A stretch of 64,000 nucleotides of DNA from Crambe crambe (lineage: Eukaryota; Porifera; Demospongiae; Poecilosclerida; Crambeidae): positions 496,001-560,000 of the forward strand of contig OZ004592.1 in assembly GCA_963924555.1 (NCBI GenBank). Direction: 5' to 3'. Positions within the stretch are counted from its first letter, which is position 1. Every line of letters begins with the position of its first letter. Both the position numbers and the translations under genes were made by a program. Below, piece after piece: positions 1 to 64,000 of the stretch. Below the pieces are notes generated by a model, which was not told where the DNA came from, made no database searches, and saw only the letters and a list, made by a program, of their open reading frames with translations.

Positions 1-2309
1 GAGCTATGTCCAGATGGTTTATATTAAACCCTGCAAGAGCCCATCCCTGGAATCCCACGGCAATGGTAAGAAGGGATACAGCTTTGAGGGGAGTGGTTCC
101 GAAATACCCACATAGCAATAAGAACACTGCTCCTGCTGAAAATGCTGCATACATGTAGAATGTACAGTCATACATGTGGCAAAATATATGCACCTTATAT
201 GCACCTATTATGGTCATGATCTTGCGAACAATTGTGGTAGAGAGGCAGTACTTGCGCATGAAGTCTGCTATTTGTCCACTGGTCATCACCAAGAAGGCCA
301 ATAGAATGTAAGGAATGGCAGAGTACACTCCATTCAGTACTATGGACTACAATAAAAGAGAATGTAAGTATCAGCATAGCTACATTCATATTGTGTACAT
401 ACTCCACTATAGATCTGCTGCAGCTCGGGTAGTGCTTGCTTGAAGAAAGTGGGCATACATGTTAAGAGAGTGTAGAATCCCCAGTTATTACAGAAGTGGG
501 CAATAATAATGGCCCAGACTGCTGGAGATAATAGCATCTTTAGCCACGGGATGGGAGGCTAAGAAAAGGTTTGAAAAAATCATCATTAGCAGTGGTGTGC
601 ATAGTTTTTAAACCTTTTCTGCTTTTCCTTCTGCTGCAATGCTAGACTCAATGTATTCTCGTTCCTCATTTGAGATGCGAGGGTGAGTGGAGGGAGAACT
701 GTATCCTACCACCATCCATAGGCCAAACCACAGAATACCCACCATACCTGAGGGGGAAAAAAGTGTCTGAATCTTCCCAAAGTGCATCCAAAATCTCCTC
801 CTCCCTGAGACTTCTAGAAACTCACCAAAGACATAGAAAACAGAAGGCCAGCCACCAGCAAATCCATATTCGACCAGCAAAGCAGAAAGAGGAAAGGAGA
901 GTACAGTGCCAATATGGGGTCCAGCATAACTTATAGTGGCTAGACGACTCCTCTCTGCAGGCGGTGCCCAGTTCGCCCAGATGGCATGCATCGCAGGAAA
1001 TGTAACTCCCTTATAAGAGAGGATAGCAGTAAATTAACACAGACACTACAAGAAAACTTATATAGTGAGAGTCACAGGACACCTTGGCTATGTCTAACTG
1101 CCCTTTATCACCACTTAAACTACTCATATTCAAGCACCTAATGAAGAGTATGGTAATATTGATACTGGTATTGCCAGAGAATTACATGTAAAATAACTTT
1201 TTAACACCCCTAGTGCACCTTTTCCCCAAATGCATTCAAGTTATTTTCAATAATGAGTCTTAGTTTTCTGAACTACGTAGCAACAAGTATATATAACTTG
1301 CTCCAAAGTTGTGGTTAATAAGAATAATAGTGACCTTAATAAGTGTAGGGGGTCTACAGATCAAAGAATGCCTGCAAGTAGTATGACATTTTTACCTCAA
1401 AAAATCCTTCAAGGGCTCTTACCACCACCAGTAACCATACGTTTGTATAGGCAGCAATTGGAGTAAGGAGAGTAAGAACGGCTGTCATCACTATCCCAAT
1501 CCCATACACCCAACGACCACCAATCTTCTGAGCAAGAAGTCCTCCAGGAATTTGTGTGATGATGTATCCGTAGAAGAATGCAGCTAGAATCTGACCTACA
1601 GAGTGACAAATGTAAAATAACACCATTATTGTTGTGTCAGCATAATTGTACCTTCTTCTGTGGTAGACCAGTTAAATACCTGCATAAGGAAAATCATTAA
1701 TGATAGTTCAGTAATGCGGATAAATTACATACACGAGCTGATCCATTTTGCAATGAAGCAGTGTTATTGTCCATCTGCACTATGGCTACGCTCAAATTGA
1801 CCCTGAGGGCATACACGTTGACGAATCCCAGGCAGCTGACTGCAGCGATCATGAAGCGTGCTGGAATGAAGGGCAGGCAATCTGTCCTCCATATTCTCTT
1901 GAATATACTGGAGTGTTCTACAAGATAAAGAATTTATCAGACACTAACAAGGACTGATTAGTAATCTGTCACTTGATGTAAGCTACACTGATTGACTCAG
2001 TGTAGCTAGCTATAGAACAATGGAATGTGATTAGCTAATGGCACAAGATGTAGCTACCAAGTGATACGGCAATGCATGGCTGCCCTGCATGGATAAGTAT
2101 ACCACCTGAAGTAAATATGACTTAGCACAACCCATTCTAAATACATAAAGTGATGCAAATTAGCTTATTGCTATTATTAGAATCACATGATGTTTTGGCC
2201 CAGTAACCTCAAATCTGGCCATAAGAATACGTCTATTGTTCTCACCATGACTTCTCTTATCCGACTTAGTTTGGATGGTGTGTGGAAGTAAATGCTTGTT
2301 TTCATCCAT
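1..2309 (-). CDS. SLC17 family anion transporter (sialin-like), 3' part off the left edge
   Basis: Multi-exon gene on the minus strand with its start codon at 2309 ([10 protein letters not shown]) and its C-terminus beyond base 1. Exons read in order: a short cytosolic N-terminus (2309-2255), an exon at about 1925-1735 with [20 protein letters not shown] and [10 protein letters not shown] (first membrane segment and the family N-terminal motif), an exon at about 1605-1395 with [20 protein letters not shown] (the MFS loop 2-3 region), one at 990-760 with the [10 protein letters not shown] motif, one at 540-400, and a last one near 200-1 ending in [10 protein letters not shown], a hallmark of SLC17 transporters. 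The family comprises proton or sodium-coupled organic anion carriers of lysosomes and vesicles (sialin, VGLUT, phosphate carriers); which substrate applies here cannot be read from the sequence. It shares a 126-bp upstream region with EIF2B4. Confidence 0.88.
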
Positions 2310-2435
2310 GATTGAACCTACTGCGCAGAATCACTTTTATTTTCTGCATGCAAGAGTAGTAGAAGGGCGTGGCTTGTTATTAGTAAATAATCGATCTAAT
2401 TAAAAGAATATCAAGAAAATATCAAACCAAAAAAA
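2310..2435. promoter_or_regulatory. Bidirectional promoter region, SLC17 / EIF2B4
   Basis: The two start codons are 126 bp apart and face away from each other. The segment holds a CTGCGCAG word near 2320 that resembles half of an NRF1 site. No TATA box is obvious. Promoter role is inferred from position. Confidence 0.5.
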
Positions 2436-5011
2436 ATGAACTCTCCCAGAAATGCAAGGAGGAAGCAGCAGCATCATCAGCAGCAGACTCCAGGGAGCAG
2501 CGGCAGTGGCGGGAAAGGAAGTCAGAGCTCCAGCACCAGGAAATCCAGTTCTCCAAAAACTGTCGTTGAAGGCGGAGCTGTTGGGGGAACTCAGGATGCT
2601 GCAGCACAGAGCAGACAGAAAGGGTCCAGGTATAATAATTTTCTTGCTGTCTTGTAATTCGTTGTAAGGCATCTGACTATATATTCATAGACCACTGAAG
2701 AGTGGGGACAAGGTTGAGCGTGCTCAGAGTGTTGGTGGAGTTGCATCCCCTAGCAAAGACAAAAAGCCCACCATTTCTGCATCCTCTTCTGATCCAGCAA
2801 GTAACAGAGCTGTTTCCTCCCAGGATGGCCGCAAAGCATCACATGATAAGATAGCACCAATCAGAAAGAGGACATCATTATCAGGCTCTAAAGATGATGG
2901 GGAAGGTAGAGGGAAGGGAACTGGAGGTGCTGGGGAAGACAACCAGAAGAAGTCGAGTTCCAAGAAAGAACAAGTGGTTGGTGAGAGTGCTCCCATGAAG
3001 AAGCCGAGCACCAAAGCTGAAAGAAGAGCTTTACAGGTGGATAAAGAATAGTATAATGTAAGTTCAAGTTCCTCATCCAGTCCTTGTCTTCCTTTCTGTA
3101 GGAGGCACAAAGGAAAGCCAAAGCTGAGAGACAAGTTCTGGCCAGCAAAGCTGGGCAAGTTGCTAGGGAAGAGAGAGTTTCCAAGGAAACTAAAAGTGGG
3201 GGTCACAAAGGCACAGGGGGAGGAGGAGGAGGAGGAGGAGGAGGAGGAGGAGAAATGAGCAGCCATTTATCAAAATTGGTTGTGTCAAAGTCACATGTGA
3301 GTGGTCTTACAGTGATTATCATGTGATCACATGTGACTATGTTTATACAGAGTGATGTGGCAGGACTAAAACAAGTACAACATTTCTCCCATCTCCCTCA
3401 ATACGAGAGAAAAGCTCGAATTACAAGCCTCCTCAAAGAGTAAGTAAATTTCATAGGTACAATAATTGATTTCCATTTCCATTCTTCCACAAGACACCAA
3501 CCACCCCCATGCATCCTGAAGCTGGGCCTGGAGTACTCAGAGGAGCACATCTGTGGCTCCAATGCTCGTTGTGTGGCCATGTTGGCAGCCTTCAAGAAGG
3601 TCATACAGGAATACACCATTCCCCCTCAGAAAGAGTTACGGAGAGATCTGGACTCGGTCATCAAACCTTACATCAAGTGTGTTAACGTTAATTCATCAGT
3701 CAAAATCTTATCCATTCCCTTTCTTTGTCCTCTTTCTCCCTTGTTCCCCCCTCCTCCCCTTCTCTCTCCCTCGTAGTTTTCTTGCCCACTGTCGCCCCCT
3801 CTCTGTGAGCATGGGCAATGCTATCAAGTACCTCAAACTCAAGATCTCCCAAATTTCCCCAGAAATCCCATTGAATGAGGTACCATTTTTGCTCCATGTA
3901 ATTATGTCAACACCATCCTAATCTCTCTCTGTTCTCACAGGCTAAGAAATCACTATGCGGAACAATCGATGACTACATCCAGGAAAAGATTGAACTGGCA
4001 GACAAAGCCATATCCGAGTTTTGTGGGAAAGTGATTGACAATGGCGATGTTATTCTAGTCCACAGCTAGTGAGTGAGCTCATGGGGTGGGGGGAGGAGGA
4101 AGCCAGTAGTTGGCATTGATGTCATGTGCCCATTACTTCTATCCGTAGCTCCTCCATTGTTCAATGCTGCCTTATTGATGCACACAAGACTGGAAAGAAA
4201 TTCAGAGTCATAGTCGTTGACTCTAGGCCCAAGATGGAAGGTGGGTGGGGCATTTATTATCCCGTAATCAGTATGATCCTGTGTTCACATATATATAGGC
4301 CGGGAGTGTCTCCGCCAGCTAGTGACTGAAGGCATCAAATGTTCCTATGTGTTTATCAATGCCGTCTCCTACATCATGAAAGAGGCAAGAAACTGTCCCT
4401 AAATATACAGCACCATGATATTCCTGTATTTAGGTTTCCAAGGTGATCGTTGGTGCACATGGTCTGCTAGCAAATGGCTATGTGATGTCAAGAGTGGGGA
4501 CTTCTCTGATTGCCTTAGTCGCCAAATCCTACAATGTTCCTGTCCTTGTGTGTTGTGAGACTTACAAGTTCTGTGACAAAGTCCAGACTGATGCCTTTGT
4601 CATTAATGAGCTTGGTGAGTTGTTATCTATAATTCGCAATTAAAGGTAATATTTACAGTTGAAGTTCAAGGTTTAGCCCAAATGACACCTGACACCCCCC
4701 CCCCCCCCCCCCCAGCTTTGCATATTTACTATACCAGCAAAGGGCCTTGTATTCCTGGTAAAGGGTGTACACTCTCTATACGTGACCTTTGCAACACTGC
4801 AGGTGATCCAAATGACCTTGTGCCCATAAACCGTAGACAAGGGAACTTTCTGCACAACTGGAAATCCATTGAAAACCTACAGCTGCTCAATTTAGTGTAC
4901 GATGTGACATCACCTGACCTGATCTCCATGGTGATCACACAACTAGGGAACATTCCTTGCACCTCAGTGCCAGTGGTGCTGAGAATTAGCAGGACTTTCG
5001 AGCAAATGTAA
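2436..5011 (+). CDS. EIF2B4: Translation initiation factor eIF2B subunit delta
   Basis: Regulatory subunit of the eIF2B guanine nucleotide exchange factor, which recycles eIF2-GDP in the cytosol and senses eIF2alpha phosphorylation. The N-terminus (exons at 2436-2628, 2692-3035 and 3102 on) is low-complexity, rich in Ser, Lys and Gly, as is usual for this subunit. The conserved alpha/beta/delta core follows in short exons: [15 protein letters not shown] (3391 on), [20 protein letters not shown] (3523-3582), a segment with [15 protein letters not shown], then [58 protein letters not shown] and [20 protein letters not shown]. The last exon reads NDLVPINRR to [14 protein letters not shown] and stops at 5011. 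Introns are about 50-100 nt except one with a 19-nt C run at 4695. Convergent with TSFM, 99 bp between stop codons. Confidence 0.95.
4695..4713 (+). repeat. Homopolymer C run (19 nt) in an EIF2B4 intron
   Basis: Uninterrupted C tract directly upstream of the last coding exon region. The same kind of run occurs at 32205 (20 C) and as 25 G at 41064. Confidence 0.95.
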
Positions 5012-5110
5012 GCACTTCTATTTCACCACATGAATCACCAGTATCAGTAATAGACTCAATTTAATTGATTTTGAAAAAACAACAAAAAAACAATAACAAC
5101 AAAAAAACTG

Positions 5111-6037
5111 CTATGTTTCTTCTCCCAAGGCATAACGAATAAACTGAGTGATTTGAACATCATGCTTTGCGAGCATATTTCCTACCAACATCTCATCATC
5201 CAGTAAAAAGCTCTGCTTTGTCAGCACTTTTGATGGATCAGTGACCCCTTCGTCCCCTTCGTTGATTACCAATGGGTTCATGCCAATGATGTGCTGTGCA
5301 ATGTTCACTCCCAATTTCCTGACTGCTTCAATGTCATTGAATTCTTGATGACTGGATAAGTGGAGAAGAGAAGCATATCTTCCCATCGCGACTCCATCTT
5401 CACTTATTGAGTTAGTGTTGTAGACATGGCCGCACACAACTCCATTCTTCTCAGGAGCAGTGAATAAGCACCCACGCTGGAGCACCAAGTTCTCCGCAAG
5501 ATTTCCAACGGTCTCAGCAACAACATCAGCAAGTGATTTTGCACTGGTTTCCAGACTTATTTTGAGTGGACCCAGGTCATCTTTTTTGAAGGTGGAGGAA
5601 AGCGCCATCGACTCCATGCTGGGTGGTTGATATTTTAAAACAGCATTAGTTGCACATGAAACTAAGCCCCGGAATTTTTCATTTTTTGCTACAAAGTCCG
5701 TCTCACAGTTGACCTGCAGGACGAAATACCTGTAAATAGTGTCTTTTAATAAGCCATCTCATCTCAAGCTGACCTCAACCATAGCTGCCCTGTTATCTTT
5801 TATGATGAGACCTATGAGGCCTTGATTGGCAGTTCTACTCTTCAACTTTTCCACCTTGGCCCAACCCTCTGCCTGGGCTTGAGAGTACAACCATTTTTCT
5901 GCAGTCTCTAATTCTTCGCTGTTCTGGGATAAGGCCTCTTTACATTTACTAAGGGGAAAACCTGTCTTCTTGCGCAGGATGGCCAACTTACTCTTAGCTA
6001 CAGAGCTGTAAGACCGATGAAAAAACCTAGGCAACAT
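5111..6037 (-). CDS. TSFM: Mitochondrial elongation factor Ts
   Basis: Guanine nucleotide exchange factor for mitochondrial EF-Tu. Two exons: 6037 to about 5772 encodes a short basic presequence (MLPRFFHRSYSSVAKSK) and the UBA-like N-terminal module with the family signature LRKKTGFPLSKCKEAL, then NQGLIGLIIKDNRAAMVEV; after an intron of about 57 nt, exon 2 continues with the invariant NCETDFVAKNEKF and the two dimerisation subdomains (VLQRGCLF, GVVCGHVYNT, HIIGMNPLV, QSFLLDDEMLVG) and stops at 5111. The start chosen gives a plausible mitochondrial targeting peptide. Head-to-head with the PHF20-like gene, 82 bp between start codons. Confidence 0.95.
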
Positions 6038-6119
6038 TTACTTGTACACGTGGGAATAGTTTTACGACCAGATGAACTTTGAACTTTGTGACGTCACGAT
6101 TTTATATTAAACGCCCACC
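6038..6119. promoter_or_regulatory. Bidirectional promoter region, TSFM / PHF20-like
   Basis: Only 82 bp separate the divergent start codons. It includes a GTGACGTCACG palindrome near 6090 (CRE/ATF-type TGACGTCA). Role inferred from position and this motif. Confidence 0.5.
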
Positions 6120-6878
6120 ATGGAGAGTGAAGGCTCACCTAAAGCAAAAGCCAAAAGAATTAGAACGAGAAATTCGTCCCAGAGCGAAGGAGAAGGATGT
6201 GACGGTGGAGTAGAGGGTGCCATCACGTCTCTGTCTAACCTTCAGGTGGGGACCAAGCTGGAGGCCTTGGACAAGGTTGGAAAGTGGTATGCAGCAAGGG
6301 TGATTGAGCTGGATGAAGAAAATAAGGAGGTCCTTGTACACTTTGAGAGGTGGAATTCTCGCTATGATGAGTTCATTGGGATTAACAGTGGGCGTCTACG
6401 CCAGTTGAGTCAGGCCAGACAAGAAGAGTTGGAAAGGGAGAGAGAAAAAGCCAGAAAGGTGAGACAAACAGACAGACTGATGTGTTTGCATCAGCTGGCC
6501 CTTTTTAGACACTTGTAGTGTGGAACAGTGATTCCTGTTCAATAAGATGTGTCATCTCATACATGTGGCTGAATCAAAACTTTTGCTGCAGTCACTTACA
6601 GTTAATATTATTTTCATGTAGCAACTAATTCCAGGTGACAGAATTCAAGCCAAGTGGATTGATGGACGCAAGTACTATGGGAAAGTGGTCAAAGTACATG
6701 ACAGTGAGTTTAACCCCTTTCCCCTCACTTTACAATCACTTGTGTTCATAATTTCATGTGGTGAGCAGCTGATGTCGATTTGCTGTTTGATGACGGAGTG
6801 GAGTACACTACACCAATAGTCAGTGTCAGGAAGCAAGTAAGAAGCTACAGTCCCATCTCGTAGACATTATTTTCATCT

Positions 6879-6909
<31 letters not shown>

Positions 6910-9900
6910 GAAACCTGAAAAACGAGTACAAGACAAAGAGAGTGACTGTGACCTCTCAACGATAGAGGGTCGGAGACAACGAGCCGAAAAGAGGAAAAGA
7001 AGTGAGGAGTCCACCATTCAATCCTCCTCCCCCTCCAGCTCACTCCATTCCACTCCACCAAAGAAGGCACGTCGTTACTTTTTCGATTCTGATTCCACTG
7101 AAACGGAATCAGATTATGACGACTTGAATAGATTGCAAGGTGAAGCTCATCACTGTAAGAAAGTTAAACAATTCAAGATCAAAAACATTGAAACAAGTTT
7201 AGCTAGCTCAGAATTGTCACCCAAAACTTCCGAAAATATCCAAGAGGTAATAAAACAGAAGCAGCTATGTAAACTCTCTCCACTGGTCAAGACAGCAGAA
7301 ATGAGTTACACAGAGAAAGAGCTTGGATCAACTCCTCTTTCCACTTTTCCCTCTGAAGAACCTCTCTCCACTTTAGGAAAGGGTTCAGGTCATGGATCTT
7401 CTCCCCTTGTTTCACCTTGTATAGCAGTATCTGATTCCACTCCAGCCGAGACTCCTCCCCCATCGACAACTATCCAGAAAACTCCATCCACTTCCAGACC
7501 GAAAAGATCAATGATAAGTCCCCCCAAGGACACTGTGGCTGCTCGCACGAGAGCTCACACCAAGTTTGAAAGTGTTAGTCCTACTGTGCTTCTGTCAATA
7601 TTTGTAGTGAATGGAGTTATTTTTCTATTAGGTAACGAGACCTAAAGGGGTCAGGAAGGCAGGGAGAGGGTCAGGGTCCAAGGCTGCCTCCAAGCAGTTG
7701 GTGATAGCATGGGACCACAACGAGTTCAAGTGTCAAGTGGTAGGCTGTACCAAGTCCTTCCGCAAGGAGTCCCTCTTACAGTCACACATCAAGCACTACC
7801 ACACACCAAAGACAAAACATTCCTCCAAAGGGAAGAACTCCTCTACAGGTATGTGCATACATTTTGAACAAAGGGGGTTCTCCAAGGAGTGGAGAGGAAG
7901 GTTAATTAGGTTCGTGGGATGTTAATGGAGGAGGGTGGTGATTGGTGGGTGTGCTCATTTACAATTCCTTTGATGTGGTTGATGAATGTCATTTACAATT
8001 CCTTTGATGTGGTTATAATGGCATGTGTACAGTATTTAGTCTTAATTTGTACTCCTTTTAGGTGTCAGATCCAAAGCCCATACTCCCGAGCCGTCCAAGT
8101 CACCCCAGACCCCCAAACCCTCCCCTGAGGCCAAAACCAGCTCCAGTGAATCCAAGAAAGCACCAGATCAGGATTCAACGTCTTCTCTGGTGAAGACGCC
8201 ACATCTTCCAAAGTCTCTTCCATCACTGAAGAGTCTGGAGGCTTTGGGGGATGAGTTAAAGAAACCTGAAATATCTGTGGTAAAACTCATAGAAACTCCT
8301 ACCAAGAAACACAAAACAACTGTTTTTGATGATGAAAAGAGTGCTTTGACTTTAAGCTCAAAACAAAAGAAAGACCAGAAAGGAGATGCAACCAAGAAAC
8401 ATCACCAGCAGGGTTCCAAGATCACAACAACGAGTGGGAAAGTAGCCACGTCACATGATGAGAAAGCCACATCACATGATGGGAAGGCCATGTCACATGA
8501 CACTAAGACAGAGTTACCAAGTAAATGAACACCCATGGTCAGTTATAGTGAAAGGACTTTGATGAACTTGTCATTAGAATCCGATGTGAAGAGTGACCAA
8601 TTGGAAAAGGAGGAGGAGGATGTGCCAGGTCAGTCTGTGGTGCCCTCCACCACTGATGGGCAACCAAGTAATGATGTGGTACACTGCATCTGCGGTAGTG
8701 ATATAGATGAAGGCTTCATGATTCAGGCAGGCCCCTTCCACCTCAGTTACCTCTAGTTACTATGATGTTTTATGGTTGTTTCTTGGTTGTAGTGTGAACA
8801 ATGTTTATGCTGGCAACATGGTGAGTGCATTGGCATAAGAAGTGACCAGCTGCCCAAGAAGTATGTATGCTACATATGCTGCAACCCACCAGGTCAGAGA
8901 ACCAGGCTCAAATGCAAGGTCAGTCAGTCCAGAGATTTCAAACAAAACAAACAAACAAACAAACAAACAAACAAACAAACAAATAAATTAATCATGTGTG
9001 TTCTTACAGTATAGTCATGATTGGTATGGGGAAGGCACTCTTCCAAGTATAAGTGGTGGTCCTCCCTTCCCCCCCTCACTGAACAAAGCTGTGCTACTCT
9101 CACACCAGCTCACTGACAACCTGTACAAAGTCAAGAAGATGATACACAGCTCAGAAGTCAAACTCCAGGCAGCTGCCAGGTGAGAGTCTTGTTTATTTTG
9201 TTTTGTTTTATTTAATTCTAGCTTTTTTCCCCCTCTGGCAGTAATTGTCATCATCCGTATTTGAAGCAGTGGGCCAAAGAGTGTAGCCATTACAGCAAAG
9301 ATGAAATGTTGTCTTACCTGATGACTCAACTTCTTCCAGTCTCCTACAATCCATCCGATGCTGAGGCCCCTGAAGATGCAGACACCCAGCAACAAGCCTA
9401 CAAACCTTCCGATGCTGAGGCCTCTGAAGATGCAGACACCCAGCAACAAGCCTACAAACCTTCCGATGCTGAGGCCTCTGAAGATGCAGACACCCAGCAA
9501 CAAGCCTACAAACCTTCCGATGCTGAGGCCTCTGAAGATGCAGACACCCAGCAACAAGCCTACAAACCTTCCGATGCTGAGGCCTCTGAAGATGCAGACA
9601 CCCAGCAACAAGCCTACAAACCTTCCGATGCTGAGGCCTCTGAAGATGCAGACACCCAGCAACAAGCCTACAAACCTTCCGATCCTGAGGCCTCTGAAGA
9701 TGCAGACACCCAGCAACAAGCCTACAAACCTGAGGCACCTGAGGCCGCAGACACCCAGCAACAAGCCTACAAACTTTCCACCTCTGAAGATGCAGACACC
9801 CAGCAACAAGATGAGCAGTCTGTGATGGAGAGTTCCAGTGTTCCCTTCAATGGAACCAAGATTGAAATTGATTCAGAAACTGGGAGTGGAACCAATGATT

Positions 9901-11130
9901 TAGGTACCAAGACTGAGAGTGGAACTGATGTTCAGGATGGAACCAAGAATGAAGATAGAACAGAGGGTTCAATTGAGCCTGAAGGTGAAACAAGGCTAGA
10001 AGGAATTCCCAAGAAAAGAGAGTTGAGAAGCTCCACTATGATACAGAAGAATGCTGTTTACCAAGTTCCAAAGAGGAGCAAGAAGTCGATAAAAGGTAGT
10101 GATTCTTCTATGACTCCTGGTGAAAATCAAGAGAAAGATGGTGAAAAGTCTCTTTGTGATACTTCATCAACTACCGAAGGTGATCAAAAATCTGAAGCAC
10201 TGTTTGTCAGTGTTGTGTCCAGGGCAGGGTGTGAGCAAGTGGACATCAAGCCACTCAAATTAGCTCCGCTGCCTCCCCTGGGAAAGGAAGAGCTTGATAC
10301 TCTGACTTCCGTCACTTCTGAAGTACTCAAGACATCTTTTCCTCAGGCAGCTGGTACTGATTCGTTTGTACAGCAGTCCGGTACAGGATTGGAATTGGAA
10401 CATCCAATTCCGATTGTAGTTCCTCCTCCTTCCCATGTCACACCTGAAGTAGCTGTGGGTACCAGCACCACTGCTGTTACGCAGTGTGGAGGAGATTTGG
10501 GGATGATGGAGATTATTGACACTAATGAGTTTGGCGTTTCTGAGGTGCCAGTCTTTGCTATGGAAGTAGATGATGATCACCCTAAATCCACTCCCAAGTC
10601 CACACCACTGGGTACCATAGCCATCTCCTCGCCTCAATCTGCCACCATTCCCCCCAACAGTTCTGCTTGTAGTTCACAGTTCACACCAGTTATATCAGCA
10701 TCTAATAACCTTATCAGTGTTGGATCTTCAGCTCCAGTTATCCCCTCACTCTCACCCAAAGCCACTGCTAATATTACTAGTTTATCTTCCACTGGACTGC
10801 ATCAGCTGTCTTCCCACACAGGAGAACTGGAGGCTGTCACTCTGGGGGACTTTGCAGAAGCTTTCATGCGAGGAGACACTATGCACTGGTTCAAGAAGAT
10901 GAAGCTGCTGGATCACATTGAGTCTGTGCAGGATAATGTGCAGGCATGGCTGAACATGATAGAAGAGAAGTTGGAAGGTGAGAGAGAAGGGAGGTTGCTA
11001 AGCTGATGTTACAGATGATATTGCAGGTCTCCCAGAAGAGGGGGACAGTTCTGATGACACTCAGAAGATCTTATCTGAGATCCATACAACGATAAGAAAG
11101 TTGGATGAATGCCAAAGGACTGTTGTATGA
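6120..11130 (+). CDS. PHF20/PHF20L1-like chromatin reader (two Tudor-type domains, C2H2 finger, PHD finger)
   Basis: Homologue of PHF20 and PHF20L1, methyl-lysine readers tied to the NSL histone acetyltransferase complex. Exon 1 encodes an MBT/Tudor module (LQVGTKLEALDKVGKWYAAR, then VHFERWNSRYDEF); the second Tudor follows at about 6633-6835 (PGDRIQAKWIDGRKYYGKVV, DVDLLFDDGVEY). A basic Ser-rich linker precedes a C2H2 finger at about 7705-7800 (FKCQVVGCTKSFRKESLLQS, HIKHYH). The PHD finger is split by an intron: HCICGSDIDEGFMIQ at 8682-8726 joins CEQCLCWQHGECIG from about 8793, then VCYICCNPPGQR and a helical segment with SHQLTDNLYKVKKMIH, the region matching the PHF20 sequence after its PHD. 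The large exon 9240-10980 holds a 54-bp coding repeat and a Ser/Thr-rich tail; the final exon ends with RKLDECQRTVV at 11130. One intron (8521-8577) is 57 nt, and one (from 8727) seems to use a GC donor. Confidence 0.9.
8937..8985 (+). repeat. (AAAC)n microsatellite in a PHF20-like intron
   Basis: About eleven copies of the tetranucleotide AAAC between coding exons. Confidence 0.9.
9353..9810 (+). repeat. Coding minisatellite, 54-bp unit, about 9 copies
   Basis: Tandem repeat inside the large PHF20-like exon. The unit encodes AYKPSDAEASEDADTQQQ; seven units are full length (five identical at protein level) and the last two are shortened to 15 residues. The unit is a multiple of three, so the repeat keeps two other frames open, including a long antisense frame. 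The near identity of copies points to recent expansion. Confidence 0.95.
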
Positions 11131-11388
11131 CTGTTATAATACGCCTTTTTTTTTTCTTTTTCTTTTTTTTTCAATTCATCGTTACAACCGTTTTATAATT
11201 ATGGGAATACAACATGTACCACCTCCCGATTTTCTTGTTTGTTTGTTTGTTTTTCACATAATAACTGATTATCATGATTGGTGAGAAAATACTGTACATC
11301 CAAGAATGCCCATGTAAAAGCTTTAAAAAAAGAAAAAGAAAAGAATTTTCCCTAAGTGACACTGATTCAAGTGAATAAGTTGAGCTGT

Positions 11389-12524
11389 TCAGTCACTATC
11401 TTCATTGGAATCACCTGCATCTCTGTAACTCTGCTTGAGAGCACTGCTCATCATATCCTTAACTGCTCTTTTCTTCCGAGGGTCCTCCTCCAAATTGGTC
11501 TTCACAGCACCTTTTTCCGACAACATCCACTCCAGCTCTAAAAAGGCAGTCTTATCAATCCTTTTCAAACAGTGTTTTAACCAGCTAACAGGTTTTAACC
11601 ATCTTATAAACTCCATCTTTAAAACAGTGTTTTTAACAAGGGGTAAAATGAGTCCCCCCTCCCTCCCTCCCCCTCCCACTGACAGAGACAACTCAGAGAC
11701 AAACAGAAAAACACACCATCCACAGTGATGTTCATCCCGCCAAACTGAATACCTCCCACGATTTGCCCCTTCATGTCTCCTTCATAGTACATGAAGATGG
11801 TTGGGAGGTTTCTGTCTGGGTAGTTTGGAATGCAAGTGGTGGAGATGCTCTTGAGGAACTTGGTTGCTGGGAACTTGGCGGCCAATTGGGAGAGGTGTTG
11901 GTTCAGTAGTGCACAAAGGGGAATGCTGAAAGAGAAGAGAAAGAAGAGCTAATCAGAGAATGTTACTTCTGGTCTGTCGACTTGCTAATGGACTCATTTG
12001 TTTATGATGTGGTCCACACAGGGACTCACCCAGACTTGAAGAGATGGAGTACAACCCACACTCCCTCCCCAGCCTTATTCACTTCATCCACATAATCTAC
12101 CGCTGTAATCTCTTTGACTGATCCATACTTTGCCTTCTGCTGCTGCTGAAGGATCTCTGCCATCCTCTGCTGTCTGCAATCAGTGGAAGCATTCCTCTGT
12201 TACAAAGCCATATAGTTCATACCTTCTCCCATACCTGTACTGAAGAAGTATTCTCTCATCTTCTTCGTCCTCCATTTCATCAAGTTCATCCAAGGTCATG
12301 TCTTCATATGCTTTGCCTCCTCCCTCGACTTTCTCTTGTACTGTCTGTTCCACCATCTACCACAGCAATCACTCTGTAACTTGAGTAGACTCACACATCC
12401 CCAAGCACCATCATACCTGCACAAGAGTGTCTTCATCAATAGCAGCTTCTTTCTCTTTGGATGGGAGAATGCCCTTTGACCTCAGGACATCATTCCATTG
12501 GGTGTCTTCATTTGGGTTCTGCAT
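11389..12524 (-). CDS. PDCL3: Phosducin-like protein 3 (CCT chaperonin co-factor)
   Basis: Cytosolic thioredoxin-fold protein that binds the CCT/TRiC chaperonin and modulates actin, tubulin and other folding. Start at 12524 ([20 protein letters not shown], the typical PhLP2/3 N-terminus), then an acidic helix ([16 protein letters not shown]), [19 protein letters not shown], and the thioredoxin-like core: [66 protein letters not shown] and [19 protein letters not shown]. The C-terminus is acidic (GDSNEDSD, stop at 11389). Short introns separate these blocks. Of the phosducin-like subfamilies the PDCL2/3 type fits best. Confidence 0.93.
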
Positions 12525-12846
12525 AGCGAACTACCAGTTGTAGAAACTCTGGAGGCTGCGGTACTGTGGCTCCTCCGTGTGTAGTCTCGTAGGTCTGGGG
12601 TCTGGTTCACGAGATCGAAAATTTGTAATTGCTAGCTAGTCGATCATGACGTCATGACATCACTTTACACCGGTTCTATTTTTAACCCACCGCATAAGCT
12701 TACCGCGTATATATACCGGTAGGAAATAAGGCCTTATTAAGGAAAGAGATCTATTTTTAGAACCCACGTGGTTCCGATTATATAAAGTAAATACGACGGT
12801 AAACCATAAAGCAAACCATAGCAAACTTACTTTGCAGTAGAAGATC
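12525..12846. promoter_or_regulatory. Intergenic promoter region PDCL3 / RNF217-like, with a TATA box
   Basis: 322 bp between divergent start codons. TATATAAAG at 12779-12787 lies about 60 bp before the RNF217-like ATG, and a CACGTG E-box sits at 12765-12770. A TGACGTCATGACATCA stretch near 12647 contains a CRE-like TGACGTCA next to PDCL3. Functional roles are inferred. Confidence 0.5.
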
Positions 12847-14408
12847 ATGGCGTTGACTATTACCATTGCAGCTGATATCGAGCCGCAGGTGAACTATCTA
12901 GTATTTATCACTTACAGGCTATTTACAGCTATAATCTAGTCTAGCTATGCAGCAAGTGCATTATGCATTTTTTTTTTGTTTACTAGCTACAGATTTCACC
13001 AAAAGATGAAGACGCTGATTCTTTAAGTTCTGGAGATTCTGGAGATTCTGGACGCGGTAGTTTCTCTTCTCAAGTCTCTTTCACTTACCCTGGAAAAGAT
13101 CTCTCTGATAATGAATTCAGTCAGGAATTCTCAAGTTCTTCTAGAAGAAGCTCAAGTGATCCAGTTTCACCAGAAATGTTCACCCTAGCTCTTCTGAATG
13201 CACATGAACAATATTCATCTGGTTCAATTCCACTAGCTCCTCCTCCTCCGCCCCTACCCAGCAGTTCTCATCACACCATGGCTCCATTGTCCTCCATCCC
13301 TCTTCCTCCTCAGATCTACCATTTCATTCAAGACAATGCAGCCATTGAGGAGGTCTCCTTGAACTACAAAGACACAATTGATGTCTGTATAGCTTGCTAT
13401 GCAGACATTCGCAGTGATGTCAGAACCCTCATCTGTTGCAATGCTACACTTTGTCCAACCTGTGACTTCAACCGAAGATTCACTGTAGGAGCACCATGCC
13501 CTAATCCACAGTGCAGTCTCGATGGTGATACAACACTGACCCCATGCATTGTATGTTTCAATGAAGTAAGTGAAGCAAGACATAAACGAACTTGTTGTTC
13601 ACAAGTCGTGTGCAGAGATTGTGTCAGACAAATTGTACATTTCAATATTGAAGATGAGGGAAGGATATACATCACATGTCCTAACCCAGAGTGCAAAAAT
13701 GGGGTCATAGGTGCAGATGAAGTCATGATGGTTACATCAGGTTCCACCAAAGAGAAATATGAGCGAATGAAAGCAGAAGACACAGGAGGAAAGAAGAAAA
13801 CATGTCCCAATTGCTGTCTGATCACAGAACACAACTTGCCTGGAAAATTCAAGCGTTATCAAGCAAAGAATGTCAAGATCACTTGCACCAAATGCCACTT
13901 CGATTGGTGTTTCCACTGCAATGCTCCCTGGCACACCGACACAACTTGCAAGCAGTTTCAAAGAGGTGATAAACACTTCAAGAAATGGACCAAATTAAAA
14001 TCTCGGACTGGTGTTGCAAACTGCCAAAAGTGTCCACTCTGTCAAGTCTACATCCAAAGATCCACGGGTTGTGATCACATGACCTGCAGTCGCTGCGAGA
14101 CAGAATTTTGTTATAAATGTGGGGGACTTCTTTCTGGAATTCCTGGTCTTGGGGATCACTATAAACAGACAAGCATCTTTGGGTGCAAATACAACTACAA
14201 ACCTAACCAGCCCTTCCAGAGGAAGGCTGTGCGAGGGGGTTACCTGGGGGCCAAGGTGGCCATGTTGACGGGCTACCCAGTGCTATTTATAGCAGGACTT
14301 GCTGTGGTGTTGGTCATAGGGGTTGTGGCTCTGCCCGTGTACGGGGGTTACAGGTATTATAAGTACAGGAAAAATATGAAAAGAATATACAAACGTCCTC
14401 GTCATTGA
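12847..14408 (+). CDS. RBR-type E3 ubiquitin ligase, RNF217-like, membrane anchored
   Basis: Two exons (12847-12888 and 12993-14408) give 485 residues. The first ~150 residues are Ser/Pro-rich. RING1 starts at CIACYADIRSDVRTLICCNA, followed by a second Cys-rich block (CIVCFNEVSEARHKRTCCSQ), the IBR with CTKCHFDWCFHCNAPWH, and RING2 with CPLCQVYIQRSTGCDHMTCS and CETEFCYKCGG. The Cys in STGC (codon at 14070, residue about 374) aligns with the catalytic Cys that accepts ubiquitin in RBR ligases. A hydrophobic stretch near the C-terminus (YPVLFIAGLAVVLVIGVVAL) should anchor it in a membrane with a short basic tail. The CKYNYKP and RKAVRGG segment before the anchor matches RNF217 rather than RNF144 or parkin. 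Convergent with SNRNP48, 102 bp apart. Confidence 0.88.
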
Positions 14409-14510
14409 TAACATAGACTTTAAAAAAAAAACAATTCAAATTTTTGTGTGCAGTTTTGTTATTCACTTCATGTCACCATTACCTTTTTGTTCATATCATA
14501 TCACTGTTGC

Positions 14511-17135
14511 CTACCTTTTACTTCTCGATTTGTGTCTGTGTTTCTTATGCTTATGACTTCGATCTTTGGATTGTAATCTTCCATCTCTGGATCTTGATCT
14601 TCTGTCTCTGGATCTCGACCTTCTATCTCTGGATTGTGATCTTCTGTCTTTGGATCGTGATCTTCGATGTCTCTTCCTGGACTTATGAGATCGAGATCTA
14701 TGTCTTTTCTTTGATTTCCTTTCTGAGTCGTGTTCCAGTTCTCTGTTTTTGGATCTACCCCTTTTTGATCCACTTCGGTTTTCCTCTGTAGACTGTGCAG
14801 TTCTACTCTGTGTCTTTTCTAGCTGATTACCAGGGGTCTCTCTCTCCACTGTGTCATCCAGCTGATTACCAGGAGTCTCTCTCTCCACTGTGTCATCCAG
14901 CTGATTACCAGGGGTCTCCCTTTCGTCATCTTCCACAAGAGAAGCTCGCAGTTCTTCCATGCGATTCTTAATGACAGTCCTGAAGATCTAACATTAAAAA
15001 ATACCAAACATTGAAAGCATTCAGCATTCACACACAACTTTCATAAAAACATGTGGTTCTCCAAAGAAAACCACATTGGTTTTCAATTCTTTGACTATCA
15101 GCCACAAGGGAAAATTAGTAGAGGGCATGATGAAAGCTGGTAAGCTAACAAGGAGTCCTCAGTAGTCCATTTGTGGATATAATGGACAAGTGTGAGCTAT
15201 TAAAGGATAATAATATTCACAAGCACTGTCATTCTATGAGCTGTTAAAGGAAATGTTGTTTGAAATGCTGTTCAAGTGTTTACCAATCATAGCCTGGACA
15301 ATACGTTCACATGGAACTTGTACTGTGGCTACGATAAAAACCCAACCTTACTTCAGTTGGTGTTCTTCTGGTGATATGGACGTTCTTTGCCCGGTATTTC
15401 TGCCTCCTCCTCTTATAATCCCTCCTTTCTTTGAGCAGCTGCAGATAGGTCTTTCCTCTTGTGTCAACTTCCTTCTCACTGACTTCTCGTTTAGCTAAAC
15501 TGGCCTCAAGTTTACCCTCCGCTTTCAATTTTGCTATACAGGCATCACAAAATACATCAACATTGCATACAGACACTGTACGACTGACCAATACCTTTAA
15601 GAACAGCCATATCGTCACGATAAAGCCCAGGATCCAATTGCAGAAATGCTTGCCGACTAGTTATCTAGACAATATGGAGGAGAGTACAACTACTCTAATA
15701 TGAAATCGTGTTTTGAAAAGTCTCACCTCCACCACGTAGTCATATAACACTCGTCGCTCAGAGGTGGATAAATGCTGAGTCATGTTTGGTGGAAGGGGGA
15801 GTGATTCGTGCTGATCAGTTTGGACATCATCACACTTTGTAATATCCTGAAATAGATTTAAGTACTCTCCATCAGTAAATGTACAATATACAGAGTTAAT
15901 ATGACAACATACTTCAATCAATTTGGCAATTGAAGGGAGTTCTTCCTCTTGCTGGGTTTCTATCCTTTTCATCTCCTTGATCTTTGCAGCAGACATGGGA
16001 GCAATCTCAGCCACAAAACCATCTGATAGTCCATACTGCTTCTGTGCTTGACTGATGTGTATAAACTTCCACAGATCCAACACCAAAGATCTGGCATCTA
16101 TTGTATTTGCCCATGATGATCCTTACCTAATGCATAATATTAGCACATACTTATTCCTAGTAGTGGGCGGAGCTTGTTCATGAGGATATTAGGAGCCAAG
16201 TTGGTTGTTCTTTTCGTTCTAAGATTACCGGGAGGTGCAAGGCAGGCCATAATGCCCTCCACCATTGAAATTTCCCCACCTAAAACATAACTGTAATGAA
16301 TGAGTCTATGGAAGTGATGATCATTACCTACCTAGCTATTACAAACCTGTGGGCATGCTTCTCGGGAAGATTCTTGAACAGCCAACCTTTGATTTTTGAT
16401 AAATTGAGGGAAAAGTGATCAACTGGAGCAAAATCACACGGAATGACTTTCCATGACTTTATGAAACTACAATAAATATTTTTCATCCTTCGACTGCTCA
16501 ACTCGATAACATCACCACACATACCTGATGAACTGTGGAGGTTTAAAAGAAGAAATCTCCTGAGGGGAGGCTTCGGGTTCCTCCAAGCTTGAGAACTGCT
16601 CCAGCATCATGTGACTATCATGTGACCTGTGTTGAACATTGGGTGTCTCTTTCACAAGCTTCTTCACAGCATTTGCAACGGATTTCCCTAAGCAGATGAT
16701 CACGGATATAGTTATGTAACTCATACATCACCACATTAACCATACCTATCTGCACACTCTCAACACCTGAATTTCTATAGAGAAAGGAAGTGTCAGCAGT
16801 CAATGAAGTAAACTCGTCCTCGTCAATTGAATGAATATTGGTGCCAAGGACCACTGCATAGCAACACTTCTTCTTATGGTCTTCCATTGATGGACTAGGA
16901 ATATAATGGTGGGGATTGAACGGGCACTGGAGTAGTTCAGGGCTCCCCTGCAAGACACAAATAAAGGAAGAGATTTTAAAGAACAAAAAAAATTATATAC
17001 AGTTGTGGCTTGGAGGCTCTCTTTAGTCCAGCCCAATCCATTCAACCAGTTATTCAACCATTCCTCTTGTTCAGTTATGAATGAAGAAAGTAGACATAGC
17101 TCTCTTTGGCGCTCTCGAAAAGTTGAATCCATCAT
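14511..17135 (-). CDS. SNRNP48: U11/U12 snRNP 48 kDa protein, minor spliceosome
   Basis: Component that recognises the 5' splice site of U12-type introns. Start at 17135 or 17132; the N-terminal helix (FITEQEEWLNNWLNGLGW) is followed by the CHHC zinc finger LLQCPFNPHHYIPSPSMEDH with KKKCC. After SVQIGKSVANAVKKLVKE comes a segment of about 190 residues with no counterpart I recall in the human protein, then the conserved PLPPNMTQHLSTSERRVLYD with YVVEV, LDPGLYRDDMAVLK, and the signature KERRDYKRRRQKYRAKNVHI followed by TRRTPTEV and MEELRASL. The last exon has three copies of an ERETPGNQLDDTV unit and an Arg/Ser domain (RSRSKDRRSQSRDRR type). Exons are joined by introns of about 50-120 nt with consistent phases. 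Confidence 0.92.
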
Positions 17136-17244
17136 ACCAGACTATGCATACTTAAGTTGGCCGACGCGCACGTGGCTGTTTAGCGCGCGCTATCTATTAC
17201 ACTGGGCATGCGCAGTTACGGCAAATTGAGGATAAGGAAGAATT
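17136..17244. promoter_or_regulatory. Bidirectional promoter region, SNRNP48 / NKAIN
   Basis: 109 bp between divergent starts, locally GC-rich (GCGCGCGC near 17193), with an NRF1-like GCATGCGCA at 17206-17214. Confidence 0.55.
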
Positions 17245-19016
17245 ATGTGCAGTGGCTGGAGGAAGAGAGTAGCGGTATATCTTGCTATTTTCCTTGTGCT
17301 GGCCTTGGTAAGTCTGTCACGTAATTATAGCTAAGCTTATTTGCTTGTCCACTCCTTTGTTTTAGGTGCTAAGTTTAGAAAGGGCAGTAATAGATGTATT
17401 GGGTCAGATGTGGGCCACCATGTTGCTCAATTGTACAGCCATAGTCTGCAGTATAATGGCTTTGCTAGGAATATGTGCAAAGGAAAGAATTGTCATTATT
17501 CTGGTAAGGTGTAAATCTGAATAGCACACTTGTACTGGTGCTACATTGAATAGCTACAATAAATCATATAAACTTCTATGTCTCTTTGAAATAGAGTTAT
17601 TTAGTCCACAATTTGTATTATACAGCTAGTCAACACATGGGGCAATAGATCTTATAACAACTGAATGGAATTATGTACATAACCATTAGCTAGCACTATG
17701 TACTGCCATGTCTGGCTGGTGAATATTTCAAAAATGTCTGTAGCTCTAGTGCTGCCAAAAGTGACGTACAAATTGATGTAAATGTTTGATATGAGGTGGA
17801 AGTGAAGGAAGATTGGGAATTATTTTAAATGATGGTAACATTGCAAGATGGATAGCAGTTAGTGTGGAACATTCATACACCACTTTAGTAACATTTACAT
17901 TTTGCATTCCATGTAACTGACATTCTATTGTTATTGCTATGCAGTATGCAGTGTGGAGTGTTCTCTCTGTTGGTCTGAATATAGTGGTAATCCTGGTGTA
18001 CAATGGAGTAGGACATTTGGCAGAAGTAAGTTGCTGTACCTACATGTCATACAAAGGTTAATGTGAGTGGTGCCAGTTGATGACAGTGTGATAATCTGCC
18101 CACTTGCTTATAGCTTAGCTACGATTGTATTGATACAAATTTTTTAATGACTGCATACATGCATGCTATCTGTTCAGATGGAGACTTATCTTGGTATTTT
18201 AGTTGGAAATGACAATTACTGGAAGAGTCACGGACTAGGCTGTCTGAGAGCAGCACCAGATAATACCAGCGAGGATGGAAGTGCTCAACTTTCAAGTGGC
18301 AATGACACTGAGGGAAGTGGACAAGAAGTCTTGAGCTCAGAGTCTCAAGGTTGCATCGTTTCATATTCAATTGTAGAGACAATTCATGCAGCATTCTACA
18401 TATTCTTTGCAGTAAGTCATGTATTCATGCACTCTACATCATTGTAGCATCAGTGCATATTTATAGATGGTCACTTTCATCCTGTGTTTATTGCTGGTCT
18501 GTCCAAGAAGAAAACGGTCAAAGTGGTTCTACTACAATTATGATGATGAGAACAGTGAGTTTTCAAACATAATATAGCAGCTTATCCGGAGCATGAAATG
18601 ATTCTTTTGTTCCACCAGACCAGACCATTCCAAATAACTTACTCTTACATGAGATAAGGGGCCTGGAAGCGTGTTGTTGTTTGTGCTAGACGATGAAATT
18701 GTGAACTAATTGCTATGTCACCATAGTTAGCAGGAAACATTGGCACACAATTCAATTTATGAGTGGATGAAATAGTGGCAAGTATTAGTAGAGCAAGCAC
18801 ACAATATATAAGGACCTTGCCAACAGCTACATTGATTTCAAGCCATAACACTTATGATCAAAGGGAATCAGTGGTTTTATATGTACAATGCTGTATCTTT
18901 TTTTGAAAAGCATGTACAATGCTGTATCTTTTTTTGCAGCTTGCTATGCAACTGATGCCCAGCGCTACGATTTTCCAGACCCTCGAGGACGCAAGCGTTA
19001 CTATGGCAGCTGGTGA
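17245..19016 (+). CDS. NKAIN-family tetraspan membrane protein (Na,K-ATPase interacting)
   Basis: Small four-pass membrane protein. Exon 1 (from 17245) MCSGWRKRVAVYLAIFLVLA is transmembrane segment 1; exon 2 continues LSLERAVIDVLGQMWATMLL and NCTAIVCSIMALLGICAKER, matching the NKAIN ERQxFDFLGxQWAPILANF region; exon 3 is TM3 (QYAVWSVLSVGLNIVVILVY, NGVGHLAE); exon 4 is an extracellular loop with GNDNYWKSHGLGCL, an acidic Ser-rich insert, and GCIVSYSIVETIHAAFYIFF; then TM4 with a CPRRKRSK cytosolic turn and a Tyr-rich tail ending KRYYGSW at 19016. Vertebrate NKAINs bind the Na,K-ATPase beta subunit. The loop between TM3 and TM4 is longer than in human NKAIN1. Divergent from SNRNP48. Confidence 0.85.
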
Positions 19017-19173
19017 TCTCTGCTCATAAAATTTGACTTCAATTTTTTTTCATCACTCATCACCCTATTATAAGTTTTCTTCTTTTTTTTTTTGCAAATC
19101 TGTGGTCAGCAATTTTTATGATGTGCTTTATTTCGTGGTGAGGTGGGCGTGTGCTCAGCTAGCTGATGAAGTT

Positions 19174-20928
19174 ATGGTAAAGGGTCGGCTACGCCAGATA
19201 GAGATGTCCAAACATTTAAAAAATCTACAAAAGCTACTCTTTGTAAGGGGAAGACCCTTCTCTGCGACTCAATTAGAGGTGCACTAGCTAAAATAACCAG
19301 TTTTAAAGTCGGGTAGCTTTAGCTACCATTTTCGTACTTTCTGCAGAAGTTGGAACTTTCTTCGTCTAGATCTCTATCCTCCTCTCTTCCTCATAGAGTG
19401 AAGGTGGTGGAGGTGGGGCCTAGAGATGGCCTGCAGAATGAGAAGGAAGTGGTCCCCACGGAAGTCAAGATAGATCTCATCAACCACCTCTCCAAGACGG
19501 GACTCAAAGTGGTGGAGGCCACAAGTTTCGTCTCTCCAAAGTGGGTTCCTCAAGTATGTGATTTAATATGTTCACACACAGTTTTGTGATTTTAGTACCA
19601 CTCTATTATCAGATGGCGGATCATGCTGAAGTCTTGAAAGGAATTTTGAAGGAACCTGGTGTGTCTTATCCCGTACTTACTCCAAATCTTCGAGGGTTTG
19701 AGGCAGCAGTAAGTCCCTGCAATAATTAAATACACCCTTAATGGAGATCAGAGCCATGGTACCTATTTCCACTACTCTAGATGGATGCAGGAGCTAAAGA
19801 AGTAGCCATCTTTGGAGCAGCATCAGAAACTTTCAGCATGTATGCAAGATAGGATTTTCAAGATTTTAGAAGTACTCTTCCTCCCTCTCCCCACCCCTAC
19901 ACTCCCTCTCCTCCTCCCTCCCTCTCTCCCTCCTCCCCCTCTCCTCCTCCTCCCTCTCCCTCCTCTCTCTCGCTCCTCCTCTCTCCTCCTCCTCCTCTCC
20001 CCTCTCCTCCTCCTCCTCCCTCTCCTCCTCCTCCTCCCTCTCCTCCTCCTCCTCCTCCTCCCTCTCCTCCTCCTCCCTCCCCTCCTCCTCCTCAGGAAGA
20101 ACATTAACTGCTCAATTGAAGAGAGTTTGGAAAGATTCAAAGACGTCTGTGCTGCTGCAAAGAAGAGAAATATTCCAGTCAGAGGGTGAGTGGCTATATA
20201 GCCAATTAGCACACCATCTCAGCCACCTTTCTGTAGCTATGTCTCGTGTGTGTTGGGGTGTCCCTATGAGGGACCTATTTCTCCTAAAGCTGTGGCAAAT
20301 GTGAGTGCAACAGTCTTAGTATTCCATAAGGATACATAGCATTGTGGTACTTAGGTTGCAGTTAAGTTAAGAGATTTGGGTTGCTATGAGATTTCCCTTG
20401 GAGACACCATTGGGATAGGGACACCAGGTATGTGTGCGTGTGGATGCACATTATAAAGTGTTATTAGCATCTTTTGGCTCTCTTACTTAACTGATCCACT
20501 CCACGCAGGTTCCATGGCAGCAATGCTCAAAGAAGTCATGACACACCTTCCCGTATCGGTTCTTGCTGTGCACTGCCATGACACCTATGGACAGGCCCTC
20601 GCCAATATCCTCATGGCTGTGCAAATGGGTGTCTCTGTTGTGGATGCATCGGTTGCAGGCTTGGGGGGCTGTCCCTATGCCCCAGGGGCTTCTGGCAATG
20701 TGGCAACTGAGGATGTCGTGTACATGCTCAATGGCATGCACATTGAAACTGTAAGTACAAAGTGCAATGTATTAGGTAAAGGGTAGTCATTATCATTTCC
20801 TTCACTTTATGTATATTCAGGGAGTGGACCTGCACAAACTGTTAGAGGCAAGTAAATTTATTTCCAAAGCACTGAATAGAAGGCCAGCATCCAAAGTAGC
20901 ACAGGCACTGATGCATCATAAACTATAA
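19174..20928 (+). CDS. HMGCL: 3-hydroxy-3-methylglutaryl-CoA lyase
   Basis: Cleaves HMG-CoA to acetoacetate and acetyl-CoA in ketogenesis and leucine breakdown. Start at 19174 or in-frame 19204; the first exon (to about 19242, donor GTAAGG) and the start of exon 2 form a basic, Ser/Leu-rich presequence. The catalytic core begins [20 protein letters not shown], with [38 protein letters not shown], then [61 protein letters not shown] and the loop [20 protein letters not shown], which carries the redox-sensitive Cys. The AT|G junction over the long CT-rich intron is phase consistent. It ends [11 protein letters not shown] at 20928; the HKL end resembles a weak peroxisomal PTS1, where human HMGCL has CKL. 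The stop codon is only 52 bp from that of the convergent TRIM-NHL gene. Confidence 0.95.
19872..20095 (+). repeat. Polypyrimidine tract of CTC/CCT units in an HMGCL intron
   Basis: About 220 nt of almost pure pyrimidine (CTCCTC and CCCTCT units) on the plus strand, running straight into the 3' splice site at 20095. It accounts for the long Arg/Gly-rich and Leu/Pro-rich frames on both strands. Confidence 0.95.
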
Positions 20929-20980
20929 AAATAATTATAATTATTCAAAAGTTCAAAGGTCTATTATTAATCACTACAAT

Positions 20981-23483
20981 TCACACAAGACAGTAACTTT
21001 CAGTCATGTCCTCTTCATTCAAATATTGGAAGACAAGCAACCGACTATTGGCACAATCAGCCACCACCACTTTATGATCTTTCATCACTGCCACGCCCAT
21101 CGGGTTCAAAAACTGGTCCATTCCCTTCCCTTGGGTGCCGTGAGATATGATACATCGGCCACTCGAGGAGAGAATGGAGATAGCATGCTTCTCTGATCTG
21201 GTCAGAAAAAGATACTTGCTACAAACATCGCAGGCAATGCCCACCGGCTTCTCCTCCTTCCTGTTCCAAACGACCTTCACTGCCTCGAACGCCAAATCTC
21301 CATCTCTTTCAACCTTCTGGAACAGCTGCACTCGACATCCTTCTCTCTCAGCGATCAATAAGCGACCCTTGACATCAATAGCAATAGCATAAGGCTCATT
21401 GAGATACCCGAGACTGTCACCCCATTCACCGAAAACACCTAATCCATCTCCTTCAGGAGAGAAGAACTGGACCCTCTGGTTTACAGAATCTGTTACAAAG
21501 ATGATCCCCTCCCTGTTGATAACAACACCCGTAGGATGGTTGAATTGGAACCTGTCTCCCCCAAATGCTCCTACTTCTTTGATGAATTGACTCTCAAGTG
21601 TAAAGATCTGAAAACGATGGTTCTCCTTGTCTACGACGACTACTTGTCCATCTTTGGGACCAAAGGCTATCCCACGAGGAGACTTGAACTGGAGATTCCC
21701 TTTCCCTTCTTCACCGATATGCCTCATGTATATCTTGCTAGCATCAAACACCACTACCCTGTGATTTTTAATGTCGGTGACAACAATTACTCCTTCTCTA
21801 CTGATGGCTATTCCCCAGGGGTTGCCCAAATTCCTGTCCTCGATCGCCTCGACAGCAGGACCAGACAATTTTGGGGCAGAAAGAACTTTCACTTCAATGC
21901 GTTTCATGTGCTTCTTGACTTCTTTGCTGAGCTGTATTTCCAGAATGTGCTTTCCGGCTTTCTTTGGTGTCAGTTTGACTCGATATTTTTCTCCTGACTT
22001 GGTAGGTTTAGTGACCACACCCCTTAGTTTCTCATCTTCACTGTCTTTCGGCCACATCAAAGCAGCTACATCGTGAGTGTTGCCTTCCACCACATTTCCA
22101 ATAATATCCTTGTAAGACAATAGAAGCTCGTCTTCTTGGTTCTCTATCATTTGCAGATCAGAGAGATTATCAACTTCAACATCATGAAAATCGGCCGAAA
22201 CAATCCCTATTGCTTGTCTCATAGTGAACTCAGTGTTTTGGCAGAAGTTGATGATGTCGTTGTTATGTGGAGTATGGTTATAAGTCTGAGAGTTGTAAGT
22301 GTCATGAAGCTCTTGTAAGTTATTCTCGATCACTCCTCTCAGGAATAGAACTTCTTCGGGGATGGAGACTTCAAGGATTTCATTAGCAAACGAGCTGGCT
22401 TCTCTCAATGTTTTTTTAATCTTTTTAAGCTCTGCAAGTTGGTCTTTTAAAATCGTCTCTTTCCTCTCAAAAATCAGCTTGGCATTGGCAAGGAGCTCGT
22501 CTCTCTGCCTCGTTATCTCCTCAACGATTTCAGTGCACCGCTGGTTGACAGCTGCTGCAGTGGTTTCGTGAGATTCCTTCAAAGATTTCATCATATTTTC
22601 AATGCCCTGGATTGAAGTTTTGAATTCTTCCTCAACTTCTTGAGCGGCATCAATCTTTTGCCTGATCTGTTCCATTATCTTTGGCTCGTCGTCCCTTGGT
22701 TCAAACAGCAGATTCTTTGCTATCTGCTTGCCTTTGTGATTGCAGTGAGGCTCTGACACAGAACAGTAGAGACAGATTAAGACGCCGCACTCTATGCAAT
22801 ACATACTGAGGTTCGTATCTTGGCTCGTATCTTTATGGACGTCACACTTCCAAGTATTACGAGTTGCCACACTCTTGCTATCTCCACTTGAACGAATCTC
22901 CTCAAAGGGTTTAATATTATGGTCATTAGTCCTGACAGATCGCCTGTGAGCTGTTTCGCATATCTTGCAGAGAGCATGCTTGCACTCCTTACAGAATGCC
23001 GTGGCAACATTGCCTTCTGTACAGTCATCGCATTTGGTGTCTTCGTTTGAGGTGATTTTGTCCTCAAGCTTTAGAAATTGAATTTGATTCATGAAGGAGT
23101 GATTGGTCACTACCTTTTCAGGATCCTGCATATAAGATAATTCGATAATTAGCCACACCCTCACCGAGTCCCTCCCCTGCCGTTTTTCTTACCTTTGACT
23201 CCTTACATTGGTGCACTACACACAAGTAGTTATTGAATTGCTCTATATTTGATTCGATCTCACTGCTGGGTTCATCAACACTACCCGAGTTGGCATCTTC
23301 AGTGTTGTCAGTGCTGGTTTCTCGCTTCTTCTCCTGGTACCAACGACTTAGCTGATTCAGGCAATCAGTGCCACAATAAGTGTGCATGCAAGGCAATGTT
23401 TTGGGCTCGGTAAAAAGCTTGTTGCAAACCGAACACGTCAATTGCTCTCGAAACTTCTTGATCGATGTTGACTTGGCAGCCAT
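20981..23483 (-). CDS. TRIM-NHL protein (RING, B-boxes, coiled coil, filamin domain, NHL repeats)
   Basis: Two exons (23483-23193 and 23125-20981) encode 811 residues. The RING reads CSVCNKLFTEPKTLPCMHTY with CGTDCLNQL; DPEKVVTNHSFMNQIQFLKL is the usual TRIM linker. A first B-box (CDDCTEGNVATAFCKECKHA) and a second (CDVHKDTSQDTNLSMYCIEC) follow, then a coiled coil, an immunoglobulin/filamin domain (GVVTKPTKSGEKYRVKLTPK, GKHILEIQLSKEVKKH), and about six NHL repeats such as LGNPWGIAISREGVIVVTD and FNHPTGVVINREGIIFVTDS, which form a beta propeller. Family members are E3 ligases and RNA-binding regulators of differentiation (TRIM2/3/71, brat). An acidic Ser-rich insert lies within the RING region between the zinc-binding half sites. 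It is head-to-head with glutaminase. Confidence 0.93.
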
Positions 23484-23612
23484 CTTAAGCTTAGCTTAGT
23501 TTTGGAGCGCATGCGCACTCTGCAGCTCACACGGTACGGATCGCGGAGATATCGGGAGGGAGGGGTGTCCAATACAAAATTTAATAATAATTATGTTAAT
23601 TTGACGCCCGTC
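23484..23612. promoter_or_regulatory. Bidirectional promoter region, TRIM-NHL / glutaminase
   Basis: 129 bp between divergent starts. A perfect NRF1 palindrome GCGCATGCGC lies at 23507-23516, and a minus-strand CTTAAG box near 23484. An upstream ATG at 23502 is in frame with nothing useful. Confidence 0.6.
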
Positions 23613-26600
23613 ATGGCTGCAAGAAGGCTCCTTGGTAGTCTTTTGCGCTCTCAAAGTCTGCCACACAGCAGTAGAGAGGTTCATACTAGACTCTACAACG
23701 TCCATCCGTTGACAGCCGCCACTGCTAGTGCCTCTAAAGTCCAGCATGAAGACAGAGTTGCGGTTCGATACCAGAACATGCACGATAGCCTTCTGAAAAT
23801 CTACAGCGTGAATGGATCAGGGAATGTGTCTGTGAATAATTTCATGAAAGTGAGTGTTCAACTAGCTAGCTAGAGTCTTTCATTATTATAAATTTGTTTA
23901 TTTGGAAAGGATCTTTTAGATACAGGCCTGAAACGTGATGATCCTAGACTTCAGAGCACCATAACACAGTTGGAAGCTCAGGCAGAATCAGGTGTTATCT
24001 CCCAACAACTATTTATGGAGTGAGTATTATATCAGAGATCAAAGACTTAATACTGTAACTGCTTTAATTATGCTGCCTCTCTAATGAAAGTGCTACTTGA
24101 GGCTTGGGTCATATCATAGCCACTCTGTGTACATCTATGTGTCACATTCCCTCACTTGTAATTTTTTTTTTTTTTTTGTGTGTGTGTGTGAAAGGATAGT
24201 CTTTTCTCATCTGTACTTCATCCCACAGTGCTTAATTGCTTAGCAACCACTACTAAAATATTAATGATACTCACACCTTAACATACTTCCTGTCAATTCT
24301 GACTTCAGTGCTGTGTCCCCTAACATGCCCTTGATTGAGACAGCTCTGACTGGGAAGTTTGTAGTACCAGAATTTGAAGAATTCATTACCGAGGTTAATA
24401 GGATTTACGAGGAATGTGGTGACATCAAAGATGGGAAGGTAACTTTGTTCCTGTATAATTAACATTCTGAATGTCCCACTGATAACAGAGTGCTGACTAT
24501 ATACCTGAGCTAGCACGAGTGAACCCTGACCTTTGGGGCGTGAGCCTGTGCACCACCAGTGGCCAGAGGTGAGTGAATCTCCTTTTCATCACTACGGTAT
24601 GAGTTTCCATGTCACTTCTGTACCATTTCCTTGCTGTGTACAGACACTCCATTGGAGACTCCACTACTGACTTTACCATGCAGTCTGGGAACAAGTGTTT
24701 TACCTATGCCATAGCCGTGGAGGAATATGGAGCAAAGATGATCCACGAATACATTGGAAAAGAGCCAAGTGGACAATCCTTTAACTCTCTCTTTCTTAAC
24801 TCAGAAAGTATGGCTTGACAGTATTGAATTTGAGAAGCACTTTACTATTTTATGTTATGTAGTGAAGCCCCATAATCCCATGATCAATGCTGGAGCACTG
24901 GTCCTCTCCTCTTTGATAAAGCCAGAGAAAAGCATTACTGAAAAAACTAACTTTGTGAGTTGTAATCCCTCCAGTAATCTCTACAATATAAATCTCTGCA
25001 GTAATTCCTCAATAATGCCTGTAGTAATCTCTGCAGTAATCCTCTGCAATAATATCTCTTTGTCTTCTAGATAATGGAGAGATTTTGTGACATGGCTGGT
25101 GCTGAAAGTCGTTCTATAAAGTGTGACATTATGACCTGTGATTCTGAAATGGAGACGGCACACAGAAACTATGCCCTTTTGCACTACATGAAAGATATGA
25201 AGGTATGTAGGCTAAATAATAGTTAGACAACGAGACCAAGGGATCTATGGTCTATTTAGAAACCTGAGAGCCCTGGGCTGTAGCGTCCCGAGCGCAGCGA
25301 GGGCGCTACTAAGGGCCCGAAGGTTTCTAAACGGACCGTAGATCCCATTGGTCGAGGTGTCTAACTTATTTAGACTATAGCCAATCACTAACTTACCTCA
25401 ACACGCACTTGGAAACAATAACCATGATTTTTAAATGCAACAAACATGAATCAGAGCGCACCTAGAAACAATAACTGTGGCCACCGTGATCGATTGCGAT
25501 GCATTGCTAGAATTAGACCAATTGGAATGACCATCTTTACCAGGTTTACCTAGGGCAAGTGAATTCTAAGTGCTATAAGGCGTGATTCTAAGTGAATAGA
25601 ATTCACCAAATGGACCAATTCCTTGATTGTGACTAGCTATAGTCTAATAGGAAGTAGTGGGCTATTAATAGGGAGGTATGTGGGCTAATAGGAAGTAGTG
25701 GGCTATTAATAGGGAGATATTTTGATTCTTTATCAGGTTTTTCCTCAAGACACTGACATTAATGAAGTGCTTAAATTTTATACACGAGTAAGTAATCATA
25801 AATGCTATGAAGACTCGAGGAGAGAATTTACTTTTAATTTTTCCTTAAAGCTCTGCTCTGTGGAAGTGGATTGTCAGAGAGGAGCTGTCATGGCTGCTAC
25901 ACTGGCTAACTCTGGCTACTGCCCCATCACAGGAAAGAGAGTGAGGCACATTATAGTTTGTGTTAATGCTGCTAACGGGTAGTGAATACTGTGTGATTCA
26001 CACAGAATATCCACACTCCTTTGGATTTGCAATAGCTATCATTAGCTCCTCTAAGCTACTAAAGCAAGGTGTCAGCTGAAATTGCCACCGATTGATTGTG
26101 TGATATCAGTGTTTGCACAATCTTCTTACTATGATATCCTCCACATGTGACAGTGGAAACTCCAATTACTTCCTGTACTTAAAAACAGACCCGGTAGGGT
26201 TTTACACATGTATGATTTAGGCCATAATAATGGATTGGCCACAGATCAGGCCTAGTTTCCTATCCCAGATTAATATCTATGACACTGCTTTAGGTGCTGA
26301 GTGCTGACAGTGTGTGCCACACCCTCTCCCTTATGCACTCCTGTGGCATGTATGATGCAGCTGGCGAGTTTTCTTTTGCTGTGAGTGACTACTTAACCCT
26401 CTTCTAACTTACAAATTACCTCTCTCTCCTCCTCCTCTGGGCTCATAGGTTGGCCTGCCTGCCAAGTCTGGGGTATCAGGAGTGATTTTTGTTGTGATCC
26501 CCAGTGTCATGGGTTTCTGTCTCTATAGCCCCCTCATCAACTTACGGGGAAACAGCCTTAAAGGCTTGCACTTCTGCCAGGTAATTATCCTCGTACCGAG

Positions 26601-27198
26601 GCCTCACTTTTCCCCCAGAAAAGTGGGCCTGGGTACGAGGCTAATAATATGTGTCTGACATGTGTATAATTTTTTTGTGTGATTGTATCGATTCGATTCA
26701 GCGCTTGGTCGAGACCTTTAACCTGCACATTTACGACAGTCGCCAACAGTACCACAACAAAAAAGACCCTCGGAGGAAGAAGACAGAACACAAGGAAAAG
26801 GAGGTTACCATGGTGATGTATGCGGCACATGCTGGAGCCCTGAGTGCATTGCAGAGGTACAGGATGATGGGACTTGACTTGGGGGTCTGTAATTATGATG
26901 GAAGGACTCCACTCCATGTGGCAGCTGCTGAAGGACACTATAAAGTAGCAGAAATGCTGCTTGATTGTCAAGAAGTTACTGTCAATTGTACTGATAGGTA
27001 AGTATCATGTTATTTGGACCTTGTGCCCGAGGGCATGAAGCTTTATGAGTTCATGGATGTATACAACACAATTAATACAGGTGGTCCAGTACTCCATTGG
27101 ATGAAGCACTTTTCTTTGGACATGAAGAAGTGGCTACCTTCCTGAAAGAGAGGGGAGGAGTTCAAGGTCGTGGGAGGTCACAAAATTCCTTTACTTGA
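23613..27198 (+). CDS. GLS: Glutaminase, kidney/liver type with ankyrin repeats
   Basis: Mitochondrial glutaminase converting glutamine to glutamate and ammonia. The 23613 start gives a basic presequence ([20 protein letters not shown]). An EF-hand-like N-terminal domain follows ([40 protein letters not shown]). The serine-lactamase-like core begins with [39 protein letters not shown], then QSGNK, the SxxK catalytic pair (near 24682), [27 protein letters not shown]-type [59 protein letters not shown] and [16 protein letters not shown]-terminal ankyrin repeats ([20 protein letters not shown], then [20 protein letters not shown]) end at 27198. About a dozen exons; two introns carry foldback elements. 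Confidence 0.95.
25211..25376. repeat. Foldback (inverted-repeat) element in a GLS intron
   Basis: Imperfect inverted repeat of about 75-bp arms: the left arm runs from CTAAATAATAGTTAGAC through GGGATCTATGGTC and TTTAGAAACCT; the right arm carries GGTTTCTAAACGGACC, GATCCC and GTCTAACTTATTTAG. The centre is GC-rich (TAGCGTCCCGAGCGCAGCGA). MITE-like; no protein coded. Confidence 0.8.
25644..25724 (+). repeat. Tandem duplication, about 40-bp unit x2
   Basis: Two near-identical copies of CTAATAGGAAGTAGTGGGCT plus ATTAATAGGGAG in the same GLS intron, just upstream of the 3' splice site. Confidence 0.85.
26589..26640. repeat. 52-bp hairpin in a GLS intron
   Basis: Left arm CCTCGTACCGAGGCC and right arm GGGCCTGGGTACGAGG are reverse complements with few mismatches around a short C-rich loop; ACTTTTC/GAAAAGT extends the stem. 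Reads as a short foldback or MITE remnant. Confidence 0.75.
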
Positions 27199-27422
27199 TA
27201 AACAAATCTAATATTTTCATCCACAACCATTAATGTCATCACAACTTCATGAAGAAAATCTATTTTTTAATGCTTCATATTGAATTGTCATCACTGATAT
27301 TGAAATCACTATTTTTTATTGTTATGATTGTCCATTTATCTATGGATCTAACCCACACACCAATGTCTAGATAATTACATGTAGTTGTGAATTGACCTTT
27401 AACCTCATTTGCCCAATCATAA

Positions 27423-28417
27423 ATGCCTAAAGTGAGAAGAGGAAGAGGTGTATCCAAGAGAGTCAGTACCACAAGAAAGAAAAAGGCAGAAGAAGATGTG
27501 GTTTCTTCCTCTGGGCCTGTTGGTGTCCAGCCCCCTGGGCCCTCATCAGCAATTAGGTTAACTGCAACACCAGCTTATGATGATAAAGTTGCTCACATGC
27601 TCTCCAGCTTTAGAAGAGCTCTCTCTGCTTATGTTAAATCCCACTCAGAGTGCAAAGAGTATGCCCCTGTCATTACCAAATACATGCGGAATCAGTTTAC
27701 TTTCTTTGGGATCAAGGCTCCGGCTAGACGGGCCCTCCAAAAGAGCTTCTTTGAGGAGAATATTGAGCATTTGAAGAGCAGGGATGCTGTGATTGGACTG
27801 ATTGGTGCACTGTGGGACCAGGAGGAGAGGGATTTTCAGGGTTTTGCTGTTGATCTGATGAGTCAGCAGAAAAAGTCGTTGCTAGGAGAAAGTGATAGGG
27901 AGTTCAGTGAAGTAATGGCTGTGGCTGAGAGGTGTGTGGTCACCAAGAGCTGGTGGGACACTGTGGATGCCATTGCATATCAAGTGGTAGGGTATTTTGT
28001 GAAGCAGCGGCCTTCTCTTGGTGTGCCCATCATGAAGACATGGATTGACCATGACTACATGTGGCTCAGAAGAGTGGCTATTTTACATCAGGTAAAGGGT
28101 CAATGGGCTTAGAAACCCAAACGAATTCCTATGGATATGACATTTTCTGTTTTTGATAGACCTTAAGATCCTTTTATTTAATGTTTGACTTGTATGATTG
28201 CTTGCAGCTAAATTGGAAAGAAAAGACAGACAGTGCACTCTTGTTTAGCTTCTGTTTGAAGAGAAGCCACGAAACGGAGTTCTTTATCCGTAAAGCCATT
28301 GGTTGGTCCCTCAGAGAATATGCCAAAACAAACAAGAAGGCTGTCAAAGACTTTGTCCACAAAAATAAAAACTCGTTTTCCACTCTCAGCATCAAGGAAG
28401 CCCTCAAACACTGCTAA
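27423..28417 (+). CDS. AlkD-like DNA glycosylase (DNA alkylation repair, HEAT-like)
   Basis: Two exons, 27423-28090 and 28208-28417. After a basic N-terminal tail (MPKVRRGRGVSKRVSTTRKK, possibly nuclear or mitochondrial) the AlkD fold begins at YVKSHSECKEYAPVI, with NQFTFFGIKAPARRALQKSF, ALWDQEERDFQGFAVDLM and the active-site block VVTKSWWDTVDAIAYQVVGY. In it W-D-T-V-D carries the Trp and Asp that correspond to the AlkD catalytic Trp109 and Asp113. Then MWLRRVAILHQL, the DNA-contact Arg region, and FFIRKAIGWSLREYAK with the second Trp. Bacterial AlkD excises N3- and N7-alkylpurines. The intron and the eukaryotic N-terminal extension show it belongs to the animal genome. It follows GLS on the same strand after 224 bp in which I see no clear element. 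Confidence 0.88.
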
Positions 28418-28657
28418 ATTCACTTTTCTTTTAATGATAATAAGTCATATATTCTTTATGAATTGAATGGTGTACTTCTACATGAAAACAAAAATAATTT
28501 GGTATTATGAAAAATTAATACATGCCACCTGTACAGGAAAAAAACGACAACAAAAATACGGAACATTTTCACACAATGCAATGGTCTAATGTGTACACAA
28601 AAAACATGCACACGCACTTGGATCTGTGTTAATTTGATTGGTGGTCCCATTATGACA

Positions 28658-31600
28658 TCATCTAACCATGTCCATGACATTAGCCAAAGCATTTTCAGCC
28701 AATTCCACCACTTCTACCGAGTTTCTGGAGTTCTTGATCTGCAAAACTCTGTCCATCAGTGTGGACTGTCGCAGCTTCTCCTTTGTGCTGGTGCCTGCAA
28801 TCAAGGAAATCCCTACTCAATCACATGATCATGTGATAAGTCATGTGACTATCAGTGGAACCTCCTCTGAATGAAGGATACCCTCTAACACTTGAGTACA
28901 TGTATTCTTATAAAGGACACCTCTCTACAATGGACGAAATGGTTGGTATGTACCACCTTGTCAGTCATTGAAACGTTCCACTAAATTGCTAAATGTTGAG
29001 AGAGGTTAGGCCAACACTGCCCTCAAAATCCACCTCTCCTTTGAAAAATATTTCAAAGATATAAACTGCTCCAACAATGTGTAATCTCTAGGACCCAGCC
29101 TTTAGTCCTTTGTAGAGAGGTTGTTGTCTTTTGGAGATTATTAATTTTTGCATGGAGTCCAAAGGTGCGGGTTTTCCTATTTTGGACTGTCCCCTTCATC
29201 AGAGGTCCACTGTATTCCTACCTCCTTCCGTGCAGAACTGGTCCATGATCCACAGAGCAATGTGCACGAAATTAGTCTCTTCCGAGTTCATGAACTTCAA
29301 AAGAAAGTGCATCACAGAAGGGTCATTTTCCAACAGACACTTGTGATATTTCTCTACACAACGCAACAAAACGATCTCAAATACAAACATGAGAGACACA
29401 TACTGCCTACCGTCCATTGCTAAGTGACCTATGACCCCAGCAGAATTGTATTGGACTTCTGAGTATGGAGAGTCCATCAAATTTATGATTGTCTTGTAAA
29501 ACTGTCCATCATTCAACTGCATGACTTTCGCCCTTACCTCCTCTATTTTGAAAAGAAAAGAAAAGAAAAGAAAAAAAAAAGAAGATGATGCCGATTGAGT
29601 TACTCGTTAAATAGAGTGGAAGAGAACAACTTCTCTATAAAGGATGCAAGCTATGTCCCAAGTGTGTCCATCAGACAGAGGTTCCAGGCAGACTCTATGT
29701 GTTTTCATTACCTTCAGATGCCAAGACAGCCAAGGCAGCACACATTTCTGCAATCACAGAGCCTGGCGTGTTCTCAGCGCTGTTAAGACATTCTCCCAAA
29801 ACCTCCAAGCAACCAGCTGCCACAATAGCCTGGAAGTAAGAGGAGGAAAGGAATAATCTTAATTTAGAAAATTGAGTTTAGATTTCAGTTTGCTGCACTT
29901 TGACCTTCTGTAAACATGTTTACACACCCCAGGATAGAATGGTTAATACTGGATATCACGTGGCCCAACCACTGATGTTTAGAGTACATCACATCCAGAT
30001 AAAATACCCAGCAAATGTGATCACCATTCATTAGGAATGAAACTGCCACTCAATCCAAGTCACATGATTCTTGATTGAACACATGATTGAGGAATCTTAT
30101 TGATATGAGGAGAGTCCATGATCCCTATCTATACAAATGGATCCATTACTTGAAGGTTCCTTCCCACACCAGTTAGATGTAAGACTTATAAAGGAAATCC
30201 TATTATATCAGCTTTGATCTGCTGGTAGTTCATGACCAGAAAGAACACAGTTACATGCAACCATCTGTTCGGTCTCAATTGGACTGGACGAACATTCTAC
30301 AATAGAGACACAGGGAACAGTATAACATGCACACACATACATGAGTTTGGTCCTCGGCAGCTAGATTTCTGAGGGTGCCAGCTGCATGGCATTGGAGGTC
30401 GGGGTTCTCCTGAACTACCATCAGTCTCTTCAAGTCCTCAAGAGCACCACTTTTCACTATGGCAACCTAGAGTAGACGATATACAGTTGTATGCCACAGT
30501 AACCAATAACACTAGTGCACATCCAATAATAAGGGAGTGTATTCACACAACACCAAAAAAAGAAGTTCTTTTATATTCCTCTAAACTTTTACATGGAGGG
30601 CAACAGGCAATACAGAAATTCCTAAGACTGGTTCAGTTGCAACTGAAAATCTTTACTGTGCATGTTAACACTGTACCTCATTGCCATTGTGAATGGAGAG
30701 GTTTCTAAGAGCTGCTATGGCAGCTGTCACTGTTTCTGTGTCTGAGCTCCTGAGCAGGGGAACCAAAGCTGTAAGACCTCCCTCGGCCACTATTTGCTGC
30801 TGGTTGGAGCCTATCAAGTTATTTTAGAGGTCTTAGGGATCAAACCACACCCTCCCTCCACCCACTTACTGTCAGAACCGAGATTCCTGATAGCTAAGCA
30901 CGCTTGGCAACAGACCTAGAAACAGGAGGGAAAGGAGTGAATATTTCACCTCAAGGTTAAAATACAAAACATGCTTTGTCAGACAATTATCACACATGAC
31001 CTCATAGTTGAGATCATTAATTTACACAGCTTTCTATGGGAAAACTGTATTGTGCTATGGAAAAATATAGTTGGTGGACAAAGCTATGTTATGGATACTG
31101 CAACCAAAAACTGCACATTAGGTAAAGGGTAGCTACTGGGTCTATAAAAGCCCCCCCATGTGCAACCTACACTTCATTTCACTACTTGGGGACGCCATTT
31201 CAAGACACAGCTGATCTACTCATCAAAACTTGACCTCTCAGTCACTGAAGACAAAGCAGAAAGATGGATCACAACAACGCTCATATTCCAAGGAAGAAGA
31301 ACTCGACTATGATTCCCAAAATGACGAAGATGTCACTCACTTCTAAGGCAGCCAAGAAAGCAGACCTCAACTCCAGGCCAAAGTTGGCCATAGTGGATCC
31401 AAATGTTAAACAACTCGCGACAAAGCAAGACCCAAGTGCTCCCCCTCCCAAGCCTGCAATTGCAAGGGGCGTCCTCAATAAGCACAGCAAAATCACCACC
31501 ACCCGAGGTAGAGTTGCAGCCAATGCAAAGAACAGGCCACCAGCTACAAAATTACCTGAAAAGAGAGAGAATTCAACCAAACCACAGAGCACTTCCAACA

Positions 31601-32287
31601 CCAGCACCACTACCACCACCTGTCTGAGGATTACGACCAACCTTTACTGCACCAAGTCCAAGAATGGAACCAATACCACCAGGAACAAAGAAACTTGTAC
31701 CACTACAACCAGAGAAGTCTCCAGGAGAGCCAACTCAAAAGCTACCACCACCAGCTTGAACAGACAAGAACATCCAGCTGATGTCATCCCTGCAGATAAA
31801 CACGTCGCACTGAAGTTACAGAGAGGAAAACTGCAGCACACTACCACATCAAGAGAAACTGAATGGAGCTCCCTCCTTCCAGATGTCATCACAGATCTCG
31901 CTGTTCTCGACCTCAGCTGCCTCCCAGATGTGGAGAGCCTGAGCGATCCCGATTTCAAGGACAGAGATGACCCCCAACTTTGCTCAGAGTATGTGAAAGA
32001 GATCTATGAACACCTGCTTTTAACGGAGAAACGAGAAGAGTTCAGAATCAGAGAAGATTTGATGCTGAATCAAACTGAAATTGACGTTCACCACCGGAAA
32101 GTGCTACTTGACTGGTTGGTACAGGTCCACACGAGGTACAATCTTCTTCCAGACACGCTGCACATCTGCTTGGACATCATCGACAGATATCTTCAGGTAT
32201 CTATCCCCCCCCCCCCCCCCCCCCACACACACACTAGTCACACATCATATCTTCCCACTTACCACACTTCGCACTCGTCAGCACACT

Positions 32288-32328
<41 letters not shown>

Positions 32329-34709
32329 TGCAGAAAGAAAATGTGTCTAAGAAGGAACTGCAACTGGTTGGGGTGACAGCCATGTTTGTGGCTTCAAAAT
32401 ACGAAGAGATCTTCCCATCTTCTGTCACTGATTTTGCCTACATCACTGCTGACACTTACACCTCTGAAGACATCATCAAGAAAGAGAGAGACATCCTCTC
32501 CAAACTCAACTACGAACTAGGCAGACCCAACCCGCTGATTTTCCTCCGCAGATACTCCAAATTGATGGGCACCACCACACAGATCCACAATCTCGCCAAG
32601 TACTTCATCGAGGCTTCATATTTGTCAACGGATTGCCGGAAACTCCTCCCATCTCAAACTGCCGTGGGGGCATTGCTGCTGGCAGCAAGGATCCTCTCGA
32701 AACGAAACCAGAGTGAACTCTGGGGGTGTTTCATGGAGCAGTACACTTGGTACTCGGAGAAGAGGGCATCTATCTTCATGAAGGAGGTACTCAGACAGGT
32801 CTGCAGTTATTACCAACTTTGCTGCAGCAATCCTCGCTACATCTCCATCAAAGAGAAGTACTCTAATGGATTCCATCACGTCGCTGCATTACCCAGACTG
32901 CAGAGCAAACTAGAGTCACTGTAGCACCTCATCACTCAATTCAGCACTTGTTCGTGTCTGTGCATTTTATCTTGTTCTACCTCAATTAAAGGAATTTATA
33001 AATAAAAAGGGTGGAATTCAAAAAAAAAAAGGGGGGGCTTTGGTGGGTAAAGCTAATACTCACTCTTTCTCTGTTGGATTTCATAAGTTTGATGAGACTC
33101 TGTAGTACTTGTCCTTGACCAGGTCCCACAATCAACTTCCGATACGACTCTGTAAATAGAGCGAGTGTCAAAAGCAATCAGAGAAAACTCTACCACCTCT
33201 CACCATGGACTGCTAAGTTACTGAGGGCAGCTGCACTGTAAAACTGGACATCCTCATCAGTGGACTCCAGCAATTTGATGAACACGGACACAGCCCCTGT
33301 TTCAACCAGCACATGCCGATTAGCCTCTGAAACAAGTACAGAAGAAGGAAGATTCAACAGCTGCTGTCTGCCTCTCTGTTCCATATAATTATTGATGTAC
33401 CTATATGGGTGAGGTTGAGGAGGGCCCCTGCAGCATTCCGCTGGACTTTAGAGTTGAAGGAGTGACTGAGATTAAGGAGGGGGGGCACTGCTCCTGCCTC
33501 CACTATCTTAACCTTATTGGCCTCTGAGCATTTCAAGTATAATAATACATTATTACACGCACTCCTCGGATATTTTTAGTGAGCTCTGGATTTACCTATA
33601 GTGGCCAGGGTAGTGATGCAACCACATGCATTACACTGCACATCTGAGTTGGCCACACCCAGTAGGACTATGAGTGGGCGGAGAGCACCAGCAGAGACGA
33701 TGGTCATCTTGTTCACCTCTGAAGAACATTAACAATTACAACACCATGACAGACCTCTCTCTCTCTCTCTCTCTCTTCCTTGGTTCACTCACCAGGTCCA
33801 TGCAAGGCAAGGTTGCTTAGAGCATGAGAAGACGCCTTCTGCACTTCCAGGTCAGATATGACTAACAGGTGTATTAACGGCTCTAGGACTGTTTCTGATA
33901 CGGGTTCTGTCACTGGAGGTGGGAATGGAATATGAAAGAGTGAAGTGGAATGGAATAAAACAAAATGAAATGGTAGGTATTAGAATTGACAACTGCAGGT
34001 GGAATGGGAAGTGAAATAGTGTATGTGTTATGTGCGTGGATACGAGTTTGAAATCATGACCAAATAAAGAGTGTCATTGTTTTCCCATTTGGCAGACTAT
34101 CCTTAATGGACGGGTCTGTGGTCATGTAAATGATTATGACAAACACTAACAGTATTGCAAGAAAGAAACTGTCCAGTCTGCTACTAGTACTCAGGAATTA
34201 GCTAGCAAATTGGCTAGTGGAAAGCATTTCTCTGCTAGATGCCTAGCATCTCTGGTTGTACCAAACTCACGTTTCTCACTGAATTCTGAGAAACAGAGGG
34301 CAGCAGATCTCTGGAGGTCGATATTATCAGAGTATGCAAGTGTGCAGAGATTGAGTAGGCTGTCATCGCTTATTGTAGTTTGACCAGATCCTGAAGAAAA
34401 CAAAATTAATAAGATTTATGTTGACTTTCGCTATGAAAAATTAATTATGGCAGATTATTCAATCTTCCTTGCATCGATTGCACTACTGTATGCTGAAGGA
34501 TCTGCTTAGCAACTGATTTACTTTGCACAGTTATCACTCCTGACTAGCTGACTGGCTAGCTCACCTTCTTCCAAATACTTCAGTAAATTACTAACTGCTT
34601 CTCTCTCGTTGTCTCTGAGCAAAGGTTCAGAGGCAGAGTGCACCACTCTACTACGTGATCTCTTCCTCCTCTTATGAACACCTCCACAGCAAGAACATAA
34701 AGCTCCCAT
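28658..34709 (-). CDS. VAC8-type armadillo-repeat protein with N-terminal lipid-anchor motif
   Basis: Fourteen small exons give an unbroken armadillo protein that aligns from end to end with fungal Vac8. The start at 34709 reads MGALCSCCGG: Gly2 fits N-myristoylation and the Cys cluster palmitoylation, as in Vac8. A basic stretch and DNEREAVSNLLKYLEE follow, then SDNIDLQRSAALCFSEFSEK (34350 region), one ARM repeat per exon (KMTIVSAGALRPLIVLL with SDVQCNACGCITTLAT; NKVKIVEAGAVPPLLNL with KVQRNAAGALLNLTH; NRHVLVETGAVSVFIKLL with EDVQFYSAAALSNLAVHG), and after a long intron QACLAIRNLGSDS, IVAEGGLTALVPLLRSSDTE, LQCHAAGTLRNLAAED and SEVQYNSAGVIGHLAMDG. The C-terminal block HFLLKFMNSEETNFVHIALW matches the Vac8 end. 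Stop at 28658. Vac8 is a vacuolar membrane scaffold for inheritance, fusion and autophagy; its role in an animal is unknown to me. The intron at about 30920-33060 hosts cyclin B. Confidence 0.88.
31143..31150 (+). promoter_or_regulatory. TATA box of the nested cyclin B gene
   Basis: TATAAAAG, 113 bp before the cyclin B ATG, inside the VAC8-like intron and on the opposite strand to the host. Confidence 0.6.
31264..32924 (+). CDS. G2/mitotic cyclin B, nested in the VAC8-like gene
   Basis: Activates CDK1 at mitotic entry. Two exons: 31264-32195 and 32335-32924. The long N-terminal region is basic and Thr-rich, with RPKLAIVDPN (RxxL) as a destruction-box candidate near residue 39. The cyclin box starts with YVKEIYEHLLLTEKREEFRI; the B-type signature HHRKVLLDWLVQVHTRYNLL is at about 32090-32150, then TLHICLDIIDRYLQ, and in exon 2 KKELQLVGVTAMFVASKYEE, DFAYITADTYTSEDIIKKER and the C-terminal cyclin fold RPNPLIFLRRYSKL to LQSKLESL. 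The spacing and motifs are of B rather than A type. Only one intron interrupts it, with C20, (AC)n and (TC)n tracts. It lies antisense within the host intron with its own TATA box. Confidence 0.92.
32205..32334 (+). repeat. Cyclin B intron: C20, (AC)n and (TC)n tracts
   Basis: A 20-nt C run (32205-32224), an AC stretch, and about 18 TC dinucleotides (32290-32326) directly before the 3' splice site. Confidence 0.95.
33001..33030 (+). other. Poly(A) signal of cyclin B and an adjacent A11 tract
   Basis: AATAAA at 33001-33006, 77 bp after the cyclin B stop. An 11-nt A run starts about 14 bp later, then a G run. Confidence 0.65.
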
Positions 34710-34857
34710 TATCACAAGTTTAGCTAGTTTTAAAACTGCATTATTATTATCGAATATATCAAACACGTGATAATTCACCTTTGAACTCTTTAGCTTCGGT
34801 GCATGCACGTTGCAGCTAGCTTGCTGATCACTGGGTTCTCTCCATCGAGTTACTTTT
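34710..34857. promoter_or_regulatory. Bidirectional promoter region, VAC8-like / CASC3-like
   Basis: 148 bp between divergent starts. No TATA box. Contains CACGTG near 34766 and GCATGCACGTTGCAGC at 34801. Confidence 0.5.
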
Positions 34858-36371
34858 ATGTCTAGAAGAAGGAGTCGAAGCAGATCTCCGCCGAGGAGAA
34901 GGTAAATATTCATATAGCAGCTACTAATGATGCCTTCCCAATTAAAGCGCACCATGAATTTGCAGGCATGGAGCAGCTGATCGTGATAGGGAGAGAAGAA
35001 GGGACGAATATGTCAGGTCTATACGTAGGTCTCGAGACTCTGATGCCATGGATGAAAGGTCAGTATCCAAAAGGCTTTACCAAAAGTCGCAAATGGCTTA
35101 CTTGACAAGCTTTAACATCTCCTGCAGAATGGAGGAGAACTCAAAGGAGAGGCAGCGTAGGTTCCATGAAAAATCTCCAGTCAGGTCAAATGGTGTGTCC
35201 AAAGAGAAAAGTGGAGAAGGAGATGGTGTGAAGGATGAGGAGGAAGGGAAGAGGAGGAGGAAGAGGCAGCGGACACCAGTGGAGAAGGAGGGGGAAGATA
35301 ACAGGACTGACAGGTTTAAGAATGAGAGGATACAGCAGCCTGTTGAACAGTCTAGACAGCAGAGGAGTGATGTCCCTCCATCGACCAATCAAGGAGAAGG
35401 CAGCAATACAGGTACGGAAGGGTCAGGTGTGCAAGACTAGGTGGGTTCTTGCTGATCAATTTCTGTTCTCATGACTTCTGACAGACAACCATGAAATTGA
35501 AAAAAAATTTTGTAGAGAAGGACAGAGTAAGGGACTTACAGCAGAGGGAGAACTGGAGAGGGCGGGACAGGAGGGGGAGAGGAGGACCACGAATGGGACG
35601 GGGAAGGAGGTGGCAACCGGACCAAGAGGGGGAGTGGGAGGGGTCTCCAGAAATGGAAGAGAACCAAAACTCGAGGCTGATGGATTCTCTGATAAATCCA
35701 CAAGAAGTGCCAAGAAAGGGCTACTTCTTTGAGGTGTGCAATGAATTGGACACATCTCTCCTTTCTTGTTTACTTTCTTTTAAAAGTGTAGCATGATGAT
35801 CGAGAACGTCAATCTTCTGACTTCACAAGACAGTGGCGTCAAAGGAGGTTCAGCGAGTCCCGACGTCCCCCTGATCGGACTTGGAGGGATACTGATCGGA
35901 CTTGGAGGGATAGAGCAGATTGGGGTGAGCGAAGGAGGGAGAGGAGACACACCACAGACGAGAGGCATGACAGAGAGTGGAGAGAGAGGGCACAGGAGAG
36001 AAGCAGGGATGGGAGAACACAGCGTGGTGATAGGTGCATATAGCAGCTAGTACAAATTTTCATGGGGATTGGGTTTATGGATTTATTAATACTGAAGGTG
36101 GGAGAGGAGGGGAGAGAGAGAGTCCCGGCCAAGGAGTCCGGCAAGATGGAGGCATGATCTCTTCGAGGATGAGGAAGCAGCCATGAAGCAGGAAAAGGAG
36201 GAGGAGGAGGAAGAAGTAAAAGATGAACAGACAAGGTAATGTTGATTTCGGAGTAATGCAGTTAAAAATATTGAGCACTTACTGTTGATCAGGTCTGGTG
36301 GGATTAATGACAGATGGACACATGACAAGTACGAGTCTCTTACCATGGAAACCATGGAGACTGAAACATAA
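34858..36371 (+). CDS. CASC3/Barentsz (MLN51)-like protein with Btz/SELOR motifs and Arg/Ser-rich regions
   Basis: Seven small exons with matching phases. It starts MSRRRSRSRSPPRRR, then HGAADRDRERRRDEYVRS, then a Glu/Lys/Arg-rich region (VKDEEEGKRRRKRQRTPVEK). The exon at 35516, after a TTTTGTAG acceptor, reads an RGG-like box (GRDRRGRGGPRMGRGRRW) and ends NPQEVPRKGYFFE, which joins HDDRERQ in the next exon. PRKGxFFEHDxR is the first half of the Btz/SELOR module that binds eIF4A3. An Arg-rich stretch with a doubled RTWRDTD unit follows, then ARWRHDLFEDEEAAMKQEKE and finally DRWTHDKYESL; both resemble the WxHDKF second half. Stop at 36371. In other animals CASC3 is the cytoplasmic exon junction complex factor. 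Other Btz-domain SR proteins (THRAP3, BCLAF1 relatives) are the alternative. Confidence 0.7.
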
Positions 36372-36405
36372 TACATGCAAGCACAGAATACCATTCTCTT
36401 TCTTG

Positions 36406-36411
36406 AAATAA
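36406..36411 (+). other. Poly(A) signal of the CASC3-like gene
   Basis: AATAAA, 34 bp after the stop codon, within the 163 bp before the convergent cathepsin B stop codon. Confidence 0.6.
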
Positions 36412-36534
36412 ATATAAAAAAAGGCATTGTATAATAACGAGGGGTTAGCTACTCATTAGGGGGAAGTTTTTGATTTACAGTCATGTATAATCATAGTCAT
36501 GTAATACTTAATAGTTCTTGAAAGTTGTGAGGTT

Positions 36535-38345
36535 TCAGGCCTCGTACTTCTTGGGCATTCCAGCAACAATGCCAGACTCAATCCCAACCATGTCTTTTCC
36601 ACGGAGGATCTTGAAGAAACCTGGGGGGGGAGGAAAAGTATAATCATATTATATGGGGTGGGGCAGGTCTATTATATGATATGTACCACTATCACCCCAG
36701 TCTGGGTTCCAGGAGTTAGCCACAAGCCAGTAAGGTGTTCCATCCTCCTCTCCCCAACCAAGGACCCGGATAGCATGTCCTCCAAGCATCTTGCCAGTCG
36801 TGTGCTGATAGACACCTACGAACAAAGAAATCATGAAATTTTTGTGGGGGTAAAATTTTGCAAAATGAAGAGTGAACCACTTGTATCAAAAACATCTCTC
36901 TCCCTAAACCAACTCCCAAATGTATACAATTGACAATCAAAGTAAACAATGGTAGTAAGTGAAAACTATTAATAGCACATGCAATTGACAAAGTAAACAA
37001 TGCTTGTAAGTGAAAACTAGAATTAATAGTACATGCAATTGACAAAGTAAACAATGGTAGTAAGTGAAAACTCAGCACATGCTTCAGACCCAGACTGACC
37101 AGATTTGTAGGGGAGGAAATCCTCGTACACCCTCATGGTTCCCTCAACTGGTCCATTGGTGAAGATCTCGGTCTGAATCTCTTCCACTCCACGGAAAGAG
37201 TGAGCAGACATTCCAAAGTGCTTGTCCTTTTGATAGCTGATAGAGTAGCCACTCTCACACTCACGGGAACACTTAGGGGTCTTCTCTTCCGTCTTGGAAC
37301 AAGGGCTCAACTTTCCTGTGGAGTAACAATGGAGTGGTAGTGAAATGGCTTTGGTATTAGTACATGTAGTTATTGATAACATTATGAGTAGCACTAAAGA
37401 ACAGGCCATTTGGATGAGACTCTCCTTCCTTCTTTCCTTACCTACAACATGATGGTCACAAGCTTTGACTTCATAGGGCTGGCAACCCTGGTCGGAGTTG
37501 TATAGACCTCCAGTAACCAGACCTGTCATAACCCAATATTCCCTGAGCGGAAGGGGAAAGAAAAAAAGAAATGAAAGTGTTTTTTGCTTGCTTTACCTTC
37601 AACTTACCAGGCAGCAGCAGGAAAGCCACCACCACATCTGCAAGAAAAGACAATGAGATTAGCTGGCAACCTTCTAAATGTATTTATGTAAATAGTCACA
37701 TGGTGGATCACCTCACTTTTTTCATTGCATTATCATCTAACCTCCCCCTCCTCAAAAGTGTATTCATGGCCATCTGTGGCAGCTGTAACTGACCACATTG
37801 AATTGGATTGGGACAATTAGCCTTTATGCAACTCTCAGTCCCTCTGGTCACTCACCCATTGCCACACATCTTGCAACAACTGTTCAGATCTTCTGCAGAA
37901 ATTTCAGCAGTCTGGTTGAAATGGATGCAGTAGCGATCACTCATGGCTTCCACCGCACCAAAAGCCTGCAATACAAAGGCATGCGATTCATACAAGCATA
38001 CACAAGTGAGGCATTACATACCCAGCAGCTTCCACAGGACCCTTGGTCCCGAACCTCAGCGATACTGGGACAGTTAGGCCACTGAGTACGAGCATCAAAG
38101 TTGGTAGGCAGCTCCTTGATGACAGTCATCTTCTTCCTGGGGAGTGTAGGACCTCCTTCCTTAACACCCATCTGATACTTGATCAGATCTTCGCTCAAAC
38201 CCATGAAACGAGTGTTAATTCCAGCTGTCCAGGTGGTCTTCAGGGAGTTGACATACTCCACTATGTTCTCCTGGCCGAGGAGAGGCGTCTCCACTGCAAA
38301 CGCACCAGCTGCCAAAAGGAGCACTACTCCTGCTACTACCTTCAT
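36535..38345 (-). CDS. CTSB: Cathepsin B (papain-family cysteine peptidase), copy 1
   Basis: Lysosomal cysteine peptidase. Signal peptide [20 protein letters not shown], propeptide with [20 protein letters not shown], mature start near [20 protein letters not shown]. The catalytic Cys is in [10 protein letters not shown] (38030 region), continued in the next exon by [19 protein letters not shown] and [11 protein letters not shown]. The occluding loop [15 protein letters not shown] keeps both His residues that give cathepsin B its dipeptidyl carboxypeptidase activity. The active-site His is in [20 protein letters not shown] and the Asn in [11 protein letters not shown]; the C-terminus is [20 protein letters not shown] with stop at 36535. 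About seven exons. It lies 120 bp downstream of a second cathepsin B gene on the same strand. Confidence 0.95.
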
Positions 38346-38465
38346 CTTTTAACTGGTGAGTAACACAAATCGGCTACAGAAGCTAAAGAGCAGTAAAATG
38401 CGGTGCGCTGTAATGTTGCACGTGACTAGAAGATCTGGGCATGCGCAATAAAATTATATACACAG
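38346..38465 (-). promoter_or_regulatory. Intergenic region between the two cathepsin B genes, with NRF1-like site
   Basis: 120 bp from the stop of copy 2 to the start of copy 1. GCATGCGCA at 38439-38447 and CACGTG near 38419. Must hold the copy 1 promoter and the end of copy 2. Confidence 0.5.
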
Positions 38466-40112
38466 TCAAATTAAAGGGATGCCAGCATAAATGTTATCTT
38501 CTATTCCTACTTCATCTTTTCCTCTGAAGATCTTAAAATATCCTAATAACAACATTATGGTCAAGTATTACTTGTACAGTGGCTTCATTACCTTCATCTC
38601 CCCAGTCCGTATTCCATGAGTTTGCTGCTAACCAGTAAGCTGTTCCTTCCTCAACACCCCAACCCAAAATTTTAACAGCATGACCTCCTATGTAATTACC
38701 AGTCACATGTTGATACACACCTAAATTCCACACAACAAAAAAGAGTTTAAAACTGAGATGTCCTAAAATCTTTATTATCGATTCACCTGATTTGTAGTAT
38801 AAGAAATCTTCATACACAAAGAAAGATGCTTCCACTGGTCCACTATTGTAAATTTCCTTCATGATACTGCTTTCTCCATGGATTCTATAGAACTTGCCTC
38901 CATAGTGTTTATCAAGTGCATACTTGACTGAATATCCTTGCCAACATGAGCTAGAGCAGCTGGGAGTACTGACTGTGCTATTTGGACAAGGCCCATACTG
39001 ACCTGGGAAGAGGGAGACATCAGCTATGGTCAGCCACACATGTTCTAGCTAGCTATACCAGTCACATGATGATCACATTTTGGTATGCTGTATGGTTTGC
39101 AACCATTTCCAGAATCATATTGACCACCTGTTACTATTCCACTATGGATCCAGTACATCCTACATGATTATCAGACAAAGAGACTGGATAATCATAAAGA
39201 TTGGTGGGTACCACATCTCACTAACCAAGCTGCTCTTGGATATCCTCCATTGCAACTGATAAAGAAATAATACATTCATTGTATAAACATATCACTTTAG
39301 CTACCCATCCATGTATGTATGCATGCATTTCCACACACCCCTTTCCACAATTTTCACAGCAGGTAAGCAGATCTTCAGCTGATAGGTGGACATTTAAGTT
39401 GAGATGGATGCAATAGCGATCACTCATTGCTTCAACAGCACCAAATGCCTGGAAGAGGTGAGATACACCAATTATAACACATCACCCACACACACTAGCT
39501 CTAGCTTCACATGGATTGTGTGAAACATCCATCTAATGGCGTATTCTATAGATGTTCAGAACAGCTGTAGCTATCACAATGACTATAGTGTCTTTTGTAC
39601 CTGAAACATGTCAGTGCTTAATCAAGTACTGCATTGCAAACAAATACGTCACCCATTCATTTCACTTCCCACCTCATTTCTTTTGTGATAGGAGAATGAG
39701 TAGCCACGTACTAATACCATGCAATAATACAATGAGCTAGCTATGAACTCTCTTTCTTTCTTCTCACCCAGCAACTTCCACAGGAACCCTGGTCTCTGAT
39801 CTCTCCAATGGTGCTGCAATTGCTCCATTTTTCTCTTGCATCAAAACTATCTGGTAGCTCAGCTTCAAGATATTTTTTAGCTTCATTATAAAGATAATCA
39901 GATGCTTTGACATCTTCATTTAATACACCCAGTTGCCTTTTCACAGCAGTGAGGTCGAGACCCTCAAAACGAGGGTTGCATCCAGCTTTCCATGTTGTCT
40001 TCAGTGCATTATTCACTCTGATAGAAATTACCTTCTGTCCAACCAAATCTCCTTGAACGAATATCAACTGCAAAATTAACGCCAGTCCGCTCAAAAAGGA
40101 AGAAGAAAACAT
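38466..40112 (-). CDS. Cathepsin B-like cysteine peptidase, copy 2 (tandem paralogue)
   Basis: Same exon plan as copy 1. The start at 40112 gives a clean signal peptide ([20 protein letters not shown]); an in-frame ATG at 40133 would add MEPWCII. Propeptide [20 protein letters not shown]; mature [20 protein letters not shown] then [10 protein letters not shown] with the catalytic Cys. [14 protein letters not shown] joins [10 protein letters not shown]; the occluding loop [15 protein letters not shown] is closer to the vertebrate form than that of copy 1. His in [20 protein letters not shown], Asn in [11 protein letters not shown], end [14 protein letters not shown] at 38466. All catalytic residues are present, so it should be active. 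Many differences from copy 1 indicate an old duplication. Confidence 0.93.
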
Positions 40113-40236
40113 AATAATACACCAAGGTTCCACTAGTAACTAGTTGCCATCCTATGATCTTGTTACATTTTACGATTTACAATTAATAATTAAAGATCGC
40201 GGATGGTAAGGATCGTCTATTTGCTGATGGTTGAGA
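40113..40236. promoter_or_regulatory. Bidirectional promoter region, cathepsin B copy 2 / UQCC2
   Basis: 124 bp between divergent starts, AT-rich, with no TATA box or NRF1-like word that I can see. Confidence 0.4.
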
Positions 40237-40737
40237 ATGTCTATACAAACATTACTATTGAGAAGACTGCAGGCAGTTTTACGTCAATGGCCAGAAGACG
40301 CTTCAAAGAAGGGTAGAGATTTAGGAGAATTCCTCTCACAGAACTACAAAGCAAAATTCCAGGAGGAGTGCTACTCTGATGTGAGTTGATACAGCTACAT
40401 GGGTCTGACAAGTTCCACACCCCCTATGTCTGCATCCAGGCAGCAAAAGCAAGAGAAGCAGTTGAAGGCCTGGAAAAGTTGAACTCTGATTATTATCGTA
40501 AACTATATAAACGAGAAACTGAGTATTCATATTCCGAACGGCCCATTTCAGTGGTCTCCCAAGCACTTTCCAATGGTAGGTCTACAGGAATATGATTTGC
40601 AATAGAAAACTTCGTAAGTTCTGAATGAACCTGGGCTACTTATCCTTTCAGATAACCTGAAGGAGATGAGGAGGAAGTCAAGGTCATTGTGGGACAGAAT
40701 CACTAGACGTGAAGACAAAGGCTCATACTTCAAATGA
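40237..40737 (+). CDS. UQCC2: Ubiquinol-cytochrome c reductase complex assembly factor 2
   Basis: Small mitochondrial protein needed to make cytochrome b for complex III. Three exons: 40237-40380 encodes MSIQTLLLRRLQAVLRQWPE then DASKKGRDLGEFLSQNYKAK, matching the human WPVDETKRGRDLGAYLRQ segment; exon 2 from 40440 has LEKLNSDYYRKLYKRE and RPISVVSQALSN; exon 3 has LKEMRRKSRSLWDRITRRED and stops at 40737. Length about 125 residues, as in the family. Too split to stand out as a single open frame. Convergent with PREP, 100 bp between stop codons. Confidence 0.85.
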
Positions 40738-40837
40738 CTTCAAGATTTTATTTGTAAAAAATGGGTGTGGCTAGGCTAACTTGCTCCCTCCCTGCTGCAA
40801 ACATCAATGACAGTATAAATAGCTGTTATAATAAATA

Positions 40838-43800
40838 CTAATCAGTCCAAGCAATGCCCATTGTTTCTGCCATGAACCCATACACATCTGAAGACTCGTC
40901 AATCTAATTATTATTCCAAAATTAAGGTACAATAAGTGTTGAATTTTGCTGACTCACTATTTTGGAAGTTGGTTTGCCCATTCCATGACCAGCTTTCTCT
41001 TCAATCCTGATCATAAGAGGGTTGCTCTGCAGATCAGAAATAACTCTTCACCACACACTCAGAGGGGGGGGGGGGGGGGGGGGGGGGGAGGGGAGGGGAA
41101 ACACATGCACACACCTGTTTCTTGACATCCCTGATGGTATGGTGGAGCTCAGCTATATACTTGAAAGAATGGAGGGGGACGACCCTGTCATCATGATCGG
41201 CAGTCAGTAGGAGCATGGCTGGATACTGAGTGTCTCCAGGTGGGACAGTGATGGTGTGAAGTGGCGAGTATCTAGACCAACAGAATCACAGGCAACTGCT
41301 CACAGGATGCAATCTGGTACACAAGAATTTTACTTGTAAATCCACTTGAAGTCTTCCTCATTGTCCGGATTCCCAAAGTCAGTGCACCTGTAGAAATCAC
41401 GTCACTCACTACATCAGCACTACTATCATGCTTCACTGCACACACCTCACCCCTCACCCCTCACCACCAGCAGCACTAATATTGGCTATTAGCCACACTG
41501 CACACACTATTGGCCTCACTGCACACCTCACCCCTACACCATTCAGCATATTAGCCCCTCACCCCTCACCACCAGCAGCATTACGACCAGCACTACCCAC
41601 TCACCATGCATGTTCCATGCATGTCCTATGGTGAACTCACTCACCATGCATGTTCCATGCATGTCCTATGGTGAACTCACTCACTATACATGTCCTACAC
41701 TCACCATGCATGTCCTATAGTGAACTCGCTCACTATATGTCCTACACTCACCATGCATGTCCTATGGTGAACTTGTGGAATCTGAGCATGTCCAACACTC
41801 TGTTCCATGAGGAGAGAAGATGAGAAGAAGATGATAGTCAACGGTAACACAACAACTCACCCAACATGAGAGATGACACACTGGAAGAGGTCTGGTCTCT
41901 GATTGGTCACGGCACAAACAAGTAGTCCTCCATTGGACCCTCCATGGATGGAAAGTCTATGGACACAGACACAAAGAAGAGGTAACAGTCGGAAGATGGA
42001 TGGACTGAGGAAGACTCACTTTCGTGGGTTCGTATACTTCTCCTTTATCAGGTACTCAGCAGCTGCTATGAAGTCGTCAAAGACGTTCTGTTTCTTATCC
42101 ATGATCCCAGCCTTGTGCCACTGGTCCCCATACTCACTACATCAGGAGGTTTATTAAAGGGGCATCCTCGTAATGTCATGATTAATACACACCCTCCTCC
42201 TCGTAGGTTTGGAATGGCACAGATTCCACCCATGTGTTGCATGAAGATGATCCGTGACACACTGAATGAGGGGGTGAGGGAAATATTAAATCCCCCATAC
42301 CCATACAGGTAGGTCGGGTGACTTCCATTTAGAGTAATTCCCTATAATAATTAGAGGAATAAAGGAAGAGTAATTCCCTAGTAATTAGAGGAGTAATTCC
42401 CTAGTAATTAGAGGAATAAAGGAAGAGTAATTCCCTAGTATGAAGGAAGAGTAATTCCCTAGTAATTAGAGTAATTATTAGAGGAATAAAGGAAGAGTAA
42501 TTAGAGAGTAATTCCCTAGTAATTAGAGGAATAAAGGAAGAGTAATTCCCTAGTAATTAGAGGAATAAAGGAAGAGTAATTCCCTAGTAATTAGAGGAAT
42601 AAAGGAAGAGTAATTCCCTAGTAATTAGAGGAATAAAGGAAGAGTAATTCCCTAGTAATTAGAGGAATAAAGGAAGAGTAATTCCCTAGTAATTAGAGGA
42701 ATAAAGGAAGAGTAATTCCCTAGTAATTAGAGGAGTAATTCCCTAGTAATTAGAGGAATAAGGAAGAGTAATTCCCTAGAAAATGACAGGAACATCCATT
42801 TTTAACTCACCTTCCGATGCAAAACGAACATGGGAATTTTGGTTCCATCTTTACTGGAATAGAAAACTTGTTTAGTTTGGAACAAGGAATCATCGAATCC
42901 TTTCACTTCAATTTTTCTAAATATCTGAAAAGAAAAGTAAAAAAATTGGAAAATGAGCAAGTTCTGAGAGAAGTGCCTATACTGTTGGTTTGAGGTCCGC
43001 TGTTGTCATGTCACAGCGATAAAAGATTCCTGGGGTCAAGAAGGACACAAAACCAAAGAACATTTCAGTCTGGTGACGTTTTCCAGAGTAGCCAGACACA
43101 GTCCCCATCTCCAAGGGAAACTGCTTGATCAGCTGTCCATTAGAGAGGCTGTGTAGCAACATCACAGACTGTAGAGGGAGAGAAAGATGCACCTAATTCC
43201 CTCTCTATGTTCTGACTTTAATATATCACCATGTTTAGTCTTACCTTCACATCCTTTAGGTAACATACCACCAGTTTGTCTGTGTTGACGCAAGCTACCC
43301 ATTGCAACACATCACTATCGTGTTCAGGGATGAGAGTAGTCCAGTCATCCTGAGGAGAGGGAGAAATATCAAACAAATCAATATATGTGCACCAGACCAT
43401 GTTAACAAGGTGTTGCTAAGAGGAGTTTAAAGGTGATTACTTGTCATCAAATTAGTCCTCAGAGTGAACTGTCAGTGACAGGTCAAGACGGGGCATGTGA
43501 CGAGTGTGTCTACAGTGCCTAATGTCAATTAAGAATTCATATGTGTCACACTAAAATGCACTCTAAAACCACCTGAAACCAGATGACACACACATGGACC
43601 AGAATCATCTCCATTCAATAGACCTAGGTGTCATCAATACTTGTACATTGGGAAAAGTCACATGACCTCAAAATATGGGAAACACTGCTGCTGTGCATGT
43701 GACGGATTATAGCAAGAGAGAGTATATAAGTGAAGACACCATTGCTTGCCAACCACAGTAGCTACCTGAAGAGGTAACATAGATACAGTGTAGAAGTTTT

Positions 43801-46800
43801 ACTTTTTAGACTGTAGCTAGCCCCTCATCACCTTAGAAGTCTCTTTTACTCTCTGCTACCTACCCACCCCATTCTACTACAGCCAACACCAAACGTGACC
43901 CCAGGAAAGAAGCAGAATCAATGGCCTTTAGAAGCACCTGCTCTCTCCTCCTCCTCCTCCTCCCTGCTCTCCTCTATCTAGCCACACCCACTAACGCTGC
44001 ACTGTCTGATGACGAGAAGGCAGAACTGATCCGCGCTCACAACTTCTACCGTGCCAAGGCAAAGCCCACACCGACCAACATGGTGGCTCTGGTAAGGCTC
44101 ACAGTGAAGTTTTGTTGTTGTTTTTTTAACAATGACTTCATAGAAATCCTCTAATGGGAAAAGTTGAGTCCTAGCTAATTCACCAAATCTTCAGTGTATT
44201 CTTACTAATGTTGCTGTTGTGCCTTTTTTCACTGAGTAGGAATGGGATGACGAGCTAGCTGCACTCGCTCAGTTTTACACTGTCAACTGTGAGATTGAGC
44301 CCAATGAGAACAGACACGAACAATCCACTGAGTATGACTATGTAGGAGAGATTTTGCACGGCTCAGCAAACTACTCTGTCAACATTAACCTGACTTCCAT
44401 GGTCTTCAACTGGTTCTTTGAAGGCAGAAGTTACAGCTATGACCTTGCGTCTTGTCTTGACGAAGATGGAGAAGCTGCAGAAGAGTTGGAAGGCTGTGAG
44501 AAATATGTCCAGGTACGCAACAAGAAGAAATCTTAGCAAATGCATCGAGGCTTGTTGTTGTTTTTGTCATTGTTGTTCTCATTGTTGTTCTCATTGTTGT
44601 TTTTGTTGTCGTTCTCATTGTTGTAGCTGGTTTGGGCCAAGACTTACAAGTTTGGATGTGGTGCTTACTGGTGTGAAGAGATCATGGGCTTAGAAGAAGA
44701 GGTCGAAGATGGTCAAAATGCTCTCATGGTGGCTTGCTACTATGGACCAGGGTAAGAGCTATAACTAAAGGACAGGCTGGATTGATCCCACATCATGCCA
44801 CACTCTCAAATCCCTGCAGAGGAGGCTTCGTTGGAGAGACACCTTACCAATCGGGAGGAGAACCATGCTCAGCTTGCCCTACAGACTACGAGCTTTGTCA
44901 AAACAGCTTGTGTGGTGAGTATTCTTTCAAGATGGCACACCAACTCATTCACTAATAAAATTCTTTTGCTATAGTTGATGCTGATAATGCTAGTCCAGTA
45001 GTCCAGTTTTCCATAGCAACAACACTGCTGCTGCTTGCTGCTTTCTCAGTCCTGATGTGATTTCCAAGATTGTGTGCTTATTTAAAACCTTGTAGACTAC
45101 ACCCACCCCTTTACTTCATGTGCTTTTTACTTCTAAAATCTTGTTGTTATTGTTGTTGTTGTTGATGATGATGATGATGATAAAATATCAACTTATAAGA
45201 GAAGAGAGTTACTGACAATGGCACAATCATTTTACAAAGATCAAAAGAAGGTCAACAGAAGTGGGTTATCCGAGTGAGGGGTCTTCCCCATCCTCTCTCT
45301 CTTTCCCTTCCCCTGCCCTCCCTCCCCCCAAAGAAAAAGAAAAAGTGATCCCCTCTAGCCATTCTTACTTTGTCTGGTTTGTTGATGTCAATGTTGACCA
45401 CACGATATCGGGCAGCTTCACAGTCTGTCTTGAACGTGAAGACAGTTTCCTGATTACAGATGAACTGCATCCAGGTCATAATTAATATTATTAATTAGCA
45501 GGGGCATTGGAGATTTATACTCACATCCCAATCAGATTCGAAGTTGTCTATCAGCTTCTCCATGGGCAAAATACCTTGAACATTTACAAAAGGAACAAGT
45601 TATCTGTACCAGTCAAACATTACATGTATGCACATGCTTGTTACATGTCATATTACATGTACATGCTCGTGCAGTTCAAGGTACTCCATGTCACCTGAGA
45701 TTTTCCTTCCTTCCAGTTTCTCTAAATCGCAGTGATAAAATTTAGTCCGTGGCTCTGCCCCCTTTGAGATGTAGAGGAGAACATAGCGGCCACAATCGCT
45801 CACCTCCACACCACTAGAGACAAAAATAGTAGTTAGGAGGGGGAGAGGAGGGAGTGGGGGGAGGAGGGGAGGGGAGGGAGTGGGGGAGGAGGGGAGAGGA
45901 GGGAGTGGGGGAGAGGGGGGAGAAGGGGAGGGTAGGGAGTGGGGGAGGAGAGGGAGTGGGGGAGGAGGAGAGGGGAGGGAGTGGGGGAGGAGGGGAGGGG
46001 TGGGAGTGGGGGAGGAGCTTACAAAATCCAGTCCTTGTTTTCCTTATCTTCATAGCACAGGATGTCTTGGGATTGGTCAGTGTCCACCAAGTGATAGTAG
46101 ACCTGAAAGAGAACCAGTAAGAATGGCTGAGGGTGTACGAGGGAAAGGATCGACCTTGTACCTGATGCCCCAAGACTTGTGACGTTTCTGTTCCTGCTGA
46201 TTTAGTGTCTGGCTCTGGGTACCTCTGTGATGTGATGTGTGATAATCAATCATGTGATGTGTGATAATCAATCATGTGATGTGTGATAATCAATCATGTG
46301 ATGTGTGATAATCAATCATGTGACAAGTCTATAGACATGAATTTTTTACAAGACTAATAACACTCAAATGTGAATCTAACCATTCAGCATGATGAATGGT
46401 TCAATTCATATTGGTCTTGTAAAAAATTTGTCTATAGACTTGGTAAATTTCTGTGAGCAAAGTGAATCTACGCACCATGCTGAATAATTTGAGTGTTATT
46501 GGTCTCATAAAAAGGAGATTGGCCAGTCTATAGACTTGGTTAATTTTTTGTGACTGATTTTTTAACAGTCAAAGTGAATGTAGGCATCGTGCTGAATGGT
46601 TAGTGAATGTAGGCAGCATGATGCCTACATTCAGTCATTAAAAAAAAGGTAATACGCAGAAATCATTTACTACCTTGAGAAAGTTCCATGAGACCAATAG
46701 TTATCACTCTAACATGAATCTCATAATACCTATTCATTCTTTATGTGAATCGATTAAAGGTCAAATAGCGTGAATCTTAAGTATTCACTTTTGAGTGTTA

Positions 46801-48415
46801 TGATCCTAGATCCTATCACATATCATGTGCAAATCATGTGACCTGCCATACCTGATAAAAGAAGCCCTTGTGGTCATGTGTCCAAGCAATACTGGAAAAC
46901 TTGACCCATTTGAGAATCTCAGGAAACAGTTCTTTATTCTCCACCCTCATGACCTGAGAGTGTGAGTCAGTGAGAGGCAGACAAGGTAAAAGATAAACAC
47001 ATTGGTAGATCAACAACCCAACGATACAACACACCACACCACACCAATTGCATGCATAATTACACATCCGTATCTCCCCCCCACCACTTTCCAATAACTT
47101 CACACAAATAACATAACAACCTCTCTCTCTTCTCTCCCCCAAACAGCATCAGATGATTTGTTGAACATACATACCAGACATAGGAACTAATACCCTTACC
47201 AATAGAGATGTTTTTCTAAAGTAGGAACCTCCCCCATAGCTTGTTTTAAAGTCTAAAGGTTTGATACAACACACCCACTGATCCCCCATACCCTCTAATC
47301 ACTTCCCAGAATAGGCATAAACATTCAATCTCTTATTAATTAGGAAAGTTTAATAAGAGGAGAGAAAGCATCCCACCCCTACTAATTAATAAGAGGAGAG
47401 AACCCCACCCCTACTAATTAATAAGAGGAGAGCACCCCACCCTACTAATTAATAAGAGGAGAGCACCCCACCCCTACTAATTAATAAGAGGAGAGAAAGC
47501 ACCCCACCCCTACTAATTAATAAGAGGAGAGCACCCCACCCCTACTAATTAATAAGAGGAGAGCACCCCACCCCTACTAATTAATAAGAGGAGAGCACCC
47601 CACCCCTACTAATTAATAAGAGGAGAGCACCCCACCCCTACTAATTAATAAGAGGAGAGCACCCCACCCCTACTAATTAATAAGAGGAGAGCACCCCACC
47701 CCTACTAATTAATAAGAGGAGAGCACCCCACCCCTACTAATTAATAAGAGGAGAGAAAGCACCCCACCCCTACTAATTAATAAGGAGAGCACCCCACCCC
47801 TACTAATTAATAAGAGGAGAGCACCCCACCCCTACTAATTAATAAGAGGAGAGAAAGCACCCCACCCCTACTAATTAATAAGAGGAGAGAAGGCATCCCA
47901 CCCCTACTAATTAATAAGAGGAGAGAAGGCACCCCACCCCTACTAATTAATAAGAGGAGAGAAGGCACCCCACCCCTACTAATTAATAAGAGGAGAGAAG
48001 GCACCCCACCCCTACTAATTAATAAGAGGAGAGAAGGCACCCCACCCTACTAATTAATAAGAGGAGAGAAGGCATCCCACCCCTACTAATTAATAAGAGG
48101 AGAGAAAGCATCCCACCCCTACTAATTAATAAGAGGAGAGAAGGCATCCCACCCCTACTAATTAATAAGAGATCTAGATTGTCCTGATGGGATGAAATTT
48201 GAAGAGGGAACTCCCACTCACTTGAATGTGGGTCCAATCGGAGCCACTTTCACTGAGACCGTAAGCAAAGAGTTCCCCGTCCTCAGAGAATGAGCGTGTG
48301 GTGAGGGCTACAGTTCCATCCTCTGAGAGGGTATTAGGGTCAAAGAAGACGGTGGGTTCTGCCTCAAGAGTTTCTTGCATGTAAAGAACACTAATGAGAC
48401 AGGAGAGAGAGAGAG

Positions 48416-48450
<35 letters not shown>

Positions 48451-48948
48451 CCTAATAATGGATGGATATACCAGTCTTTTGTTCTTTGTAGAGAGGTTGT
48501 AGAATCTCTTTCAGAGGTTATTTTGCATAGAGTGCATATATAAATTTCCTCTTTTGGAATGTGGAGGTTCTCTGTGACATCTACCTTTGGTTCTGGAGTC
48601 CTGTATTGAGGAAGTAGAAGTATCGATTCCCTCGCTTGAATGGGGTGGAGTATTTGGGGTAATCATACAACTCTGTCAATCTAAAGGGTCAAAGGACACA
48701 ATACTTAGGGTCAAAGGTCACAAAATGTTTCAGACTGGGTAAGCTCTGAACCTTGCATGGAACTTATTCCTGAGCACAGAAGAAGAAAGGAAAGGTCCAC
48801 TAATCTTGTTCTGCGCTTTCACAAAAGATGTGGTCTCTGCGCTGTCTGGATCTTCGAGCCATCTATAAGGATCTGTCACCTTGACTCCATTAAGCTCCTC
48901 ACAACACTGCTCATCCCTCCTGGGCTTAGGATAACTCCAACAGGCCAT
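40838..48948 (-). CDS. PREP: Prolyl oligopeptidase (prolyl endopeptidase)
   Basis: Cytosolic serine peptidase (family S9A) cutting short peptides after proline. The start at 48948 reads [20 protein letters not shown] with [16 protein letters not shown], typical of PREP. Propeller exons follow in order: [93 protein letters not shown] and [20 protein letters not shown]. The catalytic domain has [16 protein letters not shown], then [20 protein letters not shown] with the nucleophile Ser (about 41930), [16 protein letters not shown] with the Asp, and [14 protein letters not shown] with the His; stop at 40838. The gene is unusually long for this window because its introns contain minisatellites, a foldback and a nested CAP gene on the other strand. 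Confidence 0.95.
41064..41088 (+). repeat. Homopolymer G run (25 nt) in a PREP intron
   Basis: Twenty-five consecutive G on the plus strand, followed by AGGGGAGGGG. Confidence 0.95.
41597..41772 (+). repeat. Short tandem repeat, unit about 45 bp, four degenerate copies
   Basis: Copies of CTCACCATGCATGTTCCATG with TCCTATGGTGAACTCACT; later copies are shortened. It lies between catalytic-domain exons of PREP. Confidence 0.85.
42329..42780 (+). repeat. Minisatellite, 34-bp unit, about 13 copies, in a PREP intron
   Basis: Unit GAGGAATAAAGGAAGAGTAA followed by TTCCCTAGTAATTA, with some shortened copies. AT-rich and noncoding. Confidence 0.95.
43723..43730 (+). promoter_or_regulatory. TATA box of the nested CAP gene
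   Basis: TATATAAG, 190 bp before the CAP ATG, on the strand opposite to the host PREP gene. Confidence 0.55.
43921..45060 (+). CDS. Secreted CAP/SCP-domain protein, probably GPI-anchored, nested in PREP
   Basis: Four to five exons encode a CAP-superfamily protein. Signal peptide [20 protein letters not shown] (ending TPTNA), then the CAP core: [80 protein letters not shown] and [26 protein letters not shown]-like hinge [20 protein letters not shown] follows, and the protein closes with a hydrophobic tail ([20 protein letters not shown]) that suggests a GPI signal. At the CAP1 motif (usually GHYTQVVW) the sequence is EKYVQLVW, so the second pocket His is replaced by Lys. Function unknown: CAP proteins bind sterols or act at the cell surface. 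It sits inside a PREP intron, antisense to the host. Confidence 0.85.
45836..46017 (+). repeat. G-rich minisatellite in a PREP intron
   Basis: Repeats of GGGAGTGGGGGAGGAGGGGA, almost pure purine on the plus strand; explains the Gly/Glu-rich and Pro/Ser-rich frames there. Many GGG runs could form G-quadruplexes. Confidence 0.95.
46230..46323 (+). repeat. 22-bp tandem repeat, four copies
   Basis: Unit GTGATGTGTGATAATCAATC plus AT, four nearly perfect copies, in a PREP intron next to a foldback element. Confidence 0.95.
46325..46810. repeat. Complex foldback region in a PREP intron
   Basis: First palindrome 46325-46441: AAGTCTATAGAC and ATTTTTTACAAGAC on the left, GTCTTGTAAAAAAT and GTCTATAGACTT on the right. 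Further inverted pairs follow: GAGTGTTATTGGTCTCAT (46490) against ATGAGACCAATAGTTATCACTC (46690), abbreviated here, and GAATGTAGGCAT (46575) against ATGCCTACATTC (46619). No coding content. Confidence 0.7.
47340..48170 (+). repeat. Minisatellite, 32-36-bp unit, about 25 copies, in a PREP intron
   Basis: Unit CACCCCACCCCTACTAATTA then ATAAGAGGAGAG, with 4-nt AAAG/AAGG insertions in some copies. Copies abut directly with no spacers. The reverse strand reads as open LLLLISRGG frames, which are an artefact of the unit. Confidence 0.97.
48411..48448 (+). repeat. (GA)n microsatellite
   Basis: About eighteen GA dinucleotides with one interruption, in a PREP intron. Confidence 0.9.
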
Positions 48949-49144
48949 TATGTACACAGAACGTGCACATAGGCACACCTCACTGAGCATGCGCAATAGA
49001 ATCGTTTCCGCGTATTAATTAATTTTCGTGGGCGAGAGAGAAATTCCAGTTATGTAAGCTTACACGAAATGTTCATAAAAGTTCCCATAAACAAATCCTC
49101 CCAGCAGTGGAGTGTGGAAAAGTTTTTATGACTAATTAGAGAAT
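48949..49144. promoter_or_regulatory. Bidirectional promoter region, PREP / coiled-coil gene
   Basis: 196 bp between divergent starts; NRF1-like GCATGCGCA at 48987-48995, close to PREP. Confidence 0.5.
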
Positions 49145-52100
49145 ATGTCGAGCAGCAAAAAGCAACCGTCTAAGCCCAAAAAGTCATACGGAGGAATTAT
49201 TGCGATAGTGAAGAGAAAGAAATCGAAAAAGAATCTTCCAACCCTAGAGTTTGAAAGTAATAGTCCTTCTGCAACTTCAATAGAAATAGGTAGTCCGAAA
49301 GAAAAAGACAGTTTAAGTGCAACTATAGATTTCCCTGATACAAGTATGGAGAGAGAGTTAGAAAGTCAAATTGCAGATCTGTCAACTCAATTGCAAATTG
49401 CACAGACTGAACTTGAGAGTGCTGGAAATGTGAGGAAGCAGGATGAAGAAACCATCAATTCCCTTCAAAGTGAGCTGCAAAAACTGAAAGAAGAGCTTGA
49501 AGAATCCCACGAGAAAATTTCCAAAATGGAAGAGCTTACTGATAATCTGGACGATGATTCATTCCAAAAGGCTCAAGAATTTCAATTCAAGAAACAAATT
49601 GAAGAGTTGCAGCAAGAAGTGAGTAGATCCAAAGACTTTGAAAAGCAGGTGACACACTTGAAGGAGGAAGTTCAGGAATTACAAACACAAAACCAAGAAT
49701 TGCGATTCCAGGAAGAGAGAAGCAGCACTCGATCAAAGATGAAGTCGCTGTCTGAAGAAAAGACAACCAAAGATGAGGTGCAGCGACTTCAGAAGGAGCT
49801 TCGTATGGCTGAGCGAAATCTGAAGTTGGAAATGTCTAATTTTGAAGCGCAATTAAAAGTCGCACAAGATGGCAACGAACGACTCCAAGAGAAGGTTAAA
49901 CTCTCTCAGAAGATGTATGATGGTGTGGAGAAGGAAAAACTGCAGCTAAAAATTGAGAATACCCGCCTTACGAAAAAGCTAGAAAAGACAGGATCCTATG
50001 CTGAGAAGAAACGCATCCAACTTGAGCAGGAAGCAGCAGAGTTAGAAATGAAGAATTTAAAAAGAAAACATGATAAATTGGAGAAACAGTTGATATCAGC
50101 CTCAAATCAAATGCTGAACATGATGAATTCTAGTGGTGATGGCAGAGAAAGTTTGAGTGGCGTGACCTCTCCTGCCCCACGTCCTACCCTTTCTGAAGCT
50201 AGGATCATAAGTCTTGAGAAAGAAGTTCACCAGCTCGAAATGACTGTGGCCAAGCTGAAGAAAGAAAATGAAAGCCTTGCAGATCGGTCTTCTGCAGGAG
50301 AGCAAACCTCTGAGGTGTTTTCTCTGAAAGTGAAGCAGCTTGATGGTCTACTCTTGAAGGAGAAGGAAAGAGCTGAAAAATCAGAAGCCGAACTCGATCA
50401 GCTGAGAAAATTAGCTGCTGGTGACTCTGGTGAAGACTTGATTGCTAGCTTGCAAAAGAAAATCGAGAGTATGGAGGAAGCAGTCAAAGAAGGAGAGACG
50501 AGATTTCTTGTCAAAGAAAAGGATCTTTGGTCCACTATTGAAGCTCAGAAGAAGCAGATTCAAGATCTTGAAATGGACAAATTGGCACTCGAATTAGGAG
50601 AAGAGGAGGAGGAGGAAGGACCTGACAAGGTTGAAGAAGGTAACATCACACTGCAGCAAGAATCAGAGTCTCTAGAGAAGATCGGTTCATTACAAGAAGA
50701 AATCGAGGCCCTGAAGGGTGATAATGAGAAATTGAAAAGAGAACTGGCAGATATTGTGGCTACTAGCAGCTTAAATCAGCAACAAGAATCAGTGACAACT
50801 GGGAGTGATCATCAGGAAGAAATCGAGAGACTACAGAGTGAAAATGAACGATTAAGTAGAGAGTTACAGGAAACCAAGGATGAAATTCAACAAGACGTAA
50901 CAAGTCAGAAGATTTACAATGAAAAACTTGCGTATGAACTGGAAAAGAGTAAAGAAATGTACGATGAAGACACGACTGCATTGAAACATGAGGTTGAGGA
51001 ATCGAAGAAAGTGAATGAAGAGTTGAAAGCCAATGCAGAATCCTTCTCAAATGTGATAAGTTCGTTGGAGCTGGAAGTTGAAAGGCTGCGCAACCAGACA
51101 GCGCAGCTGCTGACAGATATCGAATCTGCCGAGAAAGAGCTGGACGAAAGAGCCGATGTTACTGAAAAACTTCAAAAAGAAACCGTACAGTTGAAGAAAG
51201 AAAACAAGAAATTGAAATCTGATCTTGATAATGCTGAAGACGAGCTAGAAAAACTTGATGCTGAGCTGATAGAGCAATCTGACATGCTTCAAAGGAAAAT
51301 CAAAGGCTTAAAGGAAGAAAACGTAAAGCTCTTGAGTCAGATCGAAAAGAAAGATAAACAAGTAAGTGAGATTTTAAAGTGTTGAGCTTGAGGGAAAGGA
51401 TTAGGTGGTAATAATACCACAGCAGGTCAGTACATCACCTTGTAATGACATGTGATCTAGACCACTTGAAATTGTACTAATCATATCAGATAGTCTCTAT
51501 AGGAACACAATCTCCATTCAGTACACGAAAAATTTAAAATGTTTATGTAAAACTGCACTAACCAGGCACTCCCACACAGGCAATAGAGGTAATTCATAGT
51601 CTACATCCTCCCCTGCTTGTCTTGTGTATACAATCCAATAGGAAATCAAGTGTGGTCTCTCAACCAGCTATATATGTACAGTACATGATAGTGTGCAGTA
51701 TATATCATAGATCAGTATGATACTAGACTGAGTAATTTGATAATGATGATGGTGCTTATTCTTCCCAGGGAATTGCAACCAAAACACAGAGAAAATCGAC
51801 TTCAAGGGAGAGCACTCCTCCTAGGTGGGTACAGACATAATAGTAGAACCTCTCGTATTAACTCGCCATGGTTACTACACTGGTCCCTATAAAGTGTCCT
51901 CACTGAGACGGTCCCCTGTGATAATTACACGACCTTAGCAAGTGGTTATGAGATATCTACATTTCAGAGTCTCTGTAGTCTCTAGTCTAAATGGATCATT
52001 TTACACTTCTATACAGTCCCAGTGTTGTCAACACCAAGACAAAGAAGGTGATAGCTACTGGAGGGGTGAAGCTCGTGGGGCCACCTGTGGAACCCAAGAA

Positions 52101-52886
52101 AAAGAAGCCCCCTGTGAAACCCCCCGAGAAAACTTTGGAGAAAACACCAGAGAAAAGTTCGGAGAAGGACGCGGAGAAAGCTCCAGTTGAAACTCCAGAT
52201 GAAGTCCAGATTGAAGTCACAGTCAGAAGCCCAGAAGATTCAAACAAAGTAAGGAAGCCTAAGCTATCCATGCATGCATTTATAGAAAAGATGCACGCCT
52301 GTGAGTCCATTAAGTTTAGTTAAACTGTAGTAGGCCACAGTGTCTGTGATACAGGCAGTTCACTCTGTTCAACCCTATTCTAGATTAATGTACATCGGAC
52401 AAGTGGATCACTTGAAATAGAAAAAACCACTCTTCCTCTACTTGCAAAACCAATCCGATTGGCCTGCCACCAACAGAAAGATCAGCCTGCCTAGTTCTCA
52501 ATAACTTAATAGCTATATGAGCCACTCAAACACCATAATGAAGCATAATGGCTCAAGTATTTTGTTTTTTGGTCCTAAATGCAGTCAATAATCACAGGAA
52601 GTCTACAAAAATGTTAATTAAGTGAACATAAAGTGCATGTACAGATGTTTTAGCTGCTAAGTGCACTGTCAGGATTGACTCACAGATATGCCCCCTCCCC
52701 TCCAGGCTAATGATACAAGTGACGTACGTAATTTATTTTTTTTTACAGACTAGTGAAGCCCCCCTGCAACGAGCACCTTCCCTGACCCCCAAGTTCAAGA
52801 AACCCCCTCCAGCCCCCAAGAAGAAACCATCTCGAGATTCCCTGCACAAAAGAGCCGAAGAAAGTGGAGCTAATAGTACGAGCTAG
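49145..52886 (+). CDS. Large coiled-coil protein with basic Pro-rich C-terminus, unrecognised family
   Basis: Exon 1 (49145-51361) is a single 2.2-kb reading frame. Its N-terminus is basic (MSSSKKQPSKPKKSYGGIIA, KRKKSKKN), followed by about 650 residues of heptad-type coiled coil rich in Glu, Lys, Leu and Gln (for example ELESQIADLSTQLQIAQTEL and KLKSDLDNAEDELEKLDAEL), broken by a short SGDGRESLSGVTSPAPRP linker. Exons 51769-51825, about 52018-52247 and from about 52749 add a Lys/Pro-rich tail: KSTSRESTPPR, PPVEPKKKKPPVKPPEKTLE and SLTPKFKKPPPAPKKKPSRD, with stop at 52886. The composition suggests a cytoskeletal or centrosomal scaffold with a basic tail that could bind microtubules, but I do not recognise an orthologue; coiled-coil similarity to myosin tails is not informative. 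Splice phases are consistent. Confidence 0.75.
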
Positions 52887-53119
52887 ACAAAACTGCCATA
52901 CCTTATAAGGAAACTCATAGCTGAAGAGATTTAGGTATTGACTAGGAAAACCAATTCTTTATAACTCTACTATAATATTGTGTAGCTATTTAAATTCTGT
53001 CATGACTTGGTGTGCATATTATTAATCTTAGTGATCATGATATTCAAAAGCAGGAATTTTTTTCCTGCAAGGTATTTCTTGATTAGAATAGAGTAATTAG
53101 CAGAGATAAGTCACTAACA

Positions 53120-56100
53120 CTACTGTCCTGTCAGTGATGACTTATTGCAAACATCAGGATCACAACTGTTCCTCTCAACCATCAATTGCTCCACCCATTC
53201 CTTCACCACAGGATGTTTAAATTTCCCTGCAGCAAGAACAGAAATGTACAGAACCTCAAAGGACGTGCCACAGAACATCCAAGGATATTCCATTCTCGAC
53301 TTTCTGTGAATGTCTCACCTTTTGTGGAATCGAAGAACTGCTGTAACTCTTTCAGTCTGTCTTGAGCTGTAATACAACAGTTATTAGTAACACAAACCCC
53401 CGAGGGGCTCAGAAAGTGAAACTCACATCTCTCGTATTCAAATGCTTGAAAAATCATATCAAATTTATCAAGATCTTTGACGAAAATTGCCTCAGGACTT
53501 GTTCCCTCTTCATATTCCTGTATCATCACATCACAAATTCCCTCAACTCCCTCAAGGCATGCAACTGATGTACATTGTTTACCTTCCACAGTTCACATAA
53601 CTCCACACCTACCTACGGATAGAAAATTTTTATATGAACATTATTGCTAACAATGGCTAAAAAATCAAGTTCTACATGTAAATAAACTCTGGAGTAAACT
53701 TTCTACTCCATCTTCAGATGGGCTACAATGTCCTAAGATATCGATCACAATCGAGTGGATTTGCTGTTTGCATCTCCATTTCATTGGAGCCAAGAGATCA
53801 GGTTTTTCCTGATAGATCAGCACAGTAGAGTCTGCTATTCTCAGAAGTTTAGCCTGTCTGTCAACATTCAAGATTTGAATAATGCTAGATTCACAGTCAA
53901 CCGACAGCACAGAGTCCAGGGAGTCCAAATCTATCCAGTATACATATTTTGAAATGACCTCCTTCCAATTTGAGATTCTTGATGAATTAACTGGAGATTG
54001 AACCAGAATGTGTAATGCTTTCTCCATAGATTCAAACAGGCCGGACTTTACTTCCATCCCTGTGAAAAGTTCTTGAAGACACATTTCAAAGTAACTTGTG
54101 TTGGAGAAGTGGTAAGTGCAGCTGTCACTGAGCGGTTCCACTAAATGCCTAGGAGCAAAATAGTTACTAATACAAGAAGAAAGATCCAATATATCAAGCA
54201 ACTTCTGAGCTGAGATTTCATTTCTCTCTTGAGCAACAAACAGATTCTTGAGATTGACTTTTAACATTGAAGATAGCAGAGACAATTCCTCATCTTCATT
54301 CACCACAGTGACTCTTATCTTGTGATCAACAATAGGATAAAGAGTAACTCCAAATCCAATGAGGCAACTACAATGCTGCTCTTCCATGCCTCTAGCAAGT
54401 TCTTGAAAGACATTCACCTGCGACAAATACTCACAAAGTTCCCTGTCTAGAAAAGCACTGTTCTTTAGAAAGAGCAACTGTGATGGAAGTTGGAAACTGT
54501 ATGGACAATGGCTCAATGAAACAGTAGCTTGATCACTCGGTAGTCCTGAATGGTCTATCGCTGCCATTTTGTTTGTTCTAGCTCAATGAACTGACCTATT
54601 GCATCTATCGTTGAGTCATAGTAAGCTCTTCCTTATAAGAATTATGTATGAATGAAAGTTGGCAGAAAATTACTCAGTGTTTTGGGAGTTCTTGCTATAA
54701 TTGTCCACCACAAAACCATACACCAAGCTAATGTGTTTTTTTAATTGGTGACACTTTACCATACCTTTTAGAATAAAACCCACCTGTTCTGGTACCAAAC
54801 TTTTAATGTGTTCCATTCCTTCCTGTGGCATAATAATATGCATGATAATATCAGATAACCAACTCATGCACATACTAGTTCTCTGCGATACTTCTCCTCT
54901 CTGGTGACGTCATCATCAGGTGTTATATCTCCAACTATACTCTCTGCCAAGTCATGAACCAAAGCCATACGAATGCACCTACAGTTATAAAATTTCTTCT
55001 TTTAATTAGACATGCCAGCAACTGAGAAACTACAAAGCTGTTCCACTACAGAGTTACTTACATGCCAAGTATTTGAGCTTTGAACTCAAAACTACAATGA
55101 ATTTGGTGGTGTGCACAAGTTTGATGGCCATAGGCTAATACTGGTGATTTCATGAATCCACCAAGTGCAGCTGAGTACATGCATGCAGCTGATTACCTGG
55201 CCAGAAACAGGTGATATAGTCCTCAACCTCAGCTGAGAAACACTTGATATTGAACAAGAAACACAAGTCTCTACAGCTGATATACAGGGCTGGCTGTACC
55301 AGGCTTGTACACTTTGAACCCACAGGCAACGGGTAAGATTCAAAAAAAAAAAAAAATCTCCAGCTGATGATCATTCATCAGCTGAACATTGAGCATGCAA
55401 TCATATGTACCGTAGTCACTGTAATTCAAGCGCCACTATAATTTAAGCGCCAGCTAGCAACTAATCACATTTATTAGTTGTTAGAAAAGCGCCACACCTC
55501 TTCCTGTATTATTTTTAGGCGGCGCTTAAATAAATGCAACCCACGTAGTCATTATTGAAGCAGCTTTTTTGGGAGGTGATGTCATCCAAGCAGACTTCCA
55601 TCAAGAGCTTTTTTGCCATGTTCTTGCTGTGTTACGTATTCAGCATTGAGCACTGGGGTCCAAACTGCCTGATACACGTGAAATCCTCTCACAACACAGT
55701 TACACACTGCTGAATGATAGCTGAAAGTGATTGGTACTGCTAGCAGCCATCTCCACGTTTTCGCAGTCCAGATAAGCTACAATTAACTAAGCGCCACTGT
55801 AATTTAAGCGCCACGCCCAGAGGAAGTGCATTTTTTAAGCCATAAGCTAAGCGCCACGCCTACATGGAATTATTATTTTCTGGCGCTTGAATTACAGTGA
55901 CTACGGTATACATTATTCATTCAGTGATCATATTATCTCCCTACACACACACACACACACACATTTGCACACCTCTCACGGTCCAGATTGCCACTCCCAC
56001 CTGATCCCCCACCAATGAGAAACCCCATCATTGCCATTCTGTACATGTGACCAGCAACAGTTTCAGGTTCCTTCACATTGTGATTCACCCATCCTGTGCG

Positions 56101-56257
56101 TTTCAGGTGCTGAAAGAAGGATCATAAATGTTACAAGAATGTAGCTAGCTATCCTATCTGTGTGTTGCTGGATTAAGCCTACTTTTAATTTTCCACACAG
56201 CTGGAAGAAGCTAAACAAATTCTTGATCACAGAAGGTGTCTGATCAGAAGCAGCCAT
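53120..56257 (-). CDS. HDDC2: HD-domain 5'-deoxynucleotidase HDDC2
   Basis: Metal-dependent HD phosphohydrolase acting on deoxynucleoside 5'-monophosphates. The start at 56257 reads [20 protein letters not shown] then CGKLK, and the next exon [20 protein letters not shown] with [15 protein letters not shown] (first metal His in GHMYRM). An exon near 54975-54890 holds [16 protein letters not shown] (the HD pair) and [14 protein letters not shown]; then [13 protein letters not shown], after a 1.2-kb intron [30 protein letters not shown] with [27 protein letters not shown] and [20 protein letters not shown]; stop at 53120. Order and spacing match human HDDC2. One intron contains an intronless 300-codon ORF on the same strand, another a MITE. 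Confidence 0.9.
53665..54567 (-). CDS. Intronless ORF of 300 codons inside an HDDC2 intron, same strand; unknown protein
   Basis: An uninterrupted frame from ATG 54567 (context ACAAAATGG) to a stop at 53665, wholly between HDDC2 exons ending SLVPEQ and starting [10 protein letters not shown]. It begins [20 protein letters not shown] and has a normal soluble-protein composition with mixed hydrophobic helices ([40 protein letters not shown]) and a C-terminal strand-rich part ([20 protein letters not shown]). I see no signal peptide, membrane segment, repeat or recognised motif. The length, composition and a TATA-like box upstream argue for a real gene; I do not recognise the family. If it is transcribed only as part of HDDC2 it would be removed as an intron. 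Confidence 0.6.
   Translation of the reverse strand: MAAIDHSGLPSDQATVSLSHCPYSFQLPSQLLFLKNSAFLDRELCEYLSQVNVFQELARGMEEQHCSCLIGFGVTLYPIVDHKIRVTVVNEDEELSLLSSMLKVNLKNLFVAQERNEISAQKLLDILDLSSCISNYFAPRHLVEPLSDSCTYHFSNTSYFEMCLQELFTGMEVKSGLFESMEKALHILVQSPVNSSRISNWKEVISKYVYWIDLDSLDSVLSVDCESSIIQILNVDRQAKLLRIADSTVLIYQEKPDLLAPMKWRCKQQIHSIVIDILGHCSPSEDGVESLLQSLFTCRT
54632..54638 (-). promoter_or_regulatory. TATA-like element upstream of the ORF nested in HDDC2
   Basis: On the minus strand the sequence reads CTTATAAGG, about 65 bp before the ATG at 54567. Confidence 0.35.
55410..55906. mobile_element. MITE-like DNA transposon with 26-bp TIRs and TA duplication
   Basis: Ends are perfect inverted repeats: the left starts CCGTAGTCACTGTAATTCAA followed by GCGCCA, and the right is its reverse complement, ending TTACAGTGACTACGG. 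Both sides are flanked by TA (55408-55409 and 55907-55908). Inner subterminal copies of the TAATTTAAGCGCCA word occur near each end. No transposase is encoded in the 497 bp, so it is non-autonomous. The TA target suggests mobilisation by a Tc1/mariner-type transposase. Confidence 0.85.
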
Positions 56258-56663
56258 GTTTCTTGCTCTGAGTCACAAACCACCATGCTTACAAATTGCT
56301 AGCGTGGCGCCCCTCAAATAACCACACGTGCGAGTTTGACCGCAAGCACGCTGTCCTTCCGCGACCTGCAGCCAATGAAATGTTGGGAAAGTGGTTGTTA
56401 GAATTTGAGGAATGCTATGAATGCACTTAGCATCTGCATTCAGTAATAATTGGGCGGATATTTATGCACGCTTCTCCCATCGCCGAGCTCAGTGCCCCCT
56501 CTTCTCTCGCTTCTCTGAAGTGCCTTCTCTTTCAGTTCTCTCTCTTTGTGTGTTTTGTGATCGTATTTGCTGTAGCTAAACTGTTCCGTTTTATCTTAAC
56601 CTCTCCTGCATTTCGTTTATTGTCCGTTATTTACTTCTATACTGCAAAGAAACTTCCGAGAAA
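56258..56663. promoter_or_regulatory. Promoter region between HDDC2 and HEY
   Basis: 406 bp. Candidate sites for HEY control: CACGTG at 56325-56330 (class B E-box that HEY/HES proteins bind), a CCAAT box near 56373, and TGGGAA at 56384-56389, the core of a Su(H)/CSL Notch-response site. ATATTTATG near 56459 is TATA-like. All roles are inferred from the motifs. Confidence 0.45.
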
Positions 56664-59595
56664 ATGAAGCGCCACCTGAGCGACTCAGAACCAGAAAACT
56701 GTGATGACTACGATGAATGTTCGAGGTGAGTTTGTGTTGCAATGTAGGTTAATGCCGTGTTTGTGTAGCCGTCTAGCTAGCTGTGCTAGATACATAGCAT
56801 AGCTTGTTTTTATTCATTTTTAAAAAAATTTTCTTGCAGTCCCGACACTGTGCAGATCTCGCGCAAGAAACGTCGAGGGGTAAGTATTTTTAAAAATATA
56901 GTTTTGGGCCGTTATTACCGTCGCCTTTCATTTGTGCAGATCATAGAGAAGCGCCGCAGGGATCGAATCAACAACTGCCTGGTGGAACTGCGCAGGCTTG
57001 TGCCTGCGGCTTTTGAGAAGCAGGTGCGTGGAGGGGGAAAAAATTGCATGTAGCATGCAATTCCTTTGTAGTTATTACGCACCTGGTTTACAGGTGTTTA
57101 TTTGGTTCCCTGGAGGCTTCAGGTAGATCATGATAAAGTAGGGTTGCTATGTTCTCTGTGAACTCATGAATTTGAGAAAGGAAGTGGTTTGTGCAAAATT
57201 ATGCCTTTGGGGGTTCAAACCCCATTATTCATGGCATGACGCAATTAAGATCTAAGCTGATCTGGTGATATTTTTTTCCTTTATCTCAATTCACTGAGCT
57301 TGGTTGTATCCTCTTTAAAACAGCATGTGGTCAATTCATTGATGGTGGCGTATCACACCTGACTTGCTACATGCAGTGCATTTTCTGTAGCAGGTGCAAG
57401 AGCATGCCACGGGAATGGAAACTCAATGCATAGCCAAAGACAGTCTTGTGCGTAAACATCAACATTAGATTATGGGCACATGGGAGTCCATGGACATCTG
57501 ATATTCATGATCTCTCTGTGGGGGGAGAGGTGGTTAGACTTTGTAGCCATGGTGACTGCAAGGGTGGATTTATCAGGACAGACTGCTATGGTATATTCAT
57601 GTCCATGAATTTGTTAAACACTGCTCCAGAGGTATGATTAGGGCGATTGGTCAGTTCCCTTCGTAGTAAAATATGTCTGTCTGGGATTGATTTCATTAGC
57701 CACCTGCAGACAGTTTTACCTTCTTATGAGCTGATTAATCATCCACCTCTACTTGTAGCAATTGGACCTTGCCTCTTTCCATGAGAGGGAACAGGGGAAG
57801 CCCAAGCAAGCTCTGTGGTGGCTAGCTGTGTTGAATAGCTCACTTTATCCTTCAGGTTAAAATATTGATAGAGTCCAGAATTAGAGTTCTTTTGAGTGTC
57901 TAGATGAAAAGTATCTGGTTAACTCCTCTGGGATTTTGTATATGGTAGTACAGACAAGAGTGTCAAGTCCCCCTTCATTCCAGGCTTTGTTTCCCAGGCT
58001 CTGCGGTGCCATCTCTTGGGTGTGGGCTGCCTTTTTAGGAGTGACTCCTGCTTGATAAGAGGGGAAATTATTACCCTATCCCTATAAAGCAACTTCCCCT
58101 CACACTTGGGACAGTGAGGCTCCAATTACATAAGACCTGTTTTTGTTTCCTTTCTGCTAATGCCATTGTCTGTACACAAGAGGAATGGACTTAATCTGAT
58201 TATTAGGCCTTTAGGAATTGATGAACCACATACCTTATTCCTGATTGACATACTATTGTATGGCTGTGACAACAATCTCATCCAATTGTTTTCCTTTCTC
58301 GCACACACACACAGGGCTCAGCCAAGCTGGAAAAGGCAGAAATACTTCAAATGACTGTGGACCATCTTAGGCATCTTCAGTCCCGAGACCCCAGGGGTAA
58401 GTAAACTCTTATAACGGGATCAGGTGTCAACCTTGCATACCACTAACTGCTGATATAGGGCGTTGGCTGCTAACACAAAGCATAACTGATAAACTAAGGA
58501 AAAAATATGCTATTACGATGGTGTTACAATTATTGCATTGGTATTTCCGTATGTTGTCTGAATCCCTCAATGACTTTCCTGCATGTTGAGCAGAAGGAGT
58601 TCCTGGCGAGTGGGTGTAATCTTGTAGGCATCTAACCACATCTTACAATAAACGTTTCTCTTTAAGGTCAAAGGAAATTGCCTTTTTGGGCAGGTTTCGT
58701 GTGTGTGTGGGGTCTCCGGCAAAGCATTTAAGAGCTGTGGCAATTAACCTATCGCATTTCCTTTGCAGGATTCAGTGACCCTTACTCGCCTTATGGCAAC
58801 ACTCGTGCCTTTTTGGACTATGGGATCATGGGTTTCCGGGAGTGCACTGCTGAGATTGCCCGCTATTTGACCAACGTGGAAGGCGTGGACACTAAGGATC
58901 CACTGAGGACACGTGTCCTTGCTCACTTGGAGAATCTTCTCTCTCAGAAGGAGCTTACCATCAATGCAGCCGTTGCTGCTAATTCCCAGCTCAACATGCC
59001 CAAAGTTGGCGTTCCCATTCAGACTCCTGTGTCTGTTGTGAGCATGCCCACTATGCCGGCTGTGTCCATCCCGTATGCTCCCCTAACTCCTCCGAGAGCC
59101 TCTCCTGATAACCTCTCCCCACCGGCCAACTTCCCCACAGGTGCGGCTGCTCCCGAGCCCCTTCCCCGCTTCAGTGTGGCTTTCCCTTTCCCGTCCACAC
59201 CCATCATATCCCTCGCCCCCACAAGTGGGAGTGTCCCAGCTGTTTTCCGCCCAGCTACTGCAGCCACTGGTCCTCATTCTGGATTCAAACCAGTCATACC
59301 CATTGTCCAGCAACCCACAGCTGCCCCTATCAGCGTGGTGAAGCCCGCTCCAGTGGTGAATGGGTCGATCCCTGCTTCCCAACCTCTGACCGTTATAACT
59401 AACAACACGACTGCAAATATGGCTGGTAACCTCAGCCCTGTTTCCCCGCCATTTGACCAGAACAATACTATGAGGATTGAGACGACCTCATCGATCTCAA
59501 CTCTACTTAACTCGCCGACTAAAACACTAAATAGCTCGACAAAGGCCCCGTTTCGCCCCTGGGCTGACTCCATGACTGTGACAAACAACGCTTGA
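56664..59595 (+). CDS. HEY-type bHLH-Orange transcriptional repressor
   Basis: Notch-pathway repressor of the Hairy/E(spl)-related HEY class. Exon 1 (56664) [20 protein letters not shown]; the basic region RKKRRG joins [20 protein letters not shown] with VPAAFEKQ, and after a 1.3-kb intron [20 protein letters not shown] completes the helix-loop-helix. Gly, not Pro, in the basic region ([12 protein letters not shown]) separates HEY from HES. The Orange domain lies in the last exon: [20 protein letters not shown] with [21 protein letters not shown] long Pro/Ala/Ser/Thr-rich region follows. Near the C-terminus APFRPWADS carries FRPW, a form of the HEY YRPW motif; the WRPW of HES, which recruits Groucho, is absent. 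Stop at 59595. The intron at 57025-58313 shows no gene or repeat. Confidence 0.93.
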
Positions 59596-60466
59596 AGGAC
59601 TGACAAAAAAGGACAAAACAAACAAAACTGACTTTATATACTTGCTACAAAATAGACCGTCGCACCGTAGCACCAGATATTTCGACTGACACCCCTCACT
59701 TGTATTACCTCTTACTCAACAACCAGGAAAAGGGGGTCCTAGAACTCGTCCAGCACTGCAACTACTACTTGGAATGGATGAGCACTCGACAGAATATCAA
59801 ATCATTATTGAAGACATTATTGAACTTATTCAGACAAGAAAAGTATTACAAATCAAATTACAAACAAGCCCAAGAGACTAAATATGTTAACGACTACTTT
59901 ATTCAACATTCGCGATACTCTACACTCTCTTTATCTATTTTTCACTTCTATCCTCTACTTATCTTCATGGCACACTGCATCGATCGTACGAGACAGACGA
60001 GATTGATGCTACTGACTGACTTCACCCTTTTTCAAGGGATGATTTACAACTACTGCTCAAGAACCAAAAACTTTTAAAACTTGAACAATTAACTTTGACC
60101 AGTCTTGCAACAAGACAAAAGACCAGAAGTGCACAAATGCTAGACACAGCTCCTAACAGACTGAATAGGAGGACTAAACCACTTGATACACTGACAGAAC
60201 AATACAACAATCAAACTAGAAGTCGTGGGACTTCACTGACTGAACTTCATGGCCTCAGGCATATATATTTTTTATTTTCAAGTTTGTAGATTATTACTTG
60301 CATAATGTAATTTTAGATTTACCCTCTGGAAGTAGATGTAGGTCATTAGTCACATACATGAGTTCTATAGTCATTCTTATCATTGTAATAATAAGAAACC
60401 TTATTGTGGTTTTATTATCTGCTATCTTATGTCATAAATTTTGCAATAAAATTTTTTCCTGCTGCT
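59596..60466 (+). other. HEY 3' UTR and intergenic stretch with poly(A) signal
   Basis: AT-rich 871 bp with no conserved coding content. AATAAA at 60445-60450 probably ends the HEY transcript 17 bp before the stop codon of the convergent FN3 gene, so the two 3' ends abut or overlap. A 125-codon frame at 59700-60077 appears spurious. Confidence 0.6.
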
Positions 60467-62102
60467 TTAAGTATTATTGCTATCTTCGTTCAATGAGTTG
60501 GTAAGATCTAATTCCAACTTGGATAAGAGCGCAGAGGCCACAAGAGAGCTGTTGCCCTGATCAATATCCATTGTTTCAACCACATGACCAGTCTTTTGTA
60601 TCTCTCCCTCCCCACCTTCATTGATCAAAGGCATAAGGACAGCCAATGGTGATATTTTGTTGGGTGTCACAACGGAGGATGCTCTTGTTTCGTCTGCCAG
60701 AGTTGCTACGGATGTTATTGCGGTTTCTGGTAATGACTTAATAGAATCAGAGCTTTCTTTTGGCAGCTTGCTATCCAGACAACCAGCATCAAAGCATTTC
60801 TCACAGTTACCGGGTAATTGGATGACTTGTTGTTTGCACTCCCCAGGCTCTTTCTGGACCCCACTGCCCAAAGTGGAATCACCCTTTTGATCAAGTGTTT
60901 GTCCTTGAGCAATATTGTCTCGAGTTGAATGGCTTTGCTTACTGGCTTCTCTTGATGAGGTGTCATCCAGTGTAAGAGTATTACCCACCGAGTCATGATT
61001 TCTGCTTTGTGGTGGGGAAACCTGTGATAAGGTATGCTTTACATTTCCTCTGTTTATCTCTTGATCTATAGCCAGTTCCACCCCAGCAAAAGAAGTTGGT
61101 TTTGTCATTAACTGTTGGTGTGTTTGGAAGCTAGAAGCCACTACTGAGGAGAAGGGAGGTGACTGTTTAGTCCTGGAAGTTAATGGCTCATCAAAGAGTA
61201 CTGACTGTACTCCAGTCAGAGCCAAGTCGCAACTCCCATTGCTGGGAACGAGTGGGATGAACAGAGGTGGGCTAATTGCACCACTAATTAAGGGGCTTGT
61301 GAGGATGCCAACATTCATCTGAGGTGGCATGGAGGCCACTGGTTGCACAGATGTATTATTGGGTGAAATCTTGGGGAATTGTGAGGTCGCAGTGGTCTCA
61401 GTAGTTGATGTATTCTCTTGAGTTGGCTTGTTGGAGGAAGGCTTCACGTAACCATATTCACCAAGGTCACCTTTTGTGTGAGAGTCACTAGAAAGGTCAG
61501 GTTCTCTTACGCTAGAGTTGGCACCGTCTCGTGGTTCAGATTCACAGAGTTCAGAGTCGCTACTTTCAAGGGTATGTGATTCAAAAGCTTGTTTCATTTC
61601 TTTATCACGGGACAAAGGGGAAACATCACTGCTTGTCATAGATAGCATATCATGAGTGATATGGGAGACTTTGTAAACAGGGCTACTATTTATATTCTCC
61701 CTTCCACTAGAGGGTGGCACCTGGTCATTAGGTTGTTGGTGAGTACTGTCGCTCAAATTGTTCGGCTGACTTGGATGAGTGTCGTGTATCTCAGTAGGTT
61801 GACTAAGGAGGTTAGCTGAAGGGTCTCTAATTGTGTGCTCTTGGATGTCTGATGAGGTGTTTTCAGTTGGTAGCTGTTCAAATTGAGCACCAAAGACATC
61901 AGGTTGATCGTAAGTTCCATCGGAGCCAGCTCTCTTAGACAGAGATGAGTCAGATTCACTTTTCTCAGAACCAGTATCATTAGATTGGAGTCTATCGGTT
62001 GAGGATGGGGACAACACAGGAACAGAGTCGAGAGAGGCTATGACAGGATTAGAATCCCTCGATTCACCAACATTATACACAGTGCGAACAATGATCCTGC
62101 AT

Positions 62103-62193
<91 letters not shown>

Positions 62194-62326
62194 ACTCCAC
62201 TCTTATTAAAAGGTGGGAAGTTTGGTTCCACTACTAGAGTTGATAAGTGGCTGGTTGTGTCTATACCTGTATGTGATATCTTTATCCAGACCTTCTATAT
62301 AAGCCTTCAACTTATCAGGGCCCACC

Positions 62327-62410
<84 letters not shown>

Positions 62411-64000
62411 ATTTGTTGTGGACACATGTGCACAAACAAAGGCTACCATTACACACTTCCCACAGTAATAGGAAGCTGAGAGTAAATAGGTCCAGTTGGC
62501 AAGCTGATAACTCAGACCACACACACAACCACCAGTACACTATGGAGTAAGCTGGTGTACTACAATGGAGGGTTGTGGGTATGCCTAATGGAGCCTGTCT
62601 GCACTTAAGACACAGCTATGTAGTATCATTAATTGCATGATAAAGGATCATTTACAATGTTGGACTTCTCCAATCACAATTAGTATAGGACTCTTTCAAC
62701 TGGATACCTACAGCAGTCCATTATCATGAGGTCAAGCTAGGGGAAAGTTCCAAGGTCAACCAGCCCCTGGCAGCTGATAGATGACTTAAGCATGGGAACC
62801 CAGACTACCCAGACAATGGAGACACTGGGAGGTGGGCAACCATTAGTTTTGATTGCTGCATATCTTTAGGCTTTGATTTGTAAAGGGCCTCGCTACATAA
62901 ACCAAGATTTAAAAATGCATTATTCAATCATCCATTCATCCTTGAAGGCAGCTAGGTATAGAATTGATTTAAATAATTCACGATTTCAATATAGTGTTTC
63001 AATAATTCATGACACAGACGGGCCTGTCATGTACCACTGGACTGGATTCAATGCACTGAAATAACTCCACTATAACATCACAGGATCGCTGCAACCTTTG
63101 ATTAATTATTCTAATTCTATTATTTTCAAAAGAGTTGCGAGCATGTGCAAAACATCTCTAATCCAGGATTAATTGTGAAACCAAGGACTAAGGATTCAAG
63201 TTACAGACCACTGACATGCAAGGTATGATAGGTGCTGAGCCACTCTGTCTGACTGGCTCTCACCCACAATGTAATAAAATATTGTGTGCAAGCGGCAAAG
63301 GCTATAATTACATTACCCACCCACTTTGGGACTAGCAGGAAAGAACTCATTGTATACTTTATACCTTGATCATTACTCTCTCAAGTCTTAATTTTGACCA
63401 AATTTTCACAATTTTTAAAACACCAGCAGGAGAGCTACTCACCCACTCTATGAGCTGGCTTTGAAATTTGAATTTGGTTAGCAAAATGCAGTCATAATGC
63501 TGAGTTGGGTTCCTTTTCTACTCATAAACTATCACTTTCAAGACATACCATTCCCTCGGGCACTCCATTGACATAAACCCTATAGCCAAGTCTCTTGGGA
63601 CCAGGACTAGGCCGGGGGGAGAGGGAGGAGGAGGAGTTGGGAGGCAGAGCTGGGGGTGCAGTCCAGCGAAGGAGGATACAGGTTTTGGAATAATGTGTCA
63701 TCTGTAGCTCACTAGGGCAAGGGAGGTCTGTAGTAATCATATCTGTCACATAAAATAAAAAAAATAATGCACCTATTAAGAAAAAAAAAGTGCAATGTAT
63801 TGACTAACCACTTCTTGGAGAGGTGCTAATATCTCGTTGACTTCCATGGTCCTTGCTCATCCCTTCCAACACAGATCGAAGCTGCTCCACCTATGTGATT
63901 ATATTGTAAATTTCCAATAATAGAATTGGCAGAGAGAGAGAGAGACCCATAGGATACATGTAGGATTATATGTATTACATTATATGCTATTCATGATGCA
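60467..64000 (-). CDS. FN3-domain protein with long Ser/Thr-rich C-terminus; N-terminus off the right edge
   Basis: Only the C-terminal part lies in the window. An exon near 63893-63820 encodes a helix VEQLRSVLEGMSKDHGSQ. The exon at about 63745-63550 starts a fibronectin type III domain (CPSELQMTHYSKTCILLRWT, a Pro-rich insert, GYRVYVNGVPEGM); exons at about 62330-62268 (VGPDKLKAYIEGLDKDITYR) and 62091 on (IIVRTVYNVGESRDSNPVIA) complete it. The last exon then runs on for about 520 residues of low-complexity Ser, Thr, Pro and Asn, with no domain I recognise, to the stop at 60467. The FN3 style resembles those of RIM-binding proteins, but this is a weak hint. Introns hold two long (GA)n tracts. 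Confidence 0.6.
62106..62191 (+). repeat. (GA)n microsatellite, about 43 units
   Basis: Pure GA repeat in an intron of the FN3 gene; on the coding strand it is the CT tract before the 3' splice site. Confidence 0.97.
62331..62409 (+). repeat. (GA)n microsatellite, about 40 units
   Basis: Second pure GA repeat, directly upstream on the coding strand of the LKAYIEGLDKD exon, in the same splice-site polypyrimidine position. Confidence 0.97.
62500..63500. other. FN3-gene intron, no feature seen
   Basis: About 1 kb between the two FN3 half-domain exons. I see no conserved coding segment, repeat array or RNA gene in it. Confidence 0.5.

Follow-up and report, generated by a model that had tools for sequence, protein, structure and literature searches.

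A predicted Vac8-family armadillo repeat protein with a putative lipid-anchor signature in the genome of the sponge Crambe crambe

Introduction

Vac8 is usually discussed as a fungal protein, and RefSeq holds many invertebrate proteins named 'vacuolar protein 8-like'. In yeast, Vac8 organizes vacuole inheritance, nucleus-vacuole junctions and the sites at which autophagy starts (PMC6899017); its G2 is myristoylated, C4, C5 and C7 are palmitoylated, and Atg13 is bound by residues of a cationic groove (PMC9143426). A catenin-family study of 2011 describes vac8p as present 'in fungi and plants' and places it in a clade separate from that of the catenins (PMC3141441). Animal genes bearing the name appear in several other papers: a coral proteome includes K08332, 'Vacuolar protein 8', with 39 sequence copies in all (PMC3750612), a number that suggests loose assignment; a Nematostella gene is labelled 'Arm-repeat containing 4, yeast vacuolar protein 8' (PMC4300403); and 'vacuolar protein 8-like' is the name given to a chicken locus (PMC5148799).

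The gene described here lies in a 64,000 nt stretch of the Crambe crambe assembly (contig OZ004592.1, positions 496,001 to 560,000), hereafter called the window; the whole assembly comprises 143 Mb in 119 contigs. The initial annotation of the window knew of no standard animal orthologue of Vac8 and, as a statement about annotation, this was too strong, given the names carried by the coral entries and the chicken locus. The gene family is already known, and the Vac8 name is used loosely in animal annotation. In the parts of the open-licence literature that were searched, no report was found of an animal Vac8 orthologue shown by both sequence and tree.

Results

Gene structure and neighboring features

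The Vac8 gene occupies the minus strand of the window, running from a start ATG at 34709 to a stop at 28658, and a hand-built model of 14 exons gives a complete product of 554 aa (Table 1). All 13 introns are of the GT-AG type, and their phases leave 554 codons and the final stop in one uninterrupted frame; the remaining two frames of the spliced CDS contain 38 and 36 stops. Exons 2 to 6 are each 120 or 123 bases long, encode a single armadillo (ARM) repeat and are flanked on both sides by phase-1 introns. Intron 12, at 57 bases, is open in frame, and could therefore be retained to give a longer isoform. The peptides quoted in the initial annotation were all recovered on the minus strand of 28658-34709.

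The start codon at MGALCSCC is a prediction based on its context, which is good (A at -3, G at +4), and on its likeness to the start of yeast Vac8, which lies beyond the residues in the PDB chain. Upstream of this codon the frame is still open, without a stop, and contains two further ATGs, at -204 and -246.

Table 1. Exons of the Vac8 gene and other features mentioned in the text. Positions are those of the window unless a contig is given.
Feature	Position	Strand	Description
Exon 1	34565..34709	-	MGALCSCC start (predicted N-myristoyl G2, S-acyl C5/C7/C8), basic stretch, DNEREAV helix
Exon 2	34271..34390	-	First ARM repeat, LQRSAALCFSEFSEK
Exon 3	33793..33912	-	ARM repeat
Exon 4	33596..33718	-	ARM repeat
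Exon 5	33401..33523	-	ARM repeat, VQRNAAGALLNLTH
Exon 6	33204..33326	-	ARM repeat
Exon 7	33064..33149	-	ARM repeat, first part
Exon 8	30870..30915	-	ARM repeat, second part; R290 aligned to yeast R276
Exon 9	30677..30810	-	ARM repeat; R331 aligned to yeast R317
Exon 10	30341..30466	-	ARM repeat; R373 aligned to yeast R359
Exon 11	29712..29829	-	ARM repeat
Exon 12	29411..29542	-	ARM repeat; sole unit missing its collinear Vac8 place when placed alone
Exon 13	29222..29353	-	C-terminal block NFVHIALW; preceded by the 57-base in-frame open intron
Exon 14	28658..28794	-	C-terminus and stop
Cyclin B gene	31264-32924	+	In intron 7, between exons 7 and 8
Arginine/serine-rich reading frame	34958-35440	+	Close to the Vac8 gene start
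Tandem-repeat reading frame	9222-11006	+	Nine ADTQQQ units
ANKAR-like locus (L023)	C6:8097080-8098024		Ankyrin-like and ARM repeats (by eye)

A cyclin B gene is found between exons 7 and 8, on the strand opposite to the Vac8 gene. It is complete, with two exons encoding 507 aa, and its best solved match is cyclin-B1 (201 bits). A retro-derived origin is possible, as it has just one intron; elsewhere in the genome there are six cyclin C-domain matches, which span no more than portions of the domain, as though introns interrupted it. On the other side of the Vac8 gene start, across the region 34710-34990, an arginine/serine-rich reading frame lies close enough that a shared divergent promoter may be involved. 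Elsewhere in the window, one reading frame carries a tandem repeat in which an exact 18-residue unit, YKPSDAEASEDADTQQQA, occurs in five of the nine copies.

Similarity to yeast Vac8

When solved structures were searched with the 554 aa protein, the best matches were three yeast Vac8 sequences (324 to 341 bits), headed by 5xjg (E=8.9e-101, 341 bits), and the alignment forms one stretch, with residues 27-507 of the window protein lying on residues 7-484 of the chain. Among the best 60 of the 163 matches, designed ARM proteins scored 157 bits or less, and beta-catenin (88 bits) led the natural proteins other than Vac8, with ARMC4 at 86 bits and importin alpha (4tnm) at 77 bits. In a direct comparison with yeast Vac8, 207 of 480 residues are identical (43%; 332 bits with composition adjustment off), from the DNEREAV segment through the C-terminal HIALW block, so that both the conserved alpha-1 segment and the C-terminal block are present in the window protein. 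In a Pfam scan all matches were to Arm or to further repeat models of a general kind; Pfam does not distinguish between ARM families.

The order of the repeats was examined by dividing the protein into 11 units, each about the size of one repeat and free to find its best place on Vac8. Ten of the 11 reached the collinear place, at offsets of -26 to -30, the exception being unit 422-465; with the HIALW block also aligned, the claim that the repeats follow the order of those in yeast Vac8 is upheld. Nine of ten steps were in order for Vac8, against three or four of ten for four ARM proteins of the same genome (three of them joined from exon pieces). The Smith-Waterman score with Vac8 was 858, well beyond what chance would give (200 shuffles of Vac8 reached no more than 68), and six rivals from the same genome scored 81 to 188. 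These six rows are incomplete, covering 184 to 549 aa as exon pieces assembled by eye or sections of long ORFs, and their scores are somewhat depressed as a result. Judged from these alignments, the protein is a genuine Vac8-family member in an animal, and the initial proposal that this animal genome encodes a full-length protein of the Vac8 type is borne out by the complete 14-exon model, the 341-bit match and the collinear repeats.

Anchor signature and groove arginines

Many myristoylation signals follow the pattern MGxxxS/T, and the MGALCSCC sequence, which had been put forward as an anchor and is indeed present in exon 1, fits a predicted N-terminal myristoylation signal with neighboring cysteines. 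Further along the protein, R290, R331 and R373 are identical to the three aligned arginines of the yeast groove, R276, R317 and R359. RN motifs are common in ARM repeats, and for this reason the three arginines provide modest evidence.

Other ARM loci in the genome

A genome search with the window protein, which scores best candidates only, gave 15 matches, 12 of them in the Vac8 gene and the rest weak (24-35% identity, at most 31 bits) and located on contigs C20 and C6. One strong Vac8 locus was found in the assembly. The 22 Arm-domain matches fall by position into 11 loci, the Vac8 gene and ten others. By search, L031 is beta-catenin and L014 is delta-catenin, both separate from the Vac8 gene. 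Named by eye, L009-L012 are presumably importin alpha, L013 SPAG6, and L026 and L032 APC. L030 is an ARM gene without a family name, one exon of which has a weak Vac8 match (25.8 bits) that ranks below designed proteins and HEAT-repeat proteins. Protein searches added three further loci, classed by eye as ANKAR-like (L023), SARM1-like (L025) and UNC45-like (L029). The ANKAR-like locus is one open frame of 1370 aa, and the Vac8 gene is many-exon.

With yeast Vac8 as the tblastn query, L014 (38.5 bits) was the one locus among the six of L009-L014 to reach E<=0.01, and the best local match among the ORFs of L023, L025, L026 and L029 was 47.4 bits (default statistics), compared to 332 bits for the window protein (composition adjustment off). 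An exon-blind search of the genome ranked the ANKAR-like ORF on C6 first (40.5 bits), with the best single window exon at 31.1 bits and window exons placed second, fifth and sixth of seven. We attribute that ranking to the shortness of the window exons, as the assembled protein scores 332 bits; at that level the window protein is the reciprocal best match in the genome, the compared rival loci reaching at most 47.4 bits, although the exon-blind search places the ANKAR-like ORF above its single exons.

Phylogenetic analysis

Two small ARM trees, of eight and six rows, were both saturated: the terminal branches leading to rivals measured 3.55 to 10 changes per column, and no branch was starred. 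By path length, Vac8 was the row nearest to the window protein in these saturated trees (2.11 and 2.18; next row 8.68 and 10.3), and the two shared one branch in 34% and 5% of 200 bootstrap trees (eight and six rows, respectively), so the pair was not recovered. In the saturated six-row tree, Vac8 joins importin alpha with weak support. Constraining the window protein to pair with Vac8 gave a p-AU of 0.20, and constraining it to pair with beta-catenin gave 0.27, neither being rejected under the same saturation. Since the rival branches are saturated and no branch is starred, the trees were given no weight either way, and the case for Vac8 identity rests on score and collinearity.

Origin of the sequence

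Fourteen Wnt matches were listed in the genome, all 14 above the cut-off, and Hairy-orange and B-box/NHL genes occur in the window itself (10 of its 28 long ORFs were scanned; two were without a family). These predicted genes, together with the beta-catenin and delta-catenin matches, show the genome to be that of an animal. A contaminating fungus was considered as the source, and was rejected on the Wnt matches, the catenin genes and the size of the contig, which exceeds 6.3 Mb and makes such contamination unlikely.

Discussion

We consider it probable that the gene is the animal's Vac8 orthologue and that its product is a lipid-anchored scaffold that docks partners on the endolysosomal membrane, this being the most likely role; the lysosomal location, the lipids, the membrane and the partners are inferred. 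The anchor would consist of a myristoyl group on G2 and S-acyl groups on C5, C7 and C8, and the rigid ARM superhelix would then be held on the cytosolic face of the endolysosomal membrane. Its positively charged inner groove may grip extended peptides of disordered partners, by which the scaffold could dock other organelles and complexes, such as the ER, the autophagy initiation complex and motor adaptors, to that membrane.

A member of the Vac8 lineage by descent could also act at the plasma membrane or at other secretory membranes rather than at lysosomes. The anchor signature alone names no membrane, and no Vac8 partner was identified in the genome; a precedent is the Vac8 homologue TgARO, which tethers rhoptries through palmitoylation (PMC3567180). 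A genome search with the Pfam ATG13 profile was silent, but equally so in its controls, and is uninformative. We regard action at such other membranes as rather unlikely, because the superhelix is strongly conserved throughout, as are both termini, which suggests that the partners are conserved as well. Acquisition of the gene by horizontal transfer, from a fungus or another eukaryote into the animal lineage, appears very improbable in view of its 13 introns and its five uniform, single-repeat exons with phase-1 flanks, its position within a contig of more than 6.3 Mb, the animal-type Hairy-orange and B-box/NHL genes in the same window, and the cyclin B gene lodged in one of its introns.

The common fold and the shared motif in the repeats, along with saturated trees that failed to recover the Vac8 pair, leave room for the protein being a diverged member of some other animal ARM family (catenin, importin alpha, ARMC3/4, SPAG6 or ANKAR), but this is strongly disfavoured and we give it almost no credence. 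Among the best 60 of 163 solved-structure matches, the beta-catenin and plakoglobin ARM domains scored 88 and 87 bits, Vac8 341 bits, and membership of beta-catenin/plakoglobin was rejected; ARMC4 likewise falls far below Vac8, the Smith-Waterman comparison (with its partial rival rows) separates Vac8 widely from the six own-genome rivals, and beta-catenin and delta-catenin exist as genes of their own. By these scores the protein stands far nearer to Vac8 than it does to any of beta-catenin, importin alpha, ARMC4 and the compared ARM proteins of the same genome.

If the gene is a Vac8 orthologue, early animals may have retained an ancestral opisthokont (or older) Vac8, lipid anchor and client groove included, in which case lysosome tethering would predate fungi and the most-studied vertebrates would have lost or replaced Vac8; we put this forward tentatively, as somewhat short of probable. 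Part of the Vac8 machinery may then be older than fungi, and a well-preserved animal copy would allow one to ask, in an animal cell, which roles of Vac8 are ancient, and when the studied vertebrates lost the protein, if it was lost at all.

Comparison with known ARM proteins places the window protein as follows. Beta-catenin, which is not known to carry a lipid anchor, likewise has an ARM superhelix that binds extended peptides, and differs in its score (88 against 341 bits) and in being encoded by a separate gene (L031). ARMC4 (ODAD2), an outer dynein arm-docking protein of more than 1000 aa, has ARM repeats in common with it (86 bits), but the best stretch spans only residues 183-456 of the window protein. 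With Saccharomyces cerevisiae Vac8 (PDB 5xjg, 6kbm, 6kbn and 7ycj) it shares the glycine-2 start, three near cysteines, the DNEREAV helix and the HIALW block. It differs from the yeast protein in having a basic RRKRSRSR stretch after the anchor and 13 introns in its gene, and in the placement of the cysteines (5, 7 and 8, compared to 4, 5 and 7 in yeast, PMC9143426); its tail is unaligned past residue 507, where yeast Vac8 has a disordered loop at 518-566 (PMC9143426). Apicomplexan ARO (TgARO) is described as a lipid-anchored ARM protein and a Vac8 homologue that tethers rhoptries (PMC3567180); rhoptries are parasite organelles, and the likeness to the window protein is by description only.
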